Below are positions 1 to 64,000 of a DNA stretch of 64,000 nt, piece after piece. How positions within the stretch are numbered: the first letter of the stretch is position 1; each line of letters starts with the position of its first letter. The notes under the pieces are model-generated. The model was not told the DNA's origin and searched no databases. It saw nothing but the letters and a program-made list of their open reading frames with translations. Origin of the DNA: Bacteroidota bacterium (lineage in GTDB: Bacteria > Bacteroidota > Bacteroidia > Chitinophagales > JADIYW01); the NCBI GenBank assembly GCA_963169645.1, contig CAUJCO010000012.1, forward strand, positions 1 through 64,000. Direction: 5' to 3'. The position numbers and the translations under genes were made by a program.

Positions 1-357
<357 letters not shown>

Positions 358-448
358 CTTTTTAAAATTTGTATAATGATTTCCCAATATGTTATAATTT
401 ACTGACAATAAAGTCATAAAAATTTATAGTCATTTTGACTAAAGATTT

Positions 449-557
449 AATGGCGATTATAGCGTAGGTGTTCACCTCTTCCCATCCCGAACAGAGAAGT
501 TAAGCCCTACAGCGCCGATGGTACTAGGTTAAACCTGGGAGAGTAGGTCGTCGCCAA
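449..557 (+). rRNA. rrf: 5S ribosomal RNA
   Basis: A sequence of about 109 nt with the typical 5S core 'CCCATCCCGAACAGAGAAGTTAAG' region near 481-503 (only its position is given in full) and 'GATGGTACT' downstream. The ends TGGCGATTATAGCG and GTCGTCGCCA pair as helix I. It lies about 90 nt after the 23S gene and is followed directly by a terminator. Ends are estimated to within a few bases. Confidence 0.95.
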
Positions 558-564
558 CCCATAC

Positions 565-594
565 AAACCGCAACAGAAATGTTGCGGTTTTTTT
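565..594 (+). terminator. Rho-independent terminator of the rRNA operon
   Basis: A 10-bp perfect stem AAACCGCAAC / GTTGCGGTTT (565-574 and 581-590) with a 6-nt loop, running into a T tract. It sits 8 nt after the 5S gene and closes the rRNA operon. Confidence 0.93.
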
Positions 595-735
595 ATTTCA
601 TTTAAATTACTTTTTAAATGTAATTATATACCAAACCCTCCTTTTTTTGTAAGCAGAGTCCTCTACGTTAGATTCTGCTGGAAAATCACCTTTTACCATT
701 AGGTTTTTAAAAGTATCTTTTTCTAATTTTATCGC

Positions 736-1491
736 ATGTTTTTATTTATCTCATTGCAGCAATTTTTATATATCTGGATTGCCTTAGCCATCGTTTTATT
801 TCCATTGCAATTGTTTGTTTCTGCTCCGTACGGTAGACATACCAAAACAACTTGGGGGCCGATGCTCTCCAATCAGCTGGGATGGATCATTATGGAAGCG
901 TGGGCATTGGTGACGTTTGTCATAGTGTATCTGCTGTTTTTCAATACGAATCAGTATGCGTTGTTCTTCGGCGCGTTGTATATTATACATTACATCAACC
1001 GCAGTTTTATTTTTCCACTTAGAACAAAAACAAAAGGTAAGCAAATGCCATTGCTCATAGCCTCGTTTGCTTTGATTTTTAATTCGATTAATGCAGCTTG
1101 CTTAGCATTTTTTTTGTCTGAAGTGAGTAATTATCCGGTTGGATATATTTTTAAATGGAATTTTTTGCTTGGATTTTTCTTATTTTTTGCCGGTGCTTTC
1201 ATCAATATTAAATCAGATTCGATTTTGATTAACCTAAGAAAACCGGGAGAAACAGATTATAAAATTCCTCAAGGTTTTCTGTTTCGATATATTTCGTGTC
1301 CCAATCATTTTGGCGAAATAGTAGAATGGTTCGGATTTATGTTGATGGTTTGGAATTTAGCCGGCGTTGCATTTTTAGTTTGGACAGCAAGCAATTTATT
1401 ACCACGTGCGTTGCATCATCACAAATGGTATCAACAACATTTTCCAAATTATCCAAAGGAAAGAAAAGCAGTTTTACCTTTCAGCTTGTAA
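736..1491 (+). CDS. Steroid 5-alpha-reductase-family membrane protein
   Basis: A 251-residue polytopic membrane protein of the 3-oxo-5-alpha-steroid 4-dehydrogenase (SRD5A) family, which reduces an enone double bond with NADPH. Family marks are seen: SAPYGRH near residues 29-35, an N-x-x-x-R pattern around HYINRSF, PNHFGEIVEWFGF near 190-202, and a C-terminal HKWYQQHFPNYPKERKAVLPF in which the basic residues match the family's NADPH-binding tail. There are about six hydrophobic segments. The length fits the family (about 250-260). In bacteria without sterols the substrate is unknown. It stands alone between the rRNA operon and a leftward block. The ATG at 736 gives the full conserved N-terminus. 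Confidence 0.85.
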   Translation: MFLFISLQQFLYIWIALAIVLFPLQLFVSAPYGRHTKTTWGPMLSNQLGWIIMEAWALVTFVIVYLLFFNTNQYALFFGALYIIHYINRSFIFPLRTKTKGKQMPLLIASFALIFNSINAACLAFFLSEVSNYPVGYIFKWNFLLGFFLFFAGAFINIKSDSILINLRKPGETDYKIPQGFLFRYISCPNHFGEIVEWFGFMLMVWNLAGVAFLVWTASNLLPRALHHHKWYQQHFPNYPKERKAVLPFSL

Positions 1492-1566
1492 AATATAAAT
1501 TTGGAATCTTATTATGAATAAATGGCTTGTGTAATATAACAACACTAATCGTATTCAATCTTATCG

Positions 1567-1962
1567 TCAATTTTTTTCTTCTATCACAAAACTGGAAGGA
1601 AAATACGGTTTGATTTGTTTCATGAATTTGAATGCTTCGTCTTTACTTTCAAAATCACCTACCCGTAATTTAAAATTAGGGGATGCATATTTTATATATG
1701 TAGTGATTCCGGGATAGCGTGCTGAAAATTGTGCTTTTGCATCAAATATATCATCTCTGGAAGCTGCTTGTGCTACTTGTACTCTTATGTTTTTTTTATT
1801 TGGATCTACTGCTTTGCGGGAATATATTTTTTGTAAGATATCTACTCTTGGGTCTTTAAAAAACAAGATATTATTCTTTAAATCCGTGTCTGTTGAGTCG
1901 TTTGCAGCAATACACGGAATGAAAAGAATAAGCAATAATCCGAATGATAAAATATATTTCAT
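1567..1962 (-). CDS. Secreted SPOR-domain-like protein
   Basis: A 131-residue protein with a signal peptide (MKYILSFGLLLILFIPCIAA, probable cleavage after the Ala pair) and, from about residue 55 to the end, a SPOR-like repeat: IRVQVAQAASRDDIFDAKAQ, then FKLRVGDFESKDEAFKFMKQ. This pattern (strand, helix, 'R-V-G-x-F', helix) is typical of SPOR domains, which bind denuded glycan strands of peptidoglycan. In this family the residues contacting glycan vary, so binding is inferred. It follows secA by 63 nt on the same strand and may be its last operon member. The N-terminal linker has no known domain. Confidence 0.7.
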   Translation of the reverse strand: MKYILSFGLLLILFIPCIAANDSTDTDLKNNILFFKDPRVDILQKIYSRKAVDPNKKNIRVQVAQAASRDDIFDAKAQFSARYPGITTYIKYASPNFKLRVGDFESKDEAFKFMKQIKPYFPSSFVIEEKN

Positions 1963-2025
1963 CTACCTTCTTTTATTTTAATAAACGCCACAGATAAACA
2001 GTATGTGTTTTTACTATAGCAAGCA

Positions 2026-5000
2026 TTATGCCATTTCTTTTCCGTGGCAATGTTTAAATTTCTTTCCGCTTCCGCAAGGGCATGCATCGTTTCTTCCTAC
2101 TTTTACTTCTGCTCTAACCGGTTGTTGTTTTTCTCTGGTTTCACCGGTTTCTGCACCTTCGTATTCATTACCCATTGCTTCGTCTCCACGAGATTCTTTT
2201 GTTTTTTCTATTACTCGTTTCGCTTGTCTGTGTTGTTGGATGAGATTCGCATCTTGCACCGGCAAACTACCTTTCATCAAGAACGTTGTTACATCTTTAT
2301 TTATAGATGACAACATTTGATTAAAGAGTTCGTATGCTTCGAATTTGAAAATCAACAGTGGATCTTTTTGTTCGTGTACTGCCATTTGAACAGAATGCTT
2401 TAACTCATCCATTTGCCGCAAATGGTCTTTCCAGTGATGGTCAATAAACGATAGAATGATATTTTGTTCAAATACTTTTATTAGTTCTTTTCCGTTGCTG
2501 TGGTACGCTTTTTCTAAGTTAACAACGATTTGAATATTTCTGCTTCCATCAGTAAAAGGAATGACGATATTTTGGAATTGGCTTCCTTGTTGCTCGTACA
2601 CGTTTTTGATAATTGGGAATGCTTCTTTTACAATGGCTTCAGATTTTCGTTGGTATTTTTCAAATACTTCGTGATATAGAGTATAAGAAAGATCTTCTGC
2701 TTTTTTTGTTTTTAAATCGTTTTCACTGATTGCCGTATCGACTGAAAGGAAACGAATGGCATCTAATTTAAATGCTTCAATATCTTGTGCAATTTTCCCA
2801 TCTCTACAAACTTCTTCGCTTAAATCATAAAACATATTTATCAAATCGAAGGTAATACGTTCACCAATCAGTGCGTGTTGTCTTCGTTTGTAAATTACTT
2901 CGCGTTGCGCATTCATTACATCATCGTATTCCAATAAACGTTTACGTGTACCGAAGTGATTTTCTTCTACTTTTTTCTGTGCTCGTTCGATGGATTTGGT
3001 AACCATAGAATGTTGGATGACATCACCATCTTTATAGCCCATTTTATCCATAAATCCTGCGATACGTTCAGAGCCAAACAAACGCATGAGGTTGTCTTCC
3101 AAAGACGAATAAAATTGAGATGAACCGGTATCACCTTGACGTCCGGCACGTCCGCGCAACTGTCTGTCCACTCGACGCGAATCGTGTCTTTCTGAACCAA
3201 TGATTGCTAAACCTCCAATATCTTTAATGCCTTGTCCTAATTTAATGTCGGTACCACGACCTGCCATATTGGTAGCAATGGTTACTTGTCCGCTTAATCC
3301 GGCTTGTGCTACAATTTCAGCTTCGCGTTGATGCTGTTTCGCATTTAATACATTGTGTTCTATTTTTCGCATACTGAGCATTCTGCTCAATAATTCGGAA
3401 ACTTCCACATTGGTAGTACCTACTAAAACCGGTCTGCCTTCTTCTTTTAATTTTATGATTTCTTCGATGATGGCATTGTATTTTTCTCGCTTTGTTTTAT
3501 AAATTAGGTCTTCTTTGTCGTCGCGTTTAGTTGGTTTGTTGGTTGGTATTACGACTGTATCTAATTTGTATATTTCCCAAAATTCAGCTGCTTCTGTTTC
3601 TGCAGTACCGGTCATACCACACAATTTGTGGTACATACGGAAAAAGTTTTGCAAGGTAACAGTTGCAAATGTTTGTGTGGCAGCTTCTATTTTTACATTT
3701 TCTTTGGCTTCTATTGCTTGATGCAAACCATCACTGTAGCGACGACCTTCCATGATACGTCCGGTTTGTTCATCAACGATTTTTATTTTACCATCAATAA
3801 TAACGTATTCTATATCTTTATCAAATAAACAATAAGCTTTTAAAAGTTGGTTTACGGTGTGTAAACGCTCTGATTTGATATTGAAATCTTGAAGAACTGC
3901 ATCTTTCGCTTTTAATTTTTCTTCGTGCGAGATGGGTTGATTTTCTATATCTGCAATTAAACCACCAACATCCGGCATCACAAAGAAATCTTTTTCTTCA
4001 CCGCTGGATGTAATTAAATCGATACCTTTTTCCGTTAAATCTATTTGGTTGTTTTTTTCATCGATGACAAAATATAATTCGGCATCACATTTTGGCATTT
4101 CTTTTTGTTGATCTTGCAAATAATAATTTTCTGTTTTCATTAATATTTGCTTGTTGCCCGGCTCACTTAAGAATTTTATTAATGCTGTATTTTTAGGCAA
4201 ACCACGGTGTGCACGCAACAACGCCAAACCACCTTCTCCTTCGCGATGTCCGGTATTACCTTCGTTAATCAGCTTTTTAGCATCTATTAAAAATTGCTGT
4301 GTTACTTTTCGTTGGATGGCTACTAATTTCTCGATGCGTGGTTTAAGTTCTTGGAACATTTGTTCTTCTCCTTTTGGCACCGGACCGGAGATAATTAAAG
4401 GTGTACGAGCATCGTCAATTAAAACGGAATCGACCTCATCCACCATCGCAAAATGTAGTTTGCGCTGTACTTGTTCATCGGCGGAACGCACCATGTTATC
4501 CCGTAGATAATCGAAACCAAATTCGTTGTTTGTCCCGTAAGTTATATCTGCTAAATAGGCTTTTTTACGCTCTTCGGTGTGTGGTTCGTGTTTATCGATG
4601 CAATCAACCGTTAATCCTAAGAAATTGAATAACATGCCGTTCCATTCCGAGTCACGACGTGCTAAGTAATCATTCACCGTTACAATATGCACACCGCAAC
4701 TTGCTAATGCATTTAAATAAGCCGGTAAGGTAGAAACGAGTGTTTTTCCTTCACCAGTAGCCATCTCAGAAATTTTTCCTTGATGTAATACGATACCACC
4801 AATTAACTGTACATCATAGTGTACCATATTCCAAACGATATCGCCGCCGGCAGCTTGCCATTTGTTTGGATATACTGCATCTTCGCCATCAATTTTAATG
4901 AATGGATTTTTTACAGCCAATTCTCTATCTAAGACAGTGGCTTTTACACGAATCAATTCGTTGGTAGAAAATCTGCGTGCGGCTTCTTTTACGACGGCAA

Positions 5001-5343
5001 AAGCTTCGGGTAAAATTTCATTTAGAATTTCTTCTATGGCTTCGTCTCTTTCTTTTTTGAGTTTATCTACTTGTGTAAAAATGACTTCTTTTTCTTCTAA
5101 TTCTAATTCTTCGGTTTCGGCTTTAGTAGAAAGTTCTTTTATTTGTGCGTCGATTTCAGAAATATATTCTTGAATTCTAAATTTAAAATCTTGTGTTTTT
5201 TGGCGTAATTCATCGTGCGAAAAATTCTGATACGATGCAAAATGTTCATTAATTGCCGTTACAATAGGTTCTATAGATTTTATATCGCGATTGGATTTAC
5301 TACCGAAAATTTTGGAAAGTCCTTTTTGAATAATATTTAGCAT
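2026..5343 (-). CDS. secA: Preprotein translocase ATPase SecA
   Basis: SecA drives Sec-dependent export by coupling ATP hydrolysis to movement of preproteins through SecYEG. The 1105-residue protein shows the Walker A region MATGEGKTLVSTLPAYLNAL near residue 195, the DEVDSVLIDDARTPLIISG Walker B region, helicase motifs such as TNMAGRGTDIKLG and RQLRGRAGRQGD, and a C-terminal zinc-binding SEC-C motif CPCGSGKKFKHCHG. It is about 200 residues longer than E. coli SecA. The extra sequence includes a segment after the Walker B region (around GNTGHREGEGGLALLRAHRG) that is usual in Bacteroidota. The gene is the large member of a leftward block and is followed by a SPOR gene. Confidence 0.98.
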   Translation of the reverse strand: MLNIIQKGLSKIFGSKSNRDIKSIEPIVTAINEHFASYQNFSHDELRQKTQDFKFRIQEYISEIDAQIKELSTKAETEELELEEKEVIFTQVDKLKKERDEAIEEILNEILPEAFAVVKEAARRFSTNELIRVKATVLDRELAVKNPFIKIDGEDAVYPNKWQAAGGDIVWNMVHYDVQLIGGIVLHQGKISEMATGEGKTLVSTLPAYLNALASCGVHIVTVNDYLARRDSEWNGMLFNFLGLTVDCIDKHEPHTEERKKAYLADITYGTNNEFGFDYLRDNMVRSADEQVQRKLHFAMVDEVDSVLIDDARTPLIISGPVPKGEEQMFQELKPRIEKLVAIQRKVTQQFLIDAKKLINEGNTGHREGEGGLALLRAHRGLPKNTALIKFLSEPGNKQILMKTENYYLQDQQKEMPKCDAELYFVIDEKNNQIDLTEKGIDLITSSGEEKDFFVMPDVGGLIADIENQPISHEEKLKAKDAVLQDFNIKSERLHTVNQLLKAYCLFDKDIEYVIIDGKIKIVDEQTGRIMEGRRYSDGLHQAIEAKENVKIEAATQTFATVTLQNFFRMYHKLCGMTGTAETEAAEFWEIYKLDTVVIPTNKPTKRDDKEDLIYKTKREKYNAIIEEIIKLKEEGRPVLVGTTNVEVSELLSRMLSMRKIEHNVLNAKQHQREAEIVAQAGLSGQVTIATNMAGRGTDIKLGQGIKDIGGLAIIGSERHDSRRVDRQLRGRAGRQGDTGSSQFYSSLEDNLMRLFGSERIAGFMDKMGYKDGDVIQHSMVTKSIERAQKKVEENHFGTRKRLLEYDDVMNAQREVIYKRRQHALIGERITFDLINMFYDLSEEVCRDGKIAQDIEAFKLDAIRFLSVDTAISENDLKTKKAEDLSYTLYHEVFEKYQRKSEAIVKEAFPIIKNVYEQQGSQFQNIVIPFTDGSRNIQIVVNLEKAYHSNGKELIKVFEQNIILSFIDHHWKDHLRQMDELKHSVQMAVHEQKDPLLIFKFEAYELFNQMLSSINKDVTTFLMKGSLPVQDANLIQQHRQAKRVIEKTKESRGDEAMGNEYEGAETGETREKQQPVRAEVKVGRNDACPCGSGKKFKHCHGKEMA

Positions 5344-5465
5344 GTTCGTTTATTGAAGATAGGTTGCAAAGTTAATATTTTACGTTTATAATGACGTTAA
5401 TAAATGTAATTAGTCAAATATCGTGCAAAATATTATTTGGACAAAATGACAGATTTTATCAAAAA

Positions 5466-6011
5466 TTAAAATCCGTATTGAATAGGTAAAGTGATATAAC
5501 AATTTACATTTTTACCATGTTGTGTTGCCGGTGTCCATTTCGGCATATTTTCTATGATGAGTAGCGTTTGTAAGTCAAACGAAGGATTATCTGTTTTTAT
5601 AATTTTTGGATTTTTTGCATCACCAAACGTATTGACATAAAATTTCACTACGACGTTGGCTTTTTTATCAATCAAGGTGTCGGCAATAAAAGTGGTTGCA
5701 GTTTTTAGGTATTCAGTTAAACCGGCCTGTCCACCTTCAAATTGAGTCATTTTCTCAGCTTTATCGAGTATAACACTTTCGTCATCGATGCTAACGGTAT
5801 CTTCGTCGATGTCTTCAAATGTTTGGTATAAAAATGGTCGATTAATAGAGTCTAATCTTCGTTCTCCTTTTAACATGGAATCTACATTTCCTCCATATTT
5901 TGAATACAAAATATCATCCTTAGGAGATTTGACATTTTTGGGTGGTTTAAAACCAAACAATATAACAGCAATGCCTATTATTCCGATTAATTGTGTGTAC
6001 TTTGATTTCAT
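5466..6011 (-). CDS. TonB C-terminal-domain-like protein
   Basis: A 181-residue protein with one N-terminal hydrophobic segment (LIGIIGIAVILFGF, residues about 8-21), a polar linker, and a C-terminal domain that resembles TonB: EYLKTATTFIADTL, VVVKFYVNTFGDAKNPKIIK, LLIIENMPKWTPATQHGKNV and YITLPIQYGF at the end. The 'MPKWTPA..GK.V....LPI.F' pattern is the hallmark of TonB_C proteins in Bacteroidota. It lacks the long proline-rich spacer of true TonB, so it may be a signalling or envelope protein and not an energy transducer for receptors. It lies 38 nt after an AtpI-like gene and 122 nt before secA on the same strand. Confidence 0.75.
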   Translation of the reverse strand: MKSKYTQLIGIIGIAVILFGFKPPKNVKSPKDDILYSKYGGNVDSMLKGERRLDSINRPFLYQTFEDIDEDTVSIDDESVILDKAEKMTQFEGGQAGLTEYLKTATTFIADTLIDKKANVVVKFYVNTFGDAKNPKIIKTDNPSFDLQTLLIIENMPKWTPATQHGKNVNCYITLPIQYGF

Positions 6012-6049
6012 GTATTCTACTAACTAAATTAAGCAGAAATCTACATTTG

Positions 6050-6403
6050 TCAAATTATTTTTTTGTTCGATTGATTGAGTTGAAAGGCATTCCAATAACT
6101 AATAAATGAATAAACCATATAACTAAGAAAGAAATAATAGTAATCTGTGTTGATTTTTGATTTTGTATAAATAAAATACGACACGACTACAACTGCTGAA
6201 AGCACAAATTTTACAATAATAGCGGCTAAATTTCCGACTACATTGTTCGTTTTATAATATCGACTCATGGAATAAAAAATAAATGCCACCAATGCCATTC
6301 CAATAGTCATCCAACGGAAGGCAAACTGATGATTTTGCGGCAGTACAAAACTAACAAGAATGAAAATGGACGTAACCAAAATGAGACTGTATAGCCATTT
6401 CAT
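6050..6403 (-). CDS. Small four-helix membrane protein, AtpI-like position
   Basis: A 117-residue integral membrane protein with four predicted hydrophobic segments (about residues 4-22, 29-46, 58-80, 86-108). It has no recognisable catalytic motif. In many Bacteroidota an AtpZ gene is followed by a similar small membrane protein of the AtpI type and then by atpB, and here the gene begins 1 nt after the AtpZ stop. AtpI helps assemble the c-ring of F-type ATP synthase. The assignment rests on size, topology and position only; ATP synthase genes themselves do not follow. Confidence 0.45.
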   Translation of the reverse strand: MKWLYSLILVTSIFILVSFVLPQNHQFAFRWMTIGMALVAFIFYSMSRYYKTNNVVGNLAAIIVKFVLSAVVVVSYFIYTKSKINTDYYYFFLSYMVYSFISYWNAFQLNQSNKKII

Positions 6404-6404
6404 A

Positions 6405-6605
6405 TTATTTGAATTTGTTTATTTGCTTAAAAATTAGATAGAACGATATGCATAAACCGAATAGTAAAAATACGAGCGTGAAAAGTGGTGAAAGTTGCCA
6501 TTTTTTATCTATTAGAATGCCTAACCATGTAAACACACCAATGATGGCAAACATTTCGAGTGCCATTCCGGAATAAATGAGCCATTTGTTCATTGGGTTA
6601 TCCAA
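6405..6605 (-). CDS. AtpZ/AtpI-family protein
   Basis: A 66-residue protein with two membrane helices and the family pattern: a first helix with GMALEMFAIIGVFTWLGILIDKKW and a second helix LFTLVFLLFGLCISFYLIFK (given by position: first helix about residues 13-32). The 'G-x-x-x-D-x-x' turn (LGILIDKKW) is typical of AtpZ, a small membrane partner of F1Fo ATP synthase linked with Mg/Ca transport and c-ring assembly. Its start overlaps the 3' end of the bactofilin gene by 8 bp, so the two are probably translationally coupled. The next gene starts 1 nt after its stop. Confidence 0.75.
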   Translation of the reverse strand: MDNPMNKWLIYSGMALEMFAIIGVFTWLGILIDKKWQLSPLFTLVFLLFGLCISFYLIFKQINKFK

Positions 6606-7029
6606 GTTGATGTACCTTATTCGATGCTTCTTGTACGTTTAATACCGGTTTTTGTGTTGCTTGTTGTTGTGCCGGTTTTGTTGTGCTAACTAACGAACCG
6701 CTGATGTTTGCACCTTCTTCTACTATTAATTTTTTATAAGTAACATCCCCTTCAAATTGAGCATTTGCTCTGAAAAATAATGTTTCTGCTACATCAATAG
6801 TTCCTTTTAGTTTTCCTTCAATCGTTAAGTCGTTGCATTTGATATTTCCAAGAACAATGGCGGAACTTCCAATCACTACTCTTGAAGTAGATGTAATATT
6901 TCCGGTAATTTTTCCGTCGATACGAATATCGGTAGCAGCTTGGATATCTCCGTTGATGATGGTGCCTTCGTTTATTTTATTGGCAACCATTGTTTCTATA
7001 TTGCTTTTAGCGGCTAGTTTTGCGAACAT
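6598..7029 (-). CDS. Bactofilin
   Basis: A 143-residue bactofilin, a cytoskeletal protein that polymerises without nucleotides and often recruits cell-wall enzymes. The central region (about residues 20-110) shows the parallel beta-helix repeats: GTIINGDIQAATDIRIDGKI, TGNITSTSRVVIGSSAIVLG, NIKCNDLTIEGKLKGTIDVA, and ANAQFEGDVTYKKLIVEEGA. The termini are low in structure and the C-terminus is rich in Gln/Thr/Lys. It lies 6 nt after a LytM-type gene, an arrangement known from several phyla, and overlaps the following AtpZ gene. Confidence 0.93.
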   Translation of the reverse strand: MFAKLAAKSNIETMVANKINEGTIINGDIQAATDIRIDGKITGNITSTSRVVIGSSAIVLGNIKCNDLTIEGKLKGTIDVAETLFFRANAQFEGDVTYKKLIVEEGANISGSLVSTTKPAQQQATQKPVLNVQEASNKVHQLG

Positions 7030-7035
7030 ACTTTT

Positions 7036-7893
7036 TTATTTTATAAATTTAGCAGCATTGATAGCTTGGCCACGATACCAAAGTTCTAATGTTGTAGCGT
7101 AGTTATTATTAGTTGATTTTCCGGCTAAGGCTATTGTTTCTCCTTCTTCAACAAAGTTACCGATTTTTTTTAATACTTGAGTGTTATTCTTTAATATATA
7201 AACCAACTGATTTTCAGCTTGTATAGCAATAAACGCTTGATTTGGATGTTCGTTGTCAACCAATATGACATTACCGGAAAGAATGGCTTTCACCTCTTTG
7301 GTAGTTGTTGATTGTATTACAATAAATGGATTAGTTTCACTGAATTTAGTTGTTATGTTTCCGGATAAAGGTGCAATAATTTCTAAGTTTTGTAATACAC
7401 TCGTTTTATGGTCGTACACATTCTCCATTAATTCGGCATTTTTCAATCCTTTTTCTACTTCTTTCACAAACTTAGATAAGTTGGGCGATTTGACACTTAA
7501 AATGCCGGTGTCCACTTTTGTTTTTTTAAGGTTGGATTTAACCGCATCTACCACAATTTTATTGTTTAAAATATTTTGGATATTGGTGATATATTTCTGT
7601 TGAGCATTTACTTTTTCTTCTAATTCTTCCGTGCGCATACTTACCTTTATTACATCTTTTCTGTCTGATGAACCATATCCCGGAATGTATTGTTTAAGCG
7701 GTGTAAATGCAATAAAAATGAAATTTAAAACGGTGAAAATAGCGAGTAGCAAGCCGGCTCCAATGAGTACATTTAAGCGATTTAATTCCCAAACTAACTT
7801 TACATCATAGCTTTTTTCATCTACAATCTGGAAGCGATAAACATTTTTTAGTTTAGCAACCCATTCCTTCCATTTAGATATTTTTAACGACAT
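7036..7893 (-). CDS. LytM/M23-like membrane protein, catalytically dead
   Basis: A 285-residue protein with a cytoplasmic N-terminus, one membrane helix (around LNVLIGAGLLLAIFTVLNFI), a coiled coil, and a C-terminal domain of the M23 (LytM) fold. The domain keeps the fold landmarks VKAILSGNVILVDN, GNFVEEGETIALAGKSTNNN and LELWYRGQAINAAKFIK. However, every zinc or catalytic position is replaced when compared with active relatives of the same architecture: HxxxD becomes N188 and V192, the Lys-His motif becomes K-N236, and HLH becomes A266-T267-T268. It probably binds or positions a partner and does not cut peptidoglycan. An upstream TTG at 7902 is possible, but the ATG at 7893 is preferred. It precedes bactofilin by 6 nt. 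Confidence 0.85.
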   Translation of the reverse strand: MSLKISKWKEWVAKLKNVYRFQIVDEKSYDVKLVWELNRLNVLIGAGLLLAIFTVLNFIFIAFTPLKQYIPGYGSSDRKDVIKVSMRTEELEEKVNAQQKYITNIQNILNNKIVVDAVKSNLKKTKVDTGILSVKSPNLSKFVKEVEKGLKNAELMENVYDHKTSVLQNLEIIAPLSGNITTKFSETNPFIVIQSTTTKEVKAILSGNVILVDNEHPNQAFIAIQAENQLVYILKNNTQVLKKIGNFVEEGETIALAGKSTNNNYATTLELWYRGQAINAAKFIK

Positions 7894-7974
7894 TTGTAGC
7901 AATTAAATAAATTTCACTCTAATAAGTAAAATAAATTTAAGAAATTGCGTTAAAATTAGGCAATTAAAACGAGT

Positions 7975-10900
7975 ATGCACCTTTATACGGTTAAAAAACT
8001 ATTTTTATTTTTGGGTTGTTTGTTTTTAATAACATCTTATTCTTTTGCAGATAAGAAGAAAAAAACAACTGCTCAATATCAACGCCCGAATATAATTAAG
8101 CGGGCTTGGGGTGATTTAACGACAAGGAATAATTACTATTTTAATGCAAATGAACTCTACAAAGAAATTGTAAAAACACATCTCTTTAAACGAGAATTAA
8201 ATTACAACGAATTACTTCCATTTTATTATCACGATGGAGCCGATTTTTCCGGCAATACTTCGGAATTGGAATTGATAGCTAAAAAAACAGGCATTGTGTT
8301 GCAATTACACGATTATAGCCGCTGGCGTGATAATGCTTTTTTGTTGTTAGGGAAATCTCAATTTCTCAGAAAACAATACGATACATCTCTAATTACATTC
8401 CAATACATTGTAACAACTATGAAACCCGGGAAGATGAACCTGAAATTGGAGTATAGCAACAAAGATAGATTGAAGTATTTAAAACAACGCGAAAAAGAAT
8501 TAGCCAAAAAAGCCGGCCAAAAAAAGAAGATTATCGAATTTCAATATAAACTACAACAAGAACAAGCAGAGCAAAAAGCAGAAGATACTCGTGAAAAACA
8601 GCAAGAAGCCATTGCTAAAAAGAAGAAAGAATTAGAAGAAATTATTAAAGCCAAAAAGAAAATTTTAGAACTACAAAAGAAAGGCAAAAAAATTCCGGCC
8701 GAGTTAATTGCAAAAGCAAAAGGAAAATCTACTAAAATAGATTCTGCCACGTTGAACGCCAATACGACGGCTAAGAAACAACAGAAACTCGATTTTAGCA
8801 AGGATAAACCATATATTTTATTAGGCGATCAATATATAGAGAATCCATATTATGTAGATACTACCGGCAATCGCAAAAATCAAAATCCATTAAAAGAATT
8901 AGATCCTAAAAAAGAAGCCAAGTTAGATAAACTCACTTTTTGGGAAAAAATAAAACACAAATTATCACGTCCGGAAGCAATTGTTTGGATGTCAAAATCA
9001 TTAATTGAACTAGGTAATTATGGCGATGCAAAAAGTATGATTTCGTATGGAAAAGCATTGCGAAAATTGACCAAAAATCAACGAAGAGATTTTTATTTGA
9101 TAGATGCCTATTACCACATGCGTCGAAATGATTATTCTCCGGCAATCGAAGAGTTGGAAAATGCCCTGTTGTATTTTAAAAAGAAAAAAGATAAAGCGTA
9201 CTACGAATATTTATTGGCACAATTATATCAACGCAACAATCAACCAGCTGATGCGGTAGATTATTTTGTAAAGGCCGGAAAGCACACGAAAACAGAAGAC
9301 ATGCTCTTGTTTTCCAAAATACAATTAGCGAATATTTACAGTACAAATCCGGATTTAGCAGATGAAGATGTCGTGAAAATGCTTGCTAAACTTATTAAAC
9401 TAGGAAAAAATAAAGAACATGCCGATGAAGTTTTATACACCATCGCAAATTATTATTATTTCCAAAAAGATACAGCACAAGCAATTGCGTATTTACAAAA
9501 ATCTGTTTCAAAAGCACTTGCCGATAAAGAGCAAAAAGGAAAATCGTATTTGCGATTAGGTGAAATTTATTTTGAAAAAGAAGTGTATGCACAAGCTGCC
9601 GTTTTTTATGATAGCGCAATTGCTTATTTGCCAAACACCTTTAAAGATTACAATGAAATTGCAGCTCGAAAATCCATCTTAAATGAGTTAGCCGAAAACG
9701 CACAAACGATTCACGAGCAAGATAGTTTGCAAGTATTGGGCAAAATGAATCCGAAAGATTTAGAAAAATTCTTAGCAGACATACAAGCAGAAAAAGATAA
9801 AGCAGCAAAGAAAAAATCTCGTTTTAGTTCAGATTTAGGTGATGGTAATAACACCAATAACAATAATACGTTTACGCCAAGTACCGGTATTTCCAATGGT
9901 TTGTGGTATTTCTATAATCCGGAAACCAAAAGCAAAGGTTACAATGAATTTATCAGAGTTTGGGGCGATAGAAAATTAGAACCCAATTGGCGAAGAAGCA
10001 ATAAATCAGCCTCATTCGACGATGTGTTTTCCAATACCAATAATGCTACAGCTTTAGATACATCTACATTAAACATTAAGAATAAAAATTCGAAAACCAA
10101 TAAAGCAGACTCGATAAATGCCGCTTTGAAAATACCAAAAACACCCGAAGACTTTATGGCTTCCGATAAATTAATTGCAGATGCATTGTTTAGTTCCGGA
10201 GAAATTTTAAAAAATAAATTAAATAATTTACCAAAAGCCAAGCAAGCGTTTGATGAACTCATTCGTCGTTTTCCAAATAGTGATGAAGATGCCAAAGCAC
10301 ATTACTATCAATATTTGATGCACATCGAAAACAACTTAACAGGATTAGCAGAGAAAGAAAAAAATTACATTTTAGAAAATTATCCGATGAGTGATGTGGC
10401 TGCCGCATTAAACGCTATCGGTAAAGAAAAAACGGTTGATGAAAAAACAGCGTCAGCAGAAACACTTTATGCCAGTACGTATCAACTATTTTTAGATGGA
10501 GATTACCAACAGGTTATCAATAATAAATTTATTGCACAAACTAAATATCCAAATTCAAATAAGATACCACAGTTTGAATTTTTGGAGGCAGTATCTTTTG
10601 GCAAAACAAAACAATTCGAAAACTACAAACGCGCCTTGTCTGAGATAATAATGAAATACAAAGATGGCGAAGTGAAAGAAAAAGCGCAAGCTTATTTGAT
10701 TTCCTATATACAATATGAAAACAAATTAATTGATACCGCAACTACTCAATTGAATACCAAAACGGATACGTTGCCAAAAGATACATTGAGTGCATTATTT
10801 GCTGTAGATACAAATACGCTTTGGGTGATGGTTCGTTTGAAAGATAAATACATGAAAGTGTTGGAAGTGAAAGACCAAATCCAAACATTCAACAACCAAC

Positions 10901-11160
10901 ATTTCAACGATTTTAAATTGAAAGTAAATCCGGTATTTATGGAATCATTTGCTATTATGCAAATAAAGAAATTTGAAGGATTTACAGAAGCATCTAATTA
11001 TATAACTCAACTCAACAGTAAAACAGCTGCTGTGTTTGGGAAATATAATGTCGATAAAGTTCAATATTATATTATATCTCAAAAGAACTTTAAACAGCTG
11101 AAAAAATTAAGTGATTTTGATATTTACGAACGCTATTTTAATGCTAATTATCCGAAATAA
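7975..11160 (+). CDS. PorW/SprE-like TPR protein of type IX secretion
   Basis: A 1061-residue exported protein with a signal peptide (MHLYTVKKLFLFLGCLFLIT, then SYSFA before DKKKK). TPR repeats occur on both sides of a highly charged segment. The N-terminal part resembles PorW/SprE: NNYYFNANELYKEIVKTHLF near residue 51, and YSRWRDNAFLLLGKSQFLRK near residue 120. PorW/SprE is required for type IX secretion and gliding in Flavobacterium and Porphyromonas, where it links motor and outer-membrane parts. Residues about 163-252 are Lys/Glu/Gln-rich and look like a long charged helix; another Asn/Thr/Lys-rich linker lies near 600-720. It is divergent from the LytM-bactofilin cluster and overlaps the next gene by 1 bp (TAATG). 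Confidence 0.8.
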   Translation: MHLYTVKKLFLFLGCLFLITSYSFADKKKKTTAQYQRPNIIKRAWGDLTTRNNYYFNANELYKEIVKTHLFKRELNYNELLPFYYHDGADFSGNTSELELIAKKTGIVLQLHDYSRWRDNAFLLLGKSQFLRKQYDTSLITFQYIVTTMKPGKMNLKLEYSNKDRLKYLKQREKELAKKAGQKKKIIEFQYKLQQEQAEQKAEDTREKQQEAIAKKKKELEEIIKAKKKILELQKKGKKIPAELIAKAKGKSTKIDSATLNANTTAKKQQKLDFSKDKPYILLGDQYIENPYYVDTTGNRKNQNPLKELDPKKEAKLDKLTFWEKIKHKLSRPEAIVWMSKSLIELGNYGDAKSMISYGKALRKLTKNQRRDFYLIDAYYHMRRNDYSPAIEELENALLYFKKKKDKAYYEYLLAQLYQRNNQPADAVDYFVKAGKHTKTEDMLLFSKIQLANIYSTNPDLADEDVVKMLAKLIKLGKNKEHADEVLYTIANYYYFQKDTAQAIAYLQKSVSKALADKEQKGKSYLRLGEIYFEKEVYAQAAVFYDSAIAYLPNTFKDYNEIAARKSILNELAENAQTIHEQDSLQVLGKMNPKDLEKFLADIQAEKDKAAKKKSRFSSDLGDGNNTNNNNTFTPSTGISNGLWYFYNPETKSKGYNEFIRVWGDRKLEPNWRRSNKSASFDDVFSNTNNATALDTSTLNIKNKNSKTNKADSINAALKIPKTPEDFMASDKLIADALFSSGEILKNKLNNLPKAKQAFDELIRRFPNSDEDAKAHYYQYLMHIENNLTGLAEKEKNYILENYPMSDVAAALNAIGKEKTVDEKTASAETLYASTYQLFLDGDYQQVINNKFIAQTKYPNSNKIPQFEFLEAVSFGKTKQFENYKRALSEIIMKYKDGEVKEKAQAYLISYIQYENKLIDTATTQLNTKTDTLPKDTLSALFAVDTNTLWVMVRLKDKYMKVLEVKDQIQTFNNQHFNDFKLKVNPVFMESFAIMQIKKFEGFTEASNYITQLNSKTAAVFGKYNVDKVQYYIISQKNFKQLKKLSDFDIYERYFNANYPK

Positions 11161-13385
11161 TGAATAGATTATTGGAATGGTTTAAGCAACCTAAAAACTT
11201 ATGGAAATTATTTGGAGCATTGGTCTTCAGTATATTTGCTTTTTTCTTTTTTGTACGAATTGGTTTATTTGGCAAACTACCAAGTTTTGAAGAAATTGAA
11301 AATCCAAATTCTAATTTGGCAACAGAAATCTATTCAGCCGATACTGTTTTGATAGGTAAATATTTTGTAGATAACAGAAGCAATGTAGCATACGAAGATT
11401 TACCACCGTATTTGGTAAAAGCATTGGTAGCAAATGAAGATGAACGCTTTTATGAGCATTCCGGAATCGATTTGTTTGGAACTTTACGTGCCATCGTAAA
11501 ATTAGGAAAAGGTGGTGGCGGTAGTACTATCACACAACAATTGGCAAAAAATATGTTTCACAATAGAGCAAAAAATATTGTGCAACGTATTATGCAAAAA
11601 GCCAAAGAATACGTGATATCTATCATGCTAGAACGTCGTTACACCAAAGAAGAAATTATTGCGATGTATTTTAATACCTTCGATTTTGTTAACAACGCAG
11701 TTGGTATTGAAAGTGCATCCAGAATCTATTTTAATAAAAAACCAAAAGAGTTAAGCATAGAAGAAGCCGCCATGTTTGTCGGTATGTTACAAAATCCATC
11801 GTACTATAATCCAAGACGATTTGAACAACGTACATTAGAAAGAAGAGCCACCGTGTTGCGTAAATTAATGGAACAAGGCGACATTACCACCGCACAATTT
11901 GATGCATTAAAAGATAAGCCAATCGAATTAAATTTTCATCCGGAAACTGCCAATGATGGTTTAGCTCCATATTTTAGAATGATTGTGGCTGAGCAATTGA
12001 AAAAATGGGCTAAAGAAAATAAAAAAGCAGATGGAACAGAATATAATATTTACACAGATGGATTGAAAATTTATACCACCATCAACACGCGTATGCAAAA
12101 ATATGCTGAAGAAGCCGCCGTACAACATCTTACAAAATATCAAAAAAACATGGATGCCCAATTTAAAAGTGGTTGGAATCCTTGGGAAACAAAAGATGGA
12201 AAACACATTCTCGAAACGGCTTGCAAATACACCGATAGATGGTACGCTTTAAAAGATCAAGGATTGAGCAAAGATGCCATTTTGGAGAATTTTAAAACAG
12301 ATAAACACCGTATGAAAGTGTTTACTTATTTCGGATTAAAAGATACTACGTTATCACCGTATGATTCTGTAAAATACTATAAATCGTTTTTACAAGTTGG
12401 TGTGATGGTGGTTGAGCCTTACACCGGATACGTGCGTGCTTGGGTTGGCGGCCCAAATTTTGAATACTTTAAATATGACCATTGCAATATAAACACCAAA
12501 CGTCAAGTAGGTTCTACGTTTAAACCAATTGTGTATGCTTTGGCAGTTGACAATGGTTGGTCGCCTTGTATGGTGATTGCACCCGGACAAGTTCGCATCG
12601 GTAATTGGGCACCTCGTGGTGGAAGCGGTGGTCCACAAACTTTAGTACAAGCACTCAAAACTTCTAATAACCAAATGGCGGCTTATATCACCAAACAATT
12701 TGGTGTAAATCCAATTATTGATTTATCGAGAAGATTATTTATAACTTCTGATTTGCCACCGTATGCACCCATTTGCTTAGGTGCTTCTGATATTTCATTA
12801 GAAGAAATGATGGCAGCATATAGCGTATTTCCAAGTGCCGGTATTTGTACAAAGCCACAATATCTATTGCGAATAGAAGATAAAGATGGCAATGTAATCC
12901 AGAATTTTGCTACCAAAATGAAAGAAGTATTCAACGATAATATTGCCTATAAAATGTGTCAAGTAATGAAAGGACCTGTTGGACCGGGAGGCACAGCAGC
13001 AGGCTTACGCGGCTACTTCAGCTATCCGGTTGATGTTGCCGGAAAAACAGGCACTACCAATAAAAATACGGATGCTTGGTTTATTGGATATACACCGGAA
13101 TTATTATGCGGCGTTTGGGTTGGTTGTGATGATCCATTAATTCGATTCTTATATACGGGAACCGGACAAGGTGGTAGAGCTGCTATGCCGATATTTGGTA
13201 TGTTTATGCAAAAAGCTTACAGCGATCCGAAATTAGCATTAAATAAAAATGCCAAGTTTTTCCGCCCTTCCGATTCTACCTTGGTGAGCGATTTATGTGA
13301 GACGGAAAATGAGACGTTAATAAGTGGAGGTGACGTCGGAAATTGGGGGCAAATAGACGAAGAAAATTTGGATTCAGAATATTAG
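11160..13385 (+). CDS. Class A penicillin-binding protein (PBP1A type)
   Basis: A bifunctional peptidoglycan synthase of 741 residues: GT51 glycosyltransferase followed by transpeptidase. A cytoplasmic tail and one membrane helix (residues about 17-37) precede GT51, whose catalytic Glu is in NEDERFYEHSGID (E93), followed by GGSTITQQLAKNMF. The transpeptidase has the SxxK motif GSTFKP (S452), SNN in LKTSNNQMA, and KTGTT near residue 645. The end is acidic. Its ATG overlaps the stop of the PorW/SprE-like gene (TAATG), so the two are probably co-translated. It polymerises and cross-links lipid II in the periplasm. Confidence 0.96.
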   Translation: MNRLLEWFKQPKNLWKLFGALVFSIFAFFFFVRIGLFGKLPSFEEIENPNSNLATEIYSADTVLIGKYFVDNRSNVAYEDLPPYLVKALVANEDERFYEHSGIDLFGTLRAIVKLGKGGGGSTITQQLAKNMFHNRAKNIVQRIMQKAKEYVISIMLERRYTKEEIIAMYFNTFDFVNNAVGIESASRIYFNKKPKELSIEEAAMFVGMLQNPSYYNPRRFEQRTLERRATVLRKLMEQGDITTAQFDALKDKPIELNFHPETANDGLAPYFRMIVAEQLKKWAKENKKADGTEYNIYTDGLKIYTTINTRMQKYAEEAAVQHLTKYQKNMDAQFKSGWNPWETKDGKHILETACKYTDRWYALKDQGLSKDAILENFKTDKHRMKVFTYFGLKDTTLSPYDSVKYYKSFLQVGVMVVEPYTGYVRAWVGGPNFEYFKYDHCNINTKRQVGSTFKPIVYALAVDNGWSPCMVIAPGQVRIGNWAPRGGSGGPQTLVQALKTSNNQMAAYITKQFGVNPIIDLSRRLFITSDLPPYAPICLGASDISLEEMMAAYSVFPSAGICTKPQYLLRIEDKDGNVIQNFATKMKEVFNDNIAYKMCQVMKGPVGPGGTAAGLRGYFSYPVDVAGKTGTTNKNTDAWFIGYTPELLCGVWVGCDDPLIRFLYTGTGQGGRAAMPIFGMFMQKAYSDPKLALNKNAKFFRPSDSTLVSDLCETENETLISGGDVGNWGQIDEENLDSEY

Positions 13386-13422
13386 TTTTTTTTGTTTAAT
13401 CATATATTGATTTTCCATTACA

Positions 13423-14352
13423 GTGAGAAATTGGATTCCATTTTTATTAAGTATTTCTATTGGATTCGTTTTCATAGTATCTGCAATAACAAAATTATTT
13501 CCTATTGAGCCATTTGAATATCAGTTTGTAGATATCGGATTGGCATCTTGGAATACGGCACCATATGTAGCTCGTTTTTTTATTTCGATAGAATTTTTAG
13601 TCGGCTTTCTTTTTGTTCTAAATCTCTCATTACGCAAATGGACAATTCGCTTGGCAGCCTTTATTTTATTGGTGTTTTCCACTTATCTTTTATATAAAAT
13701 AATGAAAGAAGGCAATGTTGGCAATTGTGGTTGTTTTGGTGAAGTATATAAGATGACACCGTTACAAGGATTGCTGAAAAATATAGGATTATTCGTTGCC
13801 GTAATTGCATTATATTGGTCTGCCGAAAAAGATTATTGGTCGAGTAAATACAAAAAAATAGCCTTTCCTTTGTTGGTAGTAGGCAGTTTAGTATTGGGCT
13901 TTTTCATTAATCCACTTTATGCAAAATATCATCCTAATAGTGCAATGAATAGAGTAAATTATGCATTGCCTTTGTCGTATTTATATGAAGACTCATTGCA
14001 AGCTCCACCAACTGTGAATTTAAAACAAGGCAAGCATATTGTGGCGTTTCTAAGTTTAACGTGTTCGCACTGTAAAGTTGCAGCAAAAAAGTTACATCTC
14101 ATCCAAAAAAGAAATCCGGCTTTGCCCATATATCTTGTTTTAAATGGCGATGCCGAATTGTTAGCTACTTTTTTAAAAGAAAATCAAGTAGAAAATATTC
14201 CGCATAGTTTATTTTTAGGACCTGATAAATGGACACAATTAGCCGGCTTTTTTCTGCCGGTTATAATGTATGTAGAGGAAGGCATTGTACAGAAAAAAGT
14301 AAACGGTATTTTAGTAGAACAAGATGATATGGAGAAATGGTACAATCCGTAA
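13423..14352 (+). CDS. MauE/DoxX-like membrane protein fused to a thioredoxin-like domain
   Basis: A 309-residue protein. The N-terminal half has four to five membrane helices of the MauE/DoxX type, with the motif GNVGNCGCFGEVYKMTP near residue 101. The C-terminal half (about 190-305) is a periplasmic thioredoxin-like domain with a CSHC pair in AFLSLTCSHCKVAAKKLH, followed by a cis-Pro-type 'NIPHS' segment. The architecture suggests membrane-coupled thiol-disulfide exchange. The only start is GTG at 13423: an in-frame TGA lies 15 nt upstream and there is no early ATG. It lies 37 nt after the PBP gene and ends exactly where the convergent next gene ends, with no intergenic base. Confidence 0.75.
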   Translation: MRNWIPFLLSISIGFVFIVSAITKLFPIEPFEYQFVDIGLASWNTAPYVARFFISIEFLVGFLFVLNLSLRKWTIRLAAFILLVFSTYLLYKIMKEGNVGNCGCFGEVYKMTPLQGLLKNIGLFVAVIALYWSAEKDYWSSKYKKIAFPLLVVGSLVLGFFINPLYAKYHPNSAMNRVNYALPLSYLYEDSLQAPPTVNLKQGKHIVAFLSLTCSHCKVAAKKLHLIQKRNPALPIYLVLNGDAELLATFLKENQVENIPHSLFLGPDKWTQLAGFFLPVIMYVEEGIVQKKVNGILVEQDDMEKWYNP

Positions 14353-15666
14353 TTATTGTATGATAAGTTGTTGTGCTTGTGTGTGCTGTTTGTCTGAAAC
14401 AGTCAGCAAATAAACGCCTTTGGGTAAATATGAAAAATCGAGAAGTTGTTTTTGTGTTGTACTGTTTTTATTTTGGATAGTATTTTCATACAGCGTTGTG
14501 CCCATCATATCAATTATTTTAATTGTAGTTATATCGTTCCCGATTTCATTTTCTAACTCAAAAATTCCATTATTTGGATTTGGAAAAATGGAAAATGCTT
14601 TCGACGATTTGTTCGTGCTGATAGCTGTTGTTGTGGGTACATCATACACATGCACAATTTCAAAATGTGCAGAGTCATCATCTTTGTTGGCAGCCATTCC
14701 ACGCACACGCATGATATTTTCCAGCAACCAATAATCGTAATCAATATGAATATGTCCTGCCATCCACAATGCTAAATTAGGTTTGAACGGACGTAGCATA
14801 TTTATGAGTTTTCCATATTCATCAAAATCAAAAACAAAACCGGATAAAATAAAGAATAAGTTATCTGTAGCCGGATGATGTGATATAAAAAAGATGTTTT
14901 TGTTTCTTTTATTGGGTTGGTTAATTAATTCATACTTCAGCCATCTAAATGTGCCACCATTCCAATCCATCAATTGTGCTTCCGGCCCGATGCCCGGCTC
15001 TGCTTTATTTACATGGTATCTTGGATTAAAATCTAAACCATAAAAAATAAAATTATCGTATTCAAATGAGAAATTTTGGAAATAATGTTCAATGCCTGTT
15101 TCCGGATTATAAGTTCTGCTGAGTCGTGTACCATCATTCCAATTGGTAAAGAAATTTCTATTGGCATCAAAAGTAGATGAAAATACTTCATTCATTACAG
15201 AGTCGGCGTTGGCATACGGTGCTTCTTCTTGATAGCGCACATAAGGCCAAATATCGTGATTGCCGATAACCGGAACATACGGAACGGTTAGTCCATCCAA
15301 GATTTTCTTACACATCTGAAACTCCGATTTTTCGGCACTTCCGGTTAAATCACCCGATACGACGGCAAACTTTATGTTCTTTATTACTTTGTTCGCATTT
15401 ATCCAATCTACGGCTCTTTGTAACCGCGTTGCCGGTTCACTGTTGTCCGTTGTTGGCATGGTGTCGTTATAAAATCCGGGTGTGCCGTAATCACTAATTC
15501 CTTCTCCAATATGTACATCCGAAATGTGTACAAATGAAAATTTATAAACTGCTCCGGCGTGTTCTTTATTTACATCAAATTCTTGGATGTTATATGTTTG
15601 AGCAAATAGTATTTGAGTAAATTGACACAAAAAAAAGAGCAGTAGTATCTTTTTGTATGGTTTCAT
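14353..15666 (-). CDS. Secreted metallophosphoesterase with T9SS sorting domain
   Basis: A 437-residue exported calcineurin-like phosphoesterase. After the signal peptide (MKPYKKILLLFFLCQFTQIL then FAQ) come the metal-binding motifs FVHISDVHIG (DxH), VVSGDLTGS (GDxxG), VIGNHDIW (GNHD/E), FFISHHPATD and MAGHIHID (GHxH). The last about 80 residues are a type IX sorting domain, beginning FSIFPNPNNGIFELENE and ending KQHTQAQQLIIQ. A longer frame starting at 15699 would place charged residues before the signal peptide, so the ATG at 15666 is chosen. The substrate is unknown: a nucleotide, phosphodiester or phosphoprotein are all possible. It is monocistronic and convergent with the previous gene. 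Confidence 0.88.
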   Translation of the reverse strand: MKPYKKILLLFFLCQFTQILFAQTYNIQEFDVNKEHAGAVYKFSFVHISDVHIGEGISDYGTPGFYNDTMPTTDNSEPATRLQRAVDWINANKVIKNIKFAVVSGDLTGSAEKSEFQMCKKILDGLTVPYVPVIGNHDIWPYVRYQEEAPYANADSVMNEVFSSTFDANRNFFTNWNDGTRLSRTYNPETGIEHYFQNFSFEYDNFIFYGLDFNPRYHVNKAEPGIGPEAQLMDWNGGTFRWLKYELINQPNKRNKNIFFISHHPATDNLFFILSGFVFDFDEYGKLINMLRPFKPNLALWMAGHIHIDYDYWLLENIMRVRGMAANKDDDSAHFEIVHVYDVPTTTAISTNKSSKAFSIFPNPNNGIFELENEIGNDITTIKIIDMMGTTLYENTIQNKNSTTQKQLLDFSYLPKGVYLLTVSDKQHTQAQQLIIQ

Positions 15667-15749
15667 GTTTTGGTGTTTTCTATCTATAAAGATAGGCAAA
15701 TAACCTTAATAGAACTTCATACATGCAGATACTACTGTTATAGGTTCTA

Positions 15750-16433
15750 TTAATGTCTTAATTCTGCAACGCTGAAAGTTGTGTTTTCTTCATCTTTTAT
15801 ATATTGTACATCTTGAAGAAATTCAACTTTTCCGGTTTCTACATTGTACATCGCACCTACAATTCCAATCTCACCATTCTCAACCATTTGTTCTAAAATA
15901 TAACTTCGCTCTAAAAGTGCTTTAACACTACGTTTTACGTTGAGCACGGCAACATTTTCAACGAAAATAGAGTTGCTGGAATTTCTGTTTTCAATCGTCT
16001 CTTTTTCTTGATAAACTGCAGGTTGCAACTTAGATAATAACTCGGTTAAGTTGCCCATTTCTACATGGTCGCATGCACCTTTTACAGCTCCGCATTTTGT
16101 GTGTCCGAGAACTACAATTAATTTAGATTGTGCTATTTTACAAGCAAATTCCATACTTCCCAAAATATCTGTATTCACTATATTTCCGGCAATACGAACA
16201 GAAAAAATATCACCTAATCCTTGGTCGAAAATTAATTCTGCAGAAGTTCTGCTATCAATACAGCTTAAAATAGTAGCGAATGGCCATTGCCCATTTCTGG
16301 TGTCGTTTACTTGTTGTAATAAATTTCTATTTGCACTTAAATTAAATATAAATCGAGCATTGCCTTCTTTTAATAGGTTAAGTGCAATTCGAGGTGTGAT
16401 GGATGCTTGTCTTTCTTTATTGAGTGTTTTCAT
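15750..16433 (-). CDS. Beta-class carbonic anhydrase
   Basis: A 227-residue zinc enzyme that interconverts CO2 and bicarbonate. The metal site is complete: C58 and D60 in SCIDSRTSAELIFDQG, H111 and C114 in VVLGHTKCGAVKGACD. The DIFSVRIAGNIV segment is also typical. No signal peptide is seen, so it is cytoplasmic. It starts 15 nt after the stop of the SulP transporter gene on the same strand, which indicates co-transcription. The paired arrangement of SulP with a carbonic anhydrase suggests a bicarbonate uptake or CO2-retention unit. Confidence 0.95.
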   Translation of the reverse strand: MKTLNKERQASITPRIALNLLKEGNARFIFNLSANRNLLQQVNDTRNGQWPFATILSCIDSRTSAELIFDQGLGDIFSVRIAGNIVNTDILGSMEFACKIAQSKLIVVLGHTKCGAVKGACDHVEMGNLTELLSKLQPAVYQEKETIENRNSSNSIFVENVAVLNVKRSVKALLERSYILEQMVENGEIGIVGAMYNVETGKVEFLQDVQYIKDEENTTFSVAELRH

Positions 16434-16448
16434 ACAGCTATTTTTTGA

Positions 16449-18125
16449 TTAGATACTTTTGTTTTGCACATAGATTTTTTTAGATAATTTTAAATCTTGG
16501 ATAAGTCTTTTTTGTGAACCATGTGTATGTTCTATTAATTCATCCATCGAAACAAAGTCAGCATTAATCATGCTGATGCGTTCCGTATTTTCAATATCAT
16601 ATGCTTCTTTGAAGTTGGTTAATATCACTTTTATATTCTTGTCAACAGATTTTATTTCTTTAAACTCTTTGATAACTTGAAGAACATCGTGGTCAATAAA
16701 TTTTGATTTAGATGCATCAATAATCACCATGCTATTTTCAGGAATATGATCTAACGTCAATAAAATACTTGCTTTGTTTAAAAAGGATACTTCTTCCGAT
16801 AATTCAATTTTTATTACATCACCATTTTTATAACTGGAACGATGGAAATAATAGGCATTTTTGATGTTTTGTCTTAATAAATATGCAATACTTACAACCA
16901 TTCCGATTGCAACACCTTTTAATAAATCAGTTGCCACTACCGCTACAACCGTTACGGCAAATGGGATAAATTGCCATTTTCCTTCGTGCCACATTTTTCT
17001 AAATACGGCAGGATTGCATAATTTATAACCGGTAAGAATTAGTACGGCAGCTAAGGTTGCCAATGGAATTTTGTTTAATAAAAATGGAATACTAATACAA
17101 GCAATTAACAAGAAAAAACCATGAAATATTGCAGATAACTTTGTTTTTGCACCTGCACCTAAATTTGCAGATGAGCGTACAATTACCGATGTAATGGGCA
17201 ATCCACCGATAAAACCACTTACGATGTTTCCGGTTCCTTGTGCTATTAGTTCTCTATTGGTTGGTGTGTTGCGTTTATGTGGATCTAATTTGTCTATTGC
17301 TTCAATACACAATAATGTTTCTATGGATGCTACAATGGCAATTGTAGCTCCAATCATCCAAATATCAGCATTTAAAAAACCACTAAAATTAGGCAAAGTG
17401 AAGCTACCTAGAAATTCACCAAAACTAGAAATGACCGGTATGTTTACCAACATTTTTTTATCAGTTATAGCAAAGCTATAATTATTGGCAATAAAAAATT
17501 CGTTGAGTAAAATGCTCGCAATTACGGCAATTAAAGCACTTGGAATAGCTTGCAGTTTTTTCATAAATGGTAGTTTCCATAACAACAATATTCCGATTGA
17601 ACTAACCGTAATTATTAATGCTCCGACATGGAATAAATTATTTTTAAGTGCATTAAATAAGGTAACGATTTTTAATTCTTCTTCTTCTTTTTGGATGCCA
17701 CCAATCCCGATGGCATGTTCTATTTGATTTAAGATGATGATAATGCCGATTGCTGCCAGCATCCCTTCAATAACATTTGATGGAAAATAATAGGAAATAC
17801 TTCCGGCTTTTGCAATGCCTAATAAAACTTGAAAGATTCCGGCAACTATAACAGCACAAAGAAAGATTTCAAAAGAGCCAATGCTTGTAATAGCTGTTAA
17901 AATAATGGCTGTTAATCCGGCGGCCGGACCACTAACACTTAAAGCAGATTTACTGAGTGTGCCTATTACTAATCCACCTACAATGCCCGCGATTAATCCT
18001 GAAAATAAAGGTGCTCCGGAAGCCAATGCTATGCCTAAACATAAAGGCAACGCAATTAAGAATACAACTAAACCGGATGATAAATCATATTTGAAATTGG
18101 AGAAAGTATTTTTAGAGAAAGTCAT
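16449..18125 (-). CDS. SulP-family anion transporter with STAS domain
   Basis: A 558-residue SLC26/SulP transporter. About 11-14 membrane helices occupy residues 10-420, with the opening LPLCLGIALASGAPLFSGLI and ASGAP typical of the family, and the SulP signature region GSGNIVSGFIGG-like sequence near 300 (GTGNIVSGFIGGLPITSVIV). A C-terminal STAS domain covers about 430-550, with SMVIIDASKSKFIDHDVL. Members move sulfate, bicarbonate or other anions. Because a beta-carbonic anhydrase follows by 15 nt, bicarbonate is the likely substrate, by inference (BicA-like). Confidence 0.92.
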   Translation of the reverse strand: MTFSKNTFSNFKYDLSSGLVVFLIALPLCLGIALASGAPLFSGLIAGIVGGLVIGTLSKSALSVSGPAAGLTAIILTAITSIGSFEIFLCAVIVAGIFQVLLGIAKAGSISYYFPSNVIEGMLAAIGIIIILNQIEHAIGIGGIQKEEEELKIVTLFNALKNNLFHVGALIITVSSIGILLLWKLPFMKKLQAIPSALIAVIASILLNEFFIANNYSFAITDKKMLVNIPVISSFGEFLGSFTLPNFSGFLNADIWMIGATIAIVASIETLLCIEAIDKLDPHKRNTPTNRELIAQGTGNIVSGFIGGLPITSVIVRSSANLGAGAKTKLSAIFHGFFLLIACISIPFLLNKIPLATLAAVLILTGYKLCNPAVFRKMWHEGKWQFIPFAVTVVAVVATDLLKGVAIGMVVSIAYLLRQNIKNAYYFHRSSYKNGDVIKIELSEEVSFLNKASILLTLDHIPENSMVIIDASKSKFIDHDVLQVIKEFKEIKSVDKNIKVILTNFKEAYDIENTERISMINADFVSMDELIEHTHGSQKRLIQDLKLSKKIYVQNKSI

Positions 18126-18209
18126 AAACTTTATTATTTATTGTGAGAAATACATAGATGATTCTATCTGTAAATTGGATAGATAAAATGAAAATTAAAT
18201 AAGTAGAAA

Positions 18210-18512
18210 TTATGCTAATTCAGGTGGTGGCAAGAAAGTTTCTAACCAATCTACTGGAAAAATATGTAGTATAACGTGATTGAATTTATTTCTTTCACAT
18301 AAGTAAAAATAAGCAGCGGCTAATTTTAAATATTTGAATTGATGTAATAGTTTTAGGCTTTTTTCATTTACGTCTATTCCTTTTGATGTGCCGTGTTCTT
18401 CTTCTGCCGGAATAGATGTTATATAACTTCTAGAACGATTTTGGAAATAGCCAATGCCTATCGTAAATGTTACGAAATTTATTAAGAGCAATATGGTGTA
18501 TATCCTTTTCAA
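18210..18512 (-). CDS. Small membrane-anchored protein of unknown function
   Basis: A 100-residue protein with one N-terminal hydrophobic segment (IYTILLLINFVTFTIGIGYF, residues about 4-23) and a polar remainder ending LPPPELA. No family is recognised. It lies 84 nt upstream of the SulP gene on the same strand and may be the first gene of that transcript. The upstream 405 bp are non-coding and face the divergent phosphate unit. Coding status is supported by frame openness and position only. Confidence 0.5.
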   Translation of the reverse strand: MKRIYTILLLINFVTFTIGIGYFQNRSRSYITSIPAEEEHGTSKGIDVNEKSLKLLHQFKYLKLAAAYFYLCERNKFNHVILHIFPVDWLETFLPPPELA

Positions 18513-18917
18513 ATAGCGTTAGTATCCTAACAACAAATATCATTCAATTTTGTTTGATAGTGTGCAACTTTATTATTTAATAACATATTTTACGTTTATT
18601 GCCCTATTCTATTGATATTGTTGTGTTTAGTTTTCTTTCTGTGAATTTTAAGTGAACTTTTTCTCCTATTTATGAAAAATAATAACAATGTGAACAGATT
18701 TGTTTTTATATTGTGTTGATATTTAAATAGTTAACAAAGTTAATAATAGCTTCATTCTTAAATGTGTGTAATTGTAAAACGGGATAAATAGTGCAACTTA
18801 TCACTATTTTTATAGAACTTTGCATCGATGAATTTTGCCATCTATTCAACTTACATCGATTTTTGTTTTGGCTCGTTTGATGAACTAATTTCAAGTTTGA
18901 AGCTGATACAGAAACAA
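18513..18917. other. Divergent non-coding region upstream of the phosphate unit
   Basis: About 400 very A+T-rich bases between a leftward small gene and the rightward porin gene. On the + strand GAACTTTG at 18815-18822 resembles the Bacteroidota -7 box (TAnnTTTG) with one mismatch. Transcription from it would start near 18830, leaving an 85-90 nt leader before the ATG at 18918. No tRNA, hairpin riboswitch or further ORF is recognised. Confidence 0.4.
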
Positions 18918-20090
18918 ATGAGCTCGTTGATTCATCATTTTATTTTACCAATAATTAGTTTGTGTTTAAGTAAGCAATTTTTGTTTTTATGCATTGCTGT
19001 GTCCACTTCAAAAATAAACGTTGCAAAAAATGCCAATGTATCTTTTAAACTTGGAAACGGAATGACAGTAACGGATGCCGATTCATCTATGTCATTTAAT
19101 TTAAGTTTGATAAATCAAGATAGAATAGATGTTGCTAAAGTATTTATTAAAAATTACAAACCGACCGTTTCAGCACAAATTCAACGCTTGCGACTGCGAA
19201 CACGAGCCACCTTCTTTCATAATAAATTATTGTTTGCGTTGCAATTAGGATTTGAACCGCGCGAAGTAAAAAAAGGTCGAGTAATGATAGATGCATATCT
19301 GCGGTACACACCGATAAAATATGTGTCACTTCAAATTGGCCAAGCAAACTTGCCCGGAAATAGAGAATCAATGACATCGGCACATCTACAACAGTTTATT
19401 GATAGAAGTCCGACAAGTGCGTTGTTCCGTTCCGATAAAGATTTTAGTTTTCAAGTACATGGAAATTTTGGTAAAAAAATGTTGGTGAAACCGATTGTTT
19501 CCATCGCAACCGGAGAAGGTAGAAATTATACAGATGCATCGTTCCAACATTTTGATTATATGGCACGTGTAGAATGGTTGCCGTTGGGTAATTTTAATAG
19601 TTATTCGCAAGTAAATTTTTCCAGAGATATCAACCCTAAATTAGCACTTGGATTGGCTTATGATTTTAACCATAAAGCCATTTTCCAATACGGACAGATG
19701 GGCGGAAATACCATTGCAGATTCTGCTCAAAAAAGTATTCACACAGTTTATGCCGATTTGAATTTTCAATGGAGAGGACTTAATATCAATTCAGATTATG
19801 TGTACCGTGCCGTAAAAAAGGATAAGTCAAATTTGTACAAGAAAGGACATTCATTTTATGTGGCAGCAGGCTATACGTTTAAGAAACACTACGATGTAGC
19901 ATTTAGGTATAATCATTCATTTGCCGGGAAACACGGAAACATCGAACAGATAAATGATTATACAATCGCTTTCACAAAATACTTTTTTGAACACAATTTA
20001 AAAATACAAACAGATTATACGATTTCAGACAATAAAACTAAAAAACAAAAAAGTGGAATTTGGAGAATGCAATTCCAAATTATCATCTAA
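18918..20090 (+). CDS. OprO/OprP-type outer-membrane porin
   Basis: A protein of about 390 residues with an N-terminal hydrophobic export segment (ISLCLSKQFLFLCIAVSTS) and alternating beta-strands to the end, finishing with aromatic/hydrophobic residues (WRMQFQIII). Segments such as FKLGNGMTVTDADSSMSFNL, MIDAYLRYTPIKYVSLQIGQ and FQVHGNFGKKMLVKPIVSIA match the phosphate-selective porin O/P family. An in-frame ATG at 18828 exists, but it would put about 30 unrelated residues before the export signal and lies at or before the probable transcription start, so ATG 18918 is preferred. It is followed by a DUF47 gene (25 nt) and PiT, so phosphate uptake is the likely role. Confidence 0.8.
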   Translation: MSSLIHHFILPIISLCLSKQFLFLCIAVSTSKINVAKNANVSFKLGNGMTVTDADSSMSFNLSLINQDRIDVAKVFIKNYKPTVSAQIQRLRLRTRATFFHNKLLFALQLGFEPREVKKGRVMIDAYLRYTPIKYVSLQIGQANLPGNRESMTSAHLQQFIDRSPTSALFRSDKDFSFQVHGNFGKKMLVKPIVSIATGEGRNYTDASFQHFDYMARVEWLPLGNFNSYSQVNFSRDINPKLALGLAYDFNHKAIFQYGQMGGNTIADSAQKSIHTVYADLNFQWRGLNINSDYVYRAVKKDKSNLYKKGHSFYVAAGYTFKKHYDVAFRYNHSFAGKHGNIEQINDYTIAFTKYFFEHNLKIQTDYTISDNKTKKQKSGIWRMQFQIII

Positions 20091-20115
20091 TTTTTAAACT
20101 ATTAAATCAAACAAT

Positions 20116-20760
20116 ATGTCAATTCCATTATTAAAATTTTTCCAACCTAAAGACAAAATCTTTCACAATTTATTTGAAAGAGGAGCAGATGTTTCTGTGA
20201 AAATAAGTGAAGTTTTTTTGGAAGCAATGAAATGTACAGATGCTAAACGTATGGAAATTTTAGCACAAACCGGAAAGTTAGAACACGAAGCCGATGATAT
20301 CGTTCATAATATTTATTTAGAACTCAATAAAAACTTTATCACACCTTTTGACAGAGAAGATATTTTAGCTTTAGCTGCAGCTATGGATGATGTAGTAGAT
20401 TATATAGATGAAGTAGGTAACAAAATGAAAAACTACGAATTCAATGAGTTCAATGAATATATTCTGAAAATATCTGAATTAAATGATGAATCAGTAAAAG
20501 AGCTAAAAATAGCAATTTATGAATTGAGAAATATGAAAGATCTTCAGAAGGTAAACGATGCTTGCATTAAAGTACATGGTTACGAATCTAAAGTAGATAT
20601 GATATACAACCAAGCTATGGGTGATTTAATTCGCCATAATAAAGATAATCCGGTTCGTATAATTGTATTAAAAGATTTATATGAAGAGTTGGAACTAATT
20701 TCTGATAAATGCCAAGATGTGTCGAATGTCATTGAATCTATCGTTATTAAATACTCATAG
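20116..20760 (+). CDS. DUF47 (PhoU-like) accessory protein of PiT transport
   Basis: A 214-residue all-helical protein of the DUF47/PhoU-like family. Features include KTGKLEHEADDIVHNIY-type sequence (LEHEADDIVHNIYLELN near residue 58), FDREDILALAAAMDDVVDYI near 84, and a repeat-like C-terminal half with VHGYESKVDMIYNQAM and ELELISDKCQDVSNVIESIV. The acidic E/D clusters of the E-x-x-x-D type bind metal in PhoU. Such genes stand next to PiT transporters in many bacteria and are thought to control or assist them. It lies between the porin and PiT genes, with gaps of 25 and 43 nt. Confidence 0.92.
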   Translation: MSIPLLKFFQPKDKIFHNLFERGADVSVKISEVFLEAMKCTDAKRMEILAQTGKLEHEADDIVHNIYLELNKNFITPFDREDILALAAAMDDVVDYIDEVGNKMKNYEFNEFNEYILKISELNDESVKELKIAIYELRNMKDLQKVNDACIKVHGYESKVDMIYNQAMGDLIRHNKDNPVRIIVLKDLYEELELISDKCQDVSNVIESIVIKYS

Positions 20761-20803
20761 TGTTTATTATTATAAAACACAGTTATTACACTAAATACTC
20801 TTT

Positions 20804-22468
20804 ATGGAATTTGTAATTATCATTATCCTACTAGCTTTATTATTCGATTATATAAATGGTTTTCACGATGCAGCTAACTCCATTGCAACCATCGTTTCTA
20901 CTAAAGTATTAACGCCCTTTCAAGCGGTAGTTTGGGCAGCATTTTTTAATTTCATTGCGTTCTTAATTTTCAAAGATCACGCCGTTGCAAATACCATTGG
21001 TAAAACGGTTAATGAAAATTTCATTACGCTACCTGTTATTTTTTCCGGATTAATTGCCGCCATTATTTGGAACTTACTAACGTGGTGGTATGGCATTCCA
21101 TCATCTTCGTCTCATACTTTAATCGGTGGATTTGCTGGTGCAGCTATTACACATGCATTTATGCAAAAAGGTTTCATTCCGTTGCATTTAATTATTGATA
21201 GCGCTAACGTATTAAAAATCATAATGTTCATTTTCTTGGCACCATTTATTGGTATGGGAATTTCCATGTTCTATACGCTCATTATGATGCAACGAACAAC
21301 TTGGTTAAAATGTACCGTATTGTTATTTACATGTGTGTTGGTATGGTTTATGTTTATCCATTTCCAAGAAAAGAAAATTGATAAAAACTTAGAGAAATTT
21401 TTTAAAGTATCAACCTATCAAAAAGCTATCGAAGATATTGATAAAGCAGCGGATAAAGCATCCAACGAAAAGAAATACACCATAGCGTATGCCAATGCTC
21501 ACAAAGCTTTTGAATATGTACGGTTTTATGAAGCAAAAGGAGCCGAGCAAGTAGCAACAGATATCGTTTCTAATATCGATATGGAAATGGTAACTGCATC
21601 AAGAATTGAAGATAATATCAAATTATTTTTTAAGGTAAAACAACTTGAAGTATTAGCTAAAAAGGATAAAAAACATGAGCAAGCATTTCAGTTTGCTAAA
21701 ATAGCAATTGACTCGCTTAAGCCGATTACCAAACAGTTTAAAACCTTAGGTTATGATAGTATGGTGCAAGTGATGTTAACCAAAGTGCCGATACAACCTA
21801 ATAAAATTGCAGAGTTTGACCAAATTGTTCGCGTTGACATCAAAAAAGATTTAATAAAAGAAATTGAAAAAGGCGACAACAAAGTAATTCGGTATAGTTT
21901 GATTGTGATGCTGTTGATTTTAATTGCATCGTTTATTTATACAGAAATTATCAGAGAACCAAGTGCACAACGAACTGCTAACAACTTTAAGAAAATGCAG
22001 TTGCTTTCTTCTGCAGCCTTTAGTATCGGACATGGTGGAAATGATGCTCAAAAAGTAATGGGTATTATTGCTGCGGCATTAATGGCAAATGGAAACATTG
22101 TAGATATTAAAGCTATGCCGGATTGGGTGCCGCTTTCTTGTTATGTTGCGATTAGTTTGGGTACATTGAGCGGTGGTTGGAAAATTGTAAAAACAATGGG
22201 AACTAAAATCACCAAAGTAACGCCGTTAGAAGGTGTTTGTGCAGAAACAGCCGGTGCTACCACCTTATTTTTAACAGAGCAAATGGGTATTCCGGTTTCT
22301 ACCACACATACTATTACTGGAGCAATCATTGGTGTTGGTGCTACCAAACGTTTGAGTGCTGTGCGTTGGGGTGTTACGGTCAATTTATTGTGGGCTTGGA
22401 TTTTAACCATTCCAATTAGTGCTATATTAGCAGCCATCACTTTTTATATCGTACAGTTTTTTGTTTAA
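20804..22468 (+). CDS. Inorganic phosphate transporter, PiT family, with a large central insertion
   Basis: A 554-residue PiT-type symporter that takes up phosphate with a cation. Both inverted halves carry the signature: FDYINGFHDAANSIATIVST near residue 14 and FSIGHGGNDAQKVMGIIAAA near residue 405; SSSSHTLIGGFAGA and STTHTITGAIIGVG mark the second motif of each half. Between the halves, at about residues 189-362, lies a charged, mainly helical segment (KKIDKNLEKFFKVSTYQKAI onward) flanked by two membrane helices. Typical bacterial PiT proteins have a much shorter loop here. It is the last gene of the porin-DUF47-PiT unit and is followed by a strong terminator. Confidence 0.95.
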   Translation: MEFVIIIILLALLFDYINGFHDAANSIATIVSTKVLTPFQAVVWAAFFNFIAFLIFKDHAVANTIGKTVNENFITLPVIFSGLIAAIIWNLLTWWYGIPSSSSHTLIGGFAGAAITHAFMQKGFIPLHLIIDSANVLKIIMFIFLAPFIGMGISMFYTLIMMQRTTWLKCTVLLFTCVLVWFMFIHFQEKKIDKNLEKFFKVSTYQKAIEDIDKAADKASNEKKYTIAYANAHKAFEYVRFYEAKGAEQVATDIVSNIDMEMVTASRIEDNIKLFFKVKQLEVLAKKDKKHEQAFQFAKIAIDSLKPITKQFKTLGYDSMVQVMLTKVPIQPNKIAEFDQIVRVDIKKDLIKEIEKGDNKVIRYSLIVMLLILIASFIYTEIIREPSAQRTANNFKKMQLLSSAAFSIGHGGNDAQKVMGIIAAALMANGNIVDIKAMPDWVPLSCYVAISLGTLSGGWKIVKTMGTKITKVTPLEGVCAETAGATTLFLTEQMGIPVSTTHTITGAIIGVGATKRLSAVRWGVTVNLLWAWILTIPISAILAAITFYIVQFFV

Positions 22469-22491
22469 TAATTTTTTATAGATAGATAAAC

Positions 22492-22526
22492 AGCAGGTCG
22501 CTCATTTGAGCGACCTGCTATTTTTT
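22492..22526 (+). terminator. Rho-independent terminator after PiT
   Basis: A 13-bp near-perfect palindrome (AGCAGGTCGCTCA / TGAGCGACCTGCT) with a minimal loop, followed by a T6 tract. It begins 23 nt after the PiT stop codon and ends the phosphate unit. Confidence 0.93.
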
Positions 22527-22576
22527 ATAAAAATGGATAGATGTTTTTTTTGATAGAATCAGATGCGATTAATTAC

Positions 22577-23881
22577 TTAAAATTTCAACCAATGCCAAGC
22601 AACTTTGCTTCCCGTTTTATTGTTATTAAATTCAATAGCCGGTGCCGGAAGTTTGATGATGTTTAATACTTTCATCAAACCTTTTGCCCAATGTTTTTTT
22701 ACCGGCAATTTAGTCCAATCAATATCAAAAGAAAAATAAAAACGATGTAGTCGTTGAATGTCGGTACGGTCAACAATATCAGCCGGATTGACGTTTTCTA
22801 AATCATCGCTGCTTAAATTGTTCTTATCCCAAATATTTTTGTAACCACCTAACATGCCGGATGCTCCATATCCAAAAGAAACTTGTAAGCACTTCGGAAA
22901 TTTTGACTTTGGATTTTTAATAAATGCACCCGGACTTACGCTCCACCAAAATGTAATTCCGTTATAGTCTTTCAATAAGGATTCTGTAAAGGATGTGCCA
23001 TATAATTTATCGGCTCTGGCCTTTACCATTGGGTCGTTGTATTTGTTATAGTTTACCGGAAAAGCCGACATCTTCATCGTTATTTTTTGGTCGTGCCAAA
23101 CATATTGTTGTATGCCAAATAATAAACTACCACTTACATTCATCACGATATCGCCCCAAGAAAATCCCCATTTTTTTTGAAAACCATCGTTTACTTCAAT
23201 GGAAAGTTGCCACATATTTCCCATTAACATACCAATCCAAATGGCATTTTTTTCTTTAACGCCCGCCCATCTATATAAATCATAATGCCATTTCGATTCG
23301 AAATAACAAGAGTAGGCATGCCCTAACTTATCCATCTGATTCCACTCGCCCCAATCGTTAAAAAGATGGAATTTTTCTCGCTCGGATTGTGAATACCAAG
23401 CAGCACTCCACCATGCATTTGCAGTAGCATATAATCCGGCAATCATTCCGGAAACTAAGCCAACGCGTGGTTTATTTAATACTTCCGAATTTCTGAAAAA
23501 AGAATATGGTTTCCGCATTTTTATTTTTCCGGTATATGCATAAGCCGGATCGACCGGTGCATAATCGTAATGGAAAACAGTATCATAATTTATGATAAAT
23601 ACATTTGGATTTTGCCAAGTGGTATCCGGAATTAAATCATAGTTTGCAACTACTCTTTTTATAGCATATTTCGTATTAAAAATCGTATCGTCGTGCACCG
23701 CGAGTGAATCCGCAGTGTGCACCGTATCTTTTATAATGAGGTAAGGTGTATTAAAATCAGGAATTATTGTAGTTGTAGTAGGCTTTTTTTTATCTTTTTT
23801 TAGACTAAGAGCATACGAACCGGAATAATTAGAAAGTACAATTAGTAAAAAAAACAGTCTAATTATGCGGTAGGTCATCAA
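22577..23881 (-). CDS. Exported DUF2279-family protein
   Basis: A 434-residue protein with a signal peptide (RLFFLLIVLSNYSGSYA) and a central DUF2279 (YfiM-like) domain around residues 140-270. Visible motifs are YATANAWWSAAWYSQSEREK, FNDWGEWNQMDKLGHAYSCY, and WGFSWGDIVMNVSGSLLFGI. The DK-x-GH and SWGD patterns are constant in the family. The function of the family is unknown; it is expected in the outer membrane or periplasm. It is transcribed leftward, divergent from exbB, and ends 50 nt from the PiT terminator. Confidence 0.8.
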   Translation of the reverse strand: MMTYRIIRLFFLLIVLSNYSGSYALSLKKDKKKPTTTTIIPDFNTPYLIIKDTVHTADSLAVHDDTIFNTKYAIKRVVANYDLIPDTTWQNPNVFIINYDTVFHYDYAPVDPAYAYTGKIKMRKPYSFFRNSEVLNKPRVGLVSGMIAGLYATANAWWSAAWYSQSEREKFHLFNDWGEWNQMDKLGHAYSCYFESKWHYDLYRWAGVKEKNAIWIGMLMGNMWQLSIEVNDGFQKKWGFSWGDIVMNVSGSLLFGIQQYVWHDQKITMKMSAFPVNYNKYNDPMVKARADKLYGTSFTESLLKDYNGITFWWSVSPGAFIKNPKSKFPKCLQVSFGYGASGMLGGYKNIWDKNNLSSDDLENVNPADIVDRTDIQRLHRFYFSFDIDWTKLPVKKHWAKGLMKVLNIIKLPAPAIEFNNNKTGSKVAWHWLKF

Positions 23882-23959
23882 TTTGGCATTTTATTTGAAA
23901 GCTAAAAATAGTTAAATACTTTGAATATAAGGTTATCCACAATACAATAGTATATTCAA

Positions 23960-23990
23960 TTTGTACGTTTATCTTAAAATCTTAATTTTG
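23960..23990 (+). promoter_or_regulatory. Bacteroidota-type promoter of the exbB-exbD genes
   Basis: TTTG at 23960-23963, a 19-nt spacer, and TAATTTTG at 23983-23990. This matches the TTTG-N19-TAnnTTTG promoter known in Bacteroidota. It lies 18 nt upstream of the exbB start codon. Confidence 0.65.
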
Positions 23991-24008
23991 TCCAAATAAA
24001 TTATATAC

Positions 24009-24713
24009 ATGGGAATTTTTTTGCAAGCCGTTACAACAGCAGTCGTTGATTCTTCGAACATTATCGCTCCGGCAGCCGCAGCACCTATTGAAGAATTGTC
24101 GGTAATGAGTTTATTAATGAAAGGTGGTGTTATTATGATACCATTGATTGTTTTATTTGCAGTATCTATTTTCTTTATTGTAGAAAGATGGTTGTTTTTT
24201 AATCAACGTTCTAAAATCAATAACAACTTGGTAAGAGAAGTGTTGGATAAATTATATTCCGGTAATTTACAAGGAGCCGATGCACTTTGCACTTCCGATA
24301 AAACTGCATTGGGTAACGTATTGCAGGCAGGTATTTCTCAATTAGGAAAACCAATAGACCACATCGAAAAAGCATTGGAAATACAATCGAATATTGAAAT
24401 CAATGAAATGGAAAAACGCACCAGCTGGATTAGTATTATTTCGGGTGTGGCACCACGTTTAGGATTTATCGGAACAATTTTAGGCGTAATTTTAATCTTC
24501 TTTAAAATATCACAAACTGCAGATATTTCCATTGGTACCATTTCGGCAGGTTTGTATCAAAAAATGATTACTTCTGCAGCCGGGTTAGTAGTAGGTGTCA
24601 TCGCGTTTATGGGTTATCATTTCTTATTAACGTTGATAGATAATTATTCCATGAAATTACAAAAACAAATTTTTGAGTTTGTTCGTGGTATCCAAAAACC
24701 GGTTAATAAATAA
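24009..24713 (+). CDS. exbB: MotA/TolQ/ExbB proton-channel protein
   Basis: A 234-residue membrane protein with a hydrophobic segment near residues 38-58 (MIPLIVLFAVSIFFIVERWL) and the conserved pair of helices near 150-205. Motifs of the family: TSWISIISGVAPRLGFIGTI and LGVILIFFKIS, and ISAGLYQKMITSAAGLVVGV. ExbB pentamers with ExbD use the proton gradient to drive an envelope partner. A normal ExbB region reads 'APLLGLLGTV'; here it is APRLGFIGTI, within the family's range. ExbD follows 38 nt later. No tonB gene is adjacent. Confidence 0.92.
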   Translation: MGIFLQAVTTAVVDSSNIIAPAAAAPIEELSVMSLLMKGGVIMIPLIVLFAVSIFFIVERWLFFNQRSKINNNLVREVLDKLYSGNLQGADALCTSDKTALGNVLQAGISQLGKPIDHIEKALEIQSNIEINEMEKRTSWISIISGVAPRLGFIGTILGVILIFFKISQTADISIGTISAGLYQKMITSAAGLVVGVIAFMGYHFLLTLIDNYSMKLQKQIFEFVRGIQKPVNK

Positions 24714-24751
24714 GCGAATTTAATCTACTTTACAATAAGAAAAATAATAGT

Positions 24752-25147
24752 ATGAATATCAAAAGAAGAAGACCGTTTCACGATGAAGATGCGATGGCAT
24801 CCATGAACGATATTATGTTCTTTTTAATGTTGTTTTTCTTAATTATTTCTACCATAGCAAATCCAAATGTAATTAAGTTGATGTTGCCCAAAGCAAACAC
24901 AACAGAACAATTGGCAAAACAACCGGTTACTTTATCAGTTACGGAAGATAAACGCTACTACATTAACACCACAGAAATCCCGTTAGAAGGTTTGGAAAAT
25001 GCATTAACAACTGCAATGGGCAACAATCCGGACCAAACAGTGGTATTGCGTGTGGCAGATAATCTTACTGTGCAAGATTTAGTAGATGTGATGTCTTTAG
25101 GTGCTAAACTGAAATTAAAAATGGTATTGAGTACCGTGAAAAATTAA
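24752..25147 (+). CDS. exbD: ExbD/TolR-family protein
   Basis: A 131-residue protein with a short cytoplasmic N-terminus, one membrane helix (about residues 22-40) and a periplasmic domain. The MNDIMFFLMLFFLIISTIAN segment has the invariant membrane Asp that carries protons. The C-terminal part (VLRVADNLTVQDLVDVMSLG) fits the ExbD/TolR fold. It forms the stator partner of the upstream ExbB. It ends 12 nt from the convergent esterase gene, so the exb transcript appears to hold only these two genes. Confidence 0.92.
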   Translation: MNIKRRRPFHDEDAMASMNDIMFFLMLFFLIISTIANPNVIKLMLPKANTTEQLAKQPVTLSVTEDKRYYINTTEIPLEGLENALTTAMGNNPDQTVVLRVADNLTVQDLVDVMSLGAKLKLKMVLSTVKN

Positions 25148-25159
25148 TTTCATAATTAT

Positions 25160-26083
25160 CTATACCGTTTTCTTTATAAAAGCTTGTATGTCATAATATG
25201 ATTGCATACTTTCAGAAGCTAATTTAGGCAGGTTGAAAAAACCATGTATCAGTTTTTTATAATCTTTATACAATACTATATTGCCATTTTTCTTCAGCAC
25301 TTCTGCATAGGCTGCACCATCATCTTTTAACGGATCATATTCGGCTGTGAGTATAAAAGTTGGTGCTAAGTTTTTGAAATCCTTTTGGTAAATAGGCGAT
25401 ACGAGCGGATTAAGTCTATCTTCTACTTTGGGCGTGTATTGCTCTTGAAACCAATGCATCGTTTCTTTTGTTAGTAAATATCCATTGCTATAATTTTCAA
25501 TAGATTTAGATGTTAGTTTCCCATCTATCCAAGGATAAATTAATACTTGTGCCGCTAAACGTATAGTTGGATGTTTCTTGAAATGATGTGCTGCACATGC
25601 CGCAATATTTCCGCCGGCACTATCACCGGCAACAATTATTTTGGATGCATCGATATTGTAATCAGTCGCATTTTTAGCAACATGCTCAATCACTTTATAT
25701 GCGTCTTCATGCGCTGCCGGAAACGCATGTTCCGGAGCTAAACGATAATCTACTGAAATGACGATACAATCATTCATGGCACACAAACGACGGCAAACAT
25801 AATCGTGCGATTCGATATTGTATAGCACAAAACCACCACCATGGAAATATAGAACTACTTTCTGGTTTTTCTTGTCGGATTGTTTGTATAAGCGTACCGG
25901 AATATTTTCTATTTTAAAATCTTTGATAACGTGGATTGGAATCTTCCTGTCAAAAAGTATTTTGCCTAACTCAGATGCCCGCAAAACATTTTTACGTTCG
26001 ACGTCTAATTTACTTACATCTATCTTTCGAATGGGTTGAACATTATTTACAAACCATAATAAAAATCGAAGTTTCCAATTCAT
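25160..26083 (-). CDS. Alpha/beta hydrolase of the HSL-like (fold-3) esterase family
   Basis: A 307-residue carboxylesterase-type enzyme. The oxyanion-hole motif HGGGFVLYN and the nucleophile motif VAGDSAGGNIA (S155) are seen, followed by LILTAEYDPLKDDG (acid) and LIHGFFNLPKLA (His). This is the hormone-sensitive-lipase family pattern, and members cleave small acyl esters. The start has no signal peptide: a hydrophobic WKLRFLLWFV stretch might be a weak membrane contact. It is alone on its strand, with the convergent exbD on one side and a divergent pterin dehydratase gene on the other. Confidence 0.9.
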   Translation of the reverse strand: MNWKLRFLLWFVNNVQPIRKIDVSKLDVERKNVLRASELGKILFDRKIPIHVIKDFKIENIPVRLYKQSDKKNQKVVLYFHGGGFVLYNIESHDYVCRRLCAMNDCIVISVDYRLAPEHAFPAAHEDAYKVIEHVAKNATDYNIDASKIIVAGDSAGGNIAACAAHHFKKHPTIRLAAQVLIYPWIDGKLTSKSIENYSNGYLLTKETMHWFQEQYTPKVEDRLNPLVSPIYQKDFKNLAPTFILTAEYDPLKDDGAAYAEVLKKNGNIVLYKDYKKLIHGFFNLPKLASESMQSYYDIQAFIKKTV

Positions 26084-26093
26084 ATTTATCTCT

Positions 26094-26101
26094 TAACTTT
26101 G
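26094..26101 (+). promoter_or_regulatory. Probable -7 box of the pterin dehydratase-ligA transcript
   Basis: TAACTTTG matches the Bacteroidota TAnnTTTG box and lies 22 nt upstream of the ATG at 26124. A convincing -33 TTTG was not seen, only a T-rich GTTTCC about 20 nt before. Confidence 0.5.
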
Positions 26102-26123
26102 TACAAGATAAAAAGATTATGCT

Positions 26124-26357
26124 ATGAGTTGGATTACAAAAGATAATAAACTTGTTAAAGAGTTTATATTTAAAGATTTTGTCCAAGCTTTTGCCTTTCT
26201 TACAAAAGTTGCTATTGAAGCGGAAAAGCAGCAGCATCATCCTGAAATTTTTAATGTTTATAACAGGGTAATTATTTCCTTACAAACGCATGATGCCGGA
26301 AATATGGTTACAGAAAAAGATTATAAATTGGCAGCTAAAATTGATGCATTAATATGA
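26124..26357 (+). CDS. 4a-hydroxytetrahydrobiopterin dehydratase (PCD/DCoH)
   Basis: A 77-residue protein of the pterin-4a-carbinolamine dehydratase family, which dehydrates the carbinolamine made by aromatic amino acid hydroxylases. The active-site pattern is present: EKQQHHPEIFNVYNRVIISL, with paired His residues, then a third His in QTHDAGNMVTEKDYKLAAKI. The length is short against the usual 90-110, missing mainly the N-terminal strand. Its stop codon overlaps the ATG of ligA by 4 bp (ATGA), so translation is probably coupled. No phenylalanine hydroxylase gene is in this window. Confidence 0.9.
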   Translation: MSWITKDNKLVKEFIFKDFVQAFAFLTKVAIEAEKQQHHPEIFNVYNRVIISLQTHDAGNMVTEKDYKLAAKIDALI

Positions 26358-28501
26358 CACACGATTTATTTTCTTCCATACATTCCGATAAAATTCAACT
26401 AACAGAAACTTTGCTTAATAAGTTGGATGATTTTATACCCGAAAATGAAATCGAACAATTTTGTGAAGATTTAAAATCAGTCATTCAGTTTCATGATGCA
26501 CAATATTACGTACAATCAAATTCCATTATCACCGATTATGATTACGATAGATTATTTGCCAAATTAAAAGAAATTGAACAACAAAATCCAACGCTCATCA
26601 CCGCCGATTCACCTACACAACGCGTTGCAAGTGGCTTAAATGCTGCCTTTACAAGTGTGCCGCATCTAGTGCCGATGATGTCGCTGAATAACTCGTATAA
26701 TCTAACCGATTTAGAAGAATTTGATAAACAAGTGAGAAAAGCGTTGCCGTCCAATGCAACTATTACCTATGTGGTAGAACCTAAATTAGATGGAAGTAGT
26801 ATCGCACTCGTGTATGAAAACGATAAATTAATTCGTGCCGCAACCCGCGGAAACGGGATAGAAGGCGATGAAATTACGCAAAATGCAAAAGCAATCAAGT
26901 CGATTCCATTACAAGCAGCTTTCTCTCAATTTGGAATTCAAAAAATTGAAGTACGAGGCGAAGTATTAATAGAATTAGCCATTTTAGAACAATTAAACGA
27001 AGAACGCAAAAAACAAAACATACAACTGCGAGCAGACAATAAAAAAGAATTAGAATTATATAAAAATGCCAGAAACACAGCTGCCGGAAGCTTGCGATTA
27101 AAAGATAGCGCCGAAGTTGCTGCCCGAAAACTAGACGCTATTATTTATCAAATTGGATATGCCGAAGATAAAAATGGAAATGATTGTACCGATATTTTTC
27201 AATCACATGTAAAGAATTTAGAAGTGCTTTCACAACTTGGTTTTAAAACGCCTTTTTCTGAAAAAGGAATTTTTAATGCGATTACCGATGTGGAAGCATT
27301 TTGTAAAGAATGGGAAAATAAACGCGATACGTATCCGGTAGATATTGATGGCATGGTAATAAAAGTGAACGATGTGCATCAGCAACAGTTGATAGGCAAA
27401 ACCGCACATCATCCTAAATGGGCTGTTGCCTATAAATTTAAAGCCAAACAAGCAACTTCCAAACTATTGCAAGTAGATTTTCAAGTAGGCAGAACAGGAG
27501 CCATTACGCCGGTAGCTAAAATTGAACCGGTACAATTAATGGGTGTCGAAATTGCTTCCATTTCCTTGCATAATGAAGATTTTATTTTAGATAAAGATAT
27601 TCGTTTAAACGACACGGTAATTGTAGAGCGTGCCGGTGATGTGATTCCGTATATTGTTGGAAGCATTTCGGAAAAGAGAGATGGCAGCGAACAAAAAATT
27701 CTATTTCCAACACAATGTCCTTCTTGTGCCCATCATTTAGTAAAGCCCATGGATGAAAGCGTTTGGCGTTGTATCAACCCAAATTGTGTAGCACAAACCG
27801 AAGAACATCTAATTCATTTTGTTTCCAAACAAGCAATGGATATCGTGGGTTTTGGCGAAGAAAATGTTCGAACGTTTTTACGTGAAGGCATTATCTCTAA
27901 TATTATCTCTATTTATACCATTGATTACGATAAAGTGAGTTTGTTGGAAGGTTGGAAAACGAAATCCATACAGAATTTAAAAAATGGAATCGAAGCGTCT
28001 AAACAAAATGAACTTTACCGCTTAATTGTGGGCTTAGGCATCCGACACATCGGAACAACTACGGCCAAAATGTTGGCATCGAAAGTAACTAAATTAACCG
28101 ATTTTCATTGTTGGAGTGAAGCACAATTTTCGGAATTGGAAGATGTAGGACCTAAAGTAGCTCAATCTTTATTTCAATTTTTTTCAGATAAAGATAATAT
28201 CGCATTGATAAATGATTTAGCGTCCTTTGGTGTCAATATTAGTAAAACAGAGACCGTTTTAACTTCCAATAAATTAAGTGGTAAAACATTTTTATGTACC
28301 GGAACTTTTCCAAAAAATTCAAGAGATACGATTAAAGAAATGGTGGAGCAACATGGTGGTAAAAATTTAAGCGCCGTAAGTGCCAATTTAGATTATTTAA
28401 TAGCCGGAGAAAAAGCCGGTGGAAAATTAGCCAAAGCACAGAAAATACCTTCAATACAAATTATAGATGAAGATGCGTTTCTGAATATGATTGCAGATTG
28501 A
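26354..28501 (+). CDS. ligA: NAD-dependent DNA ligase LigA
   Basis: A 715-residue LigA that seals nicks in replication and repair. The adenylated lysine is K144 in VEPKLDGSSIALVYE. The order is domain Ia (ITDYDYDRLFAKL), adenylation domain, OB fold, Zn finger (four Cys in CPSCAHHLVKPM and WRCINPNCVAQ), helix-hairpin-helix repeats (GLGIRHIGTTTAKMLASK; LEDVGPKVAQSLFQFF), and a C-terminal BRCT domain (from about residue 638, KLSGKTFLCTGTFPKNSRDT). The active Lys is about 30 residues later than in E. coli (K115), owing to an N-terminal extension. It overlaps the PCD gene by 4 bp. Confidence 0.97.
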   Translation: MTHDLFSSIHSDKIQLTETLLNKLDDFIPENEIEQFCEDLKSVIQFHDAQYYVQSNSIITDYDYDRLFAKLKEIEQQNPTLITADSPTQRVASGLNAAFTSVPHLVPMMSLNNSYNLTDLEEFDKQVRKALPSNATITYVVEPKLDGSSIALVYENDKLIRAATRGNGIEGDEITQNAKAIKSIPLQAAFSQFGIQKIEVRGEVLIELAILEQLNEERKKQNIQLRADNKKELELYKNARNTAAGSLRLKDSAEVAARKLDAIIYQIGYAEDKNGNDCTDIFQSHVKNLEVLSQLGFKTPFSEKGIFNAITDVEAFCKEWENKRDTYPVDIDGMVIKVNDVHQQQLIGKTAHHPKWAVAYKFKAKQATSKLLQVDFQVGRTGAITPVAKIEPVQLMGVEIASISLHNEDFILDKDIRLNDTVIVERAGDVIPYIVGSISEKRDGSEQKILFPTQCPSCAHHLVKPMDESVWRCINPNCVAQTEEHLIHFVSKQAMDIVGFGEENVRTFLREGIISNIISIYTIDYDKVSLLEGWKTKSIQNLKNGIEASKQNELYRLIVGLGIRHIGTTTAKMLASKVTKLTDFHCWSEAQFSELEDVGPKVAQSLFQFFSDKDNIALINDLASFGVNISKTETVLTSNKLSGKTFLCTGTFPKNSRDTIKEMVEQHGGKNLSAVSANLDYLIAGEKAGGKLAKAQKIPSIQIIDEDAFLNMIAD

Positions 28502-28502
28502 T

Positions 28503-28510
28503 TATCTTTG
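28503..28510 (+). promoter_or_regulatory. Probable -7 box for gldH
   Basis: TATCTTTG, a perfect TAnnTTTG box followed by CA, lies immediately after the ligA stop and 24 nt before the gldH ATG at 28535. It suggests gldH has its own promoter. Confidence 0.55.
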
Positions 28511-28534
28511 CATTGAAATATAATTTTCTGTTCC

Positions 28535-28990
28535 ATGAAAAATAGCTTGTTTTTTTGTTGTACTTTATTTCTTATAATCGCTTGTGAGCAAAAGCATTAT
28601 TATAATCAATATAAATCAGTTGATATAAAAGCATGGAAATCGACAGATACTGTTTCATTCCCAATTGAAATAAAAGAAGAAAATAAAAAATACCAATATG
28701 CTATTAGCATCCGACATACCAAAGATTTTGAGTTTAGTAATCTTTGGTTGAAAGTATTGATTAAAGGAAATAAAATTGATACGAGCTTCCGATATGAAAT
28801 TCCATTGTTTAAGATAGATGGAAAGCCGTATGGCGAGAGTTCCGGAAGTTTATGCACACAAACCATTCCATTAAAAACAGATTTGCCTTTGTATCAAAAA
28901 GGCAACTATCAAATTTCTATTATACAGTTAATGCGTAAAGATCCATTAGATGGAATTTCGGATGTAGGTGTATTGATTGACACAAAATAA
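28535..28990 (+). CDS. gldH: Gliding motility/T9SS lipoprotein GldH
   Basis: A 151-residue lipoprotein. The signal ends in a lipobox FLIIAC with the acylated C17. The body resembles GldH: HYYNQYKSVDIKAWKSTDTV after the Cys, IRHTKDFEFSNLWLKVLIKG in the middle, and MRKDPLDGISDVGVLIDTK at the end. Short 'NxYSNLxxxV' and 'GIxDVGxxI' motifs characterise GldH, which is needed for gliding and for chitinase secretion in F. johnsoniae. It follows ligA with its own promoter box. The role here is inferred from the family and from the other T9SS genes in the window. Confidence 0.88.
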   Translation: MKNSLFFCCTLFLIIACEQKHYYNQYKSVDIKAWKSTDTVSFPIEIKEENKKYQYAISIRHTKDFEFSNLWLKVLIKGNKIDTSFRYEIPLFKIDGKPYGESSGSLCTQTIPLKTDLPLYQKGNYQISIIQLMRKDPLDGISDVGVLIDTK

Positions 28991-29070
28991 ACACATATAA
29001 TTCTTTATTTTTTTGGGTTTATATGAATAGATAGTTTGTAATTTTATCTATCTTTATTTAAACCAACCAT

Positions 29071-30711
29071 ATGAAAAAGTTCCGCTTTTTAACGTTTATT
29101 ATTTTATTATTTAGTGCTACTGCAAATGCTCAAACATTACAACGCGGTCCGTATTTGCAAAGCATGACCAATAAAAGTGTGAAAATAATGTGGCGTACCA
29201 GCGACTCAACGTATGGCGTGGTGCGTTACGGCATCGCACCCAATGCACTCAATAATACAATCATTGATACCGTACTTACAAAAAACCATATCGTTCAAAT
29301 TTCCGGTTTGGCTGCTTATTCAACCTATTATTACAGTGTTGGATTTGATACGATTGTATTAGCGGGTGGTGATGCACATCATCATTTTAAAACCGCATTA
29401 AATCCGGGCGATACGACGCCTTTTAGATTTTGGGTTACCGGAGATTTTGGTAGCGGAAACACCAATCAGCGTAAAGTAAAGAACTGGTTCCAAGATTATT
29501 TATTGAATAATGAAGTAAACGGCTGGTTGTGGTTAGGCGATAATGCATATACCAATGGAACAGATGTCGAATATCAAACAAAAGTATTTGATAATTATTA
29601 TGGCTACGATTCCATCTTTCGTTTTTTACCTTTTTATCCAATTCCCGGTAATCATGATTATAATAGTGTAAATGGAGCAGATGATCCACAAACACATCGC
29701 GGACCTTATTATGATATAGTAGAAGTTTTTAAAAATGCCGAAATGGGCGGAAAACCATCCGGCTTGGAAGCTTATTATTCGTATGATTATGGCAATACAC
29801 ATTTCTTAGCATTAAACTCTGAAATGTATCGGGTTTATGTGTTTTGGGATTTATTTGGAGGTACTTTTAAAAATTGGTTGATTGATGATTTGAAATCAAC
29901 TAATAAACGATTTAAAGTAGCTTATTGGCATCAACCACCTTACACGAAGGGTACACACGACTCCGATGATTTTTGGGAAATTTTTATGGCAAGTATGCGC
30001 GAAAAAGTAATTCCTATTTTAGAAGAAAATGGCGTAGATTTAATTATTTGTGGACACAGTCATGTGTACGAACGTTCGTATTTAATTAATAAACATTACG
30101 GTCCATCTTATACCTTTAAACGAAACACAATGATGGTGGATAGCTCTTCGGGAAATCCGGATAGCAATCGCACTTATATCAAATATACATACGGACCCAA
30201 CAAAGACAAAGGTACTGTGTATGGCGTAATTGGAAATAGCAGTAAATCAGATGATGAAAACGGAAAAATGCATCCGGTGATGTATAAAAAATATATGAGT
30301 GATGATGCTGTTGGTAGCATGATTTTAGAAGTAGAAAATAATCAATTAACCGGCATATTTTATAAAGAAACCGGCGAAGTATTTGATAAATTCAGGATTA
30401 TAAAACAAGATTCAGCAGTCCTTTCAAGCATAAAACATCCAACCACGATAGAAGCGATGAAAGTGTACCCAAATCCGTTTAGCAACTCCGTAATGGTAGA
30501 GTTTAATGCTAAAGAGATGAAGCCAACCAGCATCACCATACAAAATTTAATTGGGCAATTAATCGTACAAACTGTTTGGAGTGGTAAAAGCAATATTGGG
30601 CACAACAAAATTGAGTTGAATGATTTGCAAGATTTACCTTCGGGAGAATATGTTCTCTCAGTGAAACAACAAGGCGAAGTGGTAAGTGAAAAACTAATAA
30701 AGTTGAAATAG
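29071..30711 (+). CDS. Secreted purple-acid-phosphatase-like protein with T9SS sorting domain
   Basis: A 546-residue exported protein. After a signal peptide (LTFIILLFSATANA) a fibronectin III-like N-terminal domain (about 20-110; GPYLQSMTNKSVKIMWRTSD) is followed by a metallophosphatase domain with VTGDFGSGN, WLGDNAYTNG (GDN-Y), IPGNHDYNS (GNHD), YWHQPPY and ICGHSHVYERSY (GHxHxYER). These motifs are those of purple acid phosphatases with a binuclear metal centre. The C-terminal about 80 residues form a type IX sorting domain (KVYPNPFSNSVMVEFNAKE ... GEYVLSVKQQ). It probably releases phosphate outside the cell. It ends 6 nt from the convergent ubiD-like gene. Confidence 0.92.
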   Translation: MKKFRFLTFIILLFSATANAQTLQRGPYLQSMTNKSVKIMWRTSDSTYGVVRYGIAPNALNNTIIDTVLTKNHIVQISGLAAYSTYYYSVGFDTIVLAGGDAHHHFKTALNPGDTTPFRFWVTGDFGSGNTNQRKVKNWFQDYLLNNEVNGWLWLGDNAYTNGTDVEYQTKVFDNYYGYDSIFRFLPFYPIPGNHDYNSVNGADDPQTHRGPYYDIVEVFKNAEMGGKPSGLEAYYSYDYGNTHFLALNSEMYRVYVFWDLFGGTFKNWLIDDLKSTNKRFKVAYWHQPPYTKGTHDSDDFWEIFMASMREKVIPILEENGVDLIICGHSHVYERSYLINKHYGPSYTFKRNTMMVDSSSGNPDSNRTYIKYTYGPNKDKGTVYGVIGNSSKSDDENGKMHPVMYKKYMSDDAVGSMILEVENNQLTGIFYKETGEVFDKFRIIKQDSAVLSSIKHPTTIEAMKVYPNPFSNSVMVEFNAKEMKPTSITIQNLIGQLIVQTVWSGKSNIGHNKIELNDLQDLPSGEYVLSVKQQGEVVSEKLIKLK

Positions 30712-30717
30712 AAATAA

Positions 30718-32517
30718 TTAAGCGTAGTGCTTTAAAATTTCATCAACTCGATTTTCTACATCGATATTTTTCTCTAAAACCGGTGCATGATGCGGTTTAA
30801 TGCGGGCATCTATAATCAGCCCATCACAACACCAATGCTTGTTTTCGAAGCGTTCATTTATTCCATAAATATCATGCGATGGATTGCATCTTGTAAACGT
30901 AACCCAAAGAAAATTATTAAACGTATCTGCTAAGAAATTAGCATCGTCACAAATTACGATTAAGGGTAGATTTGAGATTTGAGATTTGAGATTTGAGATT
31001 TCTTTTAATTCATTATCAAATTTGCCCATCATCAAATTATCAAATTCAATTGCTAATATTCCTTTCGTTACTAATCTCGGATTTTTGAAAGCATTTGGTA
31101 AAGTAAAATCACTCGGTAATTCAGATATTAATTCTCTTTTTTTATCACCACAAGCAGCAATAATTACTTTGCTTCCAGTATTCAATCCGTCGCCACTGTA
31201 ATCCAATGTGTCAATAGACGTTTTTGTTTGGAAATGAATATCACGAGACAAATCAATACGTTCTAAAATATGATGGAAAAATTTTTCTTCTTGATGTGTG
31301 TTTAATGTTTCATCATCACTTTTGTTGGCTATAAATAAAAATTTTGCCAAGCTTAATTGTCCGGTTCCTAAAATGTGATTGGCAATCGTTAAGATTTCTT
31401 GCGGTCGTTTATTTTGATAATATGGTGTGTAGCGTTCACTGCCAATTGCTAGCAATAACGGATGCACGCCTGCTGCGTCTACGGCGTGTACTTCATGCAA
31501 ACCCGGAATTTCTTTGCTTATTGCAGAGCCGGTCATGCCATGTATCATGTTTCCAAATGCCGTATCTTCTTGTGGAGGTCGACCAACTACTGTAAAACTC
31601 CATATTGCATTTTTTTTAGCATATACATTTTTTACACGCATCAATGGGAAATCGTGTTTCAATGAGTAATATCCCAAGTGGTCACCGAATGGTCCTTCCG
31701 GCTTATTTTCATTCGGATATACTTCGCCTGTAATAACAAAATCGGCATCTGTACTTAAGCAAAAACCATCTTCATCATACATATATCTAAACCGTCTTCC
31801 ACCCAATACACCTGCAAAGGTTAATTCAGATAATCCTTCGGGCAACGGCATAACAGCCGCAAATGAATGAGCCGGTGGACCGCCAATAAATACGGATACT
31901 TTCATCGGTTTGCCTAATTTATTCCATTTTGTTTGATGTACACCGATACCGCGATGCAATTGATAATGTAACCCAATTTCTTTGTCTTGTTCATACTCAT
32001 TGCCGGATAGTTGTATGCGATACATACCGAGGTTAGATTGCATGACGCCCGGCTGGTCAGCATCTTCCGTATATACGATGGGTAAAGTAACAAATGCACC
32101 ACCATCTTTTTCCCAACAATGTATTTGAGGTAAATCCGATATTTTTATTTTTTCAAACGAATGCGATGCCACTTTTTTGGGTAATGCTTTTATGGCAGAA
32201 AATGCAACGCCGATATATTTCAAAGGATTTTTTAATGCTTGCATCGGATTGGTTTTTAATGCAATCATTGTTTTTACATTTTCAAGTGTATCTCTGAATA
32301 AAAATTCACTTCTTTCTGTTGTGCCAAATAAGTTAGAAACAGCTTGGTATTTGGACCCTTTTACGTTTTCAAATAATATAGCTTTTCCTTTTGCTTCATG
32401 GATGCGAAGATGTATCGCCGCCATTTCTAAATACGGATCTATTTCTTCTTTTATTCGGATGAGTTGCCCTGATTTATCTAAGTCATCAATGCAATCTTGT
32501 AAGGATGAATATGTCAT
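30718..32517 (-). CDS. UbiD-family decarboxylase
   Basis: A 599-residue enzyme of the UbiD family, which decarboxylates aromatic or unsaturated acids using prenylated FMN. Motifs: YRIQLSGNEYEQDKEIGLHY, HRGIGVHQTKWNKLGKPMKV and SVFIGGPPAHSFAAVMPLP (cofactor and substrate region), then PEGPFGDHLGYYSLKHDF containing the conserved E..D. In Bacteroidota such proteins are normally the menaquinone-pathway type, an inference here because no partner men or ubiX gene is nearby. Near residues 506-516 the protein contains ISNLKSQISNL, encoded by 7-bp tandem repeats. The gene stands alone on its strand. Confidence 0.92.
   Translation of the reverse strand: MTYSSLQDCIDDLDKSGQLIRIKEEIDPYLEMAAIHLRIHEAKGKAILFENVKGSKYQAVSNLFGTTERSEFLFRDTLENVKTMIALKTNPMQALKNPLKYIGVAFSAIKALPKKVASHSFEKIKISDLPQIHCWEKDGGAFVTLPIVYTEDADQPGVMQSNLGMYRIQLSGNEYEQDKEIGLHYQLHRGIGVHQTKWNKLGKPMKVSVFIGGPPAHSFAAVMPLPEGLSELTFAGVLGGRRFRYMYDEDGFCLSTDADFVITGEVYPNENKPEGPFGDHLGYYSLKHDFPLMRVKNVYAKKNAIWSFTVVGRPPQEDTAFGNMIHGMTGSAISKEIPGLHEVHAVDAAGVHPLLLAIGSERYTPYYQNKRPQEILTIANHILGTGQLSLAKFLFIANKSDDETLNTHQEEKFFHHILERIDLSRDIHFQTKTSIDTLDYSGDGLNTGSKVIIAACGDKKRELISELPSDFTLPNAFKNPRLVTKGILAIEFDNLMMGKFDNELKEISNLKSQISNLPLIVICDDANFLADTFNNFLWVTFTRCNPSHDIYGINERFENKHWCCDGLIIDARIKPHHAPVLEKNIDVENRVDEILKHYA
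30967..31001. repeat. 7-bp tandem repeat inside the ubiD-like gene
   Basis: Four perfect copies of GAGATTT (30974-31001) preceded by a degenerate copy (TAGATTT). The repeat encodes the ISNLKSQISNL segment on the minus strand. Because 7 is not a multiple of 3, gain or loss of one unit would shift the reading frame. Confidence 0.9.
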
Positions 32518-32611
32518 ATAAGTTACAAAAATACACTATAATTTAGTTTGTGTAATTGAAACTGTTATCTATTTCGATATTAAGTTAACAAAAAATAAAT
32601 TAGTTACCGAT

Positions 32612-32650
32612 AAAAATAAAACTGCCTTCTGAAAAACACAGAAGGCAGTT
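32612..32650 (-). terminator. Rho-independent terminator after the porin gene
   Basis: A 12-bp stem AACTGCCTTCTG / CAGAAGGCAGTT (32620-32631 and 32639-32650) with a 7-nt loop. On the minus strand it runs into a T-rich tract (TTTATTTTTA). It ends the leftward porin transcript, 27 nt after its stop codon. Confidence 0.9.
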
Positions 32651-32677
32651 AATAGGGGTTGGTTTAAAATAGATCAA

Positions 32678-33928
32678 TTAGAATGCATATACTGCAGCTA
32701 ATGATAAGGTGTTTTGAATTTTAGAACCATTTCCTTTTCTGTTCAAGAAAACATTTGATGTTCCATAATCCAATCGGTATTCAGGTATAAGTTTTAGTCC
32801 TCCGATAACATTTACATGTGCTGTTAAAGTGAAATCTACAAAGTGTTTAGCAGGTCCGGCAACGTATGGAGCTGCTGCATCCGGATTGAAGAAATAACCT
32901 AAACGAGCGCCAATGCTAGCTGTTTCGTTGATATCGTATTGTCCGTATAAGTAAGTTGTAAAATATTTGCTACGTGTTGGTTTGTCAGATTTTAGTTCTT
33001 TATATCTGTATTGATGATAAGCAGCATTTACCCCTAATTTACCTTTTTTGTTTTTACCTAATTTGATAGAACCTGTTAGGTCATAAGAGTTTTTATAGTT
33101 TTTATAAACTGGAGCTTCCGTTGAATCGTTTACCATATAAGTTGTTGGTTCATTACCGCCAACAAAATTCAAATACACGCCACCATTGTCAGCTGTATAA
33201 CCAACTTGAGCACCTACGTATTTATTTCTGTCATTATCTGATTTTGTATCTGTATCATTAAAAAATCCAGCTAAAATATTCCATTTTTTTACAGTAAAAT
33301 TTGCTTTAAAACCTGTATGATAAAATGGACCATTTTGAAATGCAAGAGAAGTGGAATAGTTAAAATTAGCTTGTGGAATGATAAATTCGTAACCAAAAAA
33401 TGTTTCAAAATTTCCTAATGTAAATTCTACCCAATTTGCAGGCGCATACGAAACATATAATTGTTTAATAGCAATGATAGAATTGGCATAAAGCGTATTG
33501 TTCGCAGTTTCTGCACGAGGACCAAATCCGAGGTCAGCTACAAAGCCTACTTTTTTTACTTTCTTTTTCATTAGGATGTTTACCATACCTAATTCAAACG
33601 AGTTGGCTTTAGGTGCAAAAGCTCTGTTTAAAACAGCATTTGTTTGTTTGCCATTAAAATTAGTTTGTACATATACATCTACGGAACCGCTCAAGTCAAA
33701 TGGTATTTTTGCTTTCACTTTTTCAATTTTTGCATCGTATTTTTCTTTTAAGGTGAGTTTGGGTTCAGTTGCTTCTTCCGTTGAGTCCACAACATCTAAG
33801 CCCAATTGTTTGGTTAACATTTCAACTTTTTCTTCCAATGATTTAATTCTGTCATTGTCATCATGTGCCATTGTTGGGGAAACAATCGAAACGATACCGG
33901 CAAGGAGTAGTAAAAGGGATTTTTTCAT
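32678..33928 (-). CDS. Outer-membrane beta-barrel porin (OmpL-like, bbp2 type)
   Basis: A 416-residue protein with a signal peptide (LLLLLAGIVSIVSPTMA), a short coiled coil (DDNDRIKSLEEKVEMLTKQL, residues about 22-45) and a beta-barrel made of alternating strands that ends in an aromatic residue (SLAAVYAF). Segments such as KQLYVSYAPANWVEFTLGNF, TFFGYEFIIPQANFNYSTSL and FYHTGFKANFTVKKWNILAG match the putative beta-barrel porin-2 family. A coiled coil before the barrel is common in such porins and supports trimer formation. The gene has its own terminator and faces gltB across 339 bp. The solute is unknown. Confidence 0.85.
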   Translation of the reverse strand: MKKSLLLLLAGIVSIVSPTMAHDDNDRIKSLEEKVEMLTKQLGLDVVDSTEEATEPKLTLKEKYDAKIEKVKAKIPFDLSGSVDVYVQTNFNGKQTNAVLNRAFAPKANSFELGMVNILMKKKVKKVGFVADLGFGPRAETANNTLYANSIIAIKQLYVSYAPANWVEFTLGNFETFFGYEFIIPQANFNYSTSLAFQNGPFYHTGFKANFTVKKWNILAGFFNDTDTKSDNDRNKYVGAQVGYTADNGGVYLNFVGGNEPTTYMVNDSTEAPVYKNYKNSYDLTGSIKLGKNKKGKLGVNAAYHQYRYKELKSDKPTRSKYFTTYLYGQYDINETASIGARLGYFFNPDAAAPYVAGPAKHFVDFTLTAHVNVIGGLKLIPEYRLDYGTSNVFLNRKGNGSKIQNTLSLAAVYAF

Positions 33929-34267
33929 AACTAAGAATTTATTTGTTAATAATTTTACAATTGCAAGAATAATTATTTAAAATTATAGTTTTTACAGAAA
34001 ATAACATGATAATATTTTCATAAAACAAGAAAAAACACTCAACTAAGCAAAAATAGTTCAGATATTTATTTTTATAACATAAATTAGTTTTTGTACTTTT
34101 TTGTTTTATAACTAAAATGTTAAGTAGTTTTTTAATGTTTAAAATTTTCTTAAACGCTTAGATGGTCTTCGTGAACATCTTTTTAGCTAATATTATAAAT
34201 TGGACTGAAAGCGTAATTTTCTTTCAACCATTTTATCTGTTTCAATTACTTATTATTTAGATTATAT
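33929..34267. other. Divergent non-coding region between the porin and gltB
   Basis: About 340 A+T-rich bases. On the minus strand TATTCTTG (plus-strand 33964-33971) resembles the TAnnTTTG box with one mismatch and lies about 36-43 nt upstream of the porin start. On the plus strand a weak bulged hairpin AGATGGT...ACATCT occurs near 34160-34180. No RNA gene, ORF or clear riboswitch is recognised. Confidence 0.35.
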
Positions 34268-37200
34268 ATGAGCGTTACAAACGAAAGTCAAGGGTTATAT
34301 CTGCCGCAAACAGAGCATGATGCATGTGGTATTGGTTTTGTTGCACACCTAAAAGGCGAAAAATCGCATAGAATAGTGCAAGATGCACTGACTATGTTAG
34401 AAAACATGGAACACCGTGGAGCTTGCGGCTGTGAAGAAAATACAGGTGATGGTGCCGGTATTTTAATGCAAATTCCACATGAATATTATAAGGATGAAGC
34501 AGCTAAAATAAACATCCAACTTCCGGAAGCTGGTAAATATGGTACAGGTTTTATCTTTTTTCCTCAAGATGAAACGAGTAGAAATCAATGCAAAGATTTT
34601 ATTGAATCAACAGCGCAAAAATTAAATTTTAAAGTATTAGGTTATAGAGCCATAACTACAAATAATGCACCTATCGGACCTACAGCACAATCTGCGGAGC
34701 CCGTGGTAGAGCAATTGTTTATCCAACCACTTTTTGATTTTAAAGAAGATATTGAATTAGAGCGTAAATTATATGTGTTGCGTGCACATACCGTTCGCGA
34801 GATCAATTATATTTTAGGCGGTAAAGATCATTTTTATTATACCAATTTATCTTGTCATACAGTAATTTATAAAGGTCAATTAACAACGTTCCAAGTACGT
34901 CAATATTATCCGGAATTGAGCGATGAGCGAATTCAATCTGCATTGGCTATTGTACATTCTCGCTTTTCTACGAATACATTTCCACGTTGGCGATTGGCAC
35001 AACCATTTCGATACATTGCCCACAATGGTGAAATCAACACGTTGCAAGGTAACTTAAACTGGATGCGTACACGTGAACATTTATTAGAGTGTGATGTGTT
35101 TACTAAAGAAGAGATTGAAATGTTTATGCCAATCTGTTACCGTGATCAATCAGATTCTGCTTCTTTAGATAATGTAATTGAATTATTGTATTTAGCAGGA
35201 CGCTCTTTGCCGCATGCAATTATGATGCTGATTCCCGAAGCATGGCAAGATAATGACCAAATGGAAGATTGGAAAAAAGCATTCTACGAATACCACGATT
35301 GCTTAATGGAACCTTGGGATGGTCCGGCTTCTATCTGTTTTACCGATGGTAAAATGATAGGTGCCACATTAGATAGAAATGGACTTCGTCCTTCTCGTTT
35401 TGTAGTGTATAATGATGGTCGCGTGGTGATGTCATCCGAAGCCGGAGCAGTACCAACAGAAGAAGAAAAAGTAGTTCAAAAAGGAAGGTTGCAACCGGGC
35501 AAAATGTTCATCATTAATATGGAAGAAGGCCGTATTATTTCGGATGATGAACTAAAGAAAAAAATATGTACCGAACATCCATACCGCGAATGGTTGAATA
35601 AACATAAAATTACATTTTCCGATTTGCCTAAATCTACAATTGCAGAAGAGAAATTAAGTAACGAAGAATTATTGCAACAACAATTAGCATTTGGGTATAC
35701 ATCGGAAGATATTAAAACTATTATTACACCAATGGCTGAAACAGCTAATGAACCGGTAGGTTCTATGGGAACTGATACACCATTGGCTGTTTTATCAGAT
35801 CAATCTCAAAATTTATCTAATTATTTCAAACAATTATTTGCACAAGTAACCAACCCGCCAATTGACCCAATTCGTGAACGTATGGTGATGAGTACGTTTG
35901 CAACTTTAGGTGGTGCGAGCAGTATTCTTACAACAACAGAAAATCATTGTAAACAAATTTCTGTTCGTCAACCAATTCTATCCAACGATGATATTGCAAA
36001 ATTACGATATATCAATCATCCTGATTTTAAAGTAATCACTATTCAAGCCTTGTTTAATGTAAATGGCAAAAAAGGTGCTTTAGAAAGAGGTATTGATCGA
36101 ATTTGTAAAGAAGCAGAAGAAGCTGTTGCAAACGGAAATAACGTAATTATTATTTCTGATAAAGGAGTAAACAAAGATTTTGCACCTATTCCGTCTTTAT
36201 TGGCAACCGGAGCTATTCATCATCATTTAGTGCGTACTAAAACACGTATCGATTGCTCTATTATTGTAGAAAGTGGCGATATTCGCGAAGTACACCAAAT
36301 TGCAACACATATTGGATATGGTGCTACTGCCGTTAATCCATATTTAGCATATCAAACTATTTATCATCTTAATACAGATAAATTAAAACATTTAAATAAA
36401 TCGGATGAGAAATTAGTAGAAAACTATACCAAAGCAGCCAGCAAAGGCTTGTTGAAAGTTTTCTCTAAAATGGGTATTTCAACCCATCAGTCCTATCATG
36501 GTTCTCAAATTTTTGAGATAGTTGGCTTAGGAAAAAATGTAGTAGAAAAATGCTTTGCCGGCACCATTTCCAGATTAAATGGGATTGGATTTGATGAAAT
36601 AGCACGCGAAGTGTTAACACGTCATTTGTTAGCATTTCCGGATGCAGAAAATAACAGTCTTCGTTTAGAAGTAGGTGGCCAATATCAATGGAAGCGTAGA
36701 GGTGAAGTGCACATGTTCAATCCGGATACCATCCATTTATTGCAACATTCTACTCGTAAAAACGATTATGCATTATATAAACAATATGCAGAAAAAATAA
36801 ACAATCAAGCATTAAAGGCAATCACATTAAGAGGTTTGTTAGATTTTGATTGGAGTAAAGTAACACCAATAGATATCAGTGAAGTCGAACCGGCAGAAAA
36901 TATATTGAAACGTTTTGCAACCGGTGCAATGTCTTTTGGTTCTATTTCACACGAAGCGCATGCAACATTAGCTATCGCAATGAATCGTATTGGCGGAAAA
37001 TCCAATTCCGGTGAAGGTGGTGAAGATGAAATTCGTTTTGATCGTAAAGAAAACGGTGATTGGGAGCGTTCCGCAATTAAACAAGTAGCTTCCGGTAGGT
37101 TTGGTGTAACTTCTTATTATTTGGCGAATGCAGAAGAACTGCAAATAAAATTAGCACAAGGTGCAAAACCGGGTGAAGGTGGTCAGCTTCCGGGACATAA

Positions 37201-38800
37201 AGTAGATGAATGGATTGGACGCGTTCGCCATTCAACACCGGGTGTTGGTTTAATTTCTCCACCACCACATCACGATATTTATTCTATCGAAGATTTAGCA
37301 CAATTAATCTTTGATTTAAAAAATGCCAATCCAACAGCACGAATAAATACCAAATTAGTAGCAGAAGCCGGTGTTGGTACAATTGCAGCCGGTGTTGCAA
37401 AAGCAAAATCTGATGTTATTTTGATTTCCGGTTATGATGGTGGTACAGGTGCATCACCCATTTCTTCTATCAAACATGCCGGATTGCCGTGGGAATTAGG
37501 CTTGTCAGAAGCACATCAAACATTAGTGAAAAATAATTTACGCAGCCGCGTTGTATTACAAACAGATGGTATGTTGCGTACCGGAAAAGATATTGCCGTT
37601 GCTACTTTATTGGGTGCAGAAGAATGGGGAATTGCTACCGCCGCATTAGTAGTAGAAGGTTGTATCATGATGCGTAAATGTCATCTTAATACTTGTCCTG
37701 TTGGTATCGCAACACAAGACCCAATTTTAAGAGCACGTTTTACGGGTGATCCTCAACATATCATCAACTTCTTTAATTTTATTGTTCAGGATTTAAGAGA
37801 GATTATGGCTCAACTTGGATTTAGAACTGTTAATGAAATGGTAGGTCAAACTCAGATTCTAAAACGTAGAGATAATATCGATCATTGGAAATATAAACAC
37901 CTTGACTTATCGCCTATAATATATAAAGAAAATGTAGGAGAAGACGTGGGATTGTTTAAGCAAATGCGACAAGCACACCCAACTGATGATGCTATATTGG
38001 ATAAAAAATTAATTGAAGCTGCAAAACCATCTTTAGATAATAAAGCAACCTCGAAAGCTCAATTTAATATTATCAATACAGATAGAACAGTAGGTGCCTT
38101 ATTGAGTTATGAAATCTCATCGAAATATAAAAAAGATGGATTGCCGGAAGATACTATTCAATTTAAATTTACAGGTAGTGCCGGACAAAGTTTTGGTGCA
38201 TTTGCAGCCAACGGCGTTAAATTTGAGTTAGAAGGTGAAGCCAACGATTATTTTGGTAAAGGTTTGTCGGGCGGTAAATTAGTAGTTTATCCTTCTGATA
38301 AATCCAATTTTAATCCATCGGAAAATATTATTATTGGAAACGTAGCATTTTATGGAGCTACCAGCGGTGAATCCTATATTAATGGTATGGCTGGCGAACG
38401 TTTTTGCGTTCGTAATTCCGGAGCTAAAGCAGTTGTAGAAGGTGTGGGTGATCATGGTTGCGAATATATGACCGGAGGTTTAGCTATTATTTTAGGTAAA
38501 ACAGGAAGAAATTTTGCCGCCGGAATGAGTGGTGGTATTGCGTATGTATATAATATTGATAATACATTTGAAAAAAATGTAAATAAAGAAATGATTGATT
38601 TAGAAGAATTAGATACAGAAGATTTTGAAACATTGAAATTCTATATCAATCGCCATCATGCATACACCAATAGTAGTATTGCTAATAATATTTTAGATAA
38701 CTGGGATGTTACCTCCAAATATTTTGTGAAAGTAATGCCTACAGATTATAAAAATGTATTAATAGCAAGAAAAGCAAATGCCGAAAGCATCAACGCATAA
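34268..38800 (+). CDS. gltB: Glutamate synthase large subunit
   Basis: A 1510-residue glutamate synthase alpha subunit. It transfers the amide nitrogen of glutamine to 2-oxoglutarate. The N-terminal class II glutaminase has the nucleophile C20 in EHDACGIGFVAHLKGEK, so the first 19 residues are the expected propeptide. The FMN/synthase domain follows, with GGKSNSGEGGEDEIRFDRKE and GYDGGTGASPISSIKHAG. The 3Fe-4S cluster cysteines are C1132, C1138 and C1143 in GCIMMRKCHLNTCPVG. The C-terminal GXGXG beta-helix domain has GLSGGKLVVYPSDKS. The length fits the family. gltD follows by 35 nt. Confidence 0.98.
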   Translation: MSVTNESQGLYLPQTEHDACGIGFVAHLKGEKSHRIVQDALTMLENMEHRGACGCEENTGDGAGILMQIPHEYYKDEAAKINIQLPEAGKYGTGFIFFPQDETSRNQCKDFIESTAQKLNFKVLGYRAITTNNAPIGPTAQSAEPVVEQLFIQPLFDFKEDIELERKLYVLRAHTVREINYILGGKDHFYYTNLSCHTVIYKGQLTTFQVRQYYPELSDERIQSALAIVHSRFSTNTFPRWRLAQPFRYIAHNGEINTLQGNLNWMRTREHLLECDVFTKEEIEMFMPICYRDQSDSASLDNVIELLYLAGRSLPHAIMMLIPEAWQDNDQMEDWKKAFYEYHDCLMEPWDGPASICFTDGKMIGATLDRNGLRPSRFVVYNDGRVVMSSEAGAVPTEEEKVVQKGRLQPGKMFIINMEEGRIISDDELKKKICTEHPYREWLNKHKITFSDLPKSTIAEEKLSNEELLQQQLAFGYTSEDIKTIITPMAETANEPVGSMGTDTPLAVLSDQSQNLSNYFKQLFAQVTNPPIDPIRERMVMSTFATLGGASSILTTTENHCKQISVRQPILSNDDIAKLRYINHPDFKVITIQALFNVNGKKGALERGIDRICKEAEEAVANGNNVIIISDKGVNKDFAPIPSLLATGAIHHHLVRTKTRIDCSIIVESGDIREVHQIATHIGYGATAVNPYLAYQTIYHLNTDKLKHLNKSDEKLVENYTKAASKGLLKVFSKMGISTHQSYHGSQIFEIVGLGKNVVEKCFAGTISRLNGIGFDEIAREVLTRHLLAFPDAENNSLRLEVGGQYQWKRRGEVHMFNPDTIHLLQHSTRKNDYALYKQYAEKINNQALKAITLRGLLDFDWSKVTPIDISEVEPAENILKRFATGAMSFGSISHEAHATLAIAMNRIGGKSNSGEGGEDEIRFDRKENGDWERSAIKQVASGRFGVTSYYLANAEELQIKLAQGAKPGEGGQLPGHKVDEWIGRVRHSTPGVGLISPPPHHDIYSIEDLAQLIFDLKNANPTARINTKLVAEAGVGTIAAGVAKAKSDVILISGYDGGTGASPISSIKHAGLPWELGLSEAHQTLVKNNLRSRVVLQTDGMLRTGKDIAVATLLGAEEWGIATAALVVEGCIMMRKCHLNTCPVGIATQDPILRARFTGDPQHIINFFNFIVQDLREIMAQLGFRTVNEMVGQTQILKRRDNIDHWKYKHLDLSPIIYKENVGEDVGLFKQMRQAHPTDDAILDKKLIEAAKPSLDNKATSKAQFNIINTDRTVGALLSYEISSKYKKDGLPEDTIQFKFTGSAGQSFGAFAANGVKFELEGEANDYFGKGLSGGKLVVYPSDKSNFNPSENIIIGNVAFYGATSGESYINGMAGERFCVRNSGAKAVVEGVGDHGCEYMTGGLAIILGKTGRNFAAGMSGGIAYVYNIDNTFEKNVNKEMIDLEELDTEDFETLKFYINRHHAYTNSSIANNILDNWDVTSKYFVKVMPTDYKNVLIARKANAESINA

Positions 38801-38835
38801 CATTCAATTTAAAATATAGAATAAAGAAAAAATAA

Positions 38836-40323
38836 ATGGGAAAAATTACCGGTTTCTTAGAGTTCACGAGAGAATTACCAAAATATAGAAGTGTAGAAGA
38901 GCGTGTAAATGATTATAAAGAAATTCCATTAGAATTCTCTGACGAAAAAACAAATCATCAAGCAGCTCGATGCATGGATTGCGGTGTGCCTTTTTGCCAC
39001 AATGGTTGTCCATTAGGAAATATTATTCCGGAATTTAATGATGCTGTTTACAACAACGATTGGGAATTAGCGGCTCAAATTTTATTGTCCACCAATAATT
39101 TTCCGGAATATACCGGAAGAATTTGTCCGGCACCATGCGAAACAGCTTGTGTATTAGGCATTAACCAACCGCCGGTGGCAATTGAACACATTGAAAAATC
39201 TATTATTGAAAAAGCGTATGCTTTAAATTTAATAAAGCCACAGATTCCAAAAGTAAGAACGGGTAAAGAAGTTGCCGTTGTTGGTTCCGGTCCAGCCGGT
39301 ATGGCAGCTGCAGCCCAATTAAATAAGGCAGGCCACTTGGTAACAGTTTTTGAAAGAGCAGATAGAATTGGTGGTTTATTGCGTTATGGAATTCCGGATT
39401 TTAAATTGGAAAAAACGGTTATTGATAGAAGATTAAAAGTGATGGAAGAAGAAGGCATCATTTTTAAAACCAATACCAATGTTGGCGTAGATATTTCTAT
39501 CGATGATTTAAATAAAAATTTTGATGCCGTTGTGTTGTCCGGTGGTTCCACTATACCGAGAGATTTACCAATAAAAGGTAGAGCTTTAAAAGGTATTTAT
39601 CCGGCGATGGAATTTTTGTCGCAACAAAATAAACGAGTGTCTAACATCGCAACTGAAGTAGATCATCAAGGTCAACAATATGCAAATGGAGATCTTTTTG
39701 CTACGGATAAAAACGTAATCGTAATTGGTGGTGGCGATACCGGTTCCGATTGCGTTGGAACTTCCAATCGTCATAAAGCAGCGTCCATTACTCAAATCGA
39801 GTTGTTGACTAAACCACCGGTAGAAAGAGCGGAAAGCACACCATGGCCAAACTGGCCAATGATGTTGCGTACATCCAGTTCACACGAAGAAGGCTGCGAG
39901 CGACAATGGGCAATTTTGACCAAAGAATTCATAGGAAACGAGAAGGATGAATTAACTGGGTTGAAAATTGTTGATGTGGAGTGGAAATCGGTTGATGGAA
40001 AAGCACAATTAGTGGAAATAGAAGGTTCTGAACGTGTGTTGCCATGCGAATTGGCTTTATTGGCAATGGGTTTCGTTCATCCACAACACGAAGGATTATT
40101 AAATGATTTAGGTGTTCAATTAGACGAAAGAGGAAATATTTCGGCTAACAACTATAAAACCAACGTGGATAAATTTTTTACCGCTGGTGATATGAGAAGA
40201 GGACAAAGTTTAGTAGTTTGGGCAATATCTGAAGGACGTGAATGTGCACGTGAAGTAGATTTGTATTTAATGGGCGAAAGTGCGTTAGAGTCAAAAGATA
40301 AAGGTGTTTTACAAGTGAATTAA
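38836..40323 (+). CDS. gltD: Glutamate synthase small subunit
   Basis: A 495-residue beta subunit that passes electrons from NAD(P)H through FAD and 4Fe-4S clusters to GltB. Cluster ligands are seen in CMDCGVPFCHNGCPLGN and CPAPCETACVLGI. The FAD site is VVGSGPAGMAAAAQLNKAG, and the NAD(P)H site is VIVIGGGDTGSDCVGTS. The end includes the FAD motif TAGDMRRGQSLVVWAI. It follows gltB by 35 nt and is probably its operon partner. A terminator lies about 100 nt downstream. Confidence 0.98.
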   Translation: MGKITGFLEFTRELPKYRSVEERVNDYKEIPLEFSDEKTNHQAARCMDCGVPFCHNGCPLGNIIPEFNDAVYNNDWELAAQILLSTNNFPEYTGRICPAPCETACVLGINQPPVAIEHIEKSIIEKAYALNLIKPQIPKVRTGKEVAVVGSGPAGMAAAAQLNKAGHLVTVFERADRIGGLLRYGIPDFKLEKTVIDRRLKVMEEEGIIFKTNTNVGVDISIDDLNKNFDAVVLSGGSTIPRDLPIKGRALKGIYPAMEFLSQQNKRVSNIATEVDHQGQQYANGDLFATDKNVIVIGGGDTGSDCVGTSNRHKAASITQIELLTKPPVERAESTPWPNWPMMLRTSSSHEEGCERQWAILTKEFIGNEKDELTGLKIVDVEWKSVDGKAQLVEIEGSERVLPCELALLAMGFVHPQHEGLLNDLGVQLDERGNISANNYKTNVDKFFTAGDMRRGQSLVVWAISEGRECAREVDLYLMGESALESKDKGVLQVN

Positions 40324-40384
40324 CATGCATCTTTTCCACTTTTAAAAATATAAATCGTACTTTAGCTTACACAATTATAACTGC

Positions 40385-40392
40385 TATTTTTG
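40385..40392 (+). promoter_or_regulatory. Promoter-like TAnnTTTG box just before a terminator
   Basis: TATTTTTG matches the Bacteroidota -7 box. A TTTAG lies about 20 nt upstream (40361-40365). The next feature is a terminator at 40420, so transcription from here would give an RNA of only about 45-50 nt, if the box is real. Confidence 0.3.
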
Positions 40393-40419
40393 CGCTTGCT
40401 GTTTTTGCATATAGTAGTG

Positions 40420-40447
40420 AAACCCGACCATTTGGTCGGGTTTTTTT
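40420..40447 (+). terminator. Rho-independent terminator after gltB-gltD
   Basis: Stem AAACCCGACC / GGTCGGGTTT (40420-40429 and 40434-40443) with a 4-nt loop, running into T7. It is 96 nt after the gltD stop. Confidence 0.92.
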
Positions 40448-40548
40448 ATTTTTTTTTGATAGAAATCAAGAAAATCAAGTCTGCTATTTTTTTGGTTGAC
40501 AATTTGGGAAAATATGCTTAATATTGAATTAACATAAATTACCCCTTT

Positions 40549-41151
40549 ATGAAAACCCTATTCTGCACCGCAATGCTATTGCTGTATCTAAGTGTAAATA
40601 CGTTTGCACAAAATTTAAGTATAAACGATTTTATACAATTAAGGTCAAATGACAATGGCGCCATTGAATCGAAATTGACGCAACAGAATTTTAATTTATA
40701 TGATGAATATGAAGTTGGATACGGAAAATATCACCTCATATATCAAAACAATGAAACAGCAAATTCAACTGTGCAATGGATAGATATTGTATATGAAAAT
40801 AATGGTCAATGGAATAATCGCTTATCACTTCAAACTCAAGATATAGGACAAGTAAAAAAATACCTTACTGAATTGAAAGGGTTAGGATTCTATTTTAAAA
40901 ATAAAAAGATAATAGATAGACAAATTTATGAAGTATATACCAACGGAATAAATACGGTAGAGTTAATTACATCACAAAGTAAAAATGCCTATCATTACGA
41001 CAATACAATGTATTTCAATTTTGCCATATATAGCGCAAGCGAATACGATTATTCCTTCGCAAATGAGAATAAAAAATACAACATTGCAGTTGTAGAACAA
41101 AACGATTTATATGCTAGCATGGTTGATTTACCGATGAATACAGCAAAATAA
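40549..41151 (+). CDS. Small secreted protein of unknown function
   Basis: A 200-residue protein with a clear signal peptide (MKTLFCTAMLLLYLSVNTFA, cleavage before QNLS). The mature part is mixed alpha/beta with many Asn, Gln and Tyr residues and no Cys. Short strands such as YHLIYQNNETANSTVQWIDI and VELITSQSKNAYHYDNTMYF are visible. No domain or family is recognised, and no sorting-type C-terminus is seen. It stands alone between the glt terminator and an FAD enzyme. A T-rich TATTTTTTTGG box lies about 75 nt upstream. Confidence 0.6.
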   Translation: MKTLFCTAMLLLYLSVNTFAQNLSINDFIQLRSNDNGAIESKLTQQNFNLYDEYEVGYGKYHLIYQNNETANSTVQWIDIVYENNGQWNNRLSLQTQDIGQVKKYLTELKGLGFYFKNKKIIDRQIYEVYTNGINTVELITSQSKNAYHYDNTMYFNFAIYSASEYDYSFANENKKYNIAVVEQNDLYASMVDLPMNTAK

Positions 41152-41264
41152 TTTTTGGTTTTTTAATTTGTTATTGTATCATTTTTTTACAGTGTTATAA
41201 ATTGTATTTATAATGCTGTTTTTTTATTTTTACATTTACTTTTAGCACTAAACATGCTACAGTT

Positions 41265-42857
41265 ATGAAAAAGCAAATACAACTAGCGTTAGCTCCGGAG
41301 TTAGCTTTTGATGAAAAATCTTTTCATCGTCATATAAAGCAACTCTTACAAATAAAAAATGAGAATTCATTCACTGTTCGCATTACCAAACGTAGTTTAG
41401 ATGCACGTTCGCGAAATATAAAAGTGAATATTCAAGCTGATGTTTTTATTGACGAATCACCAACATCCATTTTTGAAAATTCATTTAATTATAAAGATGT
41501 TACCAATAAATCCAAACGGGTTATTATTGTTGGTGCCGGTCCGGCAGGACTTTTCGCTGCTTTGCGTTTATTAGAATTAGGCATAAAACCTATTGTAATT
41601 GAAAGAGGAAAAGATGTACAAGAACGACGACGTGATTTAGCCAATATCAACAAACAACATATCGTCAATAAAAATTCAAATTACTGTTTTGGCGAAGGTG
41701 GAGCCGGCACATACAGTGATGGAAAACTATATACACGCTCTAAAAAACGCGGCGACATACATCGCATCTTGGAAATAATGGTGCAACATGGTGCCACTGA
41801 AAATATACTATTTGAAGCACATCCGCATATTGGAACTAATAAATTACCCAAATTAATTCAAGCAATCCGACAAACCATTTTAATGTACGGTGGCGAAATA
41901 CATTTTAATACTAAAGTAGTTGATTTTCTTCTTCTCCAAAATGAAATAAAAGGGGTAATTACACAATCGATTTTAGAAACATCTACATCAAACCAAACAT
42001 TTATTGGTGATGCGGTACTGTTGGCAACCGGACATTCTGCACGCGATATATTTGAGTTGCTACAACAAAAAAATATTTACATAGAAAATAAACCATTTGC
42101 TTTAGGTGTGCGTGTGGAACATGCACAAGCACGCATCAACCAAATACAATATCACGGAAATACTTGTGATTTGTTGCCTTCTGCATCCTATAGTTTAGTG
42201 GAGCAAGTAAAGATAAACACACTTCAAAAAGCGGCATTTTCCTTTTGTATGTGTCCGGGTGGATTTATAGTTCCGGCAGCCACCACGCAGCAAGAAATAG
42301 TTGTCAATGGAATGTCGCCTTCCAAACGTGATTCACCATTCGCTAATTCAGGTATTGTCGTTTCTGTTGATGAAAATGATTGGAAAAAATACACCCAAAC
42401 ACATCAAAACTTAGCAGCACTCGAATATCAAAAACAAATAGAACATACAGCATGGAAAATAGCAGGAAAAACACAAACAGCTCCATCACAACGTTTACTC
42501 GATTTTGTAACCAATAAAACATCGGATGCATTATTAGAAACATCCTATCAACCCGGATTAGTAGCAGTAGATATGCGCAGCATTTTACCGGAAAATATCG
42601 TACTTGCATTACAAGAAGGCTTTAAAGCGTTCGGAAGAAAAATGAAAGGATTTGTAAGTAATCAAGCACAGATTATTGGTGTAGAAAGTAGAACCTCTTC
42701 TCCGGTGAAAATACCAAGAGATAAAAACACTTTAGAACATATACACGTAAAAAGATTGTTTCCATGTGCCGAAGGTGCCGGATACGCCGGCGGAATTATG
42801 AGTGCTGCAATAGATGGAGAACGTTGTGCAGAAGCAATTGCTAAATTGTATGGTTAA
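41265..42857 (+). CDS. FAD-dependent oxidoreductase (COG2509 type)
   Basis: A 530-residue flavoprotein. After an N-terminal domain of about 85 residues (KKQIQLALAPELAFDEKSFH; TKRSLDARSRNIKVN) comes an FAD-binding Rossmann fold: VIIVGAGPAGLFAALRLLEL, then FGEGGAGTYSDGKLYTRSKK, which is constant in this family. Near the end AEGAGYAGGIMSAAIDGERCA closes the FAD site. The family is widely distributed but its substrate is not settled; it is often annotated as an NAD(P)/FAD-dependent dehydrogenase. It stands alone in the same direction as its neighbours. No signal peptide is seen. Confidence 0.88.
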   Translation: MKKQIQLALAPELAFDEKSFHRHIKQLLQIKNENSFTVRITKRSLDARSRNIKVNIQADVFIDESPTSIFENSFNYKDVTNKSKRVIIVGAGPAGLFAALRLLELGIKPIVIERGKDVQERRRDLANINKQHIVNKNSNYCFGEGGAGTYSDGKLYTRSKKRGDIHRILEIMVQHGATENILFEAHPHIGTNKLPKLIQAIRQTILMYGGEIHFNTKVVDFLLLQNEIKGVITQSILETSTSNQTFIGDAVLLATGHSARDIFELLQQKNIYIENKPFALGVRVEHAQARINQIQYHGNTCDLLPSASYSLVEQVKINTLQKAAFSFCMCPGGFIVPAATTQQEIVVNGMSPSKRDSPFANSGIVVSVDENDWKKYTQTHQNLAALEYQKQIEHTAWKIAGKTQTAPSQRLLDFVTNKTSDALLETSYQPGLVAVDMRSILPENIVLALQEGFKAFGRKMKGFVSNQAQIIGVESRTSSPVKIPRDKNTLEHIHVKRLFPCAEGAGYAGGIMSAAIDGERCAEAIAKLYG

Positions 42858-43024
42858 TGGAGTAAGAATATTCAATAGATAAAAATGTTTTTTACGCGAA
42901 TATTTTGACTTTTAGCAAATACCGATTTTTGGTGATTCATTATATTAGCGTTTCAATATTATTCTATTTAAATTAAAGAATGGAAATAGAATAATTCGTA
43001 AATACTAACCAAAAAAGATTTGTA

Positions 43025-44446
43025 ATGAAAAAACATGTAGTACTTATTTTATTATCAATTTTAGCTTTTTCTTGTAAAAAAGGAGAAGAAGATACTAAAA
43101 TTACTTACGAAGAAGACCCAACTATCATCCAAGACCAATATGGAAGACAACTTATTCTACATGGTTTAAATACAGCAAATAATTCTAAAGCAGATACACT
43201 CAGATCTCCATGGATTACCGAAGCAGATGTGGATAGAGAAGATAAACAATTTGGTTTTAACTTTGTTCGATATCTAATTTTTTGGGATGCTATCGAACCT
43301 CAAAAAGATGTTTTTGATCCTGTTTATTTAGATAGAGTAGAAGAGCGTGTAAACTGGTACACCTCTCGTGGAATGTATGTAATGTTGGATATGCATCAAG
43401 ATTTATATTCCATCATTTTTGGTGGTGATGGTGCACCGGCTTGGGCTATTCGTTCTAATGGAGCTTCACCTATCAACTTGCCGGGCGGCACACCATGGTG
43501 GTTAAAAAATATCGATCCTGCGGTTGTAAATTGTTGGGTAAATTTTTGGGCATATACCAATCATAAAGATTTACAAGACCATTATATTTTAGCATGGAAA
43601 TACGTAGCAGAACGTTTTAAAAATAATCCGTATGTAATCGGGTACGATTTAATGAACGAACCGTGGGGTGGCGATTTAATTAAATCATTTATTACCGGCG
43701 AATTCGAACGCGTACAATTAACAGCTTTCTATAAAAGATTAATTCCGGCATTGAGAGAAGTAGAACCTAATAAATACTTTTTCTTTGAACCAACTCCGGC
43801 TCCTGTAACATTTGGTGCTCCGTCGCATTTGTCTAAAATTACTGACTCTCGTAGCACTTCAAAATTAGTGTATGCACCACATTGTTATCCGTTTGATACA
43901 CACGAAGGCGGTGGTTATACTTCTACCTCTAAACAACAATTAAAAGATTGGGAAAGAGAGCGTTTAAAAGATATTAAATTGCATAATAATACACCATTAG
44001 TAGTTGGCGAATATGGCTTATCATACGGACAAGCTGGTTTTGATCAATACTTGAAAGATTTCGGTGCTATGATTGATAGAAATCAATGGCATAGTACGTA
44101 TTGGAGTAACGATTTAGGTGGTTGGAGCCCATTAGATGAAAATAGAATGGAAACACCAATCTTACCATTGATAATGAGAACATATCCGAAGGCAACTGCC
44201 GGAAAAATTAAATCTTTTGGATTCGACCCGGATACAAAAATCTTTAATATGACCTTTACTTCCAACGCGGATATCAATCAGCCAACTGAAATATTTGTGC
44301 CGAATCGACATTACCCTACAGGCTGGGATTTGACTGTCACCGGAACAACAAATTATACACAGAATTTTGACAATACAAAACAAGTATTGAAGTTTTCTAC
44401 ACCGGATGATGCGAAAGAAATCACGATATCTATAACTCCGAAGTAG
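43025..44446 (+). CDS. GH5 lipoprotein, endoglycoceramidase-like
   Basis: A 473-residue glycoside hydrolase with a lipoprotein signal (LLSILAFSC, acylated C17, followed by KKGEED). The catalytic domain has NFVRYLIFWDAIEPQKDVFD and MYVMLDMHQDLYSIIFGGDG, and the acid/base and nucleophile Glu residues are E212 in DLMNEPWGGD and E329 in VVGEYGLSYG. The 'LDMHQD...GDGAPAWA' pattern resembles endoglycoceramidases, which cut between the glycan and ceramide of glycosphingolipids, more than typical cellulases. A C-terminal beta-sandwich (about 390-473) is also usual in that group. A sphingomyelin-synthase-like gene follows 111 nt later. The substrate is inferred from the family. Confidence 0.82.
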   Translation: MKKHVVLILLSILAFSCKKGEEDTKITYEEDPTIIQDQYGRQLILHGLNTANNSKADTLRSPWITEADVDREDKQFGFNFVRYLIFWDAIEPQKDVFDPVYLDRVEERVNWYTSRGMYVMLDMHQDLYSIIFGGDGAPAWAIRSNGASPINLPGGTPWWLKNIDPAVVNCWVNFWAYTNHKDLQDHYILAWKYVAERFKNNPYVIGYDLMNEPWGGDLIKSFITGEFERVQLTAFYKRLIPALREVEPNKYFFFEPTPAPVTFGAPSHLSKITDSRSTSKLVYAPHCYPFDTHEGGGYTSTSKQQLKDWERERLKDIKLHNNTPLVVGEYGLSYGQAGFDQYLKDFGAMIDRNQWHSTYWSNDLGGWSPLDENRMETPILPLIMRTYPKATAGKIKSFGFDPDTKIFNMTFTSNADINQPTEIFVPNRHYPTGWDLTVTGTTNYTQNFDNTKQVLKFSTPDDAKEITISITPK

Positions 44447-44557
44447 ATAGCGTGTTTTTTTTGTTAAAAATTAGTGAAAGGATACTTTATTTTTTGAAGA
44501 TATATATTCAATAAAAGCTATAATGAGTATTTTAGCGGTTAAATTCTGTTAAAATAC

Positions 44558-45247
44558 ATGTTGTCTGCATACTTTAGAACTATTTTCCAAAATTGGTCGG
44601 CTTTTTTAAGTCAGAAAAACTTTAGATGGCATTTTATCTTCACCATGCTTTCTTATTTTTTCTTATTTAAATACAGTCGTATTGTAATGACAATTTTAGA
44701 AAATAGAAAAGGTACACAAATCTTTGATAAATTTTTAGCATTACTGCCGTCCGTAGATTCATCTACTACAATATTTATTTTAACATATTCTGTATTGTTT
44801 ATTTTTATTCTAACATGTATTCCCAATCCGGAACGGTTTTTAAAAGCAATGCAAGCCTATTGTTTATTGATGGTGATGCGAACCATTACCATCTACTTAG
44901 TACCATTAGAACCACCTATTGGATTAATCGTATTAAAAGATCCGGTTTCTAATTACTTTATGAGTGGACATCATGGAAGCTATATTTTAAAAGATTTATT
45001 TTTCTCCGGACACGTATCTACTGCGATGTTGTTTTTTATTATCTCCGAAGATAAACGCGTGAAATATTTAATTCTAACACTTTCAATCGCCATTGCAAGC
45101 TTAATTTTATTACAACATGTACATTATTTAATGGATGTGGTAGCTGCACCTTTCTTTTCTTTATTAGCGTTTACAATTGTTCGTATGGTACACAATGATA
45201 TTCAAGTACCGGTTTTCATAAAACGACGAAGCAATAGTAATCATTAA
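44558..45247 (+). CDS. PAP2-type membrane protein resembling sphingomyelin synthase
   Basis: A 229-residue polytopic membrane protein with about six hydrophobic segments. The catalytic triad pattern of the sphingomyelin-synthase/PAP2_C group is visible: KDLFFSGHVSTAMLFFI (H152) and QHVHYLMDVVAAPFFSL (H189 and D193). Known members transfer a phosphoryl head group to ceramide, or act as lipid phosphatases. The neighbouring GH5 protein (endoglycoceramidase-like) strengthens a sphingolipid link, but proof of the substrate is missing. It could also be a phosphatidylglycerol-type phosphatase. No signal peptide is needed. Confidence 0.75.
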   Translation: MLSAYFRTIFQNWSAFLSQKNFRWHFIFTMLSYFFLFKYSRIVMTILENRKGTQIFDKFLALLPSVDSSTTIFILTYSVLFIFILTCIPNPERFLKAMQAYCLLMVMRTITIYLVPLEPPIGLIVLKDPVSNYFMSGHHGSYILKDLFFSGHVSTAMLFFIISEDKRVKYLILTLSIAIASLILLQHVHYLMDVVAAPFFSLLAFTIVRMVHNDIQVPVFIKRRSNSNH

Positions 45248-45299
45248 GGTTTACGATTTATACATACTGTATATAAGATGAAAATTGTATTTTTACGCT

Positions 45300-47360
45300 A
45301 TGTCCGAGAGCGTATTCAATATTTCATTTGATGATTTAGTCAGCAAAAGTAAAGTTGACCCAGCACCTGAATTGGCACATCAAAATTTTGCAGCCGGAAT
45401 TGTTCCTTTCCTGCGTGGTCCTTATTCTTCCATGTATGTAAATCAACCGTGGACTATCCGTCAATATGCAGGATTTTCAACAGCTGAAGCATCCAATGCA
45501 TTTTACAAACGAAATTTAGCACAAGGTCAAAAAGGATTATCTGTCGCTTTTGATTTAGCTACGCACCGCGGTTATGATTCCGATCACGAACGTGTATTAG
45601 GTGATGTTGGAAAAGCCGGTGTTGCTATCGACTCAGTAGAAGATATGAAGGTTTTATTTAATGAAATTCCATTAGATAAAATTTCAGTTTCTATGACCAT
45701 GAACGGAGCTGTATTACCCATTTTGGCATTCTATATTGTAGCAGCAGAAGAACAAGGTGTAGCACAAAAATTACTAAGCGGAACTATCCAAAATGATATT
45801 TTGAAAGAGTTTATGGTGCGTAATACCTACATCTATCCACCACAAACTTCCATGAAAATAATCTCGGATATTTTTGAATATACGAGCCAAAATATGCCAA
45901 AATTCAATTCCATTTCTATCAGCGGTTATCACATGCAAGAAGCCGGTGCAACACCCGAAATTGAATTAGCCTATACTTTGGCTGATGGATTAGAATATAT
46001 CCGAACAGGCATTAATGCCGGTTTAAAAATAGATGATTTTGCACCTCGTTTGTCGTTCTTTTGGGCAATAGGTATGCAACATTTTCAAGAGATTGCCAAA
46101 ATGCGTGCAGCACGTTTGTTGTGGGCAAAAATAGTTTCTCAGTTCAATCCAACATCCGATAAAAGTATGGCATTACGAACGCATTGTCAAACTTCCGGTT
46201 GGAGCTTGACAGAGCAAGATCCATTTAATAATGTAACGCGTACTTGTATCGAAGCGATGGCGGCAGCATTAGGTGGAACCCAATCATTACACACCAATGC
46301 ACTCGATGAAGCAATTGCCCTGCCGACGGATTTTTCTGCAAAAATTGCACGCGACACACAAATTTATATACAAAAAGAAACAGAAATTTGTAGAACCGTA
46401 GATCCATGGGCTGGCTCTGAATACGTAGAGCATTTAACCGACGAAATAGCCCGAAAAGCTTGGGCTTTGATAGAAGAAGTAGAAAGCTATGGTGGCATGA
46501 CAAAAGCCATAGAAGCGGGTATTCCCAAGATGCGGATTGAAGAAGCTGCAGCACAAAAACAAGCCAGAATTGATAGCGGTGCCGATGCCATAATTGGAGT
46601 GAACCTCTTTCAAACACAAGACGAAAAAGCAATCGAGATACTAGATATTGATAATGCAGAAGTGCGCGAAAAACAAATCAAACGGTTGCAAGAAATTAAG
46701 CAAAAAAGAGATAATAATGCCGTTGCCATTTGTTTACAGCAGATAACAGATGCCGCAAAAAATGCCGATAAAAATTTATTGGCATTAACCGTAGAAGCTG
46801 CGAGAAAACGAGCTACGCTGGGCGAAATTTCATTAGCTTTGGAAAAAGTGTACGGCAGATACAAAGCCACCATTCGCAGTATTGCAGGTGTGTATTCTGC
46901 AGCCATAAAAATGAATGAAGATTTTAATATAGCACGTAATTTATCGGATGCGTTTGCGGAAAAAGAAGGTAGACGTCCAAGAATTTTAGTGGCAAAAATT
47001 GGTCAAGATGGACACGACCGAGGTGCGAAAGTAATTGCCACAGCATTCGCAGATATAGGCTTCGACGTAGATATCGGACCTTTATTTCAAACACCAAAAG
47101 AAGCGGCCATGCAGGCAGCAGAAAACGATGTGCATGTAATTGGCGTTTCATCTTTAGCAGCCGGTCATAAAACGTTGATTCCTCAATTAATCGACGAATT
47201 AAAAAAGATAGATAGAAGTGATATTTTGGTGGTTTGTGGTGGTGTAATCCCCAAACAAGATTATGATTTTCTATACAATGCCGGTGTGGTTGGTGTCTTT
47301 GGTCCGGGAACAGTGATAGCAAAAGCTGCAATTGATATCTTACAACAACTAAATAAGTAG
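45300..47360 (+). CDS. Methylmalonyl-CoA mutase, large subunit type
   Basis: A 686-residue B12 enzyme that interconverts methylmalonyl-CoA and succinyl-CoA. The N-terminal TIM-barrel domain carries [20 protein letters not shown] and [20 protein letters not shown], and [19 protein letters not shown] in the active-site region. The C-terminal B12 domain has [20 protein letters not shown] with the cobalt-binding H572, and [21 protein letters not shown] at 45285 in frame would add five residues, but the ATG at 45300 is the better start. No small-subunit (mutA) gene precedes it, unlike in many Bacteroidota, so its partner lies elsewhere or it works as a homodimer. Confidence 0.95.
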
Positions 47361-47409
47361 ATAGCTTATTTACTTTTTTATACTACTTTCATTCGAGATA
47401 AAATCGTGT

Positions 47410-47931
47410 ATGAAACGATCTGATATAAAACAGCTTCCTTCGTATTTTTCTGCTTATATAAACTTGGTGGAAGATATTGAATTAAAAAATGCTTTGGAAA
47501 AAAGCGTAGAACAAATCAATTCAATAGATATCACTTTATTGGAGAAAATTGGATTGAAAACATATGTAGAAGGGAAGTGGACAACACATAAAATTATACA
47601 ACATATTATTGATTGGGAACGAATTTGGTGTTACCGTACATTGTTGTTTGTGCGTAATGAAGGTACTATTCCATCCGGGCACAACGAAAATTTGATGGCG
47701 GATAATTGCAATGCCGATGAACTTCCAATTTCACAGTTAATAGATGAATTACGAATTGTGCGCATGTCAACTTTAGCATTTTTTAATTCACTCAGTGAAC
47801 AACACTATGCGATAAACTGCCAGTTTATAAATTATGAGATGTCCGTACTGGCAATGGGATTCAATATCATCGGACATCAGTTGCATCACTTTAATGTGAT
47901 ACAAGAACGTTATGTTCCATTAGCGTCGTGA
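47410..47931 (+). CDS. DinB-like protein
   Basis: A 173-residue four-helix protein of the DinB/YfiT type, probably metal-binding. Conserved features: WTTHKIIQHIIDWERIWCYR in the second helix (first His), and MGFNIIGHQLHHFNVIQERY near the end (His residues). These three His positions hold a divalent metal in DinB proteins. The function is not settled; members often act as thiol-dependent S-transferases. It lies 49 nt after the mutase gene and may share its transcript. It ends 12 nt from the convergent CotH gene. Confidence 0.85.
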   Translation: MKRSDIKQLPSYFSAYINLVEDIELKNALEKSVEQINSIDITLLEKIGLKTYVEGKWTTHKIIQHIIDWERIWCYRTLLFVRNEGTIPSGHNENLMADNCNADELPISQLIDELRIVRMSTLAFFNSLSEQHYAINCQFINYEMSVLAMGFNIIGHQLHHFNVIQERYVPLAS

Positions 47932-47943
47932 GTTTATTCATCC

Positions 47944-49224
47944 TTAAAAGCCGGCTACATAATTATCGAGATAATTGGCACGTGCATCCATCCAATTTAA
48001 TGCATTGTTCAAATCTAAATTGAAATTATTAGTCGAATTTCGTTTGCCCCAAATTGCATGATCAATCGTATATCCTAAAGCAATAATAGATGAATAATTA
48101 CTTACATATTGTCGTAATTCGTTGTATTTATTGGCTCTAAACCATTGCCAACGTGCTTTGAATCGTTGCTGAACTTTCGGATCTTGCATAATTTTTGAAA
48201 AGAATACTTTGCCATTTAAAGTAGAATTTTCATCTAATAATGGTTTGTTGACTGCATTCATGTCAAAATGTTTTCCATTTTCAGTATAACCAAAGCCCCA
48301 ATCAAAATCCCAAATAATTCCCATTTTGTATTTGCCTTTTCCTACTCGATGCATGTATGTACTTTTAGGATAATAAATTTCCTTGTTATACGTAAACGTA
48401 TATACAATCATATAATCTACAAACGAGTTTAAGTCAAAATATTTGTCATAATCGTTATTCGGAAACTTGCTGTCTTTGAGTAAGGTTTCAAATTCTTCCA
48501 AACAAAGCTGTATATCGTACAGTTGTTTGATACTATCTATTTCCGGATAATGTATTACACACGGCAATTTATAATGTCGGGTTCTAAAAATCCAATCTTC
48601 ACCGAGATACGTATCGAATTCCAATAATAATCCATCATCGCCCACATCAATCCGGTTTTCGCCCACTTCTTTATGTTCGGTAAAAACATAAATTCCCTTG
48701 TTTTGTCCGTTTATAATCAATTCTACCGGAATAATATGATTGGTAAATGGCATGCCAAGTAAATGTCCCATACTATACGGAATCGCATCAGAGAGCATAG
48801 AACCATCTAAATATTCCGCAAGTAAAATCCATTCTTTATATGCAGGTAACCCAAAAATTTCTGCCGCTTTATTTAGTTTTATTTTATATGGTTTTTTGGG
48901 AAAACTCCACGAATTATTACCTCTTCCTTTTATCTTCATTGCACCTTCATAATCCTGATATGCAGTTTTTCCATTTATGGAAATAGTTCCCTCTACATAT
49001 TCCTCTTTGGATACAATTGGTGCATTGTTTTTAGTTGTAATTTTTATTTGTGGTAAAACAGGCTTTAATGGTGTTAGAATTCCTGTTTCTATGGGTGCTT
49101 GGGAGTCGTCAATAAAATCTTCTAATCTACTTTTAGTGTCAAAATAGTTGTTCTCATTTTTATTGCACGATACAATTGTAATTAAAAATGAAATAAGTGT
49201 AAATATGATTTTTGATAATTTCAT
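47944..49224 (-). CDS. CotH-kinase-family lipoprotein
   Basis: A 426-residue lipoprotein: the signal ends LISFLITIVSC (C20-type lipobox) followed by NKNENNYF. The CotH domain spans about 75-380. Visible motifs are AMKIKGRGNNSWSFPKKPYK (glycine-rich), YVFTEHKEVGENRIDV, and the metal-binding acidic motif WDFDWGFGYTENGK. CotH proteins are atypical kinases that phosphorylate proteins; bacterial secreted members occur in many phyla with unknown targets. An alternative role in spore-coat or polysaccharide binding is not supported here. The gene is alone on its strand. Confidence 0.87.
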   Translation of the reverse strand: MKLSKIIFTLISFLITIVSCNKNENNYFDTKSRLEDFIDDSQAPIETGILTPLKPVLPQIKITTKNNAPIVSKEEYVEGTISINGKTAYQDYEGAMKIKGRGNNSWSFPKKPYKIKLNKAAEIFGLPAYKEWILLAEYLDGSMLSDAIPYSMGHLLGMPFTNHIIPVELIINGQNKGIYVFTEHKEVGENRIDVGDDGLLLEFDTYLGEDWIFRTRHYKLPCVIHYPEIDSIKQLYDIQLCLEEFETLLKDSKFPNNDYDKYFDLNSFVDYMIVYTFTYNKEIYYPKSTYMHRVGKGKYKMGIIWDFDWGFGYTENGKHFDMNAVNKPLLDENSTLNGKVFFSKIMQDPKVQQRFKARWQWFRANKYNELRQYVSNYSSIIALGYTIDHAIWGKRNSTNNFNLDLNNALNWMDARANYLDNYVAGF

Positions 49225-49478
49225 TTAAGAATCTTTTATTGGTGAAATGGTTGCTTAAAGTTAAATCGAAAATAACTATTGCAGCTGCTTAAAATTATTG
49301 ATGTGTAATTCTTTACAAAGAAATAAATCGAACTCAACAACTGCTTAACATCATTATTTAAATAATAAAATAGATGAGATATTTCATTTTTATTCCCTTA
49401 TTTATTTATAATGATATTTCTTTAAATAGAAATTAACTGCATTTTTTTCATTATTTTGCATGCACATTTTTAGATAGA

Positions 49479-50144
49479 ATGAAAAAACAATCGCTTTTAT
49501 TTGTCGTATTTTTTGCCGTTTTGCATTTGCATTCTATCGCACAAGCAGATAAATACAAAGACATAATTCGTCCGGAAGGAGTGAAAAATAAAAAATATAT
49601 AGCCACGCTATCCGGATTAGCTGATGTAGAATTGTTTAAGCCGGTTAATATCAACCTTGGAATGTCTGTAAGTGGAGGATTTCGCATTTTATATAAACCT
49701 AAATTCAATAAAAGTAAAAGTGTTTACAATCCGCAAGTGGTAGAACGAGAAATTTATATTAAACCGACAGTTGGTTTTATTTATCGCAAGCGCTACAATA
49801 CGGCATTCTTTTTTATTCCGGAGTTAGCCTATAGACATACTTTTTACAAAGGTTTTTTTGCAGAGCTAAATTTTGATGCAGGTTATATGTATTCCAAACT
49901 CAATGCACCGGTGTATGAGCAGCAAGCTGATAGTACATTTAAAAAAGTAAACTTTGGCTATCATGAATTAATTTTAGGAGGTAAGTTTGTTGCCGGATAT
50001 GATTTCTCCAAAAAATTAAAAACACCGATTGCCTTAAATTTTGGCACAGGTGTATTTTATAAATATCCAAGCAATGAAAAATGGATTCGACATATTTATG
50101 TAGAAGCCGGTATTTCGTATGTTTTCAGAAAAGAAAAAGAATAA
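49479..50144 (+). CDS. Outer-membrane beta-barrel-like protein
   Basis: A 221-residue exported protein. The signal peptide is LLFVVFFAVLHLHSIAQA. The rest alternates aromatic and polar residues, as in small OM barrels: KPTVGFIYRKRYNTAFFFIP, LAYRHTFYKGFFAELNFDAG and YHELILGGKFVAGYDFSKKL. It ends with IYVEAGISYVFRKEKE. No family is firmly recognised. It ends 1 nt before the next gene (TAA-C-ATG), so the two are probably translationally coupled. Confidence 0.7.
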   Translation: MKKQSLLFVVFFAVLHLHSIAQADKYKDIIRPEGVKNKKYIATLSGLADVELFKPVNINLGMSVSGGFRILYKPKFNKSKSVYNPQVVEREIYIKPTVGFIYRKRYNTAFFFIPELAYRHTFYKGFFAELNFDAGYMYSKLNAPVYEQQADSTFKKVNFGYHELILGGKFVAGYDFSKKLKTPIALNFGTGVFYKYPSNEKWIRHIYVEAGISYVFRKEKE

Positions 50145-50145
50145 C

Positions 50146-51198
50146 ATGAATTTTGTAAAATATAAAATACAAATTCTTTCTATCCTATTATGCTTGCTTG
50201 TGATGGGATGCAATAAAGATCCTAAGCCGGCAGATGATCAGTTGGATAATTATTATTTTGTAAAAGTAGGCAATGTAGCTTTGCCGGTTCGAGTGTGTGG
50301 TAATATCAATGCGGATATTGCGATAGTTTTTGTTCATGGTGGTCCGGGCGGTACTGCACAAGCAGAAAGAGCCAATATTTATTGGAAAGAAATGGAAAAA
50401 TACTATAAGGTAATTTATTACGATCAACGTGGTTCCGGCATTACACAAGGTAATTCCAAAGAAGAAGACATGAGCATCGAACAATTTAGCAAAGATTTAG
50501 ATGTCATTGTTGACTTTACGAAACAAATTGCTAAAGCTAGTAAAGTTTATATTCACGGAGCAAGTTGGGGCGGCGGTTTGGCTACTTATTATTTATTAGA
50601 TACTACACATCAAAACAAACTCAACGGTGCCATTTTAGAGTGCCCGGCGTATGATATTGTCAACGGTACGCAATTATCTATCCAATGGATTTTGCAAAAA
50701 GCAGATTCCAATATCAATGCAGGGAAAAATGTAGCGTATTGGAATAATTGTAAACAATTTTATGCACTACATACTACGCCATCTGCCAATGAATTTAAAC
50801 AACATCAATCGTATTTAAATCAAGTGAATGGCATTGTGTCCAATGTAACCAATGTACAAGTACAAAGTACAAGCGTACCAAAGTTTGAACTTTCGTTGCT
50901 GTATAATAATGCAGAATTTGCACCTAAAGCACTTACGTACCAAGGGCAATCTATTTTCTCACATCTAGATTTAACGGCTCAACTCCATCAAATTAAATTA
51001 CCAATTTTATTGGTATGGGGCGAGCAAGATGGCTTACTTCCTAAAAATAATCTTGCACAAAAATTCATGAGTAATGTTGGTTCTTCAGTAAAAACGTATG
51101 ATGCAATGAAATATCTACTTTCTGCACATTTACCTCATGCAGAAGAATGGCAACAATTTAATATCGATGCTAAAACTTTTATAGAGGCAAACAAGTAA
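50146..51198 (+). CDS. Lipoprotein alpha/beta hydrolase, proline iminopeptidase-like
   Basis: A 350-residue hydrolase anchored by a lipoprotein signal (ILSILLCLLVMGC, then NKDPKP). The fold elements are VHGGPGGTAQ (oxyanion hole, as in proline iminopeptidases), YYDQRGSGITQGN, the nucleophile motif IHGASWGGGLATYYL, the acid in LLVWGEQDGLLP, and a C-terminal HLPHAEEWQQ. The HGGPGG and DQRGSG motifs suggest peptidase or esterase activity. A frame beginning at 50119 inside the upstream gene would lack a signal; the ATG at 50146, 1 nt after the upstream stop, is preferred because it gives the lipoprotein signal. Confidence 0.85.
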   Translation: MNFVKYKIQILSILLCLLVMGCNKDPKPADDQLDNYYFVKVGNVALPVRVCGNINADIAIVFVHGGPGGTAQAERANIYWKEMEKYYKVIYYDQRGSGITQGNSKEEDMSIEQFSKDLDVIVDFTKQIAKASKVYIHGASWGGGLATYYLLDTTHQNKLNGAILECPAYDIVNGTQLSIQWILQKADSNINAGKNVAYWNNCKQFYALHTTPSANEFKQHQSYLNQVNGIVSNVTNVQVQSTSVPKFELSLLYNNAEFAPKALTYQGQSIFSHLDLTAQLHQIKLPILLVWGEQDGLLPKNNLAQKFMSNVGSSVKTYDAMKYLLSAHLPHAEEWQQFNIDAKTFIEANK

Positions 51199-51256
51199 TA
51201 ACTTCTAAAATGGTACAGTTCTTGTACTATTATAAATCATATTTTAATTGACAATT

Positions 51257-52759
51257 ATGAAAATAAATGCATCTGTTTTGTTGTTCTTTTTTATTTCGAT
51301 TTTCGGATTAATGTCGTGTTCCGTTAATCCGGTTACCGGGAAAAAACAACTTAATTTTATGCCGGAATCGCAAGAGCTGGCAATCGGTAAAGAAAGTGAT
51401 CCTGCTGTTATTGCACAGTTTGGTTTGTATCCGAACGATACACTTCAGAAATTCATCAAAGAGAAAGGAAATTTAATGGCATCCAAATCGCATCGACCTA
51501 ATTTGCCTTTTGAATTTCGCATTTTAGATTCGGATGTTATTAATGCCTTTGCCGTGCCCGGAGGCTATGTGTATTTCACGCGTGGCATTATGGCACACTT
51601 TAATAATGAAGCACAATTTGCCGGTGTTTTAGGACATGAAATAGGACATATTACTGCCCGCCATTCCTCTCAACAATATACCAAACAAATGTTGACTCAA
51701 ATTGCATTTATGGGTGGTATGATTTTCTCTGAAAAATTTAGAAATATATCTGAACAAGCCATGCAAGGCATGCAATTATTGTTTTTAAAATTTTCCAGAG
51801 ATGATGAATCCGAGTCGGATGTGTTGGGTGTGAAGTATTCTTCTGCAATTGGATACGATGCCAAAGAAATGGCAGATTTTTTCAAAACGTTAGAACGTGT
51901 TACCGAAAAAGAAGGTGCACGCGTGCCGGAGTTTATGTCAACCCATCCCGATCCGGGAAACCGGTATACAACCGTTACGCAATTAGCCAAAGACTATCAA
52001 ACATCGAATAATTTAACCGATTTAAAAATTAATAGAGATAGTTATTTACGTATGATAGATGGTATTGTGTATGGACCGGATCCGCGTCAAGGTTATTTAG
52101 ATAAAAGTAATTTTGTTTTCTACCATCCGGAAATGAAATTTGAATATCCAATTCCATCTAATTGGCAATTTCAAAACTCGCCACAAGCCGTGCAAGCTGC
52201 TAACCAAGATGGTACTGCTGCTATTATTCTTACAATGTCTCAAAAGAAAAGTTTTTCTGAAGCAGCGTCCGAATTGTTAGAAGCGTACCAGCTAAAAAAT
52301 ACATCGAATCCGTCAAACACGAAAATTAATGGATTGGATGCATATACCTTCGTAGCAGAACAAGTGTTAGATAATAGTACAATGCAACAAATGACAACAG
52401 AGCAAAAAACACAAGCCGATGCCGAGAAATTAATGGTGTTGTTTACTTTGTATCAATACAATGGTACTATTTATGTGTTGCAAGGAATGACAGCTAAAAA
52501 AGATTACAGTGCACAGAAAAATAATTTTCTATATTCAATGAATGGCTTTAAACCATTGTACGATTCAAAACGAATTAATGTGTTGCCGGAAAGAGTGAAA
52601 ATAGTAACGGTAAATACAGATGCCTCTCTCAAAGATGTGATGACACAAAATAAAATTCCGGTAGATAGAATGGAAGAAGTGGCTATTTTAAATGGTATGC
52701 AACAAACAACCGTATTAAAAAAAGGAACTTTGGTGAAAATGATAGAAAAAAGATGGTAG
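51257..52759 (+). CDS. M48-family metalloprotease lipoprotein
   Basis: A 500-residue zinc protease of the M48 (Ste24/BepA-like) group. The lipoprotein signal ends GLMSC, followed by the family's SVNPVTGKKQLNFMPESQE. The zinc site is HEIGH (residues 127-131) in GVLGHEIGHITARHSSQQY, with the third ligand Glu in DDESESDVLGVKYSSA. The last about 50 residues (LPERVKIVTVNTDASLKDVM) resemble the C-terminal domain of periplasmic members that help outer-membrane protein assembly and degrade misfolded barrels. A TTG at 51248 gives three more residues; the ATG at 51257 is preferred. It is followed by its own terminator. Confidence 0.92.
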   Translation: MKINASVLLFFFISIFGLMSCSVNPVTGKKQLNFMPESQELAIGKESDPAVIAQFGLYPNDTLQKFIKEKGNLMASKSHRPNLPFEFRILDSDVINAFAVPGGYVYFTRGIMAHFNNEAQFAGVLGHEIGHITARHSSQQYTKQMLTQIAFMGGMIFSEKFRNISEQAMQGMQLLFLKFSRDDESESDVLGVKYSSAIGYDAKEMADFFKTLERVTEKEGARVPEFMSTHPDPGNRYTTVTQLAKDYQTSNNLTDLKINRDSYLRMIDGIVYGPDPRQGYLDKSNFVFYHPEMKFEYPIPSNWQFQNSPQAVQAANQDGTAAIILTMSQKKSFSEAASELLEAYQLKNTSNPSNTKINGLDAYTFVAEQVLDNSTMQQMTTEQKTQADAEKLMVLFTLYQYNGTIYVLQGMTAKKDYSAQKNNFLYSMNGFKPLYDSKRINVLPERVKIVTVNTDASLKDVMTQNKIPVDRMEEVAILNGMQQTTVLKKGTLVKMIEKRW

Positions 52760-52781
52760 TATAATTTTCTCATGAAAGTAT

Positions 52782-52810
52782 AAAGGTTGCATTTTAATAG
52801 CAACCTTTTT
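52782..52810 (+). terminator. Rho-independent terminator after the M48 gene
   Basis: Stem AAAGGTTGC / GCAACCTTT (52782-52790 and 52800-52808) with a 9-nt loop and a T-run. It is 22 nt after the stop codon. Confidence 0.85.
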
Positions 52811-52825
52811 TATTGATACGTTCTA

Positions 52826-52854
52826 TTTGATTTTAATTTTCCTTGCTAACTTTG
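52826..52854 (+). promoter_or_regulatory. Promoter of the tRNA-Leu gene
   Basis: TTTG at 52826-52829, a 17-nt spacer, and TAACTTTG at 52847-52854, which fits the Bacteroidota promoter. Transcription would start about 55 nt upstream of the tRNA. Confidence 0.6.
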
Positions 52855-52917
52855 TAGAATCAAAACCGTAAAAATAAATTTATTCATTTATATTTGCGAC
52901 TCGTTCTTTCTATTCAT

Positions 52918-53001
52918 GCCCAAATGTTGAAATTGGTAGACAAGCTACTTTGAGGTGGTAGTGACCGTAAGGTTGTGCAGGTTCGAGTCCTGTTTTGGGC
53001 A
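52918..53001 (+). tRNA. tRNA-Leu (anticodon GAG)
   Basis: An 84-nt class II tRNA. The acceptor arm GCCCAAA pairs with TTTGGGC, the anticodon stem is CTACT / GGTAG with the 7-nt loop TTGAGGT, so the anticodon is GAG. A long variable arm (TGACCGTAAGGTTGTG) and T-loop GTTCGAGTCC are present. The discriminator base is A, and CCA is not encoded. The tRNA ends 4 nt before the stop codon of the convergent M20 gene. Confidence 0.95.
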
Positions 53002-53005
53002 CTTT

Positions 53006-54193
53006 TTATTTTAAATGTTGGATAGCAATCCAAGCCATTAATCCCGCACCAATTTCCAAACATTTTTCATCTACATCAAACGTTGGCGTATGTATGGATG
53101 ATGTAATGCCTTTATCTTTATTTCCGGTACCTAATCGATAAAAACAAGCCGGCACTACTTGCGAGTAATACGAGAAATCTTCTGCTGTCATACGAGTTGG
53201 CATTTCTTCCACATTTTCTGCACCTAAATATATTTGAGCTAATTCAAAAGCAGATTGTGTCATTACTTCATCGTTCTTTAAAAATGGATAGCCTTTGTCT
53301 ATCAATACATCACAACTGCCACCAAAACCAGCCGCAATCGAATGACAAATAGATTCTATTTTTTGGTGTACTTCTTTCCGCCATTGCTCATCAAACGTTC
53401 TAAACGTTCCTTCCATCTTTACAACTTCCGGAATAATATTGGTGGCACCATTTCCAATAATCTTTCCAATGCTTAAAACATTTGGCATAAGCGGATTGGC
53501 GTTTCTACTAATTATGCTTTGTAGTGCTATTACAATATGCGATGCAATTAAAATCGGATCAATAGCTAAGTTAGGTTGTGCTCCGTGTCCACCATTTCCG
53601 TGTACTGTAATAAAAATCTCATCACAACTTGCCATAGCTATGCCGGATTTGAAGGCTACTTTTCCAGTCTCTAATTGAGGTAAAACATGTTGTCCAAATA
53701 TTTGAGATACATCCGGATTTTTTAAAACACCTTCTTTAATTAAAATGGAGGCACCACCCGGTAATTTTTCTTCAGCAGGTTGGAAAATAAATTTTAAGGT
53801 GCCTTCAAAATTATTTTTAAGTTTGTCTAAAATTTTTATTGCTCCTAACAAACACGTTGTATGCACATCGTGTCCGCAAGCATGCATAACACCTACGTTC
53901 TGCGATACATACGAACAATCATTTTTTTCTTCTATTGGTAATGCATCAATATCAGCACGCAAGGCAATAGTTTTCTTTTCCGGATTATTTCCTTTAATGA
54001 TGCCTACAATACCATGGCCACCAATATTGGTTTGATGTTCTATGCCGAATTCTGTCAATTTTTGAGCGATATATTTAGCTGTTTCCACTTCGTGGAAACT
54101 TAATTCCGGATGTGTATGTAAATGACGTCGGATAGCAACTAAATCATTGAAATCAGTAGCAGCTTGTAATTTAATTTTATCTTTTAATTCCAT
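53006..54193 (-). CDS. M20-family amidohydrolase
   Basis: A 395-residue metal-dependent amidohydrolase of the M20D type (IAA-amino-acid hydrolase, hippuricase and N-acetyl-amino-acid deacetylase relatives). The metal ligands appear in MHACGHDVHTTCLLGAIKIL, QPAEEKLPGGA and FGQHVLPQLETG, and the C-terminal MTAEDFSYYSQ with SSIHTPTFDVDEKCLEIG. The usual dimerisation domain lies between about 190 and 300. No signal peptide is seen, so it is cytoplasmic. The exact substrate cannot be told from the sequence. It is alone on its strand, convergent with tRNA-Leu and divergent from lpd. Confidence 0.92.
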   Translation of the reverse strand: MELKDKIKLQAATDFNDLVAIRRHLHTHPELSFHEVETAKYIAQKLTEFGIEHQTNIGGHGIVGIIKGNNPEKKTIALRADIDALPIEEKNDCSYVSQNVGVMHACGHDVHTTCLLGAIKILDKLKNNFEGTLKFIFQPAEEKLPGGASILIKEGVLKNPDVSQIFGQHVLPQLETGKVAFKSGIAMASCDEIFITVHGNGGHGAQPNLAIDPILIASHIVIALQSIISRNANPLMPNVLSIGKIIGNGATNIIPEVVKMEGTFRTFDEQWRKEVHQKIESICHSIAAGFGGSCDVLIDKGYPFLKNDEVMTQSAFELAQIYLGAENVEEMPTRMTAEDFSYYSQVVPACFYRLGTGNKDKGITSSIHTPTFDVDEKCLEIGAGLMAWIAIQHLK

Positions 54194-54279
54194 ATTTCCT
54201 TAAATTCGTAATAGAAAATTTTGGTTACTAAAAATAATCATTTTCAAATTAATATATCTTCAAATTTCAATTCAATACT

Positions 54280-55671
54280 ATGAATAACTATGATTTGATC
54301 GTTATAGGCTCTGGTCCCGGTGGGTACGTTGCTGCAATTAGAGCCGCACAATTAGGAATGAAAGTAGCCATCATTGAAAAAGAGCAATTAGGCGGTATTT
54401 GTTTAAATTGGGGTTGTATTCCGACCAAAGCACTACTTAAATCAGCACAAGTATTTGATTATATTCAGCATGCTGCTGATTTTGGAATTACTATTTCTAA
54501 TTCTACACTACAATTTAATGAGGTAATACACAGAAGTAGAAATGTAGCAGAGAGTATGAGTAAAGGCGTGCAGTTCTTAATGAAGAAAAACAATATTGAA
54601 GTGATTTATGGTTATGGAAAATTATTACCCGGAAAAAGAGTCGAAGTAACATTAAATGATGGCGGCATAAAAATATTCAAATCGAATTTCGTTTTATTGG
54701 CTACAGGTGGAAGAGCAAAACAATTACAATCATTACCAATTGATGGAAAATATATTATCGACTACCGCAACGCATTAGGATTGCCATCGTTGCCGAAAAA
54801 TATGGTGATTGTTGGTGCCGGTGCAATAGGTGTAGAGTTTGCTTATTTCTATCAAACAATGGGTTGTAACGTTACCTTAATCGAATTTTTTGATACTATA
54901 TTGCCGATTGAAGATAAAGATGTAAGCAAAGCATTAGAGAAATCATTTACTAAAAAAGGTATTAACATCTTGACATCTACTCGTGTGTTGTCATCTAAAA
55001 TAGAAAATGAAAAAATACAATTATTGATAAACGGAAAAGATGGTGAACATATTTTAGAAACAGACATTGTATTAAGTGCAGCCGGCGTGGTTGCCAATAT
55101 TGAAAATATTGGATTAGAAATATGTGGTGTGCAAACAGAAAATGAAAAAGTAAAAGTAGATGCATATTATAGAACGAATGTAGAGAATGTGTATGCCATC
55201 GGTGATATTGTAAAAGGACAAGCATTGGCACACGTAGCAAGTGCAGAAGGTATCATTGCTGTAGAACACATGTGCGAACATCATCCACAACCTTTGGATT
55301 ACAATAATATTCCGGGATGTACGTATTGCGCACCAGAAGTAGCCAGTGTAGGCATTACTGAGCAAAAAGCAAAAGAAAATGGATTCGATATTTTAGTCGG
55401 TAAATTTCCATTTACTGCAAGTGGCAAAGCAAAGGCATCCGGAAAATCTGATGGTTTTGTGAAGCTTATTTTTGATAAAAAATATGGCGAATTATTAGGT
55501 GCTCATTTAATAGGTGATAACGTTACCGAGATGATTGCCGAACTTGTAGTGGCAAGAAAATTAGAAACAACCGGAAAAGAAATTTTAAAATCAGTGCATC
55601 CACATCCAACTATGAGTGAAGCAATTATGGAAGCAACTGCCGCGGCTTATGGTGAAGTTATTCATCTATAA
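54280..55671 (+). CDS. lpdA: Dihydrolipoyl dehydrogenase
   Basis: A 463-residue flavoprotein that reoxidises the lipoamide of 2-oxo-acid dehydrogenase and glycine-cleavage complexes with NAD. The redox-active disulfide is C41-C46 in GGICLNWGCIPTKALLKSAQ. The FAD site is DLIVIGSGPGGYVAAIRAAQ, the NAD site is MVIVGAGAIGVEFAYFYQ, a second FAD motif is VYAIGDIVKG, and the C-terminal active-site HPHPTMSEAIMEA carries the catalytic His. No dehydrogenase complex genes are adjacent. A bidirectional terminator follows directly. Confidence 0.97.
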   Translation: MNNYDLIVIGSGPGGYVAAIRAAQLGMKVAIIEKEQLGGICLNWGCIPTKALLKSAQVFDYIQHAADFGITISNSTLQFNEVIHRSRNVAESMSKGVQFLMKKNNIEVIYGYGKLLPGKRVEVTLNDGGIKIFKSNFVLLATGGRAKQLQSLPIDGKYIIDYRNALGLPSLPKNMVIVGAGAIGVEFAYFYQTMGCNVTLIEFFDTILPIEDKDVSKALEKSFTKKGINILTSTRVLSSKIENEKIQLLINGKDGEHILETDIVLSAAGVVANIENIGLEICGVQTENEKVKVDAYYRTNVENVYAIGDIVKGQALAHVASAEGIIAVEHMCEHHPQPLDYNNIPGCTYCAPEVASVGITEQKAKENGFDILVGKFPFTASGKAKASGKSDGFVKLIFDKKYGELLGAHLIGDNVTEMIAELVVARKLETTGKEILKSVHPHPTMSEAIMEATAAAYGEVIHL

Positions 55672-55707
55672 AAAAAATCGGAGCAAATTAATAGCTCCGA
55701 TTTTTTT
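55672..55707. terminator. Bidirectional terminator between lpdA and the C25 peptidase gene
   Basis: Stem AATCGGAGC / GCTCCGATT with a 9-nt loop (55685-55693), flanked by A7 on one side and T7 on the other. It begins directly after the lpdA stop and can also end the leftward gene, whose stop is 20 nt away. Confidence 0.9.
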
Positions 55708-55726
55708 ATAATTTTAGAATAGAATA

Positions 55727-58700
55727 TTATCGGATGATGTATAGTTTTCCATATCCTTTTTTGAAATATTTATCAATCGAGCTTTCTTTTACTTCAGTGG
55801 TTGTTCCATCTATATTTTTTGTCATCACTCGATAAAAATAAACACCATTTGCTAAACGGTCGCCGTAGTTATCTGTTCCATCCCATTTGTAATCGGTTAC
55901 GTTTACGCCAATATGTAAGTTGCCTAAATCGGAACGTGTAATTTCTTTTACTACTTTTCCACTCACGTTAAATATTTGAATAATCAATTGATCCGGAATG
56001 GTTGCGCCGGTTAATGTAAATACAAATTGTGTGGTGGATGAAAATGGATTTGGATAATTCAATACATTGCTAATAGATGGCTTAGAATCTACACTAAACT
56101 TAATTCTATAGTCGTATTTTCCGGCATCGTTTTTACTTCTGTCTATTCCTTGAGCTCTGATTTCATAAGTGCCATCGGCTAACGTTGGTTTAAATATTAA
56201 ACGTGCTTCATTGTTTTTTCCTAAGTTGATGTTGTTGGCCGGCAAGAATGTAACATCCGGTCGGTTAGCCGAAATTTGTACCGGATCCGGGTTATTTGGA
56301 TAATATAAATAAATTAAAAATCCGGATGTATCGTTTAATGCCAAGTATTTATTTTCATCTTTTAAACGGAATAATATTTCCGGATTGGCAGAAACATATT
56401 CACCATCGGTAATATGACGCCCATCAAAAGTTACATCTAATAAAGGATTAATCTTATCGCGTTCTACGAATACCGTAAATTCTGCAAAGTTATTAAAGTG
56501 AAATTGTTCTATTTGGTCTTCATCCGGATTGACTTCTACTGTTACATAATTTAATCCAAAGAAATTAAAACCGGAAAAAGTATAATTAAAGTCGATATTT
56601 ATATGAGATTTTCCCGGAAGTGGTGCAAATCGTTGATAGAAGGACGAGATGTTTCCGGAAGCATCTTTAATAATAAATTTAACCAACAAACTATCCATAT
56701 TTATTGGTGTTACATTTTCCACTGCAACAGACATGTTGAAGTTTTCTCCAGAAATAATACTATCTCTTGTTTTTGAAAAATGAATGGTTGGGTTTACCAC
56801 AGCTTCCGGTGCTTTGGCATAATATAACCGCCAAAAATCCATTTGAGGAGGTGTGCCTAATGAGTCATCTTTCGTAATCCATTGCATCTGCAAAAATGGA
56901 AACTGCGTGGCGTCAATGCTAACCGGAGTAATCGCATTTTTCACTAAATCTGAACGCAATAATGTACGCGTTCCGGAAGTACTATATCCATATATGTTCA
57001 CTGTACCTTCGTCGTATGTAGTAGTAGGTGCAGCCTCTTTTGGATGCCAGTCCATGTGGAAATCTGTCCAATCGCTGGCAGGTCCAATGATAGGCGTTTC
57101 CATATTTCCTTTGTTCCATGTACCGCTAAAGGTAAACATTGTATCAATAATATCCGGAATAAAACGTTGTATCTGAATTGGGGTAAATGATGGATTACAA
57201 TTTTGTAAGAAGAAAACAAACGGTGCATTTTCTTGTTGTTGGCGAATTTTAGTAACACCTAAATTTTCAAATGCTTGATATAAATTGGCATCGCCAACAG
57301 ATGTACTATCTGAAAGCCATTGTGTGTAACCAGCATTATAGAAACTATAGCCCATAACATACGCATTGCATGGAATAGAATTTAAGAAGTTGATAACATC
57401 CGTTCTGTATGCTTTTCCATTCGTATAATCATTGGTGATAAATTCAATGACGTTTGTTGGATAACGATTACAAGTAATATCATTAAATGGACCTCTGCAA
57501 GTATTACCGATTTGATAGGTTTGCCAGTTTTGGCCAGTATTGGCATCATACACGAAGAATATAAATCCTTTTCGTGCCCAAGCATTACGGGCTATTAAAT
57601 AACCATCCCAATACGCTTCAATTAATTGGTCGTAAATAATACCATTTCGAATTTGCAATGTACGTGTGGTATTTGGATAATGGAAGTAACGATCATTTTT
57701 AAGGTTTAATGTACTGTATGTATTGCGTAAATATTGATAGTAATGGGATTGATTCCATCCGGTAGAAAGAGATGTATTGTATAAAAATGAACTCTTTTTC
57801 CAATTTGCCGGAACGTTTGGTAAGGTATCTAAAGTGCCACGCCAATAGTATACTTTGTTTTGTAAAAGTGGAATGGTTGGTTTCCATTTGATAGTTGCTC
57901 CGGGAGCAACCGTATTTAATTGGGTTAAAAGTGGACTATTAAATTGTTCTGTGGTGTCAATTTGAAAGATATATGATTTGGGTGTTGCAAATGGATTGGC
58001 GGTTGAGAATACTAATTCAAAATTTGGATCATTCACCATACAAAATTCGTATGGATAAATCGGAATAATATCATCTGCCAAAATTAATTTGGTGATAGTT
58101 ATTTCATTGTTTTGTTCAGAATATTCCGCAATGGCATTAGTATAATCTACTTTAATTCTAAATGTGTTTAAACCGGGTCCATTTATTCTGTCTGATTTTA
58201 TCCAAAGTAAAACGGTATCTTGGTTGCGTGCACTTGGAACAGTAATGCTGGTTACTTGTATTTGTCCATTTGGAAAAATTCTATCTACATTCACTACATA
58301 CATATCCGGAACGGCAGCTCCTAAATTTCGTACGATTAATTTTATCAAAAATGAGTCTGCAGCCGCATTAATATTTTGAGGTTCAAAAGAGACACTATTT
58401 TCATCAATATAGTAATCCGGTTTATAATGCGTGTTGATGCGTAATCCCGGATCGCCGTGGAAAATCATTTGATGACCAATAGAAGGGTTAATTATAATTC
58501 CACTTTGAATTACATCCGATGCAGTAGATTTTAAAATAGTTCCTATTCTATCATTATACATCGTATTGGAAAAATAATTGTAAAATGCGGATGAATACGA
58601 ATTAAGGTTAGATGCAACTGCATAGGTAACCGGTGCAATATATCCAATCGCAGCTTTATTGGCACTTAATACAAATCGTTCACTTAATAAATTCGAGGCA

Positions 58701-60724
58701 TCTTCAAAAACACTTCCGATAAAACACCCGTTAGAAAGCATTAAATGGTATTTCTTATAATTATCCATTCGTTCCGGCTCTAAGTTAAAGTCGGTTGTTG
58801 TAGTAGCAGAGTGTCCAAAAAAGGTAATTAAAGAAACTCCGGAATTTACCAATGAGTCTAAGAAAATATTTTGTGCAATTTGAATTGGGTCGGTAGTATT
58901 TTTAAATAAACTACTTACTGTTCCACCAAATTTTGGAGCTTCAATAATATTTTTGTAATTGTCTAAAAAAGAACGAAAAACTTGTTGCTCAAAGTTGTTA
59001 TTTCCGCCACCTAAGTGCAAAACATTTTTCATCCAAGATTTATTGTATGGCGTAAGCGAAGCATTTATGGTGTCATTTAAGATGGCTTCGTAGTCTTTTA
59101 CTTTATCTAAATATACTTTTATTTCATCGCCCGTTTTTACAGACAATCGGCCGATACCAATTTGTGGATAGTTAAGTTGGCTGTTTCTTGCTGTTAATAA
59201 ATTATCGGAAGCCGGCTCTCCAAATGTAGGCACTAAACTTTTATCTATCAATCCTTGATTGCGATACATCTTTATATAATCCAATCCTTTTCCAATGATG
59301 AAGACTAATTCCGGTTTAATAGAAAATTTATCTAAAGCGTAGTTAACAAAATTTCGAATAGCTAATGGGTTTTCCGGAATTCCAAATCCAAATTGATCGT
59401 ACAATTCATCGATAAAATAGGTTCGTGCAGTAAAACTTCCACCGGCTGCTGAAGCGCGATATTTTCTGTATTCTTCTACATAATCAATCCCGGAAAGACT
59501 ATTTTTTAATTTCTTATTTGAGATGATGATGTAATTTCCAGGACCGGGTGTTGCACCCAAAAAATTGGTAAAAGTAATTGGTGTAAACGCAGAAATAGTT
59601 GGGATAGCAGCTGACGATTGCGATGAAAGATACAGCTTATCTTTGTCTAATAAAGTCTGGAATAAATGGAATTTTAAAACGGTATCTGTGATGCCGGTAT
59701 ATCTTTGCTTATTTTTTAAATCGTATAAAATGGGTGTCGTAGATTGTGCATCAAAATTTTTTATTTCGAAATAAATATCATCTGATTTCTTAAATCCAAA
59801 ATCGATAGTAGTTTGGTTGTTAAAGTTAAATAAACGAGGATATTGCAATTCGACACCTGCTAAGTTTGGAATTAAACGAGTAGCAGCACGAGGTGCATCA
59901 AAATTAAAACGAGCCCAACCACCTTCCGAGAAATTCATACTATTTACTTTGTACACCGATTTTTTTACCATTGGTCCAAAGTTGATGTCTGTAGAGTCAA
60001 ATGAATTATAGGTTACGCGTATGTTTTGACTACCTTCCGGTAACACATAATTTGCATGATAGTATGCATATTCACTTGGGTCTCTATAAACAAAATACGT
60101 GTTAAAGCCTACAAAAGTTTGCACACCCGGAGCTATGGAGCCTAAAGTATGACCTTCACCTATGTCGAAATCAGAATTATATAATTGGCTATACACAGAG
60201 GAAATTGGTAATCCTCTAAATAAACCTGTTCCGGTAAAATAGATGGAGTAGTAACAAAATTTTTCAGGTGTTGGAATTACGCTTAAATCGTTTACTTGCT
60301 GTGTAATACGTGCATTGATGTTGAATGGGTCAATTGTAAGAAAACAAACTGCCGTATCAGAGAATAAATTTAGTTTATCATGCGGTTGGTCAGCGGGATT
60401 TTTATATAATAAGGAGTCGGGCTTGCCGTCATTTTTTTCTCCATAAAATTCGATAAAATCGGTAGCTCCAAATTGACCATTTGTACTTACGTACAATGGA
60501 ATTTCATTTCCATTTCGTATTATCTTAAAATAGGTACCTCGCAACTGATTATTCGGAATGCCTAAGTTGGATAATTCCGCATAGGTAATTCTATATAAAC
60601 TTGTTTTGGCAATTTTAAACTTATAGTAAGTCTTTGAATAATCTATCCATTCGTTGCCATAAGGTTGTGCCTGGCTAATGGTAAAAAATCCTAATAAACA
60701 GATAATATGTAAAATCTTTTTCAT
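55727..60724 (-). CDS. C25 (gingipain-type) peptidase, PorU-like, T9SS-associated
   Basis: A 1665-residue exported protein with a signal peptide (HIICLLGFFTISQA). The C25 domain lies at about residues 390-740: IGIGRLSVKTGDE, LITFFGHSATTTTD with catalytic H638, and MLSNGCFIGSVFED with catalytic C667, 29 residues apart as in gingipain-like enzymes. The following CARDB-like and Ig-like repeats (DSFLIKLIVRNLGAAVPDMY; FNMSVAVENVTPINMDSLLV) end in a FlgD/sorting-like domain: VLNYPNPFSSTTQFVFTLTG and YKWDGTDNYGDRLANGVYFY. PorU is the sortase of type IX secretion and is normally about 1100-1300 residues. The longer form beside a PorV-family gene suggests the PorU2/PorV2 type, by inference. Confidence 0.82.
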   Translation of the reverse strand: MKKILHIICLLGFFTISQAQPYGNEWIDYSKTYYKFKIAKTSLYRITYAELSNLGIPNNQLRGTYFKIIRNGNEIPLYVSTNGQFGATDFIEFYGEKNDGKPDSLLYKNPADQPHDKLNLFSDTAVCFLTIDPFNINARITQQVNDLSVIPTPEKFCYYSIYFTGTGLFRGLPISSVYSQLYNSDFDIGEGHTLGSIAPGVQTFVGFNTYFVYRDPSEYAYYHANYVLPEGSQNIRVTYNSFDSTDINFGPMVKKSVYKVNSMNFSEGGWARFNFDAPRAATRLIPNLAGVELQYPRLFNFNNQTTIDFGFKKSDDIYFEIKNFDAQSTTPILYDLKNKQRYTGITDTVLKFHLFQTLLDKDKLYLSSQSSAAIPTISAFTPITFTNFLGATPGPGNYIIISNKKLKNSLSGIDYVEEYRKYRASAAGGSFTARTYFIDELYDQFGFGIPENPLAIRNFVNYALDKFSIKPELVFIIGKGLDYIKMYRNQGLIDKSLVPTFGEPASDNLLTARNSQLNYPQIGIGRLSVKTGDEIKVYLDKVKDYEAILNDTINASLTPYNKSWMKNVLHLGGGNNNFEQQVFRSFLDNYKNIIEAPKFGGTVSSLFKNTTDPIQIAQNIFLDSLVNSGVSLITFFGHSATTTTDFNLEPERMDNYKKYHLMLSNGCFIGSVFEDASNLLSERFVLSANKAAIGYIAPVTYAVASNLNSYSSAFYNYFSNTMYNDRIGTILKSTASDVIQSGIIINPSIGHQMIFHGDPGLRINTHYKPDYYIDENSVSFEPQNINAAADSFLIKLIVRNLGAAVPDMYVVNVDRIFPNGQIQVTSITVPSARNQDTVLLWIKSDRINGPGLNTFRIKVDYTNAIAEYSEQNNEITITKLILADDIIPIYPYEFCMVNDPNFELVFSTANPFATPKSYIFQIDTTEQFNSPLLTQLNTVAPGATIKWKPTIPLLQNKVYYWRGTLDTLPNVPANWKKSSFLYNTSLSTGWNQSHYYQYLRNTYSTLNLKNDRYFHYPNTTRTLQIRNGIIYDQLIEAYWDGYLIARNAWARKGFIFFVYDANTGQNWQTYQIGNTCRGPFNDITCNRYPTNVIEFITNDYTNGKAYRTDVINFLNSIPCNAYVMGYSFYNAGYTQWLSDSTSVGDANLYQAFENLGVTKIRQQQENAPFVFFLQNCNPSFTPIQIQRFIPDIIDTMFTFSGTWNKGNMETPIIGPASDWTDFHMDWHPKEAAPTTTYDEGTVNIYGYSTSGTRTLLRSDLVKNAITPVSIDATQFPFLQMQWITKDDSLGTPPQMDFWRLYYAKAPEAVVNPTIHFSKTRDSIISGENFNMSVAVENVTPINMDSLLVKFIIKDASGNISSFYQRFAPLPGKSHINIDFNYTFSGFNFFGLNYVTVEVNPDEDQIEQFHFNNFAEFTVFVERDKINPLLDVTFDGRHITDGEYVSANPEILFRLKDENKYLALNDTSGFLIYLYYPNNPDPVQISANRPDVTFLPANNINLGKNNEARLIFKPTLADGTYEIRAQGIDRSKNDAGKYDYRIKFSVDSKPSISNVLNYPNPFSSTTQFVFTLTGATIPDQLIIQIFNVSGKVVKEITRSDLGNLHIGVNVTDYKWDGTDNYGDRLANGVYFYRVMTKNIDGTTTEVKESSIDKYFKKGYGKLYIIR

Positions 60725-60730
60725 CTGCCG

Positions 60731-61927
60731 TTAGTTTTGAGTAGGTTCGTTAATAGGTGCTTGTGGTGCAACTTCAGTTGGTGCGGTATTTTGTTCTAAA
60801 GGTTGCTCAGTTGCATTGATTAATTGTGCACCTTCTTTTCTTTTTCGTTTGTTGATGCCAACTTTTAATGATACAACATGCGAGAATTGACTTTCAGAAG
60901 CTTTGCCTACATCAGTATAAGCATAATCAACAAAAACAAAATCACGGAAACGGAAACCGGCTCCCAAATTTGGTTGTACCGTAAATGTTTTTTTACCGTC
61001 TGTATTCAACATTTTTTGAAAATTACTTACACCGGCTCGGATGTAAAATATTTTCCATAATCCTAATTCCACACCGATTCGTGGGTCCATGCTTATTTTC
61101 TTTGTAGCTATGAGTGTGTTTCTTTTGCCATCAGTGGTAAGTTCCCAATCTAATTCTGCTTTTAATTCAATTTTATCTTTAAACGTTTTGGCATAGGCTA
61201 CACCAAATTGAATTCTCGGTAAGGTAATTTCTGTAGAGTTTTTAGGAATGACATTATTGGTGTCTGCTAAAATTAATTTTTCCTTGTCTGTAAAACTATA
61301 CGACCACGCATTAAATGTGGTGGTGATATCTTTTACGGTTAACCCAATTTGCCAATCTTTAATGCGATATTGTGCACCAATGTCGATACCAAAACCCCAA
61401 GACTTTGCAAAGCTTCCTGCTTTGTTGTGTACAATTTTGGTTGTAGCTCCAACAGATAAATTGGGCAAAATTTTATAAGCATACGAAAGTAAGATGCCAT
61501 AATTACCAACAGAAAAATTTCGGACATTATCATAATTTACACTGCCATCCGGTTCAATTAAGTCTAATGTGTATGGAATATCATCTACACCAAATCGCAT
61601 AAAATTTAATCCAATAGCGTGTTTGTTGCTATCTAATGGAAATGCAATACCGGCATAATCATATTTTGCCAATCCGGCAAAGTATTCGTTGTGCATAAAA
61701 CTAAATTGCAAATTAGTAGGTATGCGCACCAATCCTGCCGGATTCCAATAGCCGGAAGTAATGTCATTGGTAGAAGCAACGACTGCATTGCCCATCCCGA
61801 AATTATGTGCACCAACACCAATATACATAAAATCATTGCTATATTTTGGTGGCTTTGCCATCGTAAAAATGGTAACGCAACATAGAAAAAGGAATAAACA
61901 GAATTTAGTTCTTAGTAAATTTATCAT
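60731..61927 (-). CDS. PorV/PorQ-family outer-membrane protein
   Basis: A 398-residue protein with an N-terminal signal (FLFLCCVTIFTMA) and a FadL-like beta-barrel. The family motif MYIGVGAHNFGMGNAVVAST is followed by TNDITSGYWNPAGLVRIPTN near residue 52. Later strands include YRIKDWQIGLTVKDITTTFN and RFRDFVFVDYAYTDVGKASE. The tail after about residue 350 is Pro/Glu/Gln-rich (EQPLEQNTAPTEVAPQAPIN) and may be exposed. PorV carries substrates from the translocon to the PorU sortase in type IX secretion. It lies 6 nt upstream of the C25 gene on the same strand, so both are co-transcribed. Confidence 0.85.
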   Translation of the reverse strand: MINLLRTKFCLFLFLCCVTIFTMAKPPKYSNDFMYIGVGAHNFGMGNAVVASTNDITSGYWNPAGLVRIPTNLQFSFMHNEYFAGLAKYDYAGIAFPLDSNKHAIGLNFMRFGVDDIPYTLDLIEPDGSVNYDNVRNFSVGNYGILLSYAYKILPNLSVGATTKIVHNKAGSFAKSWGFGIDIGAQYRIKDWQIGLTVKDITTTFNAWSYSFTDKEKLILADTNNVIPKNSTEITLPRIQFGVAYAKTFKDKIELKAELDWELTTDGKRNTLIATKKISMDPRIGVELGLWKIFYIRAGVSNFQKMLNTDGKKTFTVQPNLGAGFRFRDFVFVDYAYTDVGKASESQFSHVVSLKVGINKRKRKEGAQLINATEQPLEQNTAPTEVAPQAPINEPTQN

Positions 61928-62078
61928 GCAATATAAACGATTCGTTTTTAATGGTATTGTAACGCGGATTAACCCAATGTAAATTTATCCAATTTATCTT
62001 AATAATTAGATAAATATTTCTGTTTTTTAGTTGCATTTCCAACATTTTTAAGTGTTTATATAAAAATCATATATCGTG

Positions 62079-62111
62079 TTTGAGTTATCCATTACACAAT
62101 TTGTATTTTTG
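62079..62111 (+). promoter_or_regulatory. Promoter of tyrS
   Basis: TTTG at 62079-62082, a 21-nt spacer, and TATTTTTG at 62104-62111. The tyrS ATG follows 17 nt downstream. The pattern matches Bacteroidota promoters. Confidence 0.6.
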
Positions 62112-62128
62112 TACAAATATTTATTGAA

Positions 62129-63415
62129 ATGATGAATTTTGTAGATGAACTTAGATGGAGAGGAATGTTGCATGATATCATGCCCGGAACAGAAGAACTA
62201 TTAAACAAAGAAGTTGTAAAAGGATATATCGGATTTGACCCAACTGCCGACTCGTTAGGAATTGGGAATATGGTGCAAGTAATGACTTTGCTACATTTTC
62301 AACGTTGTGGTCATAAGCCAATTGCATTAGTAGGTGGTGCAACCGGTATTGTGGGCGACCCAAGTGGACGCAGCACAGAAAGAAATATGCTGTCAGAAGA
62401 GTTATTGCAACATAATCTATCTTCCCAAAAAAAACAATTAGAAAAATTTTTGGATTTTGATTGTGGAGCCAACTCAGCTGAAATAGTTAATAATTATGAT
62501 TGGTTCAAAGAATTTTCATTTTTGGATTTTATTAGTGATGTTGGAAAACACATCACTGTAAATTACATGATGAGCAAAGATTCCGTAAAAAACAGATTAG
62601 AAAATGGCATGTCGTTTACGGAGTTTTGTTATCAACTTATTCAAGGATACGATTTCTATCATCTTTGGAAAACACAAGGTGTAAAATTACAATTAGGTGG
62701 AAGTGACCAATGGGGAAACATCGTTACAGGTACTGAAATTATTCGCAGAAAAACAAATGGGGAAGGCGATGCATACGCATTAACTACTCAGCTAATCAAA
62801 AAAGCGGATGGTACAAAATTTGGAAAAAGTGAAAGTGGAAATATTTGGTTAGATGCGCATAAAACATCGCCATATAAATTTTATCAATTTTGGTTAAATG
62901 CCGCAGATGAAGATGTGAAAAATTGGATTCGTGTTTTTTCTATGAAAGGAAAAGAAGAAATTGAAGCGTTAGAGCAACAACAAAATGAAGCACCACATTT
63001 GCGCATTTTACAAAAGGCCTTAGCAGAAGAAATTACAACACGCGTGCACAGTTCATCTGATTTAGTACAAGCACAGAAAGCCTCAGAAATTTTATTTGGT
63101 AAGGCAACAAAAGAAAATTTAGTACAACTATCGGATGCACAAATTCAAGATATTTTTGAGGGTGTTCCAATTTTTCACCTATCAAAAGATAAAATTTCAG
63201 GTGGTGTAAATATCTTGGATTTGTTAGCACAAGAAACACAAATATTACCTTCAAAAGGTGAGGCGCGCAAGTTGGTGTCAGCCAATGGAATTGCCCTAAA
63301 CCTCGATAAATACACAGATGTTAATGGTGTTGTGAATGCCGATAATTTAATTAATGGAAAATATATCGTTGCCAAAAAAGGAAAGAAAGATTATTTCTTG
63401 ATAACCGTTTCTTAA
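62129..63415 (+). CDS. tyrS: Tyrosyl-tRNA synthetase
   Basis: A 428-residue class I synthetase that charges tRNA-Tyr. The Rossmann fold begins [20 protein letters not shown]: the position of the usual HIGH motif reads G44-I-G-N47. The tyrosine-specific parts are [36 protein letters not shown], and [20 protein letters not shown]. The KMSKS equivalent is [15 protein letters not shown]-terminal S4-like domain (about 360-428; [20 protein letters not shown]) binds tRNA. A start at the second Met (62132) is equally possible. It abuts the convergent methyltransferase gene with no spacer. Confidence 0.96.
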
Positions 63416-64000
63416 TTATTTTTTTTGAGCAATGGTGATGTAGTAATTGAAAATAGCTTCTTGCTTGTACAAGATGTTTTGTAAAATAGATAATTTTCTT
63501 TCTATAATAAATTGATTGTATTCTTCAATATCTAATTGCACCGGATGTAAGATGTCACCCGGAATAAATTGAAAAATTTTTTTAAGTAAATAGTAACGAT
63601 GTGCATCTGTTGAGATAATCAAAAAGCCATTCGGTTTTAAAGCTCGAACTAAATTGTCGTAACATCGCTCTATATTATTTACATGATTAATGGCATTCAT
63701 GCAAAAAATATAATCATACTTTTCTGTTTCTTGAAGTGCCTCAATAGCGATTGTTTGAAATTGTGTCCACGCAAATGAATGTGGTTGAAAATGCGGGAAT
63801 TTCTGATACTTGTCTAATAATGGATCTATTGCATCTACCTGATTTCCTTTAAGTGCCAAAAAAATGCCGGCAGGACCACAGCCAGCATCTAATACGATAT
63901 TGTTTTCCGGAAGTTCAATGTATTTAGAGAGCGAAAAAAGTAATTCATCCCAATAGGCACATTTCCATTCTAAATAAGCGTCGGCGTCTTTATTTTTGAG
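63416..64000 (-). CDS. Class I SAM-dependent methyltransferase (5' end beyond the window)
   Basis: An open frame of 194 codons before the stop, continuing to the window edge without a start. The SAM-binding motif I is complete: VLDAGCGPAGIFLALKG, followed by NQVDAIDPLLDKY. Motifs of the second part are YDYIFCMNAINHVNNIERCY and RALKPNGFLIISTDAHRYYL. This is a seven-beta-strand methyltransferase of the UbiE/UbiG-like type, with an unknown acceptor. A shorter frame starting at the TTG at 63859 would cut off motif I and is rejected. It ends exactly where tyrS ends, convergent, without a terminator between them. Confidence 0.85.
   Translation of the reverse strand, partial: LKNKDADAYLEWKCAYWDELLFSLSKYIELPENNIVLDAGCGPAGIFLALKGNQVDAIDPLLDKYQKFPHFQPHSFAWTQFQTIAIEALQETEKYDYIFCMNAINHVNNIERCYDNLVRALKPNGFLIISTDAHRYYLLKKIFQFIPGDILHPVQLDIEEYNQFIIERKLSILQNILYKQEAIFNYYITIAQKK

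Follow-up and report, generated by a model that had tools for sequence, protein, structure and literature searches.

An endoglycoceramidase-like lipoprotein gene beside a candidate ceramide phosphotransferase gene in a Chitinophagales genome without detectable serine palmitoyltransferase

Endoglycoceramidase II (EGCase II) of Rhodococcus belongs to the glycoside hydrolase subfamily GH5_28 (PMC3526467). Known bacterial ceramide synthesis proceeds by serine palmitoyltransferase (SPT), an acyltransferase (bCerS) and a reductase (CerR) (PMC11087976). Ethanolamine phosphoceramide (EPC) is a major lipid of Bacteroidota; a 2022 study described its biosynthesis as not worked out and reported that B. 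thetaiotaomicron had yielded no homologue of EPC synthase (PMC8791184). For the mammalian enzyme SMSr, the reported in vivo activity is that of a phosphatidylethanolamine (PE) phospholipase C rather than that of a ceramide phosphoethanolamine (CPE) synthase (PMC12594915). Our literature searches, which covered few subscription journals, retrieved neither a named bacterial CPE synthase nor a salvage route based on an EGCase.

We analysed a window of 64,000 nucleotides, the whole stretch from position 1 to 64,000 of contig CAUJCO010000012.1 (assembly GCA_963169645.1). The source assembly comprises 2.70 Mb in 14 contigs, and its completeness is rated 100%. Its nearest named relatives were Chitinophagales MAGs, and the closest isolate-named relative was Go_SlAct, apparently from activated sludge. 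The source organism is considered a freshwater/sludge-type bacterium.

The gene pair and its two proteins

The window holds a gene for a GH5 protein, followed by a gene for a PAP2 membrane protein (Table 1). When the open reading frames were re-read, the coordinates, the gap, the motifs and the residue numbers given for both genes in an earlier sequence-only reading all proved correct.

Table 1 Features of the GH5-PAP2 locus, in window coordinates.
Feature	Position	Strand	Remarks
GH5 gene	43025..44446	+	473 aa; catalytic barrel and C-terminal beta domain
Predicted lipoprotein signal peptide MKKHVVLILLSILAFSC	43025..43075	+	C17; mature start CKKGEED; read by eye from sequence
GH5 E212, acid/base	43658..43660	+	E233 of EGCase II in alignment; invariant in 20 homologues
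GH5 E329, nucleophile	44009..44011	+	E351 of EGCase II in alignment; invariant in 20 homologues
GH5-PAP2 gap	44447..44557	.	111 nt; 93-111 nt in the other four pair-holding genomes
TTTTGTTAAAAATTAGTGAAA element, 21 nt	44459..44479	+	after the GH5 stop; common to G005, G004 and G006, with 0-3 differences
PAP2 gene	44558..45247	+	229 aa; SMS/SMSr-like PAP2_C membrane protein, candidate ceramide phosphotransferase
PAP2 R108	44879..44881	+	invariant; segment aligns with the R-x-x-T segment of SMSr
PAP2 H152 in DLFFSGH motif	45011..45013	+	motif invariant; aligns with DYMFSGH of SMSr
PAP2 H189 to D193 (HYLMD), second catalytic motif	45122..45136	+	aligns with HYSID of SMSr

Among solved structures, GH5 was closest in sequence to Rhodococcus EGCase II (phmmer, E 1.4e-78, residues 32-472), and the best cellulase match was partial (6e-12). 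The Pfam families Cellulase and Glyco_hydro_5_C (67.6 bits) both scored above their cut-offs. The AlphaFold model (pLDDT 89.6) had EGCase II as its best fold match (Z 52, rmsd 1.9-2.0, 426 residues), followed by EGCase I (Z 43) and endogalactoceramidase (Z 39), versus Z about 27 over 280-310 residues for cellulases. In the alignment with EGCase II (38% identity), K66, H135, Q136, D137, W178, N232, E233, H304, Y306, E351 and W382 were identical, and positions 297 and 311 of the outer glycan site differed. We take K66, H135, D137, N232, Y306 and W382 to be the glucose-site residues of EGCase II.

The LDMHQDLYS and GDGAPAWA patterns and both glutamates, which had suggested an endoglycoceramidase at first reading, were present, and the match to EGCase II, the Pfam matches of the PAP2 protein and the retention of both genes in five genomes together went far beyond chance. 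A cellulase or other GH5 enzyme was ruled out by fold, sequence and active-site residues, and the fold scores (Z 52 vs about 27) upheld the grouping with EGCases rather than cellulases. The NCBIfam equivalog for endoglycoceramidase I (NF051847) gave 186.5 bits against a cut-off of 700 bits; membership is not claimed, because this narrow model describes the EGCase I and not the II type. Since sequence, fold and tested active-site residues all match EGCase II, GH5 is by homology very probably an EGCase-type enzyme, a statement that concerns the well-supported activity class and not the glycan preference.

Divergent second GH5 copies were seen at L072 7367-8767, L090 10314-11780 and L101 3595-5025, in tandem with the first copy in G006 and G001. 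They keep both glutamates and have lost the HQD site (135-137) and W382 of EGCase II; possibly their substrate has changed.

The PAP2 protein matched PAP2_C (32.0 bits) and PAP2_3 (30.2 bits), both past the Pfam gathering score of 27, and the generic PAP2 model stayed below its cut-off (16.6 vs 27.2 bits). PAP2_C was matched by 26/26 aligned homologues, two of which also matched the phosphatidylcholine:diacylglycerol cholinephosphotransferase family. H152 (FSGH) and H189 and D193 (HYLMD), the residues pointed out before, were found in place and are invariant in 27 homologues; the invariant positions further include R108, D128, D146, S150-G151-H152 and Q186. In a search of the PDB with the family profile (A1), human SMSr was the sole meaningful chain (E 1.5e-4), and its alignment takes in the R-x-x-T segment and the SGH/H-Y-x-x-D part. 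The protein model (pLDDT 88.3) has six helices. Its top match was SMSr with bound ceramide (Foldseek 4e-4; Z 16.7, 192 residues), followed at lower scores by Aur1 (Z 12.8), IPC synthase (12.6), LpxE (12.0), LPP1 (11.1) and PgpB (8.9). From the loop charges, the active site is predicted to face the periplasm.

The description as sphingomyelin-synthase-like, also taken from the sequence-only reading, is supported by the rank of SMSr above LpxE, LPP1 and PgpB and by the occurrence of the family in runs with SPT and GNAT genes elsewhere (see below). That the protein acts on ceramide is about an even call. The GH5 assignment is thus held with strong confidence and the PAP2 assignment with moderate confidence, and the coupling of the two is something we infer.

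GH5 and PAP2 adjoin, in the same order, in five of the eight sampled genomes of the genus. In G001 and G002, GH5 occupies this position but has no PAP2 beside it; in G010, likewise with no PAP2 there, GH5 has these neighbours close by. Methylmalonyl-CoA mutase accompanies GH5 just as constantly and is always nearby. Elsewhere in the order, GH5 and PAP2 are unlinked. The adjacency has a single origin, within one genus, and may be accidental. The pair was kept while GH5 drifted to 71-79% identity, which speaks mildly for a joint role.

A scan of the gap for the Bacteroidota-type promoter motif TAnnTTTG gave none, and a terminator scan gave one weak terminator-like stem, at chance level. The TTTTGTTAAAAATTAGTGAAA element within the gap was conserved in four pair-holding genomes (copies at L069 9459, L071 11306 and L072 8793) and had a single exact copy in the whole genome. 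It was not found in G001 and G002, where GH5 stands without an adjoining PAP2. A looser match lies upstream of the unlinked PAP2 gene in G007.

Sphingolipid genes in the genome and around PAP2 elsewhere

SPT was not found in the genome by a Pfam aminotransferase search or by an SPT search, and the sole alpha-oxoamine synthase was BioF, adjoining bioB. None of the 13 genomes searched in the family yielded an SPT. For the SPT search, a Bacteroides sequence served as query, validated by its match to a Sphingobacterium SPT (E 5e-157). A GNAT acyltransferase of the SPT-linked type (A2 profile) was not found in the genome or in the seven other genus members. Judged by its gene content, the organism appears unable to make sphingolipids by the known route. 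The genome and family f1 were also seemingly without glycine C-acetyltransferase (Kbl) and the other alpha-oxoamine synthases that are nearly universal elsewhere in the order.

The sequence-only reading had proposed that the two proteins remodel head groups of the organism's own or a host's sphingolipids, and had itself set absence of spt genes against this. For the organism's own sphingolipids the proposal was rejected, as the genome has neither SPT nor the SPT-linked GNAT. The sphingolipids of others survived as a target. A neutral-ceramidase homologue (G000:C9; L229 6795-8564) matched Pseudomonas neutral ceramidase with E 3.2e-76 and was present in 13/13 family genomes. A second GH5 in the genome (C13:114280) was closest to 6jyz, an endogalactoceramidase. 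Both strengthen this part of the proposal, and their presence, alongside the EGCase, in a genome without SPT points to the use of foreign glycosphingolipids.

Two genes for 3-oxoacid CoA-transferase-like subunits come after the neutral-ceramidase homologue. The homologue has no apparent signal peptide; it would be unusual for a ceramidase-like protein to stay inside the cell.

The genome encodes phosphatidylserine decarboxylase, and PE is therefore expected to be formed. Myo-inositol-phosphate synthase was not found in the genome or family. Given this presence and this absence, phosphoethanolamine would be the likeliest head group.

Neighbourhoods were counted at 80 named loci, for which the PAP2 motif was the sole criterion of choice. 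SPT lay within four genes of PAP2 in 3/80 loci and a GNAT acyltransferase in 6/80, where 0.2-0.4 loci were expected at ~3,500 genes per genome (Poisson about 8e-4 for SPT and 2e-6 for GNAT, rough figures because the loci are partly related). In L155, the genes for SPT, GNAT, an NAD-dependent epimerase and PAP2 stand in a row on one strand, and this SPT passes the NCBIfam model for Bacteroidota SPT, NF047600 (697 vs 640 bits). The order is SPT-GNAT-PAP2 in L204 and PAP2-SPT-GNAT in L209, and L161, L174 and L179 have GNAT-(epimerase)-PAP2 without SPT nearby. In six further genomes of the order, the SPT-linked GNAT was again an immediate or close neighbour of SPT. Chryseolinea is one carrier of a GNAT-linked PAP2 gene. 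Because known bacterial ceramide synthesis uses SPT, bCerS and CerR, the GNAT in these runs is probably bCerS-like and the epimerase CerR-like, as read from gene context. The PAP2 family, lying in runs with SPT, GNAT and an NAD-dependent reductase, is a good candidate to be a synthase of phosphosphingolipid (ceramide phosphoethanolamine).

The GH5-linked PAP2 proteins formed one clade of a maximum-likelihood tree, in which those linked to SPT were scattered over several places; the window's own subclade had no SPT- or GNAT-linked member. Within the order, PAP2 was present in 11/23 genomes with SPT versus 19/76 others, a weak tie (Fisher p 0.07). Over the phylum, about 70 of the 392 genomes sampled carried the PAP2_C family; none of those whose SPT is nearest to that of Bacteroides did.

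Co-occurrence of PAP2 and SPT over the phylum was discounted as support: all 50 PAP2 genomes outside the class have SPT, which says little because SPT is almost universal there. In family f45, PAP2 lies ~6 kb from SPT in 6/7 genomes. This was first counted as support and then discounted, because EttA-like ABC-F, PEPCK and agmatinase-like genes sit nearer to PAP2; in one genome of this family (G153), PAP2 stays with the EttA-like ABC-F and PEPCK genes and SPT is elsewhere.

At 13 other Bacteroidota loci, PAP2 had a phytanoyl-CoA-dioxygenase-like (PhyH) gene as neighbour, in most cases together with a short-chain dehydrogenase (L152, L159, L162, L163, L167, L170, L183, L188, L198, L216, L218, L082 and L084). 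These recurrent neighbours may modify the same lipid as PAP2.

Possible salvage of foreign ceramide and competing explanations

The observed homology, folds, residues, gene content and gene order can be arranged into a two-step scheme. Because GH5 is homologous to EGCase with all tested active-site residues kept, it would act as an outer-membrane lipoprotein EGCase (GH5_28-like) and cut the whole glycan off a foreign glycosphingolipid, leaving ceramide. The fold, the motifs and the family context in other genomes suggest the second step, in which the PAP2_C protein, with its periplasm-facing site, would take a phosphoryl head group from a phospholipid. The donor would most likely be phosphatidylethanolamine, giving phosphoethanolamine via a histidine phospho-intermediate, and transfer of this head group onto ceramide would yield ceramide phosphoethanolamine and diacylglycerol. 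As there is no ceramide synthesis by the known bacterial route, the ceramide for this step would have to come from the first. Part of the freed ceramide may instead be degraded by the neutral-ceramidase homologue encoded elsewhere. The substrates, the head group, the direction of flow and the transport of ceramide are what we infer here. Joint work of GH5 and PAP2 in ceramide salvage is a tentative reading, whose chances we put somewhat below even.

GH5 keeps its locus without PAP2 in G001, G002 and G010, and the ceramidase homologue is constant in the family (13/13 genomes), as would be expected if the EGCase and the ceramidase homologue simply fed on foreign glycosphingolipids. PAP2 would then have no functional tie to GH5 and would trim or exchange the head groups of glycerolipids, as a PE phospholipase C or in PE:diacylglycerol exchange. 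Such a role agrees with the PE phospholipase C activity reported for mammalian SMSr (PMC12594915), with the 2/26 homologues matching the cholinephosphotransferase family, and with the many PAP2 carriers without SPT. However, it leaves the SPT- and GNAT-linked runs of the PAP2 family unaccounted for, and the best fold match lies in the ceramide-bound branch. We regard this purely catabolic explanation as doubtful, if quite possible.

Other alternatives concern the PAP2 reaction itself. The protein could use ceramide with a different head group, phosphoinositol (as Aur1 and BT1522 do) or phosphoglycerol: its PAP2_3 score (30.2 bits) is close to that for PAP2_C, SMSr is followed in the fold ranking by Aur1 and IPC synthase, and an AUR1-like IPC synthase, BT1522, exists in Bacteroides (PMC8791184). 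This is improbable, given that genome and family have no myo-inositol-phosphate synthase and that SMSr stands about 4 Z units above Aur1. Membership in the PAP2 superfamily, and the same fold in LpxE and LPP1 at Z 11-12, would also suit an ordinary lipid-phosphate or undecaprenyl-diphosphate phosphatase, in which case the pair would have no joint meaning. But the generic PAP2 model is under its cut-off (16.6 vs 27.2 bits), SMSr leads in the sequence and the fold comparisons alike, and the family is linked to SPT and GNAT in other genomes, so that a plain phosphatase seems equally improbable.

If the salvage of foreign ceramide is true, some bacteria get membrane sphingolipids by salvage and not by synthesis, and SPT-based surveys would therefore miss them. 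The PAP2_C family is a directly testable EPC-synthase candidate for the lineages that carry it. The wider claim, that phosphosphingolipids are formed by salvage without a de novo pathway and that PAP2_C is the missing bacterial CPE synthase in SPT-bCerS-CerR runs, is conceivable and on the whole unlikely.

Relation to known systems

GH5 shares with Rhodococcus EGCase II (GH5_28, PDB 2OSW/2OSX) both domains and the tested catalytic and glucose-site residues. Unlike that enzyme, it is a Bacteroidota lipoprotein, and it differs at positions 297 and 311. Pseudomonas neutral ceramidase (PDB 2ZWS) has a GNLSPN motif where the homologue of this genome has GDVSAR; the homologue is unlinked to the gene pair, and a signal peptide was not seen.

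The PAP2 protein has the six-helix PAP2_C fold of human SMSr (SAMD8, CPE synthase / PE phospholipase C, PDB 8IJQ), and the R-x-x-T segment, D-x-x-F-S-G-H and H-Y-x-x-D are common to both. It differs in being bacterial, with about 18% identity and no SAM domain, and it is known here from its sequence and a model. BT1522 of Bacteroides, an AUR1-like IPC synthase, places a phospho-head group onto (dihydro)ceramide, as proposed for the PAP2 protein (PMC8791184, PMC9246714). BT1522 uses PI, whereas the window genome is without inositol-phosphate synthase; the two proteins are set apart here by description. Unlike holders of the SPT-bCerS-CerR pathway (Caulobacter, Bacteroidota), the window genome has neither SPT nor that GNAT; in other genomes, the PAP2 family joins the runs of SPT, GNAT and NAD epimerase.
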